64,000 nucleotides of DNA from Beverwykella pulmonaria (Eukaryota > Ascomycota > Dothideomycetes > Pleosporales > Melanommataceae). The DNA is taken from positions 936,851-1,000,850 of the forward strand of contig BCHH01000014.1 in NCBI GenBank assembly GCA_001599595.1. Reading direction: 5' to 3'. Shown here one piece after another: positions 1-64,000 of this stretch. The translations under genes were made by a program, and so were the position numbers. The notes beneath the pieces were generated by a model. That model was not told the DNA's origin and did no database searches. It saw nothing but the letters and a program-made list of their open reading frames with translations. Each line of letters begins with the position of its first letter. Positions within the stretch are counted from its first letter, which is position 1.

Positions 1-879
1 TATAGGGAAAAGACTGGATTTGAACATAGAGAAGGCGGCGTGCTGCCTCCAAGTTATGTCAAGATATCTATGCTGACTGATCAGATTGTTGAGTATTATC
101 TGGAGGGATTGTTGTACAAAGAAAATAAGCAGCATCCAGACACGACTGTGCGACAGGCGATCCTGTATTGCCCGCCTTCAGCGAGACTCGAGGACACAGA
201 AGTGGGAGAGTACATTCCCACAACCAGCTATCTGCAGACTAGGGGCACGCGGTGTCAAACACATAAGCTGCATCCGGGCTGGAACCCCGCCGAGGGCATG
301 TTCAACAAGATGAAAAGCCGGTGGAACAAGTACGGCTCATCGGCTCCTTATGCTACCTACCGTGTCCTGGCGAAAGTGCCAGAAAAGGTAGTCATTGGGC
401 AAATTATGCCCATTGAGCTCTCATTGGAGCACTTGGAGCGTAGCCCAGATCTTGTGGATCCACCAATGGTCTTCCTCCAGCATATATGCGTTTCACTCAC
501 TTCATTTGCGGGGCTTAGGTTCCCACAAACGAACATTTTCACCAGGGAGGATCACTCCAGGCTCAAGGTGGAAGAATTAGATGTCTTTGTCAGAGATTTT
601 GAACTTGGGCATGGCGAGGTTCTGTACGATGGCCTGAAGCTGAAAGACCTGGGCATGGGGAGGCTCGAAAAGGTTGTACCAGGGTTCTCAAGCTATGCGC
701 TGTATTTGAGATGGAAGATTGAAGTGAAGCTCACGGTGCAGTGCGCAGGCGAGGAGATTAGGGTGGAGGCGTGCAAAGGTCCAATCACATTTCTGTCAGG
801 GCTACGGAGCATCGAGGAAGAAGAGGAGGAGGAGAATCTGCCGCCATATGAGGCGACACAGTCGGGTGATTGGGCTTGA
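1..879 (+). CDS. Arrestin-like protein, 3' part (5' end outside window)
   Basis: The reading frame is open from base 1 to the TGA at 877-879. The first in-frame ATG is already well inside the fold, so the start lies upstream of the window. Visible features are a beta-rich body, typical of fungal arrestin-like proteins, followed by an acidic Glu run and a C-terminal LPPYEA motif that could bind WW domains. Alpha-arrestins use PY motifs to recruit Rsp5-type ubiquitin ligases to membrane transporters. The family call rests on the general pattern (EYYLEG and LPPY segments) and is moderate; the substrate is unknown. An alternative is an unrelated fungus-specific protein with a PY-like tail. Confidence 0.55.
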   Translation, partial: YREKTGFEHREGGVLPPSYVKISMLTDQIVEYYLEGLLYKENKQHPDTTVRQAILYCPPSARLEDTEVGEYIPTTSYLQTRGTRCQTHKLHPGWNPAEGMFNKMKSRWNKYGSSAPYATYRVLAKVPEKVVIGQIMPIELSLEHLERSPDLVDPPMVFLQHICVSLTSFAGLRFPQTNIFTREDHSRLKVEELDVFVRDFELGHGEVLYDGLKLKDLGMGRLEKVVPGFSSYALYLRWKIEVKLTVQCAGEEIRVEACKGPITFLSGLRSIEEEEEEENLPPYEATQSGDWA

Positions 880-1252
880 TCACATTGAATAAAGTATGGT
901 GGTGAGAGGGAGAGGGGTAAAGATGTCGAGGTATAGAAGCATGGGCTGAGACGGTGAAAGAGGAATCGTCCACGGTGACACGTGACGCACCCCCTGCAAA
1001 CCGAGTCCCTGGGTGCTCCTTTTCTTTTCCTGCGTACAACACGCCCCGCCAGCTGTGCCTGCCCGCCCTTTCCCCTCGACTCAAGAAAGCGTGCCAAGCG
1101 CAGTGAGAGGACAACAACAGTATTTAGATGGCTCCCGGCCTTTCTCAATCTTCCCTGCGAAACTCCTATGAGACCCTCTCTGTACCCAACACTACCACAA
1201 CCCTTTTGACGCGTACCGCCGGTTCTGCGGCTCTTTCCACAGCCAGCCTTGC
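880..1252. other. Intergenic, tandem genes
   Basis: This is the 3' flank of the arrestin-like gene and the upstream region of the next gene. I see no convincing coding frame or RNA gene. The pyrimidine-rich stretch just before 1253 fits a fungal 5' leader. Confidence 0.5.
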
Positions 1253-2447
1253 TTGCCCGACATGGTGCCTCCTCTCTACCTATGTCTTGTCGCTCTCATC
1301 TCCGCCTGCATAGCGGCCTCTCCCGTCACGCGTACTGGTATGGCTGCTCTTGCCGACCATGCCAAACTCCATGCCCGCGTTGCGTATCCCCCATTGAGCG
1401 GCGAGCAGTGGGTGGCTGCAGTGATTGCAGGCTGCAATCTTCTTCAGGCCTCCCGAGTCCCCGATCAGCTGGCTGTCACCTTCTTCCAGAATAGAGTAGG
1501 CACGATTCAAAGTGAATACTTGAACTATCCCCGTAGGTGCAATCCATACAAATAGAAATGCAGCACGTGCATCCACTGACCCTCCAGAGAGAATTTCCAA
1601 GACCGGGGTTACACGCCGGACGGCCAAGCTTCCCAGGACTTCCACGACTACGCCGGCCCAGATATCTACGATGCCATGAATGCACTCAACATCGACTACC
1701 GCATGGATACTGAAGGCGGACCAACTTACTGCAGTGGGTGGGCACACACTGAGCAGACAACCCACGATGGCACAGTATACCGCGTATGTTATAATCTCTT
1801 CTCCAACGAGAATCGCCACGCTTATGTTCATATACGTACAGCCAACCAAAGCTGTTTTCTCTACGATTCTCAATGTCAATGACGGAGTCCTTGTTGGCTG
1901 GCACAAGTTCGGCCCCAAATACATGGGAGAGCGTCAGGTTCCTGCCGTCACAACCCTACCGAAACTCAAGAATTGGGCAGATATTGCGTTTCTCAAGTAT
2001 GCCGATCTAGCCCGGCGCCGCAAACAGCCCGTGACGAACCTCAAGTACATCATATCGGCCGAAGTCACCAATAGCGAGACGGGTCCGATCCTTCAAAGAG
2101 CACTGGGCGTCAGTGATGTCAAGGCCAACTGCCCACGCTTCAGATGGAACAATCGTCGGGTGTTTGAAATGAATTCAGAAGAGGGCAAGGCCATACTCGG
2201 CTCGCCAAATGGACGAGGCGCAGCCCTCATCCTCATCCAGCACAAACAATTTTTCGGTCCGACAACGACAATCAATAGGGTCACCTTCTGGTGCGGGTAT
2301 AAGGATGATTGGGAAATTCAGTTGATGTTCCATGTTGGCCAGCCTTCGGATGATGCCAATCCCGATACGGAGGCTGGGGTGGAATTGAACAGTGTCCGGG
2401 ATCAGTCGGAAGGAAAATCGATAACGAGAGTATTCCGAATCTTCTAG
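1253..2447 (+). CDS. Secreted hypothetical protein, 3 exons
   Basis: I model join(1253..1536,1588..1783,1842..2447), giving 361 aa. Intron 1 is GTGCAA...CAG (51 bp) with CTGAC as branch point; intron 2 is GTATGT...CAG (58 bp). The N-terminus has a hydrophobic signal peptide (LYLCLVALISACIAAS). A second in-frame ATG at 1262 is an alternative start. The mature part has few Cys and a C-terminal region with motifs such as KLKNWADIAFLKY and NLKYIISAEV. These recall, from memory only, an uncharacterised secreted family common in Pezizomycotina. No enzymatic motif was recognised. The frame is broken on the genomic strand without splicing, so the joins matter; the donor of intron 1 is not the strongest possible consensus. 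Confidence 0.65.
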
Positions 2448-3003
2448 CTTATCTTGAGCTCTTTTTCTACATCTGCTTCCCCCGGTTTTGGTTCAGCCCG
2501 CCCGCCTCCAAGACAGGAGTAGAATTCCTGTATCTTTCGACGTAGGATCTGGTAAACTGGGTTCCTTAAATCTAGTACCAACAGTTCAATCATGTAAACT
2601 GCATCTCTAATGATGATAGGCAAATACCAAAGAATTGGTGAAGTGTGCCGTAGACATAAACAATTAGCAAGTTCAATTTAGGTTGGCTACTGTAAAAGCT
2701 ATCGACATACTATTATGGATTTCCTAAAGCATCCGTTATGGTAATATGCATGCGGTTTCCTTGAAAATGTAACGCTTGAAGTGCAATGGAATGCACGTGT
2801 AGTAAAAATTGTGACGTAGAACCGTACTGTCGGTGAAGTGCTTAAATAGCTCATTAACATACAAAAGAACACAAGCCAGCCTAGGGTGATATTCGAACGA
2901 TGTTCCGTATTCAAAACAAACGGAATTTTCGCTTCTAGATACACAGTGTTGGGACGCTGAAGTTCGGGTGACCCACATTGCACGGACGAGACCCAGACTC
3001 ACA
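2448..3003. other. Intergenic between convergent genes
   Basis: This stretch contains the 3' flanks of the plus-strand secreted-protein gene and the minus-strand DUF8021-like gene. It is AT-rich and I see nothing coding. Confidence 0.5.
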
Positions 3004-4884
3004 CTAGACTTCCTCTGTCCACTGCGATGTGTATCCAAGTGGCATCCACTTGATCATGCTCTCCACACGAGTAATCGTTCCATTCTCAATCTTGATCAAC
3101 TGCGGCACCATATACGTACTCGGCACTATCTGCGTCGCCAGTAACGCACCCAAGGATGTCGCCGGACTATCTATCATAGCAACAACGATGACAACTCCTC
3201 TTCTGGCATCTGCGACCAAAATGCGTCGGTCACGCACGGTTGTGGTGAGGTTGAAAAGGCCATTGGGTGTGCTTCCTTGGCCATTCATCTGCGCAGCACA
3301 GCTTACATTCCCTTGGAATCCATTGTCGCGCCGAGAGCACAAAGATGCGAAGGGCATTCCTGTGCTTGAATGCTCTTCCAGTCCATCCAAGTAGGCAGTG
3401 ATCAGCGACGAAGATATGGCATTGGTCCCACTGCTGTTTCTCTTGAATGCTGCGTCAAGAGGGCCGAGAGACGTGCCCTCCCACTCAATTGGGAGCGGCG
3501 GGCGCATAAGTGTTCTCGTACCGCCCCTGAATCCCGCATTTTCTGCTCGCACATCGATAGCCTCAATTTCTGTTATCTTTTCATCTTCGACCTTGATCCG
3601 AAGCGCAAGTACGCCGTCGGTAGTCTGCTCTCTGGTCATCCCCCAGTAGGCAGCAGTTCCTGTTTCCGGGTCCGAGAAACGTGCTGCATAGTCGTTGACT
3701 CCTGGCTTGGAGATGGACCCAACGGTTTCCCACAGACCGTCTCCGATGGGAAGAAACTGGCCGTTCTCGGAATAACGAATGCTTGGAGAAAGGGGTAGGC
3801 TAGAGGTTTTGTTGGTCAGGATTGCTTGCAGCACCTTGTCCAGGATGCCGTCAAGACAGGCTTGGTCGCATGCTTTTGAGACACTGGAGTCTTTCCCTAT
3901 TATCTGGGATGGAATGGGAAGGTCCGCATCGAATGCTGAACGCATGCCGTAAGGAACCTCGGTCAAAGTCATCTCAATACGGTACAACTTGTCACCTCGA
4001 AGACGGAATGCCTCAGTCGCCGCCAGCGTGCGTGGGACATCGAAATAAGGTGGAATGGGCGAAGATGTGCCATTCACGCTAGGCAACTCTCGAACAGTGC
4101 CGTTATGATCGAAGATAGTGATGGCCAAAACAGCCTGGCGCTCTTCGTCTACAACAGAGTACCTGCGATCTCGGATTTTCGTAACGAAGCCTAAGAAACC
4201 CGTCTGAAACTGAGCTTCGCAGCCCAGCGAAGCAAATGCAGTGTCGTTGGAGTGGCCATACGGATCTCCATTCTTCTGGTTGGTGGTCCGAAGTCCGTCT
4301 TCCAAGCGATCACACTCCTTATCGAAAAAAGAATAGTTACCCTTGGGATCGTTGCGTTCCATGCCAGTATAGTATTTGTTGGTCTGCGAAATGAGTCTGG
4401 CTCTTGAGATGCGCTGAGCGGGAGGTACTGTTTCCAGCCATACGGCTTCTGGCTTGGTCATGTTTTCGTAGCGACCTGCGCCAACCGCATCGCGTGTGAT
4501 TTGCGTTTCAATCTCACTGATGTCTCCTTCTTCGTTCATAGCTAGTCGGACGATATAAATTACTGGAACGCCGTTCTCGGTGATGGTGGTGATGGCGGCA
4601 ACCTGGTTGGACTCTGGATCGGAGAAGACATGGCGATATTTCCCGAGTGTACCAGCGACTTCCCATACTCCTGTTCCGAGTGGTAAGATCTGACTGTTTT
4701 CTACGTACTTGACGTCAGGTGTAGTTGACAGATTGGACGGGTTGTGAGCCACTAGGGCAGTCAGGTACTCGGCGAGGATGTCCTCCAGGCATAGTCGGTC
4801 ACAAGATGGGGTCGGAGCCTGTGAGAAACCAAGTGACAGTAATGAAAATGTGACCAAAATGCTGGTCTTCAGGCTTAACTGCAT
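3004..4884 (-). CDS. Secreted tandem DUF8021-like protein
   Basis: The chosen ATG at 4884 gives 626 aa starting with a clean signal peptide (MQLSLKTSILVTFSLLSLG). The open frame runs on to 5040, but that extension would bury the signal peptide. The protein has two homologous halves. The first begins near Cys28 (CDRLCLEDILAEYLTAL) and the second near Cys339 (CDQACLDGILDKVLQAI). Each half contains a [EN]NxQxLPxGxGxWE-type motif and an FSDPE segment, as in the fungal secreted domain I know as DUF8021, which has a SnoaL/NTF2-like pattern. Several N-glycosylation sequons are present. There is no intron. The biochemical role is unknown; an extracellular or cell-wall location is inferred from the signal peptide. 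Confidence 0.75.
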   Translation of the reverse strand: MQLSLKTSILVTFSLLSLGFSQAPTPSCDRLCLEDILAEYLTALVAHNPSNLSTTPDVKYVENSQILPLGTGVWEVAGTLGKYRHVFSDPESNQVAAITTITENGVPVIYIVRLAMNEEGDISEIETQITRDAVGAGRYENMTKPEAVWLETVPPAQRISRARLISQTNKYYTGMERNDPKGNYSFFDKECDRLEDGLRTTNQKNGDPYGHSNDTAFASLGCEAQFQTGFLGFVTKIRDRRYSVVDEERQAVLAITIFDHNGTVRELPSVNGTSSPIPPYFDVPRTLAATEAFRLRGDKLYRIEMTLTEVPYGMRSAFDADLPIPSQIIGKDSSVSKACDQACLDGILDKVLQAILTNKTSSLPLSPSIRYSENGQFLPIGDGLWETVGSISKPGVNDYAARFSDPETGTAAYWGMTREQTTDGVLALRIKVEDEKITEIEAIDVRAENAGFRGGTRTLMRPPLPIEWEGTSLGPLDAAFKRNSSGTNAISSSLITAYLDGLEEHSSTGMPFASLCSRRDNGFQGNVSCAAQMNGQGSTPNGLFNLTTTVRDRRILVADARRGVVIVVAMIDSPATSLGALLATQIVPSTYMVPQLIKIENGTITRVESMIKWMPLGYTSQWTEEV

Positions 4885-4951
4885 CTTGTCCTGGATTGGA
4901 TCGAAGGCTCGTGTTGGTTTGGGTTCACAAGCAAGAAGCGCTTTACCATTC

Positions 4952-4959
4952 ATATATAT
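4952..4959 (-). promoter_or_regulatory. Candidate TATA box of the DUF8021-like gene
   Basis: An ATATATAT run lies about 70 bp upstream of the preferred ATG at 4884, a usual distance for a fungal TATA element. It also argues that translation starts at 4884 and not at the 5040 end of the frame, because the element lies inside the longer frame. Confidence 0.3.
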
Positions 4960-6002
4960 TCTTCCACAAGAGCAAACAAATACCGAATCATGCAGCATGA
5001 CGTGGAAGGGACTCATGAAAATGCTCCCACACTTCCCCATACTTTAACCGGCACTTCCCCAGACACGTAGATCTTTCATATATTTCCATTCACTCGGTCA
5101 CGAAAATCTTGGGATGTCTTGGAACCGGCACATTGAACTCAGAACATTTGTCAAACGTGGGACTCGACATGGTCCGGCACTATGTTCACTTTGTAACTCG
5201 ATACTATACTCTATGACATTAGTCTTGTGGATGATTAGGTATCGCACTTTTTTGTTGGATTTTAAGATGTATACAAAAATAAATGAAATAAAGTCAATTT
5301 ACAAAGATGGTAGAAGTGTGACGGCAACTGGAACATCAACTCACTGTCCGAAGCACACATAAATATCGTGAGTTAGCATCCCTGTCGTACTTTTTCACTT
5401 GATTTGCCAACATGCAGCAGCGTTAGGATATAGATTGGCTACTTTAGATGGTGTAACCCAAAAGTGCCCGCGTAGAATTTACTGCATGCCCCACAATTTG
5501 AAACTCAAACGTCGTCGAAGTGAGGGCTCCTGCGTATCTGGAATAATGCAGGGCTGTACCGTTGTCGATTGGAAGCTGGGAACCAAAGACAGAAACAAGG
5601 GACTGTGGAGAGAGATGAAAGGTGTAATGTTTTGTATATAAGATTCCAGGGTTTATATTGGAATCTGTGGTGGCTTTGACACAGGTGTGGCAACCATCTC
5701 TCGCTCTTGAAATTCCCATAGTATTCTCACCAGAAATAAGGGAGATTACATGTCTGATCAAGTGGGAGTAACTATCTCCCGATAGAAAATCTAAATGCTA
5801 AGTTCAAGCCACAGCGATAATGGGTGTTAGCTAGGTCCACAATCGTTCTCGCTTTGGAATGTTGCTCGCATCAATCTTAAAAGCAAAGTCCGAATTTTCG
5901 ACTGCTATTTATGGGGGAACGTTATGCTTGCAATATATCTAGTGGCATGGAATCACGGTTTCTGAGATTCCCTATACCTTTCTCAAACCTGCGAGAAAAG
6001 AG
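4960..6002. other. AT-rich intergenic region
   Basis: This region lies upstream of the DUF8021-like gene and downstream of the GST pseudogene. Only short, composition-driven frames occur. No RNA gene or repeat was recognised. Confidence 0.5.
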
Positions 6003-6705
6003 TCATCCCCATCTTCTTCTCCATCCCGCTTTTTCTCCAACACACTGCCCTACCTCAAATACCTTGCACTCCTTCCTCAACCCCTGATACAACACCATAT
6101 CCGCATAGGTAAACGTGTCACCAACGACATTCGGACCAGGGCGACGAGTCGCTAAACTCGAGATGTATATTGATCGCTTTGAGGAAATTGGGCCGCATGG
6201 TCTTGCAGTGTTCGGGGCAGGTGGTGCTTCATTGGGGGAGAAGAAGGCTTGGAAGAAAAGGGAGCGCCCTGTGAGTGTCAATTAGCACATGAACTTCCTA
6301 ATTGTTGAACGTAGAGAGATGGAGCGAAAGAGAAGCGCTTACAGTCAATGGCAATATCACAATCACAGACCTCCTTCGCCCAATACTTCTCCTGCTCATT
6401 CTTACTACCATACTCTTGTAACACGCTGGCAAAGTGTCTCAAGATCGCATAACTCTGCGTTAGAGCCCTACCATTCAACTTCACAACCGGAAGGGTAGCC
6501 GTACGATCCAATTCCTAGACCTTAGTCTCTTGTACTGAGTTCTCATCGAATGTGTAGCGGACTTCGTTGTACGCGATGCCCGCATCCTCCCACATCAGGC
6601 GGATCACTTGGCATTAGCTCGAGACTAGAAGTTGGTGTAGTTGATCGTGGCGCCGCCGATTTTGGCGTTAGCAAGACCTGGAGTGCCGATTCGCGTTGTT
6701 GGCAT
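6003..6705 (-). pseudogene. Glutathione S-transferase pseudogene
   Basis: The minus strand reads as a GST broken in several places. From the ATG at 6705 a frame of 26 codons ends at a TAG (6625-6627). A shifted frame then gives IRLMWEDAGIAYNEVRYTF, the thioredoxin-fold start, and meets another TAG (6515-6517). The frame continues as ATLPVVKLNGRALTQSYAIL, the typical GST cis-Pro/SNAIL-like segment. An intact GT...CAG intron follows (about 6285-6340), joining ...IAID to WRSLFFQAFF. Farther on, RPNFLKAINIHLEF is in one frame and ATRRPGPNVVGDTFTYADM in another, implying two compensating shifts. A 6-bp duplication at 6356-6367 adds Cys-Asp. Such lesions along the whole length argue for decay, not sequencing error. 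Confidence 0.8.
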
Positions 6706-7150
6706 TGTAAACGAGAACCTTATTGTATTGAGGGAAGAGTTCAAGGGGTCAAGGAATTAAAACATGGCGTAATTGTCATGTTATACCCGAGATGTAAGAG
6801 TAGTATCAGATGTCGTAGCAATATTGAAAACTGATGATGGGGCTATTGCAATTTCACACTCGGTTCGCAAGAGGGGTATCCAGAGTCACGGTGCTGTTGC
6901 AACACATAGGAATGCTTCATCTGCAGTATTATGTAGCTATTCAATAGTCTATCGCTACGCTGAAGGTTGAGGAGCGGACAGTGACGTTGCGGGAGCAATG
7001 AAGCTTCAGAATTCCCACCGATGACAGATTCTCTTTCCCTCAAAATCCTGTTTGCAAGTAGACATCTCGAGAAATCCCAGAGATGGATGTACTTACCTTC
7101 CCTGACTCTACGGTGCTGTGTCGAAATGAAATAACTGTTCCAAACGCTGT
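6706..7150. other. Intergenic
   Basis: This lies 5' of the GST pseudogene and 3' of the G-patch gene. I see no coding or structured element. Confidence 0.5.
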
Positions 7151-9327
7151 TCACTTGTACTCGTCATCGTCATCGTCGTCATCACCAAATATGGCTTTGA
7201 AGACGTCCTCAGATGCACGATCTTTCGAGAGAGCTTCATTGGTCTCAATATCTACTGTGGCATGCTGAGTCGCTGGAGCTGATAAAGTGTTTTCTGATTC
7301 ATATGACATCCAGGCTGGGCGTTGTATCGCTGGGCCCCGGGTCGACACTTCGCGCATCAGCTTGTCCATATCAGACTTAGATACAGCTTCTTCTGTCTTT
7401 GGCTTTATGTCGAAATCACCGGGGTCGAATTCGGAGCTCTGTGGGTTATCTGGTGGAGGTTTAACATTGAACCGTTTGCACAGTAGACGCGTCGGATGAA
7501 ATGGCAGGCTGCTTCGAGTCATTGGGCCGTACATGCCCAATTTTGCGGCCTGCTCTGCTGGGTCTTCTATTTTCGCTGTGGGCTGACGTAGAAGATTGTC
7601 TCCTGCTGAACCAGCCCCGGCATCGGACTGAGTAGATGACTTGGACGATGTAAATCGCGAAGCCATAATTCCAGAGGCAGGCTTGAAGACCTGGGCGGCA
7701 TGTGCAAATTCTTCTAGTTCTTTGGCCCAGTCGGATACAGACATACCAGGGCCGCGCTCGGGGAGATCTTGCTTGTAACCTGCTCGCAATTCGAGGAAAC
7801 CAACGTATCGCGCACGCTTCTTCGAGTCTTCTCCATAAGGCATCCAGCCTGTGGCACCCTTGGCCAAGGTATCGGCTGCAACATGTTTATCCAGAACAGG
7901 AACAAAACTCCAAAGGTCTTTCTGCGTTGCTTGGTCTGAGGTTTGATAACCATCAGGAGCTGACTGCCCGCGGCCTTGGGGGAGATTGGCATTTCCGGTC
8001 AGCATCGCGAGGCGGTCTCGAGCCTCCTTGGGAATGAAGTCGAAGATAGATCTACTGGGCAGAGAGGTTTCGCCGAGAAGGGAGGCTCTCGCCGTTGCAT
8101 CAAGAGTAGAGGACTTGGCCGCATCTGCGACAGAGAGAAATTCTTGAATTCTTTCCTCTGATGTGGAATTCTTTGACGACTTCCAGCCTCCAGGTATTGT
8201 GGGGGGTGGAAATTTAGGCTTGCTCGTCAAGTCCAGAACATGGATCGCGAATGTAAACCCTTTGAGAGGGGCTTTCCCGTCTTGAGATGTCCGGGATAGT
8301 GAAGTACTTCCTTTGACGGTCTTCTTGGGCACATAGACAAGTCTGTCTGCAACCGCTGGTTTGACAAATTTGCTAGGCTTTTTGGCTTTCTTTCCCTTGC
8401 CTAATGTCTTGTTGAATGTTATTTTGGGTCCAAGCTCGTAGGGGTCGTCATCATCAGAGCCCGTGTCGTTCAAAACGCCGACCCCGAAAGAAGACTTTTT
8501 TGGTATGGCCTTTCTGGATGGTTGTGCCTTCTTAGAGTCCTCGAGAAATGAGAAGGAAAGTGGCGGGGCGGAATCGAAATCGAGATCTTCCTGCTCTGTC
8601 TTACCAAGACGTGCTTCTGAGTGATACCCTAATCCTTTGCGATGTATCTCCTGGTGGGCTGAAGGCATGGATGGCGCGTCCTTGGGCGCGAACATATGCT
8701 CAGACAAAGTGTCCTTGGAGGCAGCCAGGTCATCGTCTAAGCTTGCAGGTCGACGGACCTTGCGCCCGACACCCTGGTCTCGCCGCCAGCCCATCTCCTG
8801 GGCAACTTTGACGCCCATGGTCTCCTCCTCGATCATGAACAAGCCGAAAAAGCCAGCATTTGGAAGGCCAGCGCCCCCAGCGGTTCCGATAGCAGCGACG
8901 GACTGCGCAGTCTCAAGATGGCGAGACTCGGAAGCCTGAGCAAAATCCTCCTCATCCATGAAATCCTCTGGGCGTTGTGTTGTGGCATTGGACTGGTCTT
9001 TTTTTCGATTCGAGCGCGAGGAAACGAATGCCTTTGGGGTCCATCCTTCCTTTGACCCAACTGTGTTGAAGTAACTGGGAGAGTCAAGAAGGCTGGATAG
9101 TCGACGAACATGCACGCTGGAACTTACCCTGCACTAAAGCCACCCGTGAAGGCACCGTGTAGTCTCCGACGGCCACGCTCGTCGGTCACGGTCTGCTTCC
9201 ACACCGGTACAAAGGAGCCGTCGTCGCCGTCTTCATCCGGTGGCAGCTCGGTGCCCAGCCTTATGTCCTGACGGGGGCGTTTCTGGGCCGTTGTGGGCGA
9301 GACTGCTCGGGGTCGTTTGTACGCCAT
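7151..9327 (-). CDS. G-patch protein, GPATCH1/TGH type
   Basis: I model complement(join(7151..9074,9128..9327)), giving 707 aa. The 53-bp intron has donor GTAAGT and splits the Gly codon of ...[15 protein letters not shown], a block characteristic of the GPATCH1 N-terminal domain (DUF1604). The G-patch lies near residues 151-175 ([18 protein letters not shown]). The rest is low-complexity, basic and acidic, and the protein ends in an Asp run ([10 protein letters not shown]). G-patch proteins of this type bind and activate DEAH-box RNA helicases in nuclear pre-mRNA splicing or RNA processing; the specific helicase partner is inferred only. A longer open frame exists upstream of 9327, but MAYKRPR is the natural basic N-terminus. 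Confidence 0.88.
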
Positions 9328-10291
9328 TGCGAGAGGTGGTAGACGTTCACACACTTTGCGTAGGTATTGTGGAATCGAAATCGCATCTGTTCTTGAGCTG
9401 AGTCAGGTCTTAGGTAAGCGGATTGGCCGCGTCCATTGGCCGAGATAGTCGCACTGGAGCTCACACCTTCACTTCTACAGTTACAAATCGCCGTCTCAAT
9501 GATTAGAATGTAGATATATACACCTCATTCAAGTCTCTCCCATTTCACTGGAAGAATCACGTGAAGCGTTGCAGACGCAGCCCGAGTGCCTGGATTAGCC
9601 TAGGCGATGCGTTGGACAGTTGGAGCTTCAACCTGGTTGGGCTCGGCGGAGAAGAGACCCAGGAGACAAACACATGGATGCGTGAAAGAAGCATATACAT
9701 TGAGTTTCGAGACAACATGGCATGGCATGGCATGACACAGCACCAACAAGCAAAGCATCTTGTGCCTGCGATGCGTGATTATTTGGATGCGATGTCATAT
9801 GAATGCGATCGCATCCATCCCTTCTGGGGCTCGGCGCTGAGAGATATTCGATAGTCCGAGGCCTGCAGTAATAGAAATCATGTACGGCGTTAGCCCATCG
9901 TGTTTTGCATGCAGTGGAGACACACTCTCTCCTATACGGCTCTCCGTCCCATCTCCCCGCTTAGCAGCGGTGGCCGTGTTGCTGCCCAGCTGAATGAAGC
10001 CTGCAGTGCGCTTGATCCATCGCCATCCATCCATCTCTGTACGGCCCTGAGCACTGTGCTGTGCAGCCAGCCTCCTTGCCAAGTTCCCAGGTTGCTCCAG
10101 CATCACCAACACCACGCCCGCGAAGCTCACTCCTCCCCGCATCGCTCTCTCCCCACAACAGCCCATATCATCGCCTGGGTGCACGCCCCGGCCCGGCCCC
10201 TCGTTGCTCGTACAGGGCGCGCTGTGCGTCGGAATTGCCCAGGACCACTTGCTGGATCAGCCTCTCGGTGCTCCTTGCGCAGAGCCTCGCC
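9328..10291. promoter_or_regulatory. Divergent promoter region, G-patch gene / Kin1 kinase
   Basis: This is a 964-bp gap between a minus-strand and a plus-strand gene, so it must hold both promoters. It contains a small CATGG tandem run near 9715-9735 and a long C/T-rich leader before the kinase start. In-frame ATG 10061 could extend the kinase N-terminus by 77 residues, but that extension looks like untranslated leader. Confidence 0.5.
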
Positions 10292-13200
10292 ATGTCATCT
10301 GCTGGCCCGACGACGTCGCCTGCTGTCATTCGATCCGCCTCTACCTCCCGACGCCAGCAGCCCATCAGCAGCCCTTCTGAGCGTCCGCACCGCACCCAGT
10401 CGTCGGCCTCACGACCATCCACCCACGCTCCCCAAGCCCACACTCGTCCAACCCCCCAACAGGCCGCCCTCGCCAACGTCGCCCGCCACGACTACGAGCA
10501 GAGCAACGTCGCCGCCTCGCCCTCGTCTCGCCGCAGCTCATCGAGGGAGCCCGCTCCCTCGCGCACCGATTCTAGCAGAAGGGGCCACACGCGCTATGCT
10601 TCAGACGCGTCGACGGCTTCCGCAATGCCCGCAATGCCCATCAACGGCGTAGCTACCGACAGCCCGCGTTCTGGTGCCACCGCCGCCGCCACTGCTTCTG
10701 CCTCCACCCCGAAACGGAGGACCACCATCACCGCTCCAGCCACGGGACAATGGTCGCTGGGCAAGACTATCGGTGCGGGCAGCATGGGGAAGGTCAAACT
10801 GGCGAAGAGTGTCACGACCGGGGAGCAGGTACGTCATGAACCCCGTTGCCAGGGGAAGTGCATTACTGACTGTGCTTTCGCAGGTCGCCGTCAAAATCGT
10901 GCCCCGCCTGTCGACCGACCAGCATCACAGCCAAGCTGACCGCGAGCGAGCAGACCACTCCAAAGAGGTCCGGACCGCCAGAGAGGCTGCCATTGTGAGC
11001 CTCCTGAACCATCCCTACATCTGCGGCATGCGAGATGTCGTCCGAACCAACTACCACTGGTACATGCTCTTTGAGTATGTTAATGGCGGCCAGATGCTGG
11101 ACTACATCATCTCCCATGGCCGCCTGAAGGAGAAGCAAGCCCGCAAATTTGCGCGGCAGATTGCGAGCGCCCTGGATTACTGTCACCGGAACAGCATTGT
11201 CCACCGAGATCTGAAGATTGAAAATATCCTCATTAGCAAAACTGGCGACATCAAGATTATTGACTTTGGTTTGAGCAATCTATTTTCACCCCGCAGTGTA
11301 CTCAAAACTTTCTGTGGCAGCTTGTACTTTGCTGCTCCCGAACTTTTGCAAGCAAAGCAATATACTGGGCCTGAAGTGGACATGTGGAGTTTTGGCATTG
11401 TCCTCTACGTGTTGGTGTGCGGTAAGGTACCTTTTGATGACCAGAGCATGCCTCAATTGCATGCCAAAATTAAAAAGGGACACGTCGACTACCCTCCTTG
11501 GTTGTCCGCAGGTAGGATATTTCAGTTCCAGCTTATCAGTCTAGGCTAATTTTGTTCAGAATGTCGCAATCTCATCCACCGGATGCTCCAAACTGACCCT
11601 ACCCAGCGCCTGACTCTCAGCGAGGTTATGAACCATCCCTGGATTACCAAAGGATTTAACAGCCCTCCCGAGAACTATCTCCCCCACCGCGAACCTCTGC
11701 AGCTGCCGCTTGATAAAGAGATTATCGAGAAGATGACCGGCTTCGACTTTGGTACCCCTGAGTACATCACCACTCAATTGACTAATGTCATCCAATCCGA
11801 CGAGTACCAGCGTGCAGTACGGCTTGCGGCTCGCAAAACTACAGTTCAAACACCAGAGACCGAGAAGAAGCGAGGCATGTTCGATTTCTACAAGAGAAGG
11901 ACTTCCATTTCGAGTCGAGAGCAGTTATCGGCATCGTCATCAGAAGACATCCAACGTGGCCTTGATCCTGTGAATGCTTTCAGCCCTCTTATGTCTGTGT
12001 ACTTTCTGGTGCGTGAGAAGAGAGACCGCGAGCGACTCGAAGCCAACCCCGGTGCTATTGCTCTACCTCAGAGCCCTGGGGAGAATCCTCTGAAGATGCC
12101 TGATTTACCCGCCCCCGAGGCAGCGTATACAAACTCTGCAACATACGAAATGGCCGGCGAGAAGCCAACAGGAGGACGGTCCCGGCCCAGGGCAAGAACG
12201 CAAGGCGAGGATGAGATTGCGGATGGGCTCAAGAAGTTGAATGTCAATGCACCGCCTGGAAATGTCTCGCCCGCTCTCATCACGCCTCCCGTCGAGCAAC
12301 CGAGAAAAGAGAGTACAGCTGCCGGCCTCTTGCGACGTTTCAGCACTAGGAAACATAGAAACCTGGATCGTGATCGAGCAGAACCTCCACCCACCCCGTC
12401 CGTCGCAGTATCCAGTTTTGGCGATTCGGCGAGTGCTCCAAGGAAGAGTTTTAGTGTCCGACGAACACGAGACAAAGACGCACAGTCATCCACTCACCTT
12501 CATCCAAGCAGCTCAAATCAACCTGAGCTTCTTTCGCCCCCGGGTAGTGGGAATAGTGCAACACGGAAGTTGAAAGCACTCGGTCGTTCCACAAGTGTGA
12601 ACGGAGTTGATCTCCGACGGCGGTTGAGTCGGCGTGGCAGATCTTCTGAAGACCCTGGAAATCCTCCTGCCACAAGTGGATCTGATAGATCGAGTATCAG
12701 TGCCCAACGGGTCAAGGCTACGAATGACGCTCCCCCTGAAGACCCTCAAGGAAGCCCGCGCCGAGTACCAGCATCACGAGCAAAATCCCTTGGACACGCA
12801 CGCCGGGAGAGTATTCAAGCTCGACGAGCCCGGAGGGAAAAAGCCAAGGAGGAAGGCGTGCCAGAAGAAACAGATGCAGAGCTCGCAGACCCGCCTGCGG
12901 AAACGCACCGTAGTCCTGATGCGGTGAAACCAGTCTATCTCAAAGGCCTGTTCAGTGTGTCTACAACGAGCAACAAGCCTTTGGCATTCATCCAGTCTGA
13001 TATAATTCGAGTGCTAGACCAACTCGGCGTCACATACCACGAAATCAAAGGGGGGTTCAAGTGTCGCCATACTCCTAGCATCGACCTCAACAAGGTTGTC
13101 GATTCACCCTCATCGGCTAACCCCCCTCCCAGCGGCCATAGAAGGAAGATCAGCTTCGGAGGGTTCAAGAGTGGAGACCGAGACCGGGACGAGTTTAGGG

Positions 13201-13514
13201 ACCAGCACCGTGTGCCGCAGACACCGAAATCAGCACGCAGCCGACCTGATCAGAGTTTCACCAACACAGATGATTCAGACGGAAGTGAGGGCAAAGAAGA
13301 TCGGCGACCGCAAGCGGGGAGAGCGATGGCCGCTGGAGAGACGACAACACATGTTCAAAGTGATCTGGGCGGAAGCATGATTCTGATTTTTGAGATACTA
13401 ATAGTCAAAGTACCCCTTTTGCAGTTGCATGGCATTCAGTTCAAGAAGGTGGATGGTGGCACATGGCAGTACAAGAACATGGCTCAAATGATTCTGGCTG
13501 AACTGCGGTTGTGA
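10292..13514 (+). CDS. kin1: Ser/Thr protein kinase, Kin1/Par-1/MARK family
   Basis: I model join(10292..10828,10884..11511,11560..13514), giving 1039 aa. The introns are GTACGT...CAG (55 bp) and GTAGGA...CAG (48 bp). A Ser/Pro/Thr-rich N-terminus precedes the kinase domain (about residues 154-430), with glycine loop [12 protein letters not shown] Lys183, HRDLKIEN (Asp288), DFG (Asp306) and APE. A long disordered basic/Ser-rich region follows. The end is a KA1 domain ([16 protein letters not shown] ... [29 protein letters not shown]), diagnostic of Kin1/Kin2/MARK kinases. These membrane-associated kinases control polarity, exocytosis and septation. The APE segment reads [10 protein letters not shown]. 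The start at MSSAG is preferred over the in-frame ATG at 10061. Confidence 0.92.
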
Positions 13515-14158
13515 GCGAGGCGTTACGATATCTGGGTACGGCCCCGTAAGTTTAGGTTGACTGAGTTTGAGTTGCGAATGGCTCATGGCGGGAGCGGCGT
13601 GGTGCTCGGAGAGAAACAACGACGAACGAATTTCATTTGTAGTACATCATTTCTGGAAACTAGGAAACGGATTTGGAGGGTTTCGCTCGCTTGAACTGTT
13701 CTTCTACATAGACGTACGCCATTCTTTGGGGGGTTCGCCATAGGCCGAGATGGAGTTGGCATGGCCTATTTTTTGTACTTTACTGCTTCGTAGAATGAGC
13801 GCAGAGATTGCCCGGGAGGCAGTAATATGGACAGCACTTGCTCTGGTGCGAATAATTTCTATGGTGAATTCTGACTGTACATATGGTATGGTGGTGAGTG
13901 AGAAAAGTTCTGCCAAGCAACCGCACCAAGTCCTCCAAGCTCGAGCCTCATCGCCAAGGCGCCAGTGGGGTCCACGTCTAACTTCAACTCTCTCGTATGC
14001 CAGGACCTCATAGATAGAAGCCACAACTTCTCCTCCTCCACCTCCAACCTCGTAGCATAGTATTGCTGCTTTCCCTCGATTTGCCTCTGTTAAATTTTGA
14101 TCTCTCTTACCACTACAACAACATCCGATCTTCAGCAATCTCGACCGTTCGAGCTTCA
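13515..14158. other. Intergenic between tandem genes
   Basis: This holds the 3' flank of the kinase gene and the promoter and leader of the Rcd1 gene. No coding frame is supported. Confidence 0.5.
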
Positions 14159-15453
14159 ATGCAGCACATCTTCACACACCAGCAGCAGCAGTACCCAGGC
14201 GAGTGGGCCCAAGGTCACCACCAGCATCCAAATCACCATGTAACCCAGCACGGCCAGCTCCAAGTGCAAGCACAGGCACAGGCACAAGCTCAAGCCCAGG
14301 CTCAAGCAGCCGCTGCAGCCGCTGCAGCCGCTCAACAGCAACACTACAACCGCATCGCGGGCAACAACGGCACCACCATGGCTGGCTCCGGCATCATCCC
14401 ACGCGGACCAGCGAACGATCTGCAGACAAACTCCGAGATTGGCATGACGGAGGATAACCGGCGCGTCCTCGAGTGGATCGCACAGTTGATGAAACCAGCG
14501 ACACGAGAGACGGCGCTTCTGGAGCTGAGCAAGAAGCGGGAACAAGTTCCTGAGCTGGCATTAATACTCTGGCATTCTTTCGGTAGGTTCAGGCTCTCCG
14601 CCGTGTCACAACAAGATGATTGACCATATTCCAGGTGTTATGGCGTCCCTGCTCCAGGAGATCATCTCTGTCTATCCGCTTCTCAACCCCTCGCAGTTGA
14701 CCGCTGCTGCGTCGAACCGCGTGTGCAATGCACTTGCGCTCCTCCAATGTGTCGCATCTCACACGGAGACTCGTGGCCTCTTTTTGAGTGGTAAGCTCAT
14801 GTCAAAGGCCTTGTCGCATACCAGCTAACTCTACCAAGCCCACATCCCACTGTTTCTCTATCCATTCCTCAACACCACCTCCAAGTCGCGCCCCTTCGAA
14901 TACCTCCGCCTCACCTCGCTCGGCGTCATTGGCGCGCTTGTCAAGAACGATTCGTCGGAAGTCATCAATTTCCTTCTGACCACCGAGATTATCCCGCTGT
15001 GCCTTCGCATCATGGAGACGGGCTCGGAGCTTAGCAAGACGGTCGCTATCTTTATCGTACAGAAGATCTTGCTAGACGACATTGGCCTCGCGTACATATG
15101 CCAGACTTACGAACGCTTCTACGCCGTCGGAACTGTCCTCAGCAATATGGTTAACCAGCTCGTGGAACAGCAAACTGTGCGCCTTCTCAAGCACGTTGTT
15201 CGTTGCTTCCTTCGGTAAGGAATATCTATGATCAGTCCTTGTGATATGAGGCTAACTTTGAACCAGTCTCAGTGACAACGCCCGCGCCCGTGAAGCCCTT
15301 CGACAGTGCCTTCCGGAGCCCCTCCGTGATGCTACGTTCTCCTCCGTTCTTCGTGATGACGCCGCTACGAAACGCTGCCTTGCCCAACTCTTGATCAACC
15401 TTTCAGACAACGTCGTTGAGCCCTCCAACAACCAGCAACTTGGACTTCACTGA
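14159..15453 (+). CDS. rcd1: CCR4-NOT subunit Rcd1/Caf40/CNOT9
   Basis: I model join(14159..14582,14635..14790,14839..15214,15267..15453), giving 380 aa. All three introns are 48-52 bp with GTAGGT, GTAAGC and GTAAGG donors. The N-terminal ~65 residues are His/Gln-rich with a QAQA/Ala tract. The armadillo-like body follows: [82 protein letters not shown] and LREALR-type helices. These blocks are among the most conserved in CNOT9. The protein is a scaffold subunit of the CCR4-NOT deadenylase complex, acting in mRNA decay and translational repression; in S. pombe rcd1 is needed for nitrogen-starvation differentiation. Confidence 0.95.
14250..14345 (+). repeat. Gln/Ala-coding tandem tract in rcd1
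   Basis: A CARGCN-type six-base repeat codes for alternating Gln-Ala and then runs into poly-Ala and Gln residues. It lies inside exon 1 of the Rcd1 gene and is likely length-variable between strains. Confidence 0.7.
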
Positions 15454-16211
15454 GAAAGCACTAGAGACCGTGCGCACCTCACTCCCGGCAACTCCGGCAC
15501 TGAGCTCCACTTGGTCTCATACTCCGGAGCTCACCTCTGCCTTTCCCGTGCATATTGATTATGGTTTTGGCTTTGTTTGGCGTGGCATGCATGTGCGGTT
15601 ACATACCCTTTTCATTTCTTCATAAAATGGGTGAGTTTGTAGGGCTTGGCGTTTGGCACCTATCTGATGCGATACCCTCTGCACAGTGTTCGTGCCCTCT
15701 TCTATCGGTTGCATTTATCTCATGATGGATGAAGGTCTGGAGTTCTGGGCTTTTGCATTGAATCTTGGTGCTGGGGTTTCAAAAGGATTCAATGTCCACT
15801 ATTCACCGTCAGAGCGATGTAAGACTATGCATATTCAATTCTTCTATGGCGTTCTTGCTGCTCGTGGACTATCCAAGAGTCTCAAGACTGCTCGCACGTA
15901 TGAAGGCAATGTGAAAAGTATTTTCACCGTCTAGATAACCCAGCTCACTTACCTGAGCATTCTGTGAGAAACTTGAAATTTTTATATTCCGATTCCATCT
16001 TTCACTTCTTCAAAGTGTCGGCCGAAATACTTAATACAGTAGATCTACCTGTGCTGGCGGGTGGTCAATGCCAAGCCTGATTATGTCATTTAGCGAATTC
16101 GGCCCACGACATTTTGAATTCCCCGGCACACTCCCGAACTTCTTCAACAACCATCGCTACAGAGCCACCAAGAAAGACATCTACTAATCTTTCATTGGGA
16201 GACAGTTCAAA
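15454..16211. other. Intergenic between tandem genes
   Basis: This holds the 3' flank of the Rcd1 gene and the promoter of the ribosomal protein gene. Small open frames occur (15686-15934), but they show no recognisable protein features. Confidence 0.5.
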
Positions 16212-17033
16212 ATGTCGAAAATCTCTGTTGCCGGCGTTCGTGGAAACGTCAAGGGTATGACCTCTCCCTCCATTCCCTTTAGTTCCCGTCAGCGGCCTTG
16301 ATTAATAGCTAACTTTCCCCAGAGCTCCTCGAGTACAGCAATGAGACCAAGAAGCGCAACTTCCTGGAGACGGTGGAACTCCAAATCGGCTTGAAGAACT
16401 ACGATCCCCAGCGTGACAAGCGTTTCAGCGGAACCGTCAAGCTCGCTACTGTCCCCCGCCCTCGTCAGTATGACTTCGATATAATAGGAAGAACGCGAAC
16501 TGATGGAGAACAGGCATGTCCATCTGCGTCCTCGGTGACCAGCACGACATTGATCGCGCCAAGCACCACGGCGTCGACGCCATGTCTTCGGACGACTTGA
16601 AGAAGCTGAACAAGAACAAGAAGCTCATCAAGAGTGTGTGGCCTAATCCAATCATATACGGGATCTGGCTAATGCAATCGCAGAGCTCGCACGCAAGTAC
16701 GATGCCTTCGTCGCCTCGGACACCCTCATCAAGCAGATCCCACGTCTCCTCGGCCCCGGTCTTTCCAAGGCCGGAAAGTTCCCCGCTCCCGTATCCCACG
16801 CCGAAGACCTCGCCAACAAGATCAACGAGGTCAAGTCTACCATTAAGTTCCAGCTGAAGAAGGTGCTCTGCATGGGTGTCGCCGTCGGAAACGTCGGCAT
16901 GACCGAGGACGAGCTAATTGGTAACATCATGTTGGCTATCAACTACCTAGTGTCTCTTCTCAAGAAGGGATGGCAGAACGTTGGGTCCTTGACCATCAAG
17001 GCCACTATGTCGCCTCCTAAGCGCCTTTATTAG
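16212..17033 (+). CDS. rpl1: 60S ribosomal protein L10a/L1 (uL1)
   Basis: I model join(16212..16254,16323..16463,16514..16633,16684..17033), giving exactly 217 aa, the usual length of eukaryotic uL1. The introns are 68, 50 and 50 bp. Conserved blocks are [52 protein letters not shown] and [15 protein letters not shown], ending in MSPPKRLY. It forms the L1 stalk of the large ribosomal subunit beside the tRNA exit site. The first intron very close to the start codon is typical of fungal ribosomal protein genes. Confidence 0.97.
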
Positions 17034-18065
17034 AGAGTGGCTTTGCTTGGATTGGGGTTTGGTACGACGGCTGCTTCTAAGCTCTGAAGGGTTCGCCGCC
17101 ATGGGAGATTCACCGAACGTGCTGTAGGGGCAGTAGTGTAACTAGTCAATGAACACGTGGAACCCAATTCATCTGCCTTCAATCGTGCCGTAACGATGTT
17201 TAATCCAAATTTTCCGCAATCGATAACGCTGTGAAAGCTCTTGGCATAAAGGCTGCCGCCGCACCGCCCAAAAATTTCCTGCCCGTGACTTAGCGCCCCG
17301 CACGGCCCACCCACAACCTATAAAAACTTCTCCCGCCCGTGTCCCTCCTCCGCTCTCCATCATCAGTGGTATTTATTATCACCTACATTTATCATCGCGG
17401 CTCCGCTTTGCGGCTTGCTGAGGGTTATTCTTCTCTTCAATGAATAGTCTTCCGTTCCCGGCCCCGTATAGTGACACCAACCGTTCTTCCTTCTCAACTA
17501 CGTGCTGTCCGTGAAAAGATGGATCGGAGTTGTGGGATGGGTGGGACATATCTTCTTTTGTGTGCACTGTGATGCCAAGGGTTCGATGAGAACGCGCCAA
17601 ATGTGATAAGAACAGCAGAGCCTTGTGCGAGTGCAAGTGACGGCCGTGGTGTTGGGAGAAATTTCTCTCACGATGGGCCTCGACCGCGATGCGTTCTGCT
17701 TGGGCACTTACGAGCTCAACTCCTATGGGGAAGCAGCGCGAAGAGACCCAGGCAAATGTTTCCTGCCTGGCGTCCCAGGCATCTGCTCTCGCTATGCGAA
17801 GATGTCTTTCTCTGCATGCTGCGAATGCTCACGAGTATGCTTATGTGAAAAAATGGCTACGATCAGATTTGAGATGCTCATTTACTATTGTACAATAGAC
17901 CTCAGTCCCCATGCAATGCGATGTCCCACGTGTATTCTGCCCTCGAGAGTAGCACCCGAGAAGGCTCTATAAATGCTTTCCTTGTCCATCATTATCATTC
18001 CAGCTTTTCTGTTTCTAAGGCATTGGGCCTCTAATCACGCGGCCTTCTCGTAGGCACCGAATGTG
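17034..18065. other. Intergenic between convergent genes
   Basis: This 1-kb gap has no convincing coding frame. It contains two TATA-like boxes on the plus strand (17319-17326 and 17968-17973) that do not precede any recognised gene; the first is followed by a T/C-rich stretch and a GC-rich hairpin-like run near 17397-17420. It might carry an unrecognised non-coding RNA gene. I could not match any known snRNA, SRP or RNase P sequence. Confidence 0.35.
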
Positions 18066-18699
18066 TCACTTCCTCGGCTGCTCTCTTTGCCACTTGTCAA
18101 AGGCCTCTTCCGCAGACTCACTGCTCATCCCGCACCGCTCCCCTATCGTACCCCACGTTCTACTCCGTATGATCTTCTCCACGGCCCTCTCGTTCCGCAT
18201 CAGCATGGCCAGACTCTCTGTTCGTGCCTCCCGAGGGAAATACCTAGCGCTGTATGGATCCAATCTCTCATCTACTACCCGCTCCATTGCCTTGGTGTCC
18301 TCGATCTGTCTCTGCACTTGATCGGGGTCATCGGGATCTGGGGCTGTAGCGACGGCCGTGCAGTAGTCTAGCACATCTGATCGCACTGCCCATGAGGGGA
18401 ATAGCACGCGCTTCTTGAACGAGTCGCATGGCTGGGTAGGGATAGAGCGATTGGCGAGACTGGTCTGCCGCGTCGCGGTGGAAGAAGGGTCGAAGCCGCG
18501 AGTTGAGGGTGTGAGAAGGGCGTTCAGGTTTTGCGTTATGGAATCATCGACGGTGCTACGCGAGAGGCGGAGGAAGTCTACGCTTTGGCGATTAATTAGT
18601 GCATGAATAAGATTGAAGCAAAGTGGGTGTACCTCTCAGAGCCGTCTGATTGAAGCAGAACTGCGGCGTCAAACTGGGGTGTTCGGGTAGTTGCACCAT
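18066..18699 (-). CDS. Caffeine-induced death protein 2 / Mix23-like
   Basis: I model complement(join(18066..18577,18633..18699)), giving 192 aa. The 55-bp intron (GTACAC...TAG) rejoins TALR to DFLRLSRSTVDDSI, a block I recognise from fungal Cid2 proteins. The C-terminal half carries VDERLDPYSARYFPREARTE and VEKIIRSRTW. In yeast the Mix23/CCDC58 family is a conserved mitochondrial intermembrane-space protein with paired Cys imported by the Mia40 pathway; here Cys15, CDSF, LDYC and ERCG are candidate pairs. The link between the fungal Cid2 annotation and Mix23 function is from memory. Confidence 0.8.
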
Positions 18700-19007
18700 T
18701 GCGCGCAGAGAAGTTGCTTGAGGAGAGCTCGCGGGAGCCCGTTGCCAGAAAAGGTTCGCCAGGTCGATGAACGTATGCTACTCGAGCAGCGGAGGCTTGA
18801 ATACAGATTTAAGTAGGACGAGCAAGAACGAAAAAATGTGTATGGCCGAGCGGTGGCATCGAATGTCCAGAGCTCACCTATGACGATGCCTAAAGCCGAC
18901 TAGGCGATTGCTGGACTAGCCGGCAGGTGACAATCGCGACGCGCAGGCGCGACTCAACGCGTGCCTGCTGTGCCCTCTACTTTCGCCTACATAACTCCCA
19001 CCAGAGC

Positions 19008-19169
19008 ATGTCCTTACGCTCCAATGCTTCTGCCTACTCTGCACTAGCACACACATACCGCCCTCGCTCTCTTCCCCTCCGTTTGTTGTCCTATACTTCG
19101 TGTTCTCTCTTCGCCCGCACTTCTTTCACACACCAGACGACCGAACGCCGGTTCCACCGCTTCGTAGCC
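19008..19169 (+). promoter_or_regulatory. Alternative upstream start adding a mitochondrial presequence to DNA ligase I
   Basis: An ATG at 19008 is in frame with the ligase ATG at 19170 with no stop between them. The 54 extra residues are rich in Ser, Arg, Leu and Tyr and lack acidic residues until near the junction (SLRSNASAYSALAHTYRPRS, then RLLSYTSCSLFARTSF). This composition is typical of a matrix targeting peptide. In S. cerevisiae CDC9, two in-frame starts make mitochondrial and nuclear ligase I. The same arrangement is inferred here. Confidence 0.65.
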
Positions 19170-22100
19170 ATGCCGCCCAAGCAGGCTACTCTTGGGTACG
19201 TCAGACCCGCACAGACAACGTTAGGGTGCGGTGATCGCCCTACATCCCAACTGTATCTTTCTGCTCTTTAGAAGCAATGCTAACGCCGCGGTAAATACAG
19301 AAAGTTCTTCACGAAGGCGGACGGCACCAATGGCATTCAGGCCAAACCTCAGCAGTCGAAGCTGTCTTTCTCGACAAAGCCGAAGCCCAAGCAAGATGCG
19401 GAAGCTAAACAAGAGCCGAAGTCGTCCCCAGAGGAGGAATTGAAGGAAGAGGTGGCAACCAAGGACGAGCCCGAACCATCACCAAAAGAGACATTGAAGA
19501 AAAACGGGACGACGAGAAAGGAGCTGAAACCATCGCTAGCTGAAGAATTGGAGGATGAGAATGGGGACGAGGACGCGGAAGCTGGAACAGGTATGAAAGC
19601 TTCGACAGATGGGGGGGATGCCATGGAGGTCGACAGCGAGCCTGCGTCTGACACTGGAAAGAAGCGGCAGGCCAAAGAGGCGACCGACTCTGATGACGAG
19701 CCTCCAACAAAACGACAACGCAGGAAACCGGCGAAATCGAAGCCCGAGATGAAGGCGAAGGCGAAGGCAGCGCCGAAGAAAGCGACTGAGGACACCTCCA
19801 AGGCGAAAAAGGCCGCGTCAAAACTCAAGGTCGCGGAGGCAGTGGACGAAGAAGACGAGGACCCTGTTCTCATCCCCAAGTCGAAAAAGGCTGCACTGAA
19901 GAACATGGTTGCGGAAGCGGAAGTGGAGGATGATGAAGAAGAGCCTGCCCCGCCTGCCAAAGTGAAGAAAGCGGCGCCAATGAAGAAGGCTACACAATTA
20001 GAAGAAGACGACGAGAGGCCTGCATCGACAAAAGGTGCCAAGGGAAAGAAAAAGGAAATCGAGCCGTCGCCTGCCCCAACTGCGAGCGCAGAGGAGGAAG
20101 AGGAAGAGGAGGGGGTGCTCAGTTCTGATGAGGAAGCTCCCGAGGTCAAGGCGAAGGCAAGAGAGAAGGTCCAATCCACATTCAAGGCAAAAACGAAAGA
20201 TCCATACCCAGACTGGAAGGCCGGCGAGCCCGTACCTTACGCAGCGCTATGCACGGCCTTCTCAAAAGTCGAAATGACTACGAAACGGTTGGAAATATCG
20301 GCTCATTGTTCGCTCTTCTTGCGTCAAGTACTACGTTTGACACCCTCCGATCTATTGCCCACCATCTTGCTCATGGTCAACAAACTTGCCGCCGACTATG
20401 CCGGCATCGAACTCGGTATCGGCGAGTCACTCATTATGAAAGCGGTATCTGAAAGCACAGGCAGAAGTCTGCAACACATCAAAGCCGACCAAAACGAGGT
20501 TGGTGACCTTGGACTCGTGGCGGCGAAGAGCAGATCGAAACAACCTACCATGTTCAAGCCCAAGGCTCTGACCGTCCAGGGAGTCCACAAGGGTTTTCTT
20601 GCCATTGCCAAAATCGAAGGAAACGGTTCTCAAACCCGGAAGGTCGATGGGATCAAGAAACTTCTCTCTGCTGCCGATGCCCATAGTGCTGGCAAAGCGA
20701 TCGACATCACCAAAGATAATGGCGGTCCCAGTGAAGCCAAGTTCATCGTCCGAACTCTCGAAGGTAAACTCCGCCTTGGTCTCGCCGAGCGGACTGTCAT
20801 TGTCGCGCTTGCCCATGCCATGATGTTCCACGAATTCTCGCAGAAGGGAGACAAGATTCCCTCAACTACAGACCTAGCCAAAGCTGAGGCAGTGCTAAAA
20901 GCTGTGTACAGCGAACTTCCAAGCTACGAAGTCATCATTCCAGCGATGCTCGAGCATGGTATTCTCAATCTGCCAGAGAATTGCAGACTACAACCGGGGG
21001 TTCCTCTTAAACCTATGCTTGCCAAGCCGACCAAGTCGATTACAGAAGTCCTTGACCGTTTCGAAGGCAAAGACTTCACATGCGAATACAAATACGATGG
21101 AGAACGCGCTCAGATTCACTTCGTAGCACATGAGGCTGTCATGGATCTAGCAACAACAGCGCCATTAGCAGGAAAGAGTGCAAAAGGGGTTTCCAATATC
21201 TTCTCAAGGAATTCTGAAGATCTTTCCAAGAAATACCCGGATATCCTTGCCAAGCTCCCGACATGGATCAAGGAGGGAACCACAAGCTTTGTCCTTGATT
21301 GTGAAACTGTTGCTTGGGATATGGTCGAGAAGAAGGTCTTGCCTTTCCAGCAATTGATGACGAGGAAAAGGAAAGATGTCAAGGTCGAGGATGTCAAAGT
21401 CCAAGTCTGCGTCTTTGCGTTCGATATACTGTATCTGAACGGCGAGGTAGATTACTTTCTCATTTGACTTGATTTGAATACTAACTTCTACAGGCACTTG
21501 TCAACAAGCCCTTCCGTGAGCGTCGTGAACACCTCAATAGTGCATTCAATCCCGTCGAAGGCGAATTCGCATTCGCCAAATTTGGCAACACCAGTGAGCT
21601 CGAGGAGATTCAAATTCTGCTCGAGGAGAGCGTCAAGGCCTCCTGCGAAGGGTTGATGGTCAAGATGTTGGATGGTCCTGAGAGTTTGTATCAACCCAGC
21701 AAACGCTCACAGAACTGGCTCAAAGTCAAGAAGGATTACCTCGCCGGTGTTGGTGACTCGCTCGATCTCGTCGTACTCGGAGCCTACTTCGGCAGAGGCA
21801 AACGAACGAACTGGTATGGTGCTTTCTTACTCGCCTGCTACAACCCCTCCACCCAGAACTACGAAAGTGTGTGCAACATCGGAACCGGATTCTCAGAAGC
21901 CATCCTTGAATCTCTCCACAACCAGCTTTCCGAAATCATCATCGATCGACCGAAGCCATTCTACACACACCCGAGTGGTAATAAAGACCAGCCAGACGTT
22001 TGGTTCGAGCCCAAGTATGTCTGGGAGGTGAAGACCGCCGATTTGACGCTGTCTCCGAGGTACAAGGCAGCTGCTGATGAGGTTGGAGGTGGTGGCAAGG

Positions 22101-22255
22101 GCGTCAGTCTAAGATTTCCACGGTTCATCAAAGAACGGGATGACAAGAAGCCGGATCAAGCGACTACATCCAGGATTATTGCTGAGATGTATCAGCGGCA
22201 GGAAAGTGTTTCGAAGAATAAGGGGCCAAGCATCGATGATGATTTCGAGTACTGA
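19170..22255 (+). CDS. cdc9: ATP-dependent DNA ligase I (Cdc9)
   Basis: I model join(19170..19195,19301..21446,21494..22255), giving 977 aa from the nuclear start. Intron 1 (105 bp) and intron 2 (47 bp) are GT...CAG. The first splice completes QATLGKFF, a PIP box that binds PCNA. A long Lys/Glu-rich disordered linker follows (about residues 20-270). Then come the ligase DNA-binding domain and the adenylation domain, with motif I CEYKYDGERAQIHF (catalytic Lys606), and the OB-fold ending in TSRIIAEMYQRQESV. It seals Okazaki fragments and repair nicks in the nucleus. The linker is longer than usual for the family. Confidence 0.95.
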
Positions 22256-24016
22256 GTGTAGATGGAGAGAACGGACTAGACGGACTGGTACCACCGGATA
22301 TGGAACATGGTAAAAGGGACAGTGGTTCTCGCATGAAGCTAAAAGTCGACGCCAAAGCCTGCCTTCGTTACCACAACACGACCTATTTTATGGCGGAGGA
22401 GCTATTTTAGAAAGTCTGAGTATAGCAATTATGTTCCCTGCGCTCCATATGCTTTGCTAAAGTTTTGCGATCCAATGTGGCCAGTGTTGAGTTTATTCCT
22501 GTGGTTCTGGTAAATTTCTAACGCCGAACATTTCCTTTCCGTAAGAAAATGGGTAACTACGTAATATGGTTCATTGTTTTCGCAGCCGTGAAGACCCCTA
22601 TACCTAAGAAACCCAGTAGGACTATACGGAAACAAAACGATCCTATACACCCCTCTATACTACGTGCTACTCACAGGTGTCCGTATTGAAATCTCACGAT
22701 CATACAAAAGCCAAAATTCAAGTATTTGGAGTAAGTGGAATAGCACATTTACAAACGGTGTGACGATCCAGGTGGTGTAGAAGCCTGTCGGCACAAATGC
22801 AACTTCAGTATGTTGCTTTTTCAGGTCGAAACACTTGATTTGCAGGCAAAACTAGAGTTACTCGGAAGTAGAGCCATCCGGAGAGCGCTGATTAGTTAAC
22901 AAGACCAAAGCTCTCGCGAACGACAATCAATCAATCCAGTTCCTCAATTTCTGCTTGCAACTATATTACTCACAATCGAGCTACCAGCCATGCTGGATAG
23001 TATAGATATGCGCGTCTATTTACCTCTGGAAGTCTTTTGCGCCATCGGCCGCGCCTTTCCACATTCTATATCTTGGGACAAAAGTTCGCTGACTCAGTGT
23101 ACTATGTCTACGAAGTACCCTGTACGCCCCCAGTTGGTAGGCCTGAATTAGTCTTCAGGAAAGCTAGCATCATTCAATCAAAAAGGAGAAAGTGATATAT
23201 TTGTGGCAATATCAGAAGACGATATTGAAGAGGGCTATTCTAGGTTTGATCTCAAATCAGGCTTTCCTCCACGCCGCGTACCTTGTCTTCTACCAGAAAC
23301 GCAGACAAGTCCGGCTCGGTCAAGCTGACGACTGTCTCTAAAATTATTTCTATCGCCAGTGAGGCGGCTCCTGTTTCCTGTTCTCGAGGGGTGTCAGTGC
23401 TCAAATAGTGACAAGAAGAAATTGGGTTGGTGGCTATTCCTTCATTCCCATGGTCCACGCTCTTGCTCGTGGCTATGATTACCATTGTAGTCGGTATGGA
23501 TATGAGATGACTGTGCCTGCTACCATCGCTTGTACTGTACATTATGCTGTCGCTACCCATTGTATACCGTCACTACTACATATACACTATTGCTGTCGTT
23601 GTTAACTGCCAATGTTTGCTAGACACTGTACATTGTCGCCACCAGCTGGACTTGGTTTTTTTTCTTATTTTGGGGAATCGTACAGTCCCAATCTCTCTGA
23701 AACTTTGTCACAAGTGCGATCTTATGAACATGTATCATAGATATGCCAAATGAATGATTGATATAATGCGATTAAAATAGGAATGCTAATGCTGTATTGG
23801 ATGGCAGCGGCAGAACCAAATGGTAGACGGTAGGATTGAAGACAAAGCTCAATGAAGGATGCGCTACTTCGTACCTGACAAATTGCGGCAGGTTCTGGAT
23901 TTCTCCCGCTCTCCTGTCCCTGATCAATGGCAGTTTAGTATGGCACGCCTTTCAAAGGTTATATGCGGAATTGAAAGTCAGGGGCCAAGACTCGAGGAAA
24001 TCCCCATAAGTACACC
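22256..24016. other. Gene-poor, AT-rich region
   Basis: This is 1.76 kb between the ligase gene and the 3' end of the GNAT gene. Only short frames occur, for example minus-strand 23252-23560, and none shows a recognisable motif or splice structure. No repeat was recognised by eye. Confidence 0.45.
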
Positions 24017-24673
24017 TCAAGCTGCTATAAGTGAGCATCGCAACTCCATATCAGCTACTCTTCCAATGCCAATTCCTGGACCTCGATCGCCATCATTTAT
24101 TACTTGAAAATTCATCCTCGCGTACAAGCCCAGTGCCTCGGTGTTTCCTAACGAGACTGCTAATTTGATGAGGACCTCCTTAGCACCTTTCTCGCATCCC
24201 AAAGCCTTCGCATGACCAATTGCAGCTGCAACAAGTGCTTTGCCGAGGCCAAGCCGTCGCGCTTCTGGCATGACAAACATTCCGGCGATTTCGAACTTCA
24301 GTCTACCTCCACCCACTTCCTGGTTTTGAGCGACGCCTGCTGAATCTTCCAAAGGCCCTAGAAGCACAGCACTTCCCACCCATATACCACTCAAGATACC
24401 ATATTCATCCTTTTCTTCCATTCTTGCCTCATCCGCCTCCTCGCCATTCGGTAGCGCCACTGCGACGAAAGGATAGGCGATAGGATTTTGTAGACGGGCT
24501 TCCCATTGGGCGTCTGTAAACCCCACTTCTCGGGTGTAGGTTGAAGAGAATGATTCTGGAGAGATTTGGAGGGATTGTAGACGCAGTTCTTTGTGGCGAT
24601 TGTTGATCTCGGTCCACACAGAAAGGTCGGCGTGCGATTTTGGGAGGAGATGGATTTTGAAGCCGTCCGCCAT
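24017..24673 (-). CDS. GNAT-family N-acetyltransferase
   Basis: This is a single-exon 218-aa protein. The acetyl-CoA binding motif A is clear: GMFVMPEARRLGLGKALVAAAIGHAKALG, with the R/Q-x-x-G-x-G/A signature RRLGLG. It is followed by NTEALGLYARMNFQV, the usual GNAT beta5-alpha4 end. The N-terminal part (WTEINNRHKELRLQSLQISP) resembles fungal GNATs that act on small molecules or protein N-termini. The substrate cannot be predicted. Confidence 0.88.
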   Translation of the reverse strand: MADGFKIHLLPKSHADLSVWTEINNRHKELRLQSLQISPESFSSTYTREVGFTDAQWEARLQNPIAYPFVAVALPNGEEADEARMEEKDEYGILSGIWVGSAVLLGPLEDSAGVAQNQEVGGGRLKFEIAGMFVMPEARRLGLGKALVAAAIGHAKALGCEKGAKEVLIKLAVSLGNTEALGLYARMNFQVINDGDRGPGIGIGRVADMELRCSLIAA

Positions 24674-27297
24674 GGTCGTGGCGATTGGGGTTGTGTATGT
24701 CGCTGACGGTGTTGAATGCGTTGTGCTTAACGGAGAAGGGCTTGCTATACATATAAGGCAAGCTGAGCGTAGAATGACTCATAGGGCAAGTGAGTCTGAC
24801 GCACCAAGCAACAAACAATCCGAGGAATCCGAGATCTTTTGACCTGAGTATGTCAACAGCAGCACATGTTCTCCAGGGAAGGGAAACTTATCAAAAAAAG
24901 GAATAGGCCGCCCCAAGGACGGCCTTGTGAACCACACCAACGCTCCCACACACCGCGAACTCCCTCCTCCACGCAAACAACTTCGCAACATCTTCAGCTC
25001 TAAAATGTATTGATGGCACTTCCCAAGATTTGGCTAAGAGCATTTCGCAAAGAAGACGATTTGACGATCAGCAAGCAGTCTCGTACAAAATGACGCGCAG
25101 GACAGTCCGATTGGCTACACGAGTCGCGGGCAATATTGACGGACAGGCCCAAGCCTTGACACTCACTCTAGAGAGGTCCCGTCGCCAGAGCCCTTAATAC
25201 ATGCAGGTTGCCTCTCGTTCTGGAGCCTGCGATCCTCTGTGGTGATGCTGTGTTTGATCAACCGCGACCTTCTTGCGACGATACTCTTGTCGTGACAACC
25301 TTTGCTCAGAAAATGGTCAATGTAATCCAGACATCGACGCGCAAAAGTTGCGGCGCTTCAGAACAAGCTACTCGTCAGATCCCCGTCGCTCTGCTTTGCT
25401 CTTCACTACGGCTGAGACCTTCGTTTTCGTAGGCCTAGACGCCCGCATGGACAAGTTCCTAGTCAAAGCAGCACAAGAGTCGAACAACTCTCTCTTTTGA
25501 ACACCATCATCTTTGGGTACTTAGCCCGCACAAACTTCTCTCCGTGTGTGAGGGCATGACTCTCTGAGACTAGTCTTTGTTTCCGCTCCAGTCCCTAGTC
25601 GGGTTTGGAGGGCAAAATGCGGACAAATAACATCCTCAAAAACCGCATGGTCGCATTCGCAACAGCAAATGAAAGCTGTTCGAATGAAAGGAAATTGGCG
25701 CTCGTCAGTACAGCTGTACGCTAAACGTAGAGGTTGACGATTGACGCGACTAGTCGGACAATACCAAAGGTAACTGTGTCGAGCGGTCTAGGACCATGAT
25801 ACAGGCTTCGTGACGTTAGGGATAGAATGTTAAGGTTGGAGCTGTGGTTGAGAACTTTCGTCCTTGTTGGGGCTGCTGGATGACCACTTAAGAAAGCGTG
25901 CGTTCCAAATAGATGCACGGGACATTTCCATCGTCATTGCAACAAGTCGGCCCCATAATAGTCACCGCAGGTAACGCTACGAACCGAGTCCAACACATGT
26001 GGGGTTCCCCGGTCTACTTTAGGAGTCTTCAAGGTTTCAGATCCGGAGCGTGACGGTCTGTCAAATTCATGGCATAGACATGAAGACCATATCGACTGGA
26101 ACGCGTTAAGAGACCTCGCTGGGCAAACAAGTCACCTTTCTGACGAGTGGATCTCCGCGACCAGGATACGTCCGTATGTAAGACTGGACCAAAGGTCTAG
26201 ACCGTGCTCTTCATCCACCTATTCGATACATCCAAAGTTGCCAACAAGGCACATGTGTGGGTTGGTACTCGGCGTTGCAGCTCCCTATACGGTTTCCAGA
26301 AAGAGTTCCCAGTGCACTGACGGAATTCGAAATCCCAAAGACGATTCTCGGCCGAGATGTCCGGCATCTCCCTCCACATCTCTCCTTAACATTGCCATCG
26401 AAACAGTCAGCGGAAGCTATCCATTGTTGACCAGAGTCTGTTGTCCAGCTGAGAGAATCGACGTGGTTTTCGCGTGAAAACTTCAACTCCCTAATGGGCA
26501 CATGATTCCTCAATACGAGGCTTACGCCTCCCGGACCTCGATTCTCCCTTTTGCACACCTTCTTGCGAAACACGGCACCCGAAGGGACAGCGATAGGCTA
26601 TCTAGTGGCTAGTCGGAAGGTCGGCGACATGACCGCGATACTGCTTCTTGCACGAGACGTGAAGAATACCAGAAGAGAATTAGGGTTAAGATCCGAGCCT
26701 GTCCTCCCCATGCACAACCCCCAGTGTGTCCACTGAGACGTATGAGACAGACATGCAAACGTCCATTGAGACCATACTGAGAGGCTCGGATGTGTGTCGG
26801 ACCCATACAGAACGTACATGGGGCGCGGCGAAGCATTCCAATCCGTAAGAACTAGAAGACAGACATCGGTGACTGTGAAGAGAGTGACATGCGTGGTGAA
26901 GCTTGTGGAGACAAGCGAGAGAAGGGTTTGGTGACAAAGGAGAGCGTTGCGCGACGGTCCCGCCGCAGTCGACATGGTCAGAAGATGCCAATGGGTTGTT
27001 CGGGTTCAGAATCCGGTCCCAGTGTGATCGAAGATGTCGTAGCAGCTCAATTGGAGACAGACTCTGTGTGGTGATGGAACTGTCGAGGTGGTTGTAGGAG
27101 GAGGAGAGACCCGCAAACGCGAGATCAAAGCTGTGGCTGGCACCGCGTGTGCACCAACACGCTTCCGGATTAGCTTTCTTCACGATATCACGCTTGAAAT
27201 TCATTGACTAAGCAGCCTTCGGACAATCTTCCGAACCCCATTTTTTGCCACCCTTCTCGATACATATTCCAGATTGTGATCTGTATCAGAGCAAATT
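24674..27297. other. Gene-free stretch upstream of the Rtp1-like gene
   Basis: This is 2.6 kb, the longest gap in the window, with divergent genes at its two ends. Open frames are short or lack any coding character, the longest being minus-strand 26686-27204, which is Ser/His-rich. I see no long terminal repeats, transposase motif or tRNA. Confidence 0.45.
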
Positions 27298-30200
27298 ATG
27301 GGCGCAGTGGAAGATGCGGTTGATGCGGCGGCAGACTTCATCGGCCCGTTTTTGGACGAAGGACCTAAACAAATCGGCCAAGGCGTCGCTCCGGCCGAAC
27401 GAGAAACACTCCCAAACGATCAGCTCGTGGAACAGGCGCTGTTCCACCTACATGCCATCAACTCCGCAGAAGCCGCGGCGGACCCGAATGCTCCATATGA
27501 TGGATCCCTAGTCGGCATTGTCTATGGCCTTTTAGACCTCATCACATCCCAAGGCATACTTCCATTCCTTTCCCCTGGAGTCGCGTTTTCTCAGCGCCCC
27601 AAATCAGTTCTAATACTGTCCTTGTCAATACCTCCCTCTCGAAATGAAAAATTACTTTCCAAGATCGTTGAATCCTTGATTGTAATATACGAGCAGAATA
27701 GGACAGGCGTCCAGCCACTTCTCACTCAACGAATTCTTCCTGACCTTATTTCCGCCGTCACAGAGCTCTCGTTTTCTCCTCACACGAGTCAAAAAACTTG
27801 CTCAACATTCAGGCCTCTCTATGAGAGCATTCTATCATCGACTCCCGTCTCTAGGCTGCTTCCAATTCTGACCTCCTGGCTCCAACAAGAACTTCCACCA
27901 TGGCTCCGCCAAAGACTATCCAAAGAGCTCGCTCTGGTTCCGCTTCGAGCTCATGGAATCCGACATACCATCGAGTTCCTCTCCTTGTCGTACTTGTCCA
28001 AGAACTCCCAAGCTCCTCAAGACTCGTCTGGATCTCTTTCGCAAATACAGATTCCTCTCGAAGCCATCACGCAAGCATCTCGACTTCTGGCATCAATCCC
28101 AAGTGACATGAGTCCTGATCAATGGTTTTCTCAGCTAGCCCCTCAACTTTGGGTTCTCCTAGACGGAACCGAGGGGAAAGAGCTAGCCAGGGCAGCAGGT
28201 CAGATCATCGCAGGTGGAGTACTGGGTCGCAAAACCACCGGCGCGCCGGGGATGATCGGATTCGAGCTCTTTGCGAGACCGTTGCTACAGGCCATCAACC
28301 CAGAGAAGACTGCAAACCCAACACTGAGACAAAGCACTTCAGACCAAGTAATCGTGAGCGAGCAAGATCTCAAGCTTGCACTGAAGCGACTATCTATGAT
28401 TGTATCTTCCTACCCTCATGCTGGTCTCATCAAACGCCTTGTAGGGCCCGTACTTCTACCACTTTGGGGCTTGATAGGCTATGTCAAGTCACGGCCGTCT
28501 CTTGAGAAGGAATGGACGGAATTGCCACGTACTATCATGTCCCGATACTTGACCATATCGTGCGACCCTAGGCAGATCGATAATATAACTACGAATATCT
28601 TCTGGGACGGAGAGCCTTGGTGGACATTTGGACCTGGGTCTCAGGGTGGCGTTGAAATACGCCAAAGGACGCAGCATTCTAGCGGCACCATGGATATGGG
28701 AGGTCTTTTTGCCCGAATCGAAAAGATGGACGACCACCTCAATACTCTAGTAACCCTCCTCGTGGAAGCTAACATCGACGACGAGATCGCTGGAGCGATC
28801 TTTGTACGCACTACCAAGAGATGGTTGTCTCTCGGACAATTGACTGAGAGCTCCAAGACCTCCCTCACAAATGAAGACGACACTGATCCCGTGGCCGCCC
28901 TCGTAGATGCGAAGCTCTCCGAAGCAATGGCCATAAAATTCAAAGACAAGTTCGCTCGCAGTCCCCAACACATCATTGAATTAATGGGGCAACTGCTGCA
29001 GAACTTTGTTACTGAGCACACGTCAAGGTCAAAAGAACTTGAGAATGCCAGCAGACCCAGTCGAGCTAGTCTACGGAATCTCGTCAAACTAGAATCTAGC
29101 GGCAATCAGACTCCTAGCATTGGCACAAATACAGAGTCCGAAGATCTCGTCTCTTTCGCTATCAGTATTCTAACCACACTCATATCATCTCCGGACTTCA
29201 AAAGGATCCCAGATGCAACGAAGTTATTCCCAGATATCCTATCCTCCCTCTCGTATCTATCTCAACCTCACTCACAGCTCACTCTCCAACCTCTCATCAT
29301 AAACGCAGCAACGAACCTCTCCCATCTCCTCGACCCCACCCCCAAAACTTCTATACCCTCCGACCCCTTAGCAAAATATCGGGTGACTTTAAAATCCGCC
29401 CTCACAGACCTCACTTCTCCCGACCCACCAAACCGCGCCTGGGCTCTCTCCGCGCTCCGCAAACTCCTCCGAGACCCTGTCTCCTTCTCGCTCATAGACG
29501 TTCCTTCAACGACACACATGCTCCTCTCGGCCTCAATCGCCGACCCTGAGTCCTACGTCCACAGCGCTGGCATTCCCGTACTGGTCGACCTCACAGTACT
29601 CGCTCCAAACCCCACTCTCCGCATTCTGGTGGACGCTTTCGTAGACACAGACGAGCGCTCGCTGCGTCTGAAGAAAGAACAGGATATCGAGCAAGCGCTC
29701 GACTTCCGACTACGCGTGGGCGAGATCCTAAATAATCTCATTTTGGAAGATGAGTTCTGGAACGCAGGTGACAGAATAGTGAAATATAGCAGTTTGAAAA
29801 TGATAGTCGAGTCTACACTGTCCCTCGCATCGCGCCGCGGTCATCGACAAAAGACTCTGTCTCAGCGCAACCAGCTCGAAAATATAGCTAAACAGGAGCA
29901 AGAGGAAGGCGAAGAGGCTTGGGGTGGGCCGATCCCGAATCTGCTCGACCCTGAGGGCGAGGACCCGGCTTCGCAACTGGAACGCGATGCCCTGCTTAAG
30001 ATCGTGAAGGGGTGGGAGAACACAGGCATTGAAGAGGATGTCAGGATTCGCGCTTCTGCGCTAAGTATCCTGGGTTTGGCCTTAGAGAAGAGATTAGAGT
30101 TTTTGAGTCAGGTCACGGTGGATGCGGGGTTGCAAATGGTACTCCAAATCTTAGTCATGGAGAGAAGTGAGGAAAAGGCGATTTTGAGAAGGGCGGCTGT

Positions 30201-30540
30201 GCTAGTCGTCATGGGGCTTTTGAGAAGTATGGACGCGTCACTTGAAGACAGAAATGAGATTGTGGTGGGTTTGGGGATAAATCACGCCAAAGAGGTGGAG
30301 AGGGTACTGAAATGGGTGCGTGATGAAGATTCGGATGAATTGGTAAGATTGCATGCTGAGACCGTGCTCGAAGGATTGGAGATTTGGAATATGAAGAGAC
30401 TTTTCAAGTTCAGAGAGGAAGAGATACGATTAGACGCAAATCTTGGTCTGGAAGGTAATCTGAGAGGGCTCCACGTGCGTCCTGTGAAGGAAGGAGACAA
30501 TGCGCGACCAAGGCCACGGGTTGTAGAGGAGATCGAATAG
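27298..30540 (+). CDS. Rtp1/Tango6-like RNA polymerase assembly factor
   Basis: This is an intronless 1080-aa protein made almost wholly of alpha-helical HEAT/ARM-like repeats, without signal peptide or membrane segment. The pattern of an N-terminal helical region, a central RTP1-C1-like part (RALRKLLRDP, HSAGIPVLVDLTVLAPNP) and a C-terminal part with LEDEFWNAGDRIVKYSSLKM and RRAAVLVVMGLLRSM fits Rtp1/TANGO6. Yeast Rtp1 is a cytoplasmic factor needed for assembly and nuclear import of RNA polymerase II subunits. Recognition is by overall pattern and domain order. Confidence 0.7.
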   Translation: MGAVEDAVDAAADFIGPFLDEGPKQIGQGVAPAERETLPNDQLVEQALFHLHAINSAEAAADPNAPYDGSLVGIVYGLLDLITSQGILPFLSPGVAFSQRPKSVLILSLSIPPSRNEKLLSKIVESLIVIYEQNRTGVQPLLTQRILPDLISAVTELSFSPHTSQKTCSTFRPLYESILSSTPVSRLLPILTSWLQQELPPWLRQRLSKELALVPLRAHGIRHTIEFLSLSYLSKNSQAPQDSSGSLSQIQIPLEAITQASRLLASIPSDMSPDQWFSQLAPQLWVLLDGTEGKELARAAGQIIAGGVLGRKTTGAPGMIGFELFARPLLQAINPEKTANPTLRQSTSDQVIVSEQDLKLALKRLSMIVSSYPHAGLIKRLVGPVLLPLWGLIGYVKSRPSLEKEWTELPRTIMSRYLTISCDPRQIDNITTNIFWDGEPWWTFGPGSQGGVEIRQRTQHSSGTMDMGGLFARIEKMDDHLNTLVTLLVEANIDDEIAGAIFVRTTKRWLSLGQLTESSKTSLTNEDDTDPVAALVDAKLSEAMAIKFKDKFARSPQHIIELMGQLLQNFVTEHTSRSKELENASRPSRASLRNLVKLESSGNQTPSIGTNTESEDLVSFAISILTTLISSPDFKRIPDATKLFPDILSSLSYLSQPHSQLTLQPLIINAATNLSHLLDPTPKTSIPSDPLAKYRVTLKSALTDLTSPDPPNRAWALSALRKLLRDPVSFSLIDVPSTTHMLLSASIADPESYVHSAGIPVLVDLTVLAPNPTLRILVDAFVDTDERSLRLKKEQDIEQALDFRLRVGEILNNLILEDEFWNAGDRIVKYSSLKMIVESTLSLASRRGHRQKTLSQRNQLENIAKQEQEEGEEAWGGPIPNLLDPEGEDPASQLERDALLKIVKGWENTGIEEDVRIRASALSILGLALEKRLEFLSQVTVDAGLQMVLQILVMERSEEKAILRRAAVLVVMGLLRSMDASLEDRNEIVVGLGINHAKEVERVLKWVRDEDSDELVRLHAETVLEGLEIWNMKRLFKFREEEIRLDANLGLEGNLRGLHVRPVKEGDNARPRPRVVEEIE

Positions 30541-30780
30541 CTGCGATATATTACTCTGACTATCCGACACTACTCTCGAAGCATTCTCCTGCCCCTGCGC
30601 CTCAATTTGTCCGTGGTATATGAATGCAATGCCAGCCATATTCCCAACGTCTTAGTATTCAGAAACATTGCGGTTGCGAAGTCGCGCTTGGTACCGATGC
30701 GGCGTTCCAATTGGGCTCTTTTGTTTTTGTAATCTTTGCATCGTCTAAGCTATAGGCTCGAGTCGCTGCCAATATTCACC

Positions 30781-31234
30781 TCATCCTGTCATCGCTGAAT
30801 CTTCTGTCGCCTTGGGTTCTATTTGATCTGCGTGTCCGATCCAAAGAACGTTGTTGCACCTGCCCACGAATTAGCGATTGTGTTCATTGTGCATATGCGC
30901 GAAAGGTCATGTACCGAATGAGCACCTGTCCTAATGTGCCAGAACTCTTTCCGTTGATGAACTCCTCGGTATTTGAAAGTTGGATATTCATGTACAGATC
31001 CATAGACACGAGCCTTCCCTTGTACTCCTGCTCACCCCACTTTAGTCGAACAACGATATCTTTGTCGACACTATACACCGGTCAGATACTATTAGGATAG
31101 CGTGCGTGAAGTTGGGAGGGTCGCCGGTACGTACAGGCTCTGGAGCAGTGGGCGCGGATTAAATGGCGGGACCGGAGTCTGTTCTGTCAGCTTCGCGTTG
31201 TATTTTAGAGTATCAAAGTGGAGCTTACAGCCAT
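30781..31234 (-). CDS. smf1: Small nuclear ribonucleoprotein SmF
   Basis: I model complement(join(30781..30859,30915..31070,31135..31178,31229..31234)), giving 94 aa. The first exon is only six bases (ATG GCT). The three introns (50, 64 and 55 bp) all have GT...AG ends and restore a continuous Sm fold. Sm1 is [37 protein letters not shown] follows, and Sm2 is [14 protein letters not shown]. SmF is one of the seven Sm ring proteins of U1, U2, U4 and U5 snRNPs. The last exon adds a short acidic tail. Confidence 0.92.
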
Positions 31235-31461
31235 GGTTCGGAAATGTGCAGATGTTTTTGTATGGAGAATGAGCGACAGAGCGTTGTTGCTTGAGGTGCT
31301 GTTGGTCAGGTTGAGCTTCACCTTCGAGAAACTTGAAGCCGAAAGGTTTCGCCGAGCCGAAGGTCACGTGCGATTTTCCGCCCCGCCCCCGCATCAACAA
31401 CGACAGACACTCAAAGCTCATCCGCAGCTTCAACATTTCGAATCTCGCGCCCATAGTCAAG
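31235..31461. promoter_or_regulatory. Bidirectional promoter, smf1 / CXXC zinc-binding protein
   Basis: Only 227 bp separate the two divergent start codons, so both genes must share this promoter. It is GC-rich in the middle with a C-run near 31379-31390 and has no clear TATA box, as expected for constitutive genes. Confidence 0.6.
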
Positions 31462-32162
31462 ATGCTTGCGCTTGCTCTGACCGCCGAGCTCAACGGGTAT
31501 GATTTCTAGAGTCCCAGCCTTTCGGCAGTGAGCGCTTTCTAACAGCTTTCTAGAGTAACGGACCTCCGCCCAGACGACACAGAGGACGCGCCTTTCTTCT
31601 ACACCTTCAAGGTCCAATGCACATCCTGTCGCGAAACACATCCGAACTACGTTACTTTGAACCGCTTCGTATGCTAGATAGCCCCTCGAAAATCGACGCG
31701 ACACCGTCTCACTCGCTTTAGGAACAACACGATGTGAGCGGTAGCAAAGGCGAGGCAAACTTTGTCTGGAGATGCAAGAACTGTAAGGTCATTATACCTT
31801 ACCCGGATGTTTCTGGCATAGGCTGACGGATAGCGACAGAGGGAACACTCGGCAAGTGTAAAGGCAGCACCCGCCACATATGCCCGCACCGAGCCGGCGA
31901 AAACTCAGAACATCCTCGAGTTCGACTGTCGAGGTCTCGAGTTCACAGAATTCAAAGCAGAGGTCAGTTCATGCAAGTTGATACAATGGCCAGACTAGGC
32001 TCTGACAGAACAAACCAGGGAAACTTCCTCGCTAAAGGTCTCGAAACAACCACCAAATTCACCGGCATCGACCTCACCGACGGGGAATGGTTCGACTACG
32101 ACGAGAAGGCGGGCGAAGAAGTCAGCATCACAAATGTAAAGTGGGAGATACGGCGAGCCTAG
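31462..32162 (+). CDS. CXXC zinc-binding protein (DUF866/CZIB family)
   Basis: I model join(31462..31496,31554..31668,31722..31787,31840..31962,32019..32162), giving 160 aa, the standard size of this family. The four introns are 52-57 bp. Two CXXC pairs, VQCTSCRETH and WRCKNCK, make the zinc site. The N-terminal MLALALTAELNG and the C-terminal DLTDGEWFDYDEKAGEEVSI and VKWEIRR blocks match eukaryotic UPF0587/C1orf123. The human protein binds zinc and has been linked to metal or proteasome-related roles, but no firm function is known. The third donor (GTCATT) is weak. Confidence 0.9.
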
Positions 32163-32858
32163 ATCCCTCTCTTTTATACGAATAGGCCACGTTTGTGTAG
32201 CAGGAGATTTCCCATACATATGCATGCATGCATGCGGGTAGAGCGAGCGGTCCCACATTCTCAAAATAACTTCACTCGGGGTATATTGATACATATGTGC
32301 TTCGTATCCCCAGAAGTCCCTGCGTGTAAAAATATATGATTTTCCCAGGGGAGGGGAACGGGTAGACACTGCATTTACGAACTGCACATTCTAGGTCTCT
32401 GGCTATTGTATGTGGGGACCACACGGCTATTTGTAAGACTTTTCCAATCCTTCAGTGATTTCCAGGGGACAAGCCAATGAATCCGGGGACGAGGTTCTGC
32501 AGCTTCTAGACGAATCCAGAAATATGCTGTACAACTTCCCGGCAATCTTTACTAATCTTCACTTCACGCACTAATCTTTTACTTCATCTGGCAACCTGAT
32601 TTTGAAACAGATTTATTTCAACTACAAATTACACGCAGGGTCGGGATATATGCATCATTAACGAAACCCATATCTCTCTACATCGACCTGCGGCAGGAGA
32701 ACAGTGAGAAATAGGTGATATTTCAAGGACTTCATACAGACCCCCTACTTTTACTAGCATTAGGAAAAAAGGAATGGCGAGCATTCTAGGTACCTGATAT
32801 CGAAATCAGCAATGCGCACTAGGGAAGTAGAAGTGCATCGGCCTACTCACATCAAAAC
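32163..32858. other. Intergenic between convergent genes
   Basis: This holds the 3' flanks of the zinc-binding protein gene and the repeat-precursor gene. A small ATGC tandem run sits at about 32220-32235. There is no coding frame of note. Confidence 0.5.
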
Positions 32859-33764
32859 TCAAACATATTCACGCTTGCCCCAGGTGATCTCGGTCGACGG
32901 CTTGCCGAGCTCAATGTCATCTTCAGGCTGATCCCTCTTTCCCCAGGTAATTTCAGTAGAGGGAGGACCGAGCTGAATATTGTTTGGCGGCGTTGGAAGG
33001 TCTCGCTTTCCCCAGGTAATTTCAGTGGAGGGAGGGCCAAGTTGGATGTTGTTTGGTGGCGTTGGATGGTCTCGCTTTCCCCAGGTAATTTCAGTGGAGG
33101 GAGGGCCAAGTTGGATATTGTTTGGTGGCGTTGGAGGGTCTCGCTTTCCCCAGGTGATCTCAGTCGATGGCTTGCCGAGTTCAATGGTATCTTTAGGATA
33201 CTCGTCACGCTTTCCCCAGGTGACGATCGTCGTCGGCTTTCCAATGGTGATGACATCCGGTGGGTTCTCGACTTCGGCCTCGGCCTCGGCCTCACGCTTG
33301 CCCCATGTTACGACTGAGGTAGGCTTGCCGATCCAGAAGATGTTCGACGGCGTCGCGGGTTCTCGCTTTCCCCAACCCACATGGGTGGATGGGGTACCAA
33401 GTTCAACGGTGTTTGGTGGGGTGTCGTCACGCTTCCCCCAGGTTATTTCGGTGGAGGGAGGGCCCAGCTCGATGGTGTTTGGTGGCGTCTGGTCACGCTT
33501 CCCCCAGCCGACGTGGGTTGAAGGCTGGCCAAGTTCGATAGTGTTGGGTGGTGTGTCGTCGCGCTTTCCCCAGGTGATCTCGGTGCTGGGTGGACCGAGT
33601 TGTATGGTGTTTGGTGGTGTTGGGAGGTCGCGCTTGTCCTGGTTGTGGTGAGTAAAGACAAAGCTGAAATAGTGACAATATTGACTCTGTACCTCGATAG
33701 GGAGACCGTTGACATTGGCGATCAAAGCGCCAGCGGCAAGTACCGACACCAGTCCGTGAAGCAT
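32859..33764 (-). CDS. Secreted Kex2-processed repeat peptide precursor
   Basis: I model complement(join(32859..33638,33693..33764)), giving 283 aa. The 54-bp intron (GTACAG...CAG) is in frame, so the unspliced frame also stays open, but splicing gives a compact leader: signal peptide MLHGLVSVLAAGALIANVNG, then LPIE-DKR. Eleven repeats follow, each ending in Trp-Gly-Lys-Arg and each followed by an acidic residue. The core consensus is I-[EQ]-L-G-x-P-S-T-x-[IV]-T-W-G-K-R. Kex2 would cut after each Lys-Arg in the Golgi, and a Kex1-like carboxypeptidase would then trim the basic pair. Repeat 6 opens with EAEAEAEV, like the Ste13-trimmed spacers of yeast alpha-factor. There is no Cys in the repeats, so it is not a canonical alpha-pheromone. 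No UstYa-like, tyrosinase or methyltransferase gene is nearby. The product could be a signalling peptide or an orphan RiPP; function unknown. Confidence 0.85.
   Translation of the reverse strand: MLHGLVSVLAAGALIANVNGLPIEVQSQYCHYFSFVFTHHNQDKRDLPTPPNTIQLGPPSTEITWGKRDDTPPNTIELGQPSTHVGWGKRDQTPPNTIELGPPSTEITWGKRDDTPPNTVELGTPSTHVGWGKREPATPSNIFWIGKPTSVVTWGKREAEAEAEVENPPDVITIGKPTTIVTWGKRDEYPKDTIELGKPSTEITWGKRDPPTPPNNIQLGPPSTEITWGKRDHPTPPNNIQLGPPSTEITWGKRDLPTPPNNIQLGPPSTEITWGKRDQPEDDIELGKPSTEITWGKREYV
32871..33629 (-). repeat. Eleven in-frame 63-87-bp peptide-coding repeats
   Basis: In coding order the units are 33561-33629, 33495-33560, 33429-33494, 33363-33428, 33294-33362, 33207-33293, 33141-33206, 33072-33140, 33003-33071, 32934-33002 and 32871-32933. 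Units 8, 9 and 10 differ at the protein level only in the second residue (Pro, His, Leu), pointing to recent duplication. Units 2 and 4 form a variant class (PSTHVGWGKR). Units 5 and 6 are the most diverged. Confidence 0.85.
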
Positions 33765-33830
33765 ACTGTCTGTTGCTTGAATTTAAGTCTCGATATGAAA
33801 GTGGATACCGTTCGATCGCGTGGTAGAAGG

Positions 33831-33837
33831 TATTTAA
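33831..33837 (-). promoter_or_regulatory. Candidate TATA-like element of the peptide precursor gene
   Basis: On the minus strand a TTAAATA element lies about 70 bp upstream of the ATG. It is suggestive only. Confidence 0.25.
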
Positions 33838-35465
33838 GCTAATGAAGATATAAGGTATAGCGAGTAAGTTCAGGACGATCGTCAATACCAGGGCAGAAGC
33901 CCGTCCTCATATAGTTTCGCGGACTAACGTGCCACGGTTGCCACCTTCTACCAAAACGATTAGAGCAAACCCTGATACGGGCGAGTATAAATTCTGAAGT
34001 CATGGGCGAGGTTCCCAGACACCCGTATAGCCAATTTGGATAAAGCATGCTGCAGTATCCGTCATAGCGCGCGAGTCTTGCAACACCAGTCGGTCACTTT
34101 CACGAGGCTGCATATTAGATGGTGTGAAAAGCGCCTAGTGGAGTGATAGAACGGCGAGGATTACTACCATCATTTTGTTCTCGGCGTAGGTACAGTGCGT
34201 GGTTGGTGGCGAGCCCTGGTCGTGTGGTGTGTCTTGGACGGGAAGCCCCATGCTGGCGGTCTGCACCGAAACCGTTAGAAGCTGGTGATCGCCGGCTTGG
34301 TCGGTCGCGATATTGCTGTTAGGTTGGGCTAGGCTACGGTTGGGCCTTCAAACTCTATCAGTGGGCTGCCAAGAGTGCTGAGATGGAAGGGGTGGGGGAG
34401 TAGAAGTGATTGTCTCTGGGAATAGCATATTGATCGATGGATGTGGTAGTGGATACGGCACATGCAGAGCTGGTGCGGGTCTTCGATGCTATGCTGCCGA
34501 AGGTATCTTACATCGGGGGTCCCGAGTTCTCATCATGTCATGGATAGATAGATGATGGCAGCGGCGAGGAGCGGCGAGGCCTAGATTTGCGGCTGGGATA
34601 TTTGGTCAAGGCAAGAGTGTACGGAAACAGTGACTGTGAGAGATGCTTAATCTCTTGCGTTGATCCACCGGCAAGATAGATGAAAGGCTGTCAAGCGAAG
34701 TGACCGTTGAGCCATGCATGCCGGAGGGTAGATGCCAATTGTTCGATGCCTTTGATTCGATCTTCATCTCTAAGATGGTTATTTTGGGTTCAAGCAGCCG
34801 TATGGGTAATTATAAGCGAGAGAACGGGCCCGCCATATATTGCTCGTACGGGATGGTTGAAGTGAAGAATGAGGTTGAACGAGATAGACTTCCTGAAGAG
34901 GAGATATTGCAAGTTTAAAGCCTAAATATAGAAAATACTGCAAGCCATTGATAGCCCAGGCCATGATGAAAGAGGTAGTGCAAGGTAAAAGCATGGGAGA
35001 TACATAATCAATCTAAACGGAAAAGACGGTTACATCGATATTCTTGAAGGAGAGAACGGACACCTGGCAGATAGACCAGAAGAGACATTCCACCGGACTT
35101 GCCGTATTGCACCATCATCTCACCCGCGCTGTTTTTTTGTCGAGGACGTCAAGGATAGAAGACGAAGTTGAAGTGGTTGATTGTGAAGCGAGAGAAATAG
35201 ATTGCAGGTACAGTGCGGTTAATTTGAATTAATAGCGAAGGCAAGCTTGGCGGTTCCTCAGTCGCCCCCCCTGACCACGCTATCTCGAGAACGGAAAACC
35301 CTTGTAATATCAGGTGCTTTTGATGCTTGCTCGCCATCGTCGGACCAAAGGCATTTGCGGCGTTGTGGTAGAGTGAATGCACGTGATGGATCATATGGCA
35401 TATCCCCACACATGTCAGTTTTTGGTGTTTCCACGATCTTAAGACATCTCAAGGCGCTTGGGAAA
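33838..35465. other. Long upstream region of the peptide precursor gene
   Basis: About 1.6 kb without a supported gene lies between the precursor start and the 3' end of the next minus-strand gene. Long 5' regions are common for developmentally regulated fungal genes, so it may be an extended promoter; this is inference. No RNA gene was recognised. Confidence 0.4.
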
Positions 35466-36230
35466 TCAGCGCTTCTGACTGAAAGTCTTTGCCTCCACAA
35501 TCAAGAAGCCTGACTTGTGGAGTGCCCACAGCACTGATACGACGATCAGCATGCCCGCAAGTAGTGCGTCCCACTGACGCACTACTCGCATCGCCCACGC
35601 CTTGGAGTCTTCCAGCATCATCCACTGACCGCGTGCCCTTCTGGCACTGCGCATGCCAGTCAAACCATCCAAGCTTTCGAAGTTGCAGTTCTTTTGCCAG
35701 CTAAGGAGAGCATCCTTCTCCGACATCTTGGAGGCCCATACATCCATGGTATCGCGGTTTGCAAAACCAGATTCCGGGTCTTTATCGCCACCCTGTCCTA
35801 CCAGAGGGACGCCGAACCCACATGATGTCTGCACCTTCCAGACATCTAGCACAACGATGGCACGGGCTCCTGTAAGCTCGACGTCACTGCCCATTCTATC
35901 CCTTAGCTTTTCGAACCCCTTGTCGTCTTTCTCCACAACGTGGCCCCTGCAGAACAATCTCATGATCTTCGGAGAGGCGTTGAAGCTGCAGAACATGACG
36001 GTGACTCGGCCATTTTCGTACACATGTGATATTGTCTCACAGCCAGAGCCGGTCGCGTCTAGATAAGCGACTTTGTTCGCGTCTAAGATGGCGAATGAAC
36101 GTTTGGGGTGACCCTTGGGGGATAGATTGACATGACGTCCGGCGAGAGGAGCGCTTGCCACGAAGAAGATGGATTGTCTATTGATGAAGTCTGCCTGTTC
36201 CTCGCTGATTGAAGGGTAGAACTTGACCAT
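35466..36230 (-). CDS. Pyridoxamine phosphate oxidase-like (FMN split barrel) protein with C-terminal membrane anchor
   Basis: This is a single-exon 254-aa protein. The N-terminal half shows the PNPOx-like split-barrel pattern known from fungal proteins: FFVASAPLAGRHVNLSPKG, ILDANKVAYLDATGSGCETI, then GRVTVMFCSF and PKIMRLFCRGHVVE. These proteins bind FMN or a related cofactor, and the reaction is unknown. The C-terminus has one hydrophobic segment, WDALLAGMLIVVSVLWALH, preceded by basic residues, suggesting a tail-anchored membrane protein. The family call is from the pattern of blocks. Confidence 0.8.
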   Translation of the reverse strand: MVKFYPSISEEQADFINRQSIFFVASAPLAGRHVNLSPKGHPKRSFAILDANKVAYLDATGSGCETISHVYENGRVTVMFCSFNASPKIMRLFCRGHVVEKDDKGFEKLRDRMGSDVELTGARAIVVLDVWKVQTSCGFGVPLVGQGGDKDPESGFANRDTMDVWASKMSEKDALLSWQKNCNFESLDGLTGMRSARRARGQWMMLEDSKAWAMRVVRQWDALLAGMLIVVSVLWALHKSGFLIVEAKTFSQKR

Positions 36231-36910
36231 GCTGATAAAAGCGGCAAGTCCTGGTAGTTGATTGTGGTGGTAGGTTGAAGAAGGAGTATAATAGGGTTAA
36301 TACAAGCCTCCACACAGAATTTCGATACTCGTCAGATCTGAAACTCACGATTTATGGCGTTATCAAGCTGCAAGGAAGGTAAGAAAGATAGGAGCATAAG
36401 AAGGATTTTGTAAGATGTCTAAAGAAGCAAGACTTCAAAGGAAGTAGTCGAATAGCTGCTGGGTAGACAGCACCCAAGCAAAAGCATTGGATAGAACAGG
36501 CCAAGAGATGTGATGAGAACGAGGAAGTATGTTTGTGGGCGAGCAACTCCTTAGCTTTGAAATCCCACAGACTGACGGTTTTACTCACGCTCTGAATATT
36601 GTTACTGACTTTAAATGTTTGGTGGTTTGGTGCGGGGATCTCCGATTCGGGAAATCAGCACGCCACGCGAGCGGCACGTGATTCTGATTTTGGCGTGCCA
36701 AGAATCGCGAACATCGAACCACCACCGTCGTCGAGAGTCGCACCTCATTACGAAGAAATTTGAAGAGCTTTGATCTATCGCCACGGACACCGAAAGCGCA
36801 TTGATGCTCAATTGAGCCATTCTTTGTCGCAAAATCTCCACCGTTGCCCCCGCCGACCCAATTCCCCTCGTCCAGATTGGCGCACATTCGCAAACCATGA
36901 ACCGGTAGCA
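36231..36910. promoter_or_regulatory. Divergent promoter region, PNPOx-like / PPR protein
   Basis: This is a 680-bp gap between head-to-head genes that must hold both promoters. An open frame continues upstream of the PPR start to 36770, but it has no ATG before 36911. No other feature is seen. Confidence 0.45.
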
Positions 36911-39142
36911 ATGCAAGCACTCTGGTCCCGGGCAGCACGAAATCCGGGTACCTGCAAATGCATATCATGCATCTCCAACACCTCAGCCATCACCCGGCGC
37001 GCCGGCGTTACTAGTATTCAAAGACCCTGGGTCTTTGGAACCCCCACCTCGACCTTCGTGTATACTGCCATATTCGCTGTAGGCCTCGCCATTGACGCGA
37101 AGGCCAAACAGAGGAGGAACCAGCAATGGGATGAGGCATTTGCTCTTCTGCGAGAAGAATTGGAGAAGCCTAGTGCGCGACAGAAAAATGCAATGGCAGA
37201 TATGGACAAGGTTGCTCGTCAACAGAAACGGACCCAGCCAGCTGAGTTCGAGGACATGTTCGTGGACGGGGAGAGCATTAGCCTGTACCGCAACTTCGCA
37301 ATTGAAGGATTGTTTCCTGAAGGTCTTGACTGGGATACTGTCAGTCGAGTCGCCGGTACAGAGCTCACAGACGATCGTGTGTTCCAGACCCGGCAAGCAG
37401 AATCTGCGGTCGACATACAACAAATTTCAAAACATATGTGGAAGTTGCTAGCCTTTGATTCCAGATTTCCAGGGGCTGAAACCCTAGAGTGGTCCCCCAA
37501 TACTGGCCAGCCCTTAAACAGATATTATCTACCTCCCCAATCGTTGTGGGCCCCAGACGAAATGCGCCGGAAAGCCCTGAGCAATAGACAGACATGGAAG
37601 AAACAGGTCATCCAGGAGCTTTCTATCGGCTCTCTGATCCACGAACTCCTTGGGCCCACTTTTCATTTTGCTGGACAGCTTTCGGGAGACGCCATGCGGT
37701 CTCTATCACCCGCTCTTCATAACATCTCCTCCCTCGGTCATGAGGAACACAGACGCAGACGACTCGAAATATTGAGCACCATACAAGCGATAGAGGACGA
37801 ACCAGCCGATACTTCGTTCGAGCGGATTGCATACGCAAAAAACTTTACGAGATATCCAGGGATCCCGCAATATTTTCAAGACGAGGATGGTGACTACTAT
37901 ACTATCTGTCGGCAGATGAACATGGCCATCAAGCAGATCCTGTTCGGAGAAGACGATGCACCGGTAGATAATGAGCAGGCACCTCTCACCTTGGCCAAAG
38001 TCTGTCACAATCTTCTTGTGTCGTCCTCTGCCCCCGATGTTCACACCTTCAATATCCTCATATCTGGCTTGACACGGTGGGGTCTCCCTGAATTGGTGGA
38101 TAGGGTCATCAAGGCCTTCTACCTCTGCAAGATCCGTCCGAACGAGATCACTTGCGTAGCCATACTTGATCACTACCTCCAATGCAACCGCCCGGAAGCC
38201 TTCAGTAACTTCGTCGCCAGGATGCGAGGAGTTCACCGAGGCGGTCTGATGTTGGCAAACCCAACCATCACCGTCAACGAACGTGGCGAAAAAAGACTAA
38301 TCCGTGTAAGCAAAGACAAAGTGATTCAAAAAGTCCACCCAACGCCACTAGTCTTCAACACCCTCATGCTCGGAGCGCTCAAATTCGCCGGATGCGCACG
38401 CGCACTCGATATCTACTATGAAATGAAGGAGGACGGTTGGGGTCTCGACATAACTGGTCTTACTCACTTCCTCGACGATTGCATCCGTGAGGCAGATTGG
38501 AACAACGGGCTCTACATCTGGAACGAGATCCTCAGTATCATCACCAAAATCAAGTCCGCGCAGATGGAGACCGTATACTCCAAGATGCTGAGTTTGTGCT
38601 CTGTCACTGGGAATACGGCGGCGTTTAACCAGCTTCTCGGGGAGGTCGTAAACCGCAGACTCGATAGGAGATATGTGGTCAAGTCGGCGTTGGCGACGGC
38701 GCAGAAGTTACATGCCCAGCCAGGTTTTTCCGCCCCGCCTATGACTGCGGACAATCTGCTGTTTGCGATAGGGGAGTATATGGACGACGGTGTGGAGGAC
38801 AAGAGCACGTTAGAAAAGGAACCTTTGGATCCCTTTAAACAGGATTACGTCTCGCAAATCGATTCCAAGGGGAACCCAAAGCGACTCAAAGATTCGCCCG
38901 CTCCAGACTCCGACGCGGCTTGGTCGTCTTGGATACAACACGAGCTTACAAAATCAGCCGAACCGGAACATGCCCTACAACAGGAGGCTGAGTCAGAGGA
39001 GATGCCAGATAAGGATCCAGACGCAGCCTGGTCATCTTGGGTCCAACTGGAGCTTGGGCTGAAGGCCGATCCGGGGCCAGTCAAGAGACTCGACAAGGTT
39101 GATGACTCTGAGATCACTCACAACAAAAAGTGGAGGCCATGA
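36911..39142 (+). CDS. Mitochondrial pentatricopeptide repeat (PPR) protein
   Basis: This is an intronless 743-aa protein. The N-terminus (MQALWSRAARNPG...ITRRAG) is basic and hydroxylated, a likely mitochondrial presequence, followed by a short hydrophobic stretch (FVYTAIFAVGLAI). The middle contains PPR-like helical pairs: DVHTFNILISGLTRWGLPEL, VIKAFYLCKIRPNEITCVAI, TPLVFNTLMLGALKFAGCAR and ALDIYYEMKEDGWGLDITGL. Fungal PPR proteins bind mitochondrial mRNAs and control their stability or translation. The target RNA cannot be told. The C-terminus carries a two-copy motif, D-x-D-A-A-W-S-S-W-[IV]-Q-x-E-L, at codons near 38906 and 39014. Confidence 0.82.
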   Translation: MQALWSRAARNPGTCKCISCISNTSAITRRAGVTSIQRPWVFGTPTSTFVYTAIFAVGLAIDAKAKQRRNQQWDEAFALLREELEKPSARQKNAMADMDKVARQQKRTQPAEFEDMFVDGESISLYRNFAIEGLFPEGLDWDTVSRVAGTELTDDRVFQTRQAESAVDIQQISKHMWKLLAFDSRFPGAETLEWSPNTGQPLNRYYLPPQSLWAPDEMRRKALSNRQTWKKQVIQELSIGSLIHELLGPTFHFAGQLSGDAMRSLSPALHNISSLGHEEHRRRRLEILSTIQAIEDEPADTSFERIAYAKNFTRYPGIPQYFQDEDGDYYTICRQMNMAIKQILFGEDDAPVDNEQAPLTLAKVCHNLLVSSSAPDVHTFNILISGLTRWGLPELVDRVIKAFYLCKIRPNEITCVAILDHYLQCNRPEAFSNFVARMRGVHRGGLMLANPTITVNERGEKRLIRVSKDKVIQKVHPTPLVFNTLMLGALKFAGCARALDIYYEMKEDGWGLDITGLTHFLDDCIREADWNNGLYIWNEILSIITKIKSAQMETVYSKMLSLCSVTGNTAAFNQLLGEVVNRRLDRRYVVKSALATAQKLHAQPGFSAPPMTADNLLFAIGEYMDDGVEDKSTLEKEPLDPFKQDYVSQIDSKGNPKRLKDSPAPDSDAAWSSWIQHELTKSAEPEHALQQEAESEEMPDKDPDAAWSSWVQLELGLKADPGPVKRLDKVDDSEITHNKKWRP

Positions 39143-39873
39143 GAACTGTATCCTTTTTTGAACTCACAACTACAACTCCCTCCTACATACGAGGCTGCCA
39201 CCCGATACTCGAAAGGGGTTATGAAGAGGACACACTCATGACATTCAATTTGCTTCACAACACGTCGCAGAGTACTACAACTGCCTACCGACGTGGCATC
39301 CTGCTATATAAGCATACTCGACGGACGGATGGAATGAATATGGATCTGGTGCCCTTATGTCGATCTCTATATATACCCACACCTCTATTCTCGAAATCGT
39401 GCTATATCCTTTCATCATGTACATATTCTCTAGTCGGCTATTTTTTTTTTCTTCTAGTCTTTTCGGATGGGACATACTCACCACGATTTGGCTACGGTAC
39501 AAGTAGCAGTTTTAGAAGGGGACTAGACAGGCTTCTTGGTGTATGTGTAAGGGTACATGTGTGTGCACGTGTAGGTGGTAGCATCGACCACTCGCGAGTA
39601 TTTCCGACGTAAGGGTTGGATCGAATCGAATCACCACTTTGCATAATAGCTCTAAACTTTCTTATTTTCATACAAACGTGATTGCCTACCAAGATGTTGT
39701 AAGATTCCCGCACGCGTGGTTTTGCGAAGTAATAGTGTTACGAATATAGTACAGTGGTATTTATTGCACAGCGTGGTGAGCTGGTGGAGAACTACATATA
39801 AATTGCACATGGCACGATCTTGGCTATTCCGCCGCTCGAAGACCGTTTCCTTATTCCGATCTCATACACCAAT
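39143..39873. other. Intergenic between convergent genes
   Basis: This 731-bp gap holds two 3' flanks. It includes a T-run at 39440-39452 and GT-rich stretches near 39540-39575. I see no coding frame with recognisable features. Confidence 0.5.
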
Positions 39874-41199
39874 CTATGCATTCATACCCTCCATCAGGTC
39901 TGGTTTATCTAGGATCATACCCCTCAATTGAACCCACTCCCTCAGTCCCTCCCACTCCTCGCCCTCCTCATCTCCTCTTCTCCAGTGCTCCTTGAATCCC
40001 CACGCACACGCAATTTTGTCTAGCGCGGCGCGCTCATCCTCTCTCAACCATCGATCCGTCAGTGGCACACCCGGTCTCCAAACTACACGCTCAAAGTTAT
40101 CGTTATGCGTCGTCATAGCCACGAAGCCCAGTGTTCCGGTGCCCAGGACATACGTCGCCATTCCGGCGAAGGCATACCATTTGAAGGTCCAGGGGTCGAT
40201 GTAGTTACTGTACACGGAGAGCTCGGCGGCAATCATGTATATGGCAAGGGGCAGTACCGTGACGACAATGCCAGGAGGCACAACTTTCTTGATGATGACA
40301 TGTCTTTGCCACGCCGGCGCGCGGTAGGTGGTTTGTATCACATCCAGTGCTAGTGGCATGTCTTTTGCTGCTATTGCTGCTTGCAGCGCCTTCTCGGCGA
40401 TATCTGCCGGTATGGCTTGCTTTGCGGCTCTTGGAGATGGTTTGGAGTATTTGGGAGGTGAGGACCCGAGCTGTGGGACGGGCTTGTGGGCATAGAGGTA
40501 GAATATCTCGGGGATGGCGCGTGGGCGACCGAGCAGACATTGCAGGTCCACGTATTTTGAGAGCACGGCGGGGGAGATGAAGACCTTTTCATGCTTGAGC
40601 AGGTTTTCGGCGAGACGAGAGAGGTACGAGGGCGTGGGGAGGTCGTCTATGGTAGAGAGTCTTGGCCGTGATGGTCTTGCAGGTTTACTGGGCATGGCAT
40701 TATCGTCGCTATTGAGGGATAGGATTGCGCCGGCCGAGCTTTGGCGGACGGCGAGTTTGGCGGGGAGGGGCTGCCGTGTTCGAATCGCAATGGCCTGTTT
40801 TGCTATGTGCTCTAGCGTGATGAGAGGCTGTAGCACGGCTATTTCAGGCTCGATTTTGTTCGAGGAGAAGATCCATTCCATGTGCTTTTCGACATCTGCG
40901 AGCTTCGCTTTCAAAGCATCGATGCGGTCCGAGTACGATTGCGGGGAATTTATTTCCAATTCCTGGTCTTTCGGCTCTACCACCATCGCCATGCGCCGTG
41001 CAGGTATCCGAGGGAGTAGGCCATGCTGTCGCGCAGGCTGTTGCGCAGGCTGCCGCCGAATTGCGGGCGCCTTGAATGTGGTGGTGATTGACGTAATTGA
41101 GAAAGAGCGGCGGTACGCAGACTGCTGCTGTATGTGATCGCACCATTGGCAGATGGACCGCGGGCGGGCGACACGAAGAGGAAGCGCACAGGGCTTCAT
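39874..41199 (-). CDS. Mitochondrial membrane protein of unknown function
   Basis: The ATG at 41199 gives 441 aa with an Arg/Ser-rich N-terminus (MKPCALPLRVARPRSICQWC) that looks like a mitochondrial presequence. A longer frame to 41307 starts with a less plausible sequence. The middle is helical with Ala-rich repeats (KALQAAIAAKDMPLALDVI). Two hydrophobic segments, VVPPGIVVTVLPLAIYMIAA and WYAFAGMATYVLGTGTLGFV, suggest a two-pass membrane protein, and a hydrophilic tail follows. The ALQAAI and DVIQTTY stretch recalls fungal mitochondrial gene-expression factors, but I do not recognise the family. Confidence 0.7.
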   Translation of the reverse strand: MKPCALPLRVARPRSICQWCDHIQQQSAYRRSFSITSITTTFKAPAIRRQPAQQPARQHGLLPRIPARRMAMVVEPKDQELEINSPQSYSDRIDALKAKLADVEKHMEWIFSSNKIEPEIAVLQPLITLEHIAKQAIAIRTRQPLPAKLAVRQSSAGAILSLNSDDNAMPSKPARPSRPRLSTIDDLPTPSYLSRLAENLLKHEKVFISPAVLSKYVDLQCLLGRPRAIPEIFYLYAHKPVPQLGSSPPKYSKPSPRAAKQAIPADIAEKALQAAIAAKDMPLALDVIQTTYRAPAWQRHVIIKKVVPPGIVVTVLPLAIYMIAAELSVYSNYIDPWTFKWYAFAGMATYVLGTGTLGFVAMTTHNDNFERVVWRPGVPLTDRWLREDERAALDKIACAWGFKEHWRRGDEEGEEWEGLREWVQLRGMILDKPDLMEGMNA

Positions 41200-41492
41200 G
41201 GCGCCGGGAGTCGTGGGGAGCAGTGGGGAGCGAGTGAGCTGGCGGGATTCGTGGTCGAGGTGTGAATGCGGTGATGCCGTGACGAGGCCTGTGGCTGAAC
41301 CGTCCACGCCAAGGCCTGAGCATCTCTTGGAACGTCAAAGAAGCACCACCAACGCCCATGACACGACACGACACTCGCACTCACCGACACGACGCGTTGC
41401 AGGCAGCAGCTGGAGTCTGAGAGAGACAGTATATACCGCGAGGACCAGCAGGGAGATTGCTGCAACACACACCGCCGCCCTCACACGACACC
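41200..41492. promoter_or_regulatory. Bidirectional promoter, mitochondrial protein / verprolin
   Basis: There are 293 bp between divergent start codons. The region contains several ACGACAC repeats (around 41358-41393) that could be regulatory or merely low complexity. Confidence 0.5.
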
Positions 41493-43118
41493 ATGCCCGC
41501 ACCTCCTCCCCCCCCCATGCCGCCCATGGGCAGAGGCGCTGGAGGTCCGCCGCCGCCGCCTCCAATGCCTGGAATGAAGGCCCCCGGAGGCAAACCCAAA
41601 GCTGGAGCGGGAAGGGTGCGTTGCGACTTGCCCCAAGATATCTGATTCCCGAAGACGCGGGCATCACAGCAAGCTCAAGCTAACATGGCATCACAGGGAG
41701 CCCTTCTCGCAGACATCAGCTCGGGAACAAGACTGAAGAAGGTCACGGTGATCAACGATCGATCAGCGCCCATCGTGGGAAAGGTGTCAGATGGTCCCAG
41801 TGCACCGGCTATCCCAGGTGCGCCGCCCATTCCTGGCATGGGGAGACCCCCGGCACCTCCGTCAGGCCTAGCACCGCCTGTGCCTGGAGGTGGAGGGCGC
41901 GCGAGAAGCAACAGCGACACGGCGGGAGATGGAGCAAGAGATAGTTCAGCATCGAGTGGGCCGCCACAGCTAGGAGGACTGTTTGCCGGGGGGATGCCGA
42001 AGCTGCGGAAGGCGGGCGGTGTGAACACGGGCGCGGAAAGCAGCTCTCCATACCTATCAGATCCAGAGTCGTCGCGGAATTCAGCTCCCATAGCACCACG
42101 AGCGCCTCGAGGAGCAGCGCCCAAGCCACCAGGTGCAGCACCACCGCTGCCCGGAGCACGTCCGCCTCCCAACCCATCCATTGCAGCGTTGAGGAACAAC
42201 CTGAGGCCATCGTCCATGGTGTCGACACATTCAATGCCGGATATTGGCTCAAAACCAAGACCCCCACCTCCAATCGGGAAGAAGCCTCCCATCCCCCCTC
42301 CCACGTCCCGGAAGCCTTCTGGATTCGCACCTCCACCCCCAGCATCACCAGCACGGCCACCCCCATTACCTGGATCTGGTCCTCCACCGCCTCCGCTACC
42401 TCCTTCATCAGCCCCTCGACCGCCGCCCCTACATACGCCGTCTGCACCTCCTCCTCCACCACCCCCTACATCAAACCCCTCTGCGCCCCCTCCCCCTCCT
42501 CCACCACCGCCAAGTTCAGCTCCTCGACGGCCGTCAAACCGCTCAACACCGCCTCCCCCCCCAGGTCCACCAAAAGCGCACGCGCAAAAAGAAGATGATG
42601 ACGACGAGTACGACCCCTACCGATACAACAGCACACCGCCTCGACCTCCCGCAGCCCCTGCTCCACCCGCTCCCAAAGCCCCTACCAACGGACACAGCCC
42701 CTCCCTTGCCGAACAAGCCGCCCGCAACGCCTTTGGACGTGGTTCGCCTGCTGCTCCTCCTCCACCCCCACCCGTCAGTCCACCACCCTCCGCACCAAGC
42801 GCCGCTGCGCCTCCGCCTCCGCCAATGCTCTCTCCTTCAAGTCGCGCACAAACGCAACCTCCAATGCGCTCGATGCTAGATCCGAGCTCGTATACGCTCA
42901 CCAACGGCGGCTCAGGCGTGAAGAGTGGACCAACAAGTCCGGGCATAAGTCACGGCGCCCATGGACAGAAGGGCAAGATTGTGCCGATTCACGATCTGAG
43001 ATGGCGGTTCCAGGATGAAGGGCAGTTCCCGAAGCCAAGGGAGTTTAGTGGCGGGGCGAAGAAGTATAGGGCGGGGAGGGGGAGTAGTGTGCCGCTGGAT
43101 TTGAGCGCATATGAGTGA
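41493..43118 (+). CDS. vrp1: Verprolin / WIP-like actin regulator
   Basis: I model join(41493..41615,41697..43118), giving 514 aa. The 81-bp intron (GTGCGT...CAG) joins a polyproline exon (MPAPPPPPMPPMGR...) to GALLADISSGTRLKKV, a WH2 actin-binding motif. Long Pro-rich runs fill the middle (about residues 200-420). The C-terminus carries WRFQDEGQFPKPREFSGGAKKYRAGRGSSVPL, the WASP-binding element of verprolin/WIP. It links actin, type I myosins and Las17/WASP at endocytic patches. The frame is very Pro/GC-rich, so several spurious overlapping frames exist on both strands. Confidence 0.92.
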
Positions 43119-43632
43119 GCGATGGCGATTTCTTCTATTCTACTCTGTGGAATGGAAATGTGGATGTGTGCGTGTGTGTGTGGGATCTAGGGCCTTCGAG
43201 TAGACGGCGTTTGAGGACCAGACTGGATGTTTGGGTTTCTAGTTTTTGCTTGGGCTCTGGGATTTGCACAGATGGCGGATGCAGGTATGCATATCAAGAC
43301 TCTTGTTTGTTGCCTCTTGTGCTTGGAAATGCGTTTTGTCTAGGAAGCACGCGTGATACCGTGTGCCAGTTTTTAAATTCAAATTGTAGATAGGTGAAGA
43401 TATGCATGCCCTCTCTGTGCGCGTTAGTGATTTAAAGAGATGCTTTGTTCCTCGCACTACCTCTAAATTGAATGTTTCGGTAAAGTATCATGTACTGAGT
43501 AGGGTACGCACAACAGTTCTTCCGTGAATACTTAGACTTACGCAGATTTATTTACAGTAGTTGCTCTAATGCAATTTATACATATATCATACACGCTATG
43601 GGCTCGACTTTAGCTCTCTCCATCTGCCCTGC
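43119..43632. other. Intergenic between convergent genes
   Basis: This 514-bp gap holds the two 3' flanks and includes a GT-rich run at 43163-43178. I see nothing coding. Confidence 0.5.
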
Positions 43633-45571
43633 TCATTTAATCGTTTTCTTCACCACCTCCTTAACCTCCTTGGCCTCCTCCTTCAGAATCGCGCTAAGAT
43701 TAATCGTCTTCTCATCTACCCCCGCCTTCTTCTCCACCTCCCCTAACTCTTGTCCCCCCAAAGCCATTCTCCTTTGCTGATGGAATCCCCTATAATGCAT
43801 GAATCCGGCGACGCCCAGCCCCGTGATCATGCCACCGAAATGACTAGCATGGTCCGCTACCTTAAGTCCTCTCCGGGCATTGAAGCACTCGACCGCTACC
43901 ATGGCGACTAGCAACATTTTTGGCCAAAAAGCAACACTCGTGTCCTTGAGGAAGGGAATCTGAATGCGTTCTTGGTCGGTAAGAGCGAGGTACAACGATA
44001 CGACGCCGTAGACAGCAGCGGATGCGCCAACCGAGTGCGCCAAAATGGCGCCTTTTCCCAGATTGGCCCAGTAGAGGGTCGCGAGAGAGCCGATGGCGCC
44101 GGCGGATATGTACGTCCCCATGAACACGCCTCGTCCCACCATGTCGTGGCACAGGCTACCGGCCAGGATGAGGAAGAACATGTTACCGACGAGGTGCTCG
44201 TGCGTCATGTGCGTGAAGACGTTTGTGACGGACTGGACGGCGCGTGGGTACGCGGGGGTGTGCATGAAGTACTTGGTGAGGAAGGGCCAGAGGGGCGTCC
44301 AGCGCCAGGCGAGCCAGACGAAGAGATTGGCGGATACGAGGGCGATGAGGGTTGCGGTTGTGGGGGAGACGTCGGGCCAGATGCGGTATTCGGGCGATGG
44401 CGGAGTGTAGAAGTGTGCGAATCCGTAGCTGAGGAGGCAGACGACAAGAACGAAGGCTGTCATGGGGTAGAGGCGTTGGGGCTGGGGGTTTTTTTAGTAT
44501 CGCCACACCGCGGAGGAAGGGTGAGGGAAGACATACAACGGTCGTTTGGGCCAGCAATTCCTCTGGCGTCTTGAACGGCAGCTCGGACTTCTTCCGGTAC
44601 GCCTCCTGGATCTCCTTCCTATGGCTGATCTGCTCCCGCCCAAACACATCCACATACGCCGTCTGCCCGGGTCTCATGAGCCCCGTTCCACGAGGCGTCT
44701 TTACCCACTCGCCCGTCTCCAGTAGCTTCATTTCCTCTATCTCTTTCGCCTCCTTCTCCTCGGCCTTCTTCGTCACTTCCTCCAGCCGCTGCCGCCGCTT
44801 CTCGGCAATATTGCGCTCGAACTGCGAGGGGCCCGCATGCAGCATCCCAATCCTCTGGTTCTCTTCTTCCTGCTGCTGCTTCTCCTTATCAATCTCCTTC
44901 TGCTGGTCTCGCCATACGCGCGCGGGGTCCTTGTACTTGGATTCGTTCTCCGGGTCGGCGAGCCACAGCTCGTATGCGATGCGATTAGCTTCTTTCTCGG
45001 CCCATTGCTCAGCGGCGTGCCCCTCGTCTACCGGGAAAGTTTCGCGCAGCCATTCCAAGGCTTTGGTCGCGAGGGTGCGGTTTACGTGTGCATATTTATG
45101 GCCGAGGTTGTCGACGCCGTAGTCGGCGAGGGAGCCGGAGGTGCGCCGGTGGTGCAGGATGCGGAGGATGTTGTTGCCGTCTGTGTGGGAAACTTTGGAG
45201 CCGAAGATGGAGCGGATGGTATCGTTGTCTACTTCTCCTGTTGGCAGGGGCCCAATCTTTACGGTGCGTTTCTTGGGCGGAGGTAATTGTGTTGGGTAAG
45301 GACGCGGTGGAGAGGGGTTGTGCACTTTGGCGGCGGAGAGAGGGGTTGTGGAGAAGGCGTGTGATTGTTGATTTTGAAGCCTGGAATGCCGTGACTGTAG
45401 TAGAGAGAGCAGAGAGGGCCTGGTACTCGCATTGATATATGCCGAAGGAGAAGACGAGCAGAAGCGCCGCGTGAACGCACTCGTCACCGTGCTCGATTGA
45501 TGTGTGATGGGAGCCCCGGACCGCAGAGCAGCACATGGCCGCAAGAGGGCCCCGGGAAGAACATTGCTCAT
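43633..45571 (-). CDS. pcp1: Mitochondrial rhomboid protease (Pcp1/PARL type)
   Basis: I model complement(join(43633..44481,44537..45571)), giving 627 aa. The 55-bp intron is GTATGT...CAG. The N-terminus is a strong mitochondrial presequence (RFCSSSPSAYINASTRPSLL). A long soluble region with a charged coiled coil (residues about 200-290) precedes the rhomboid membrane domain. The catalytic dyad is visible as the Ser in SVGASAAVYG and the His in ADHASHFGGM. HEHLVGNMFFLILAG is the conserved loop/TM2. It cleaves inner-membrane proteins such as Mgm1. The pre-domain is longer than in yeast Pcp1. Confidence 0.9.
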
Positions 45572-45994
45572 CGCGATATTCGCGATCCGCACCGGACACA
45601 GGGCGACAAACACAGTTATATATACATTGAGGCCGTAGAGGGGCACGGGGGATGGACGAGTTGACTGAGGTTGATCCATCTACAAAATATCGACCTGCAG
45701 AAGCACAGACCCCACCATCCAGCCCTACGAGCCGAGCATTGTGCCCGCCAACGCGTCGCTTCCTCCAGGCTTCCACACCACTTCCCGAACAAAGAACAAC
45801 TCCAACCCTCCTTTGCATTCTTTGCCTATACGACACCCCCAAAGGCCCCGTTAGCCGCCCTGTTCCTCCGCGCAACCCTCCTCGCCCACTCCACCAATCG
45901 CTCCACCCCCCACCCACTCCCCCCAAACCCATACTCAGCCCCGCAATTCACCAGCATCCCTTCCAATTCTTCTGCCTTTACCACACCCTTCGAC
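45572..45994. promoter_or_regulatory. Bidirectional promoter, pcp1 / tma17
   Basis: This 423-bp gap lies between divergent start codons. The half near Tma17 is C-rich. Open frames crossing it continue upstream of the Tma17 ATG but look like untranslated leader. Confidence 0.5.
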
Positions 45995-46438
45995 ATGTCC
46001 GCGACTGCGCTCCCCATAACCTCCGCCCGCTTCGCGGCCGCCCTCCGCGAGCTCCCCGTCTCCTCACTCCACGCCAAAGTCTCGGAGCTGCAGAACGCCA
46101 TCGCGCACCTGGAAAAGAGCAATGCCGAGCTGGAGGAGTTTGTGAGGGAGCACAACGATCAAGATTGCTATGAGGCGTTGATGGAGAATCGGGAGGTGGT
46201 CGAGAGGAACAAGGAGAGAATTGAGCTGATAAGGAAGGAGGTGGTTGAGCTGAGGGGGCTGCCGTGGGTGGTGGAGAGTGAGGACAAGACGACTGGGAGT
46301 GCGCCGCCTCAGCGTGTGGCGAGTGCGGATGCGCCGAATGGTACCGCTAGGAGTGAGAGTGCCAATAGAACGGGAGAGCCGCAACAGCAGACAAACGGTG
46401 CCGCAGCGGCAGAAGCAGAAGAGGGCGTCTTCTTGTGA
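45995..46438 (+). CDS. Tma17/Adc17-like proteasome assembly chaperone
   Basis: This is a single-exon 147-aa protein. The first ~90 residues form a helical hairpin: ALRELPVSSLHAKVSELQNAI, AHLEKSNAELEEFV, then DCYEALMENREVVERNKERIELI. That order matches fungal Tma17 (Adc17), which helps pair Rpt6 with Rpt3 in the 19S proteasome base under stress. The rest is a disordered Ala/Glu/Gln tail. The ATG at 45995 begins the first plausible MSATAL start; the open frame upstream has no support. Confidence 0.75.
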   Translation: MSATALPITSARFAAALRELPVSSLHAKVSELQNAIAHLEKSNAELEEFVREHNDQDCYEALMENREVVERNKERIELIRKEVVELRGLPWVVESEDKTTGSAPPQRVASADAPNGTARSESANRTGEPQQQTNGAAAAEAEEGVFL

Positions 46439-46976
46439 AGGAATACTCCACGTCTTGCTCTCAAATACCCTCTCATCTACCTTCGACATCTGATCCTCGA
46501 GGACCGAGTATCGAAGCACCTCGGAGATCTAAAAGCTCCCCCCTTTCTATACAACGTAGGCCAGTCACATCTCTAGTAGACGACAGTCCTAACAACACCA
46601 GAAGCTCTTCGGAAGCAGGAGCCTATGTTCCCAATTTGATGATACTTTCGGAGACCGAAGACTACATCTCAACCTTGCATTGGTGCTTGCTGCCCACCAT
46701 CGAATTAGAATCTCAACGAAGACGAAGGAAGGTTCAAACGCTACCAGGCCCTTGAGCCTTCAAATTAGTATGATACGTTGCCATAACACTTTATACATGA
46801 CATCGAGAGTTATATAACGGGAGCACGGTTCTTATCGAGCACTTGTCTGTGTCACTCATTTGAGCACCAAACAATCAACAAAAAGCTCATTGGAATGTAC
46901 TGCTAACTAAATGCAATATCAGGACGAAGGAAACTATGTAGATACAGAAAAGATCCAAAGTACAAGACACAACACA
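46439..46976. other. Intergenic between convergent genes
   Basis: This 538-bp gap contains only 3' flanks. Open frame 46435-46755 has no recognisable content. Confidence 0.5.
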
Positions 46977-48457
46977 CTAGCAGCCGTTGAGGACAGGTCT
47001 CGCATCCACTGAGACGTCCTTGACGCTGACGAAGGGCTTTTTGACAGTGCCGTTGGTGAGAACTTTGTGGATACCGTTGACGCCGTTGGTGATGCCATTG
47101 GTACCATTCTCAACTGGCTTCTGGACACCATTGGCAATTAGTTTCTTCTCCAAAACAACCTCCTTCTGCTCCTGCTCATTCGTCTTCGCAATATCCACCG
47201 TCTTGAAAATGCCCTCGACCCACTGGAGGATATACCTCCTCGCATTCGGCTCTCCCATATGTTTCGAGTCCTCAAAGAATCTGCACTCCTTTACACTCCC
47301 ATACCTCAGTGGGAGCAAACAATCTTCAATAGGGAAAAGTTCGTCCAGCATGCCGTTGATCAGCAGCAGCCTACAGCTCTCCATCTCCAAAATCCCGTTT
47401 TCCAACAAGGAGAACCGCGGGCGCGAATCGATCTTCATCTTCTCCACATCCTCGTACCCGAATTTGAGCGCGAGCACTTGGGTAAGGTCGAACGGGTACT
47501 CCATGTGACTCGCAATTTCAAGCCACTCGGGATCGAACATAGAGTGGCAGCCCCCGCCCTGCGCGACGACGCCTGCGAGCCGGTCTTTGTGCGTGTGCGC
47601 AATGCGCATAGCGTAATATCCCCCGGCCGACACACCCCACGCAACCACTTTGCCCTTCTGGATCCAGGGCTGCTTGTCAATCCAGTCCAGCACGCTCGAC
47701 CAAAGCCGATCAGGCGACGTAGGATCATTCGGATCCGCCGGGCAATCCCCCGTCCCCGGGATCTCGACGCCGATGCTGGCCCATCCTCTTGATATATGGT
47801 GCGAGGACGGCATTGTGTGCTCAGTCCTATACCCATCCAGCCCATAGATCTGCAGCACCGTAGGGAAAGACTGTCCCGGCTGCGCACCAGGCGGAAGTCT
47901 TACCGTGACCGGAATCGTGCGGTATTGTTCCTTCGAGCCTGGGAGCGCATGCGTGTGTGGGATTAGATGTTCGACGAGAGGTGCTTCAAGGAGCGCGGAG
48001 CCCTTGAAAAATGCTTCTTTCTGGAGGACAAAGGCGTGTTTCTGGCGGGGGGAGATGGGACAAGGTTGCCGTGCGGTACGGTACACACATGCAGCGCGGA
48101 GGTACAGTTCGCTTGCCAACTCGAGATCGCCCGACTGCTGGGCTATCTCAGCGCGGGAGACGAGGGATTCGGCGACGGGGAAGAAAGGAGCCGAGTAGGT
48201 GTCGAAGTCGTAAGGCGGGTAGATGTTGTGCTAATGCGAGTCAGGTGAAATTTGGACGAGGCCACTGGGGAATGGGTAAGACATACCTCAGCAAAGTGCG
48301 CGAAGACTTGCTCGAAATCTTCCAGCTTGCCTTCCATGAAGGGGTAGATCCCGAGAGAGGCCCGCTTCTTCCATTTTAGGTTCCAGAGCGCGGAGATGGA
48401 TTCGTGGTGGGCGCCTTTCTTGCCTTCGCCGGCGCCGATGAAATATGGGGGAGGCAT
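46977..48457 (-). CDS. Ayg1-like polyketide-shortening alpha/beta hydrolase
   Basis: I model complement(join(46977..48230,48287..48457)), giving 474 aa. The 56-bp intron (GTATGT...TAG) joins FAHFAE to HNIYPPYDFD. The N-terminal block (LWNLKWKKRASLGIYPFMEG) and the core (TVLQIYGLDGYR, EIPGTGDCPADPNDPTSPDR, WGVSAGGYYAMRIAHTHKDR) match Aspergillus Ayg1. The nucleophile is Ser in GVSAGG. DELFPIEDC supplies a likely Asp and SKHMGEP the His. Ayg1 cleaves the heptaketide YWA1 to 1,3,6,8-tetrahydroxynaphthalene in DHN-melanin synthesis. The C-terminal ~70 residues are a low-complexity Gly/Asn/Val tail absent from Ayg1. No polyketide synthase lies in the window. Confidence 0.88.
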
Positions 48458-49986
48458 GATGATGAAAAGTTTGGAATGAGAGTAGATGTGGGAATCAAAG
48501 GGAAATAGAAATAGAAACAATGGGAGGTTATAGCAGAACCGGATAGTGCAAGTGAAGAAACTCGTGTACTGTACCAAAATACAAAGCAGCACTATAACTT
48601 CGTCTTATACTCTGAACGACCGCTTTACTAAACCACACCTTCGGTATTCGAACTCACATGTACCTACCACCGCATTATTCGTTCAGCGAGAGGACAGTGT
48701 CTAAGAAGTGTGGCTGGAGCTAAGTTCCAGGGTCTCTTGTAGCCAAGCTTCGGAACCCGAATGAGGCACAAATCGACGGCATGCAGGTGTCAGCACCACG
48801 CTTTCGGGTGCGAAAGCAAAAGAAATGGATTCCGAGGATGCGGTTGGAAATGCAGGCCAACGCCGGCAGAACGGCTAGGTGTGCCACTTCACGTTTACCC
48901 TTTCCGACCATGATTGTTGGCCTAGCCTTGCTACACGGTACTATAGCTGGAAGGAAGGACTTTCGCGGACTTCGATGGTTTTGCGCTCAAGGCAACGATA
49001 GATGATGAATGAAAAGGCTGAGCCTGAGATCTGCCATAGCGTGTCAAGAGCTACGCATTTTCGCTGTTTTTCTTGATCTATTTGGGCTGAATATCAACAA
49101 GCCTATTTCTGCGTGTCTTAACAAAACATTCACTCCCCGAAACGTGATGAAATATGCGCCATTCTGCCACTAGTTTTCATGTTCATGTTTGCTCCAGGGC
49201 CAATTCAAAGATCCACGATGCCCAATTTATTTGATTCAATTCAATGTATTATATTCAGTGATGTTGCCCATTGGATTTTCCATAGTATAACACCTTAGAA
49301 GAAGCCATCCTACACTAACAAGGCCAAATAGCATAAACAATTATCCTCATCAACAAGGAAAGAAAATATAAGCAACTATCCCCTATCAACAGAGCAAGGA
49401 ACCCCGACTACCACCGCCGACTCTTCGGAACAAAGTCTCGCCTTCTTCCGAGACTAAGTTTCGCGAATACAACCGTTTCCTAACCCACCCCTATGTTCTG
49501 CATCCCCGTTTCCGCACCAACATAAGGTTATTTGTGGCTGAGAATGCGTGATTCGAGGAGAGAGAGTTACTCTTGAAGGCTGCGAAAATTAGTTTATCAA
49601 GATTTATCCATGCTGTCACTTCTGCTATGGTAAGTGCATGAAGTAGAAGTGGTTTGGTGTGGAGGACTTAAAGAAAATTATGTGCCCGGGATGCGGAGTG
49701 GAGGCTTTGGCTGCTGGGATTTAAAAAGAGGGTATGAGTATACATCGGCTGTGGATGTAAGGAATTATCTAGTGGCCATGGCATACGAGTACAAGGTACA
49801 GTGTGGGGTTCTGAATGAAATTTACAATACATGTTCGATTTATTGTTAGAAGAAATTGTTTGCCGAATACTCCCTTTGCGTACTCAGTGATCTGATCCGC
49901 AATAAAAGACCAACCAACGTTCTGACTCAAATCTAATATACGCGTACAGTAGATTGAAAAGAAATTCATTCTCCATCAATACAAAG
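48458..49986. other. Intergenic, 1.5 kb
   Basis: This lies upstream of the Ayg1-like gene and downstream of the oxalyl-CoA synthetase gene, both on the minus strand. It is AT-rich from 49080 onward. Small frames (48781-49005, 49634-49849) have no recognisable content. Confidence 0.45.
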
Positions 49987-51829
49987 TCAGTGCAGCGCCT
50001 TCGTCTTCTTTCCACCCTGAACAAAAGAAAGACTGCCTCTGCAGAACGAGCTCACGCGGGAAACCATGGAGCGACCAATACTAAGGAAGTGAGCAGGCGT
50101 CTGGACTGGAGCGGGAGTCGCTTGAGGAAGAGCTATGGTCTGTTGCGCTTGAGTCTTCTCGGGAGTCGCTACAGACTTTTGTAGTTGGATCTCAGGCGGA
50201 GAATTGCCCTGTTTCTCCGTCGCAATCATAGCCGAAGCAACATGGCGGCGTTGCACCTTCCCAGTTGCCGTCTTCGGCATATTCTGTGTGAAGAAGACCT
50301 ACCATGATTAGCTTCGCACTCAAAAACTGGAACTTGTCTTCATACCTTCTTCGGAATCTTAAACTTCGCAGCACGCTCACTGTACCACGAGATCAGCTCC
50401 TCAGTCGTGAGGGTCTTCCCGTCCTTGAGACAGATGGCAACAGCGACATTCTGCCCATACAGCTCATCCTCAATCGCAAAACTGACTGCCTCAGCAATAC
50501 ACGGATGTTGCGCGAGAGTATTGTCGATCTCAATCGGACTAATTTTCTCTCCGCCCTTGTTAATCAACTCCTTGATCCTTCCAGTGAGAAAGAGATACCC
50601 CTCCTCATCTAGGTATCCCTGGTCTCCGGTGCGGAAATGTCCAGTAGAAAAGAAAGGAGATGCGATTCCAGAGCCGATGTATCCCGAAGTTACGTTAGAG
50701 CCTTTGATGCAGACTTCGCCGATTTGGCCCTGGGGAAGCGCAGTACCACAGTCATCCATTATGGCGAGCTCGACGCCTTGGGGTTTGCCGACTGAGCCGG
50801 GCTTGCGGCTGGCAGGGGGTAGTGGGTTAGATGTCATCTGATGGGCGGCTTCGGTCATGGCGTAGGCTTCCAGCACGGGTGCTCTCATCAAGGTCTCGAG
50901 CTGCTGGTGTACGGTCGGCGACAGTGGCGACGAGCAGGAACGCACGAAGCGGATTTTGGGCATTGGGTTGGGCATCTCGTTTTTTAGGAGGATTTGATGC
51001 ATCGTTGGCACGGCAGTGTACCAGTTGGCGCCGTGATTGACAAAGTCGTGCCAGAAGTCCTTGGCTGAGAAACGCGCAGGGACGATCACAGATCCACCGC
51101 TCATCAAGGGGGAGAGGAAGCCAGCTAGGAGGCCATGGACGTGGAAGAGTGGCATGACGAGGTATGTGCGATCGGCCGGGGAGAGAGCGTACGTTGCTTG
51201 GATGTTCGCCATGGTCTGGCAGAGATTCTGGTGGCTAAGTGGAACCTGCTCATATCAGTATCTGTCAAGTTTCATACGAAGCATATTCCACTTACAGCTT
51301 TCGGCCTCCCAGTCGTTCCACTGGTGTGCAGAATCAAAGCCACATCCTCTGGCGCAGGCTCATGAACACCAGCTCTCTTCTTGATCCTTAAGCCATCTCT
51401 CTCGCCGACTTCTAGCGAAACTTCCGATCCATTCCAATACACTTCCGCAATAGCGACGTTGCATTTTCGCGCCGCTTTGATCACTTCGCCGCCGCCCTTA
51501 ATTGCGCCCCTCGGCACAAGAACCAGCGGCGCTTTCAAGTCGTCAAAGTAAAACTCAAACTCATCCTGCTTGTATGCAGGATTGAGCGGAGCACAAATAG
51601 CGCGCTGAAGTGCGACTGCTAGAAATGCAATGACAAATTCGAGACTGTTGGGGAGGGCGATGCCGACGGCTTCTTTTGGGGAGATTCCGACTGCGGCGAG
51701 TTTTTTCTGAAATGACAAGACTTGGTTGAGAAGTTGTGTATGGGAAAGGTTGATCGGTGCTGATTCGCTAGGGATGATGATTGCGGGTTGGTCCGTCTTT
51801 GCAGACAGGCAGGAATGGAGAGTCGACAT
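49987..51829 (-). CDS. Oxalyl-CoA synthetase (Pcs60/AAE3-type acyl-CoA ligase)
   Basis: I model complement(join(49987..50298,50346..51245,51296..51829)), giving 581 aa. The introns are 47 and 50 bp. The ANL-superfamily motifs are complete: LILHTSGTTGRPKA (P-loop), YAMTEAAHQMTSNPLPP, TGDQGYLDEEGYLFLTGRIK, ELINKGGEKISPIEID and the C-terminal KTATGKVQRR Lys. The MTEAAHQMTSNPLPP stretch is typical of the AAE3/Pcs60 oxalyl-CoA synthetases. It makes oxalyl-CoA from oxalate, ATP and CoA. After the catalytic Lys there is an unusual ~75-residue Gln/Pro-rich extension ending in ALH, and no peroxisomal SKL signal is present. A decarboxylase of the same pathway is divergent on the other side. Confidence 0.88.
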
Positions 51830-52386
51830 GATCGGGCAGAAAAGAAATTGATAGAGAATGTGTTTACAAAATGAACAGGGAGAACAAGATTGAAACTGGG
51901 ATGTATGAATCGAGAGGAGTTAATTGTTATACAGTCTCCACGATTTGGTACTGGTACAACATTGTTGGGGTCCATTATGTCTCGGTAACCGTGATCGAGA
52001 CTCGGAGCTGGCGCACTGGCACACATGAGATCTAGTGGTCTGGCAAATACGGTAGGTTGGAAACTAAACCAATCCAAACGACCCTTCTGTTCTGTTAGCA
52101 GTTTTCTTTACCTAGGAATTAGGACCTGAATTCAAATCAACTCAGGGTTCCGAAACTACTGTGGTTGTGGGGCGTAAGCGGTCACGGTCGCTTTCCGACG
52201 CACCTGCTATGGTCCCGGAACATCGCAATTAAGTTAGGGTGTCCACATCCATCGAAACGGATCAAGAACAATACTCTAGGTCTTTGGATTTGGCGAACAT
52301 TCTTCTCGTCACCTACCTTTCCTCAATCACTCATTTTTTTACTACGTCCCTTGATACCCATCACTACATTTCTTCACTTTATCAGT
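51830..52386. promoter_or_regulatory. Shared promoter of the oxalyl-CoA synthetase and decarboxylase genes
   Basis: The two oxalate genes are head to head with 557 bp between start codons. The arrangement fits coordinate regulation, but no specific operator was recognised. Open frames crossing this region are shadows. Confidence 0.5.
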
Positions 52387-54159
52387 ATGACCGCAGAATC
52401 AATACCTCGCCCAACTGGGGCAAAAGTCATTGCCCTAGCTCTCCAGCAACTCGGTGTCAAAGTGATATTCGGCCTCGTCGGCATTCCCGTCGTTCAAATC
52501 GCAGAAGAATCGATCGCTCTAGGAATCCGCTTCATTGCCTTCAGAAATGAACAGGCATGCAGCTACGCAGCGACGGCCTACGGATACCTCACAGGCCGCC
52601 CAGGCGTGTGTCTCGTTGTTGGCGGGCCTGGAGTTCTCCACGCTATGGCCGGTATCGGCAACTCTTCGATCAATGCGTTCCCGATGCTCCTTCTTGCGGG
52701 ATCTTGCGAAACCCATTTAGTCACTAGAGGGGGGTTTCAGGAACTGGACGCCATTTCGCTTCTTACGCCGCACGTCAAGGTGGCGGTACGGCCAACTCTA
52801 GACTCTTTACCGCAGTCCATAACAAACGCGTATCGATCTGCTTGGTACGGACGAGCTGGAACGGGTTTTGTGGATCTGCCTGCAGACGTCATCCAAGGTC
52901 GACCCGAAGCAACTTTGCCCGAAACAAGAGTCGTGCCTGCGGCTCCCCGAGCGGGTATCGATCCTGAACGACTAGGACAAGTTGCTGAACTCCTTCGATG
53001 CGCCCAAGCCCCTCTAATCGTACTTGGAAAAGGTGCAGCATACGCCCAAGCCGAACACAAGATCCGACAATTGGTCGACGAGACTGGGATACCGTTTCTT
53101 CCCACGCCCATGGGTAAGGGTGTCCTCCCTGACTCGCATCATCTAAACACCTCCTCTGCCAGGTCAGCAGCACTGAAAAACGCCGACGTTGTCCTCATTC
53201 TTGGTGCCCGCCTCAACTGGATCTTGCACTTTGGTGATGAGCCCAAATGGGCGGCCAACGTCAAACTCATCCAAGTCGACATCAGCGCAGAGGAAATTGG
53301 GAAGAACAATGGCGACGCTGCAAACGGCATTGTAGGGGACATCAATGTAGTTGTGCCTCAACTCACCGCGGCGCTCCAGGGTTATCAATACGACAAGACT
53401 TCGCCATATATGCAAGCTCTCGAAGCCAGCAAAGCAAAGAATGAAGCCAACGCGGCGAAGACGGCTCAGATCGTGAAATCCCCTATGGGATACCATCAAG
53501 TCTTTGATGTCATCAAGCGAACGTTGAATAAACTCTCCCCACCCGAGGACGGCAATGTAGTGTACATTTCCGAAGGCGCAAATACCATGGATATCTCTCG
53601 CAGCGCGTTTCCGCTCGAGCACCCCCGCCTCCGCATGGATGCCGGAACTCATGCGACCATGGGCGTCGGGTTGGGTTACGCGATTGCCGCCCATGCTGCG
53701 TACAATCATCCGCATGCCGAGGGTCGTTCCGGACCGTCTGCAGGCTCGAATAAGAAGATTGTGTGTCTAGAAGGCGATTCGGCATTTGGGTTCTCCATGC
53801 CAGAAGTCGAGACCATGGCGCGGTACAACATGGATATCCTCATCTTCGTCGTCAACAACGGCGGCATCTACCATGGCGATAGCGAGGAGGAAGATCAGTG
53901 GTTGAAACTGCAGGAGAATACCTGGAAAGGAGAGAAGGGTGGCTTGAGAAGTACAAGTCTCGGATGGGAAGTTGGCTATGAGAAGATGGCTGAGATGTGC
54001 GGAGGAAAGGGGTATTTGGTAAGAACGGGCGAGGAACTGGAAAGAGCGGCCGAGGAGGGATATAAGAGCAAGGTCCCAGTCGTGGTGAACGTCATCATCG
54101 AGAGCGGGAGTAGCAAGAAGTTGGAGTTTGCCTGGCAGAAGTCTGGAGCGAAGAAATGA
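52387..54159 (+). CDS. Oxalyl-CoA decarboxylase / 2-hydroxyacyl-CoA lyase (ThDP-dependent)
   Basis: This is a single-exon 590-aa protein. The ThDP enzyme pattern is complete: catalytic Glu in FRNEQACSYAATAYGYLTGR, VGGPGVLHAMAGIGNSS in the PYR domain, and the cofactor motif EGDSAFGFSMPEVETMARYN...NNGGIY in the PP domain. These are shared by oxalyl-CoA decarboxylase and eukaryotic HACL1. The pairing with an oxalyl-CoA synthetase favours decarboxylation of oxalyl-CoA to formyl-CoA; HACL-type cleavage of 2-hydroxyacyl-CoA remains possible. The C-terminus (SGAKK) is not a PTS1 signal, so a cytosolic location matches its neighbour. Confidence 0.9.
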   Translation: MTAESIPRPTGAKVIALALQQLGVKVIFGLVGIPVVQIAEESIALGIRFIAFRNEQACSYAATAYGYLTGRPGVCLVVGGPGVLHAMAGIGNSSINAFPMLLLAGSCETHLVTRGGFQELDAISLLTPHVKVAVRPTLDSLPQSITNAYRSAWYGRAGTGFVDLPADVIQGRPEATLPETRVVPAAPRAGIDPERLGQVAELLRCAQAPLIVLGKGAAYAQAEHKIRQLVDETGIPFLPTPMGKGVLPDSHHLNTSSARSAALKNADVVLILGARLNWILHFGDEPKWAANVKLIQVDISAEEIGKNNGDAANGIVGDINVVVPQLTAALQGYQYDKTSPYMQALEASKAKNEANAAKTAQIVKSPMGYHQVFDVIKRTLNKLSPPEDGNVVYISEGANTMDISRSAFPLEHPRLRMDAGTHATMGVGLGYAIAAHAAYNHPHAEGRSGPSAGSNKKIVCLEGDSAFGFSMPEVETMARYNMDILIFVVNNGGIYHGDSEEEDQWLKLQENTWKGEKGGLRSTSLGWEVGYEKMAEMCGGKGYLVRTGEELERAAEEGYKSKVPVVVNVIIESGSSKKLEFAWQKSGAKK

Positions 54160-55335
54160 GTGTGGTTGTAGTCTCTATTACGCATTTTGTCTTTGTCATT
54201 TGGGCCTGGGCGCATGGTCGAGTGGAATTTGGGAGGTGCTTTGGCGCCACTGTCGTTATAGAACGAGGGCAGGAAGATTATCCCGGTCCTATAAAGTCGC
54301 TACATGTCTACCAGTGTTATTTGTACAATAAATTCTGGATCATAAGTGATAAGGTGATGATGTGGAGCGAGGAATAATTAGAGACGGTGAGGGTGGAGCT
54401 CACAGCCCTTCTCAGCAGCCCTTCCTGACATGATTGCTCGGTTAACTTCGAACCTCAACCATCACTCACAATTGACCAACTCACAGGCATCATCACTTTT
54501 CACCCCAGCAAACACGGTAAAAACTCTCAAACCCCCAGGAAACGTGCATCTGAGCCTGGAGCGCTGTCAAGACGAAGCTTTTGCCGACTTCTGGGCAAGG
54601 CTTGTCCTCTGCCTTCCACCTCCTCGGGTGCAATACAGTCTCGCAACTGGCGAACTTTGGCCACGAAACATCTCATCACGCTCCATTCCTTGTCAGAGAC
54701 GCATATTCTAGCCATATCTGCTTATTCGACCCACCTTGTGCTTGCAAGATCCCAGAGATTCGGTTCCCGATACATTGGTATGCAAGAACCCAGACTGACA
54801 GCTCGCTTTCCTCGCATTCCGAATATCATTTCTTCATTCAGAACGATGGCAATTTTCTTGAAGAATCTAATCTGATTCGCTTCTGTCAATTACATCTGGA
54901 AATCTTGCCCAGACAAATGCACGAAATAGGACAACTACCGAGTGTCGCGTACCTGAAGTAAGCACCCAGACGCCTGTTCTCGACCCCAACCCTCCGCTAT
55001 ACGAGTACATTTGCAATGTCTCGCGTTTTTGGTCTGAAGGATGCCTTCACTCAGCCCCCCATCATTCAGCCGTGAAGCAAGAGTCGCTGGCCGAGGAATC
55101 ATAGTCAGATACGCTGGATGAAGCACCGAGGATAGAGACTGCCAACAAGCCAGGTATGGCTTCTGCCTTCATTACATACTTAACCTTGCCATCTGATATC
55201 AGGTAGGCATCAAGGTGACAGTTTGCCTTTTGTCCCTACCTGTCCAGCACCCCAATCGTTGTATTCACTTTTTTTTTATCCAAATATCCTTTTATTTTAT
55301 TTTCATAATTGTACTACTATTGTATCCTTACCACC
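54160..55335. other. Intergenic between tandem genes, 1.2 kb
   Basis: This holds the decarboxylase 3' flank and the upstream region of the next gene. There are T-rich runs at 55270-55310 just before the start codon. No coding frame is supported. Confidence 0.5.
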
Positions 55336-57026
55336 ATGGTTATGATGCAGTCGGCGATAGATGTCCCACAACCAGACATGGATTCATGCTTACCATCCAC
55401 TTGGCGACCACTGCCCCTTGGCCGCCAGCTCAGTGACACGAAGCCTATCAACCCGAGCCCTCTGAAGGAGGAAGTATTCAAGCTCAGTTGCCAAAACACA
55501 CCTGGAGAGCTATCTTCGACAGAGGGTTCCGTCTCTGGTGACGACTCCTCCGACGATTCTGCTTCCACAGCTCCCAGTGAGCACTCAGACGAACTCGCTA
55601 TCAAGGAAACGAAACCAGAAATCGGCATACCTGAAATTTCAATACAGGATGAATCTTCACTCGTACAAGCTATCGCCATTCGCGCCCCAGACGTATACGA
55701 TGCACACGCCCCAGCCGCCACAAGACTGAGATACATGATCAAGAATAGCGATCACATCATTAAGTGTCCTGGCGTCTACGACGGTCTTTCGGCCCGTATT
55801 GCCATGGATGTGGGATTTGAGGGAATGTACATGTAAGCAAAGTCCCCGAAACTAAATCAACATCCTCTTGTTGTACGGCATGTGTCCACCTACGAGGGGA
55901 AATTTCTAGGTCTTGCTACCGGGCAAAGAGATCTACCTTCTTATGCACTCTCTCCTTATATGTTCTAGGAGGTTGTATCAGCATCAGAAGTGTCGTGACC
56001 GCTGCAATATTTTTCTCGCATGAGCGGTGAAATGCAGTAAATGTCAGACATATGAGCTATAATTGAATGCCTCACTGAGGACCTACTACGCCACTCTTTC
56101 GACCGTTCGAGACCTGCTAACGTTCGGTAATAGGACAGGAGCCGGTACCACTGCTTCACGTCTCGGGTATGTAATACCCCAGTACTTCCGCTTAGAATAA
56201 TTGGTAGAGAGTGACCTCAGGGGCTGCCTCGTATATCGGAAAGGCTCTAGTATTTCTCCCGATTTCGGAATATATGCTGACCTTCACCTCAAGGCAAGCC
56301 GATCTCGGTATCGCCCACCTGTATGACATGCGCACCAACGCCGAAATGATTGCCAATCTGCGGCCCGACGGCCCTCCTCTTATAGCCGACATGGACACCG
56401 GATACGGCGGTCCTCTAGTCGTCGCCAGATCCCTCCAGCAATACCACATCTCTGGCGTCGCAGGCTTTCATATCGAGGACCAGATCATGAACAAGCGATG
56501 CGGCCATCTTGCCGGGAAGGAAGTCGTGGATATCGATACCTACATCCAGCGCATCAAAGCATGCGTCGTGGCTCGCGCACAGCTCCGCTCCGACATCGTT
56601 ATCATTGCGCGTACCGATGCTCTACAATCCAAGGGCTTCGACGAATGCATCGAGCGCCTCAAGCGCGCTCGCGACGAGGGCGCCGACATGGGCATCCTCG
56701 AAGGCGTCAAAAATAAAGAGCAAGCCGCGCTCGCCGCCAGACTCCTCGCTCCCTGGCCTATGTGCTACAATAGCGTGGAGAACGGCCATTCCCCACTAAT
56801 CACGGCGCAAGAGCTCCAGGACATGGGATACAGAATTGTCATTTACAGCTTCGCGGGTATCAGCCCGGCGTACGTGGCTATCAAGAGTACGTTTGAGTGG
56901 CTGAAGGAGACGGGGTCGACGGGCAGTTCGGTGAGCCCGAAGACCATTTTCAATGTTTGTGGGTTGGCAGATAGTATTGTTATTGATGAGGCGAGTGGGG
57001 GAACGGCGTTTGCGAAGGGGGTGTGA
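55336..57026 (+). CDS. Isocitrate lyase/PEP-mutase superfamily enzyme, oxaloacetate acetylhydrolase-like
   Basis: I model join(55336..55832,56134..56166,56294..57026), giving 420 aa. The middle exon is 33 bp, and the introns (301 and 127 bp) are longer than the local norm. The ATG has an ACCACCATGG context. The first ~140 residues are a Ser/Glu/Pro-rich extension. The catalytic barrel follows: CPGVYDGLSARIAMDVGFEG, MTGAGTTASRLG, LIADMDTGYGGP, HIEDQIMNKRCGH (Cys246 of the KKCGH-type motif), IARTDALQ and MCYNSVENGHSP. The blocks resemble fungal oxaloacetate acetylhydrolase, which splits oxaloacetate to oxalate and acetate. Other superfamily reactions (2,3-dimethylmalate lyase and methylisocitrate lyase-like) are not excluded. 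Confidence 0.72.
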
Positions 57027-58215
57027 AGATCAGGGGTAGTGATAGTTGTTGGAGAAAATGACAAGAATCGTGAGCGTCTTTTGTTTCTTAGTTGGGTCTC
57101 TTTGGATTGTTTTCTTGGGTGGTTTCGTGGGGTTGTGGCTTGATATAGAGTGTTTGGATGATGTTTAAGCAGTAGTTGAATAGACTGACATGTATACGAT
57201 TTTCCTGTACCCCGACTTTTCATCCTTGCATGGTCCTCTTAGGAATATTGTAAGAATCCTCCTAGTAGATGCAGGAGGACATAGTAAGGCTGGGTTGACC
57301 CTTTCTCCCTAGAGCAGAATAGTCTTGTCGCCCGGCTAGCCCACCCACACAGCCATTGATAGTTTGTCTAGACTATACAGTACGCCATTCTCGCTCAACG
57401 CTTTCAGGATAAACAAAGAGACACGATTCTCTCATTCTCTTGCTCGGTATTGAACAAAGCGAATTCACACCGCTTAGTAATGATTACCACTTAATCATAA
57501 TACTATGATCTTCTTACTCATGAAACCCGCTTTTTCGGTCACCGAGCTTGCGAACAAGCACACAAACATTTTTAAATAAGATGAACAGGTCTTCAAGTAA
57601 ACACTACTCCACTGACACTGCTCACCCAGGCCGCAACCTGTAGAGTATATCCTCAACATATGATCTATAGACATAGTATTAAATGCACGCTTTCAAATTT
57701 CGCATAATTTTGCCCGGTTAAGATGCTTGTTTGAACTTCACGGAGTGCAGTGGAAACATCTAAATCATCCCTCAATTAAATAGGTGACAAAGCAACCCAC
57801 GGGCTGCACCAGACGGAATTGGTAGCCTGTCCAAACGTGAAAGCTACTGAAAAAATCGAAGTTTAAAGATATCTAACAAGTGTCTATAACTCTGTTCTCT
57901 CGGGAAGCAAACATCATCATCCAAAAAGTGAGTGTCGGATACTGAATCTGGCCGGCCAGGGGAACAAGGTCGTTCTGCGATTGTGAACCCATCGCATTCC
58001 CTTCTCACGCGCTGTCCGTGCGGCAATCTTAGATGTGTTTCTTAGAAATGGGACAGAAGAAGCGCCTGCAGATTTCACAGTAGTCAGAACATGGACTTTG
58101 GATTTGAAGTCTTGTATGCACGATTTCTAAACTGAAAACAAGAAGCACCAACTGAAATCCTAGCAACCACAACAATCCAATTTCACGTCAAATCGACTAA
58201 AGAGAATGCTAGCTA
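57027..58215. other. Intergenic between convergent genes, 1.2 kb
   Basis: This contains two 3' flanks and AT-rich sequence. Open frame 57844-58026 (minus) has no recognisable content. Confidence 0.5.
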
Positions 58216-59719
58216 CTAACCGGAGATATGCCTATACAAACACTTCTCCATCTCCAGCAACAACTCCGTAACCATCGGATCCCCTGGTGGAAGAATCTGC
58301 GTCGTGAGCATGCCCCCAACACCCGTCTCCTTATCTAGCCACTACCACCGACATTAGCAATCACCAACCAACAGAGTAATGGTGCGTTCTTACACAGTGT
58401 GTCCCAGGCATGCCACTCCAATTGCAACTCCCCTTCTTCCTGCGCCCAGCAAAGTCCTGCTTGATAATCGAGGACCCGAATCCGAACGTGCCATCAGCGC
58501 CCTTGTCCCATGTCTGGCCCAAATGTCCTTGTCCAACACCCCGGATGACCTCGAGGAAGTGCTCATCGGTGGGAAGTTGGGGCGTAGTGAGTGCATCGTA
58601 GCTTTCTGGCCCCATGAGAGCGGGGTTCTTGCTGATGAGCGCTTGGAGGATCTTAGTGCAGTCTTCGATAGTGCTGTACAGACCCACGCCACCGCAGCAG
58701 TCTGGCGCAAAAGAGCCCTGGGCTTCTTGGGGTACCACACCGGGCGTGATTTCCATGGTCTTGCGGTTGCGGCTCGCCATTTGCATTCTGCGGGCTTGAA
58801 TATCCGGGCGTAGGTCGGGACGGAACGTGGTGCTAGTCATCCCTAGCTTGTCCCAGATATTCTGCTTGAGGAATTGCTCGAGGGTCAAGTTGGATGTGAC
58901 TTCGATGAGGCGGCCTGCCCAGTCCATGCCAGGAGAATATGCCCAGCCGTTACCAGGCTCGTAGATGAGTGGCTTCTTGTACCCCTTCAGCGTGCCGGAA
59001 AAAGTGTTGTCTTTGATGCCGTGGTAGGCTGACCACTCCTTCAATCCATCGTGGCCGTAGTCGTATATCATGCCTGAAGTATGCGTGAGGAGTTGGCGGA
59101 GGGTGATGGGGCTGTTGCAGGGTTTTGTGATGGGCTTGCGAGGGGAGTCGCCGTCTTCGAAGCCGACAAGGAGATCGATTTCTTTGAGCTCGGGAACGAC
59201 TGCGCGGACGTTGGTCTCGAGAGTGAATAGACCTTTTTCAATGCCAATCATGCACGCCATGCAAGTTTGAAGTTTGGTGATTGAGCCAATCCACATGCTC
59301 GAATTGAGCTGCAAGGGAACTTTCTCTGTGACGGAGCTACTGCCCATGGCTTTGGAGTAGATGATCTCGCCTATTTCGAGTTAGCTCAGTCCAGGGAAGG
59401 GAGCAAAAGTCCTCATAATCAACACTAGAGATAGTGCTATTGCATTTTTCCATTTACGAGTAAACATTCAGGGAGATAAAATAATGCTTTCGGGCATTTA
59501 CAAGAGGACGGCGTAGGGGAAAATTGATAACTTTTGTTTTGTGTTTGCGGACAAGGGTTGCTGGGATCGTTTCCACTTGGGAGGTAACATGCTGTACATA
59601 CCATTTCTGTCGACGGCAGAGAATGCAGCTCCTCGTAGGTGATTAGGAACCTCGGATGTATATTTCTCCAAGATACCATCCAGCTCCTGCGTCAGCGTCT
59701 GCACTGGCATGGAACCCAT
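58216..59719 (-). CDS. LovD-like serine hydrolase (beta-lactamase/transesterase fold)
   Basis: I model complement(join(58216..58341,58394..59370,59602..59719)), giving 406 aa. Intron 1 is long (231 bp, GTATGT...TAG); intron 2 is GTAAGA...TAG (52 bp). It restores a C-terminus, CWLDKETGVGGMLTTQILPP, that an unspliced reading loses. The catalytic motif SITK (Ser69, Lys72) and the Tyr of YSPGM (Tyr184) match class C beta-lactamase and LovD-type esterases, where Ser76, Lys79 and Tyr188 act; the 406-aa length is also LovD-like. In fungal clusters LovD homologues transfer acyl groups, but others are plain esterases. The substrate is unknown. Confidence 0.85.
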
Positions 59720-60200
59720 CCTGATTCTAGTCTTTAGAGTGGAGGGGTTGGAATGAAAGGACAAAAAAAGTCTTGGCGAGAACCGAGTAACTTAGAGATA
59801 ATTTCCAAAAAGCCAAGAGAGGACGATGAGGTCTAAATAAAATATGAGGTGAGACGCATAAGAGTCTTGGCTCTGTCGGAAAGTTTGTCACGCTTCGCTT
59901 TCCGAGAACCCAACACTAGCGACTGTCTAGGTACACGTTCGGATATCGTACATTTCAGTATCTTCTGATCTTTTAGTAAATGTACTTGGGACCTGTTTAA
60001 GTCGGAACGCGCATTAGTATCCGGTCGAACCACCATTTCGTTCATCAGAGATACTAAAGCTTACCTCACAGCCATAAGATGGCCCAAATCAGCATCTCAA
60101 TTCCTTCCTTCATATTAAAGTCCCAAAGCAGCTTCTATCCAACAGCCCTACGCAGAAACTTGCCCCGATACTTTTCAGCCTCTCCAACTCTTTTACCACA
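59720..60200. promoter_or_regulatory. Bidirectional promoter, LovD-like hydrolase / FAD monooxygenase
   Basis: This is a 481-bp shared intergenic region. The arrangement would allow co-regulation of the two metabolic genes. No specific element was recognised. Confidence 0.5.
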
Positions 60201-61485
60201 ATGTCGCCTTCCATTGCGCAACTCCCACCTCGCGTCCTCATCATCGGCGCGGGTTTGGGCGGCCTTTCTCTCGCGCAGGGTCTCAAGAAGAACTCTGTTC
60301 CTTTCCACATCTTCGAGAGGGACCCGTCCGCTTCTTTTCGCGCCCAAGGCTACAGAATCAAGGTAAGCCGGCAGTTTCTGCTTAGTAGAGTTTTGAGCTA
60401 ACAGGTGTCAGATCAACTATGAAGGAGCCATGGCCCTCAAGTCCGTGATGAGCGAGGAAATGTGGACCGAATTCGAAAAGACATGTGCTGAATCCAAGTT
60501 CGGTGAGACCAACATCAACGCTCTCGATGGGGGTATCATTGGTTCTCGCGCCGGTCCGGGCACTCGTGGGGGATCTTTCGTGCCTTACTTAGCGGACCGA
60601 ACTGTTCTACGCAAATTGCTCTTCCAAGGACTCGACGAGGATGTGTCCTTTGGGAAGACCCTTACCCACTACGAGGTCCTCGACGAGGGGGTTGTTGCCC
60701 ACTTCACCGATGGTACTTCTGAGCAGGGCATTCTTCTCGTGGGTGCAGATGGCTTCCGTTCTCCAGTGCGCAAGCAGTTCCTTCCGGACCACAAGCCTAT
60801 TGATACGAACGGTAGATGCGTTTATGGAAAGACGCCAATGACGGAGGAATTCATGGCAAAGTACCACGCGCGCGCTCACAAGTGGATGACACTCGTGCTC
60901 GACAAGACCCCAATGACGCAAACTCTGGATGTGGACGAAACACCTTTGACTTGCCTCCTCGAGCCGGTCCGCTTTGTCGACAACGAGTACAAGTCCAAGG
61001 CCCCACAGGACTACATCTACTGGGTCCTCATTGCACGCTCCGACGTCTTCGGGCTATCAACTGACAAACTTCTCGCGCTGAGTGGCCAGGAATCTGCAGA
61101 GCTGTCACTCAAGTTGACGGAGGAGTGGGATCCCTCCATCCGCGCCTTGTTCGAACACCAGGACGTGAAGCAGTCCTCTGCCCTCCGCATCTCAACTGCT
61201 AAGCCTCAGATCCCGGTATGGGAAGCCAGCCCCCGAGTCACGCTCATTGGCGATGCAGTCCATGTCATGAGCCCTTGTGGCGGGGTTGGAGCAGTGACTG
61301 CGATGATGGATGCTGCGACTTTAGCGGAGAGCCTTCGCTCTGGAGGAATCAACAAGAAGAGCGTCGGAGAGTACGAGGCGGCTATGCGCATTTACGCAAG
61401 GAAGTCGATCGAAAGGAGCTACTTTGGCGGAAAGAAGATGTTCGGACATGCTCCATTTGAGCAGTGCGAAGTCTTGGAGATCTGA
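60201..61485 (+). CDS. FAD-dependent monooxygenase (salicylate/zeaxanthin-epoxidase type)
   Basis: I model join(60201..60362,60412..61485), giving 411 aa. The 49-bp intron is GTAAGC...CAG with a GCTAAC branch. The three flavin motifs are present: GxGxxG in [18 protein letters not shown] in [13 protein letters not shown], and GD in [18 protein letters not shown]. This is a class A flavoprotein monooxygenase, usually cytosolic and acting on aromatic or polyketide substrates. There is no clear membrane segment. Its neighbours suggest a metabolic tailoring function; the substrate is unknown. Confidence 0.92.
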
Positions 61486-62622
61486 TTGGGTTCCTGGTTT
61501 CGCTGGATAGCTCTCCCGAAGACTTTTTTTTTGTTTGCCATTATAGAATTGTTGTCAGTTTTACGACCGTACCAATTGATTAAATTCCATTCCAGTCCTT
61601 TTTCCACTGATCCTCTACTGCGCATCAAGGTTCAATGTCGTGCGACAATTGGAACGTGACCCCTCCATCACCTGCCTAAGTGATTGTCACAAGAGGTAGT
61701 AAGAGTAATTTATATAGAACTTCTTTACAGTACATGAAGGCACAAAAGTCGTGTTCTGCGGATTAAAAGCTGAGATAAGAGAAGCCGTGATGGGATGGAA
61801 GGGCTGAGTGTGGATATGAGAGGGGCCGAAGCTGAAGTTGACAAAGGCATGGGCTAGATTCGACCTTTCCCAATTCGTACTAGTATCATTATTCGCCTTC
61901 CGACGAGAAGTCCACATGTCGCAAACCTTGAACGTTCCGTCACTTTTCAACCATCAGCTCAACACCTTCATCATTGAGTTAAGGTCTCAATCAATAATGT
62001 CATCATGTAGTCTAATTCTTCAAGCTCCTGCTCTACGCAAGACTTTAGTTAGCCTTCGTCCATTCGGGTTCTTGCATGAACCGCCTGAGTAATCATAACT
62101 ACTCTAAAGGCTAATGGTGAGTAGAGCTGGAAATATCTGACAGGTATGACAGTTCCCAGATTACAACATACTAAATCCTTGGTTCCATAAATATTTGCAC
62201 AGGACCGAACGGACGGGCGGAGTAGCGGAGCGTCGCTGGCTTCCAGAACATGTTGACATGCTGATACATGCGACACTTTCGAGCAAACACATGCCAGAAT
62301 TAGAGTTCTCACTCACGGATGAGGCGCCTGGAAAAGAAGTTTCAAGAGCTGGGCATCGGTTAGCGAACTCAGCCACTGTTCCACGTTCTTCGGGTTGTCA
62401 GAGTCTTTTGGAAAGCGAAACATCGGAAGCAACCGCGGATCCCCAAAAATGCCAATGGCCAAGATGTCTCGACGCTGTGACTGCTATAGATGCCGCATCA
62501 TTTATATCCACTCATCAACCTGCTTAATTGCAATTCTTCACACTACCTCTTGTTTCTCTCTCCTCTATTTCGTCGCCTTAAGTTTTTTTCCACTAGTCTG
62601 CCAGCATACGTTTCTTGACAAA
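61486..62622. other. Intergenic between tandem genes
   Basis: This is 1.1 kb without a supported gene. A poly-T run at 61524-61532 lies in the monooxygenase 3' flank. Open frame 62195-62527 has no recognisable content. Confidence 0.5.
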
Positions 62623-63118
62623 ATGGCACCTGTACTCGCCTGGACGGTGTGCGCGTACCGCAAGCCAGGAATGAGCGAAGAAGATTACCACACCTACATG
62701 TCGGAAATTCACGGTCCTCTTGTGAAAGGATTGATGGCCAAGTATGGCATGATCAGCTTCGCCATGGTAAAGCCACTTCGAAATTGTGCTATATGAGTTT
62801 CTAACGAAGCTCTCAGTCCCATAATACAAATACCACGCGTGCTGAAATGGCCAAGCTCTTCGATCCCCAATTCGCCAACGTTGCCGACTACGACTGCATT
62901 GTCCAAGCTACCTTCCCGGATACGGAGTGTTTCGTGAGAATGAAGGCTGATCCCGAATACATTGCAAAGTGTATTCCTGACCATGAGAACTTTGCGGATA
63001 CCAAGAGGTCGAAGTGAGTTTCCCATTCACAAACGCAAGGACTAAAGTTAATGAATCTCGAAGGATGACTATCGGATGGATTGAGTATCATGTGCAAGAT
63101 GGAGCGGTTATTTGTTGA
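62623..63118 (+). CDS. EthD-domain protein
   Basis: I model join(62623..62766,62817..63013,63064..63118), giving 131 aa. The introns (50 bp each) have GTAAAG and GTGAGT donors. The EthD/dimeric alpha-beta-barrel pattern is visible: YRKPGMSEEDYHTYMSEIHG at the start, LVKGLMAKYGMISFAM in the middle, and ADYDCIVQATFPDTECFVRM with KADPEYIAKCIPDH later. EthD proteins occur in degradation pathways and in fungal polyketide clusters, where some act as decarboxylases or cyclases. Proximity to the FAD monooxygenase suggests a common pathway. Confidence 0.88.
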
Positions 63119-64000
63119 GAATGATGTGGATCTGAATGTTATGAGTAGTGTTGGCACCGACTTCGGAAACTGGATTTGTTTACCTCTAAATTGAATTTCA
63201 TTCATTCTTCCTAAGCTATCTAAGGACCTCTCTAGCCGCATGATTGGTAACATAAAACCACTATGCAGAAATATGACATTGAATATGAATTTCACGTTGA
63301 CAATCACGTTGATAACTTTACGTGACTTTATATTTGAATTTGCTCTTTTGCCAGAATCAAGGCTACCAAGATGACGTGCTTGTTCTGGCGTAAGAGCATC
63401 TTGACAGATGCGACAGGGTAGAGTTAAACCAAGGCAAAGAACAATGAAGATGGTAGGGTAATATCTTTTAGATTTGAATGGAAGCAGTACGTATAAGTCG
63501 ACGGATTTTGTGCAAAATATTAGGTCTCTCAGATAAAACTTATTTTTCTTACTGACTACCTTGGAGACATTATTACGCTCCACGGGTGTGCAAGAATTGA
63601 GCGCGCAGGGGCCACCACCAATCGCAAAAATCGAGTATATTCAAATTATTACCACAATGCGCTTTTGATTCGCACCTGCGGTTGTTCCTGAACTAATTTA
63701 CAGCGATGGGGCATCTCCCTAATACGATCTTGAATTTCCTTGAGTGTTATCTTATCCTATTCTGCCTGGATATTGGCCTTAAATTAAGCTACAGTTGACC
63801 ACCTCCAACCAGCTAATCTACCCTTTATGATACATCGGCAAAATGTAAATTAGCATCTGGTTACTGTGGTTAACCATGGTTAACCATGGTTAGCTAGGTT
63901 AGTGAGATTTGGTGGTTAGTGAGATTACGAGAGCCTCATTTGGCGGGTCGCGATTACCGTGATTAGCTATGGTTACCAGGAGCAATCTATACAAGTATCT
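63119..64000. other. Window end, no gene seen
   Basis: This is AT-rich sequence with short frames only; a minus-strand frame at 62888-63583 overlaps the EthD gene and lacks any feature. The last 150 bp contain TTAACCATGG-type repeats (see the palindrome entry). Confidence 0.5.
63871..63892. repeat. 22-bp perfect palindrome with tandem 10-mers
   Basis: The 10-mer TAACCATGGT occurs twice in direct tandem and the 22 bases read identically on both strands. Related GGTTA/TTAGC words surround it from 63858 to 63980. It could be a hairpin or a mobile-element end, but too little of the right side is in view. Confidence 0.55.

Follow-up and report, generated by a model that had tools for sequence, protein, structure and literature searches.

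A candidate precursor of undescribed secreted peptides in Beverwykella pulmonaria: eleven W-G-K-R units in a probable KEX2-processed repeat protein

A minus-strand gene (33764 to 32859) in a 64,000-nucleotide stretch of Beverwykella pulmonaria DNA, hereafter the window, very probably encodes the precursor of a KEX2-processed repeat protein (KEP), and is on sequence grounds a good candidate for the source of an undescribed secreted peptide. The KEP class is an established one that, by prediction, runs to thousands of proteins (7878 in fungi; Umemura 2020, PMC7329392), most of them so far without an assigned function (PMC6339444, PMC7329392), and we conclude that the repeat gene is a member of an uncharacterised family inside this already known and widespread class. 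That it is a KEP precursor processed in the manner proposed below is, taken as one combined statement, highly likely. The role of the released peptides is a more tentative matter, and the reading that we prefer, a secreted self-signal, is put at somewhat less than an even chance.

The reading frame is intact over 301 codons, from ATG to stop without internal stops; the first-pass annotation had described it correctly, with the minus strand left unstated. It opens with a hydrophobic, signal-like N-terminus (codons 1-20, MLHGLVSVLAAGALIANVNG; 33705..33764, on the minus strand as are all precursor features below), recognised from the translation, the hydropathy and the start of the relatives: nine-residue hydropathy reaches 2.57, the putative signal being called from hydrophobicity, and a SVLAAG-type start is common to this N-terminus and the relatives. 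The leader begins with LPIE (codons 21-24, 33693..33704) and closes with DKR (33630..33638), the first putative Kex2 site. Next come eleven units, each 21 to 29 residues long and closing in W-G-K-R: unit 1 (DLPTPPNTIQLGPPSTEITWG-KR, 33561..33629), unit 2 (DDTPPNTIELGQPSTHVGWG-KR, 33495..33560), unit 3 (DQTPPNTIELGPPSTEITWG-KR, 33429..33494), unit 4 (DDTPPNTVELGTPSTHVGWG-KR, 33363..33428), unit 5 (EPATPSNIFWIGKPTSVVTWG-KR, 33294..33362), unit 6 (EAEAEAEVENPPDVITIGKPTTIVTWG-KR, 33207..33293), unit 7 (DEYPKDTIELGKPSTEITWG-KR, 33141..33206), unit 8 (DPPTPPNNIQLGPPSTEITWG-KR, 33072..33140), unit 9 (DHPTPPNNIQLGPPSTEITWG-KR, 33003..33071, sharing its core DNA with unit 8), unit 10 (DLPTPPNNIQLGPPSTEITWG-KR, 32934..33002) and unit 11 (DQPEDDIELGKPSTEITWG-KR, 32871..32933). 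A tail, EYV, and the stop codon occupy 32859..32870. Without their KR, ten units measure 19 to 21 residues and one 27; nine end in TWG and two in GWG, and D or E stands directly after WGKR in 11 of 11. Net charge ranges from 0 to -5, ten units being net negative. The single Tyr of the eleven units lies in a spacer, leaving ten units without any, and no Cys was found in them on reading through the translation. A run resembling Ste13 dipeptides (EAEAEA; X-A/X-P rule, PMC6339444) is clear in unit 6 only, and EP or DP begins units 5 and 8.

In 20,000 residue shuffles of the repeat region, WGKR occurred 0.003 times on average and never more than once. The corresponding DNA pattern, WGKR[D/E], matched the window 11 times, always inside the repeat gene, against an expectation of 0.02, and none of 100 window shuffles reached eleven sites; genome-wide it gave 44 matches, of which 11 fall in the repeat gene and two in a long paralogue described below, and the reversed control gave 36. 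Eleven W-G-K-R units each followed by an acidic residue, predicted peptides of 19 to 27 residues ending in TWG or GWG, and a Kex2-type architecture of dibasic-bounded units had all been proposed at first pass and are borne out. Pfam returned only sub-cut-off matches for the window protein and scattered ones across its relatives, and NCBIfam returned none for the repeat protein. Structure prediction yielded no confident fold: the whole frame had a mean pLDDT of 36 with weak strand pairs in most units, and a two-unit piece reached 61 and showed no strands. The protein resembles KEPs as described by Le Marquer 2019 (PMC6339444) and Umemura 2020 (PMC7329392), with a signal-like N-terminus, at least three near-identical units separated by dibasic sites and no recognised domain; the class requires a minimum of three similar units between Kex2 sites, and eleven are present.

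Eighteen leader residues, V25 to Q42, are encoded by 54 bases in phase 0 (33639..33692) that read GTACAG...TTTAC...CAG. In each of two pairs of relatives, one prediction has a V...Q stretch at the equivalent leader site that the close relative lacks (16 residues in P0004 versus none in P0006 and P0008; 21 residues in P0009 versus none in P0021). From the splice signals and from these relatives, compared as proteins, the segment is probably an in-frame intron retained in the 301-residue frame, which, with a length divisible by three, would be readily read through; once it is removed, the leader would be LPIE-DKR. The earlier description of a signal peptide and a short leader ending in DKR therefore holds for the hydrophobic N-terminus and for DKR, while the V25-Q42 portion of that leader is probably intronic.

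Selection on the units was assessed by pN/pS with the units anchored on Trp, over 15 core codons and seven spacer codons in all 55 unit pairs, which are not independent and between which conversion is possible. The core codons had a pS of 0.678 and a pN of 0.194 (ratio 0.29), and the spacer codons a ratio of 0.58, in which the unit 11 value includes a codon from the Kex2 site before it. The remaining two sense frames gave 1.25 and 3.68, and differences between units numbered 222, 95 and 465 at the three codon positions in order. Units 1 and 8 encode the same core peptide with 10 of 45 bases different; units 8 and 9 are the only ones with identical core DNA. Synonymous sites are near saturation while pN is 0.194, and the comparison shows that selection keeps the peptide and not the DNA. 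On the plus strand, a 201-codon ATG frame (33046-33651) lies antisense to the repeats, mirrors them and is not independently supported. The antisense frames gave ratios of 1.26, 0.38 (with 10 codon comparisons skipped) and 3.22; as one of them is also low, the ratio by itself does not decide against an antisense gene, and a value such as 0.38 is expected where third positions coincide. We rejected the antisense gene on the grounds that it mirrors the repeats and that the relatives match the minus-strand frame instead.

Among the 7995 candidates sharing most words with the query, searching with the single sequence yielded 19 hits at E<=10, and a profile search yielded 26 proteins at E<=1. By eye, 19 of the 26 were assigned to the same short type as the repeat gene (P0002-P0010, P0021-P0030) and seven to a longer type; alignment A1 comprises nine of the 19 single-sequence hits. 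Where a source is named, the short type comes from other Dothideomycetes, namely Alternaria, Bipolaris, Stemphylium and Patellaria, with the annotation 'hypothetical protein', and counts over the relatives are not independent, several short-type records being near-identical and Alternaria-like. With a second short-type protein as query, the repeat gene was the sole match in its genome at E<=0.01, a search that missed the long paralogue too, and it is the only short-type member found in that genome by these sequence searches. The first-pass annotation had called the gene an orphan and had named absence of the family from related species as grounds against its reading; the family was searched for and is present there, and since a long paralogue also lies in the same genome, the gene is not an orphan. 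Three of the 19 single-sequence hits beat an E of 1e-3 yet are not of the short type, among them the animal-neuropeptide-like P0013. Such animal WGKR-like hits (P0013, P0015, P0017-P0020; E 5.6e-4 to 6) were rejected as kin and taken as convergent: these neuropeptide precursors share the repeated ...WGKR, but the LGxP core is absent in the four of six that were read (P0013, P0015, P0018, P0020). In animal WGKR precursors the G would serve as an amide donor.

Our best reading of the core of the putative released peptides is I-x-L-G-x-P-S-T-x-[IV]-T-W-G. Across 113 W-anchored stretches from the 19 short-type relatives, a few of these stretches not being genuine units, the most strongly kept residues apart from W were T/S at -4 (105), V/I at -2 (104), P at -6 (87), G at -8 (84) and L at -9 (83), and W was followed by G in 56 and by S in 42. 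The proteins themselves end in W-S or W-G in 12 of 19 relatives (five of these carry a name at NCBI and lie on contigs of at least 73 kb), in WGK in one, in WGKE in three and otherwise in three. Because relatives' proteins stop at W-G or W-S, the mature C-terminus is likely W-G or W-S independently of Kex1, and it may differ between species, given the three WGKE ends and the three not near the W motif. Amidation of the animal type is unlikely, since S often replaces G and since PAM is reported to be missing throughout fungi (PMC6529398); a search of the genome with PF01082 was empty, with control genomes equally silent. The predicted peptide end would accordingly be a free acid rather than an amide.

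The long paralogue in the same genome is an 829-codon open frame on contig C6 (L005 3032-5521) with WGKR units, W-D units and a Cys-rich C-terminal part. Used as query among 7989 word-sharing candidates, it gave 22 hits at E<=0.01, including Lophiotrema, Kalmusia and, at 61% identity, Melanomma, a member of the Pleosporales. Proteins of this long type span about 450-1060 residues (P0035-P0054 and the C6 frame). The Pleosporales paralogues resemble the repeat gene in their W-anchored core and WGKR units but differ in having many W-D motifs without a dibasic pair, long P/E/D/T-rich spacers and, in those read, the Cys-rich C-terminal part. We scored them with a position matrix built from 77 distinct short-type units of 18 of the 19 relatives (Patellaria P0010 omitted) at an author-set threshold of 8 bits. 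The window's eleven units scored 17 to 39 bits, and nine of the 21 Trp positions of the C6 paralogue exceeded 8 bits; in a control of 300 shuffles per protein, means were at most 0.01 and counts never exceeded 1. Across 29 long-type proteins, two of which had no motif above threshold, 93 motifs exceeded it, directly followed by a dibasic pair in 45 and not in 48; of these 48, 34 read W-D, and some others have a pair a few residues on. A motif kept where Kex2 would not free its end speaks against a purely free-ligand role, and its conservation at such sites is the least explained part of the KEP reading. One W-anchored motif might serve both free, from the short precursor, and fixed, in a long secreted or wall-type protein, the free peptides competing with or reporting on the fixed ones as a non-mating signal of hyphal or wall state in Dothideomycetes; we regard this elaboration as speculative and rather improbable.

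The tested neighbours of the repeat gene are housekeeping genes: an RTP1/TANGO6-like gene (27280-30540), an exon of a CXXC zinc-binding protein (31555-31668), a PNPOx-domain gene (35466-36296) and a gene whose PPR matches fall slightly short of the cut-offs (36764-39142). The right end of the window, about 30 kb past the repeat gene, is also the contig end. Farther along, an AMP-binding acyl-CoA synthetase gene (51919-50340, minus) is divergent to a thiamine-diphosphate enzyme gene (52123-54156, plus) whose best NCBIfam match is oxalyl-CoA decarboxylase at 487.8 bits, under the cut-off of 557, and a gene of the PEP-mutase/isocitrate-lyase family (56208-57023) comes next; the genes at 50340-57026 are perhaps an oxalate-related group. 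Genome-wide there are 58 UstYa (DUF3328) matches, several of which are exons belonging to a single gene; the number suggests many RiPP-type clusters elsewhere in the genome.

In the scheme that we propose, the precursor would enter the secretory pathway via its signal-like N-terminus, Kex2 would cut after every KR and Kex1 would strip K and R, so that eleven linear, mostly acidic 19-27-mers ending in W-G with a free carboxyl would be secreted. A Ste13-type dipeptidyl peptidase could trim unit 6 and perhaps also the EP and DP starts. The genome has one match to the Kex2-type P domain and two DPPIV-type genes. The P/T-rich front of each unit would be a variable spacer and the C-terminal core the active part, which, on the self-signal reading, would be recognised outside mating by a partner of the fungus's own, be it a receptor or a component of the wall.

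A literature search, with supplementary tables outside it, found no description of a W-G core family. The core matches none of the KEP motifs named in the main text of PMC6339444 (DADAATXYV[A/V]D, YVW[G/A][G/S], SPPHKT and QKLKVD), though it may stand unnamed in the supplementary lists. Umemura's type G-9 (PMC7329392) covers 14 genera, many of them Pleosporales, has DUF3328 genes nearby in 0 of 48 cases and is listed with CARD_2, T2SSM_b and DUF3953; these Pfams gave 0 matches in 20 short-type members at E<=10 with a newer Pfam.

Self-signal, surface and outward-directed roles are ranked roughly in that order of likelihood. Were the units and their long paralogues to coat or bind the hyphal wall and so alter the surface, as the Kex2-released Rep1 repellents do, the retention of the motif in long paralogues without a direct dibasic pair (the 48 of 93) would fit a binding or assembly unit, and hydrophobic residues do alternate in the core. 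Rep1/Hum3 of Ustilago maydis is likewise built of imperfect Kex2-separated repeats released as peptides, and Rep1 peptides build amyloid-like fibrils (PMC4617103, PMC9769878). These are, however, amphipathic and 35-53 residues long (PMC4617103), which by description sets them apart from our mostly acidic units of 19-27 residues, and no confident fold was predicted; we consider a surface role unlikely, at about one chance in a few. The peptides could instead be directed outward, as host effectors or against competitors, a role that is doubtful to a similar degree. Several short-type relatives belong to plant-associated genera, which we count in its favour. Such a role has been proposed for KEPs conserved among pathogenic fungi (PMC6339444). 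In Coprinopsis, KEP peptides were found to be linear and lightly modified; knock-outs of kep genes in C. cinerea had no detectable phenotype in axenic culture, and roles in the biotic environment are suggested there (PMC9769878). Yet our peptides are neither cationic nor Cys-rich, and their core is alike in eleven units, whereas under an arms race divergence would be expected. Patellaria, a saprotroph, has the short type too, which counts against an outward role as well.

An alpha-type mating pheromone acting on the fungus's own Ste2 is improbable. The architecture is that of ascomycete alpha-pheromone precursors, EAEAEA stretch included; the genome has an intact-looking Ste2 match (C3:1523259-1524145), and no repeated PYGxPxG pheromone was found in it: the exact Pleosporales motif had no match (one in the control), and relaxing the pattern yielded 78 and 11 scattered matches, fewer than the 124 and 39 of the respective controls, with no repetition inside any gene-sized stretch. 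That gap counts for less in that exact-motif searches would miss a diverged pheromone. The alpha-pheromones differ, moreover, in having a Cys pair or PYGxPxG (PMC6339444), neither of which is in the eleven units, and Ste13 dipeptides before each unit, where only unit 6 has a clear run; the lack of Cys itself means that this is not a Cys-type alpha-pheromone, as noted at first pass. Pleosporales including Alternaria are, besides, reported with PYG[L/M]P[I/V]G (PMC6339444), and Alternaria also has the W-G family. A cyclic dikaritin or ustiloxin-type RiPP, which has the same type of precursor and for which the genome's 58 UstYa matches might speak, is very improbable: all 58 are outside the window, the sole match on the contig is about 285 kb off, and the other side of the gene is seen for only ~30 kb. 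With that qualification the earlier statement that no ustiloxin-type genes are nearby is supported. The housekeeping neighbours and the near-absence of Tyr, its one residue lying in a spacer, argue the same way, and the peptides are likely linear rather than cyclic. Least probable of all is a non-functional or recent DNA repeat, open by chance: the identical core DNA of units 8 and 9 does point to some recent duplication or conversion, but relatives exist in other genera, units 1 and 8 differ at the DNA level under one core peptide, and the near-saturated synonymous sites between units rule out a recent artefact in the main.

Few KEPs have a known product. With its sharp core, readable mature C-terminus, one short-type gene found and strong constraint at the protein level, the W-G family is a practical choice for studying a candidate secreted peptide outside mating in a major group of moulds. 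That its motif also stands in long paralogues, where part of the copies would escape cleavage, poses a concrete question, namely what target the motif binds.
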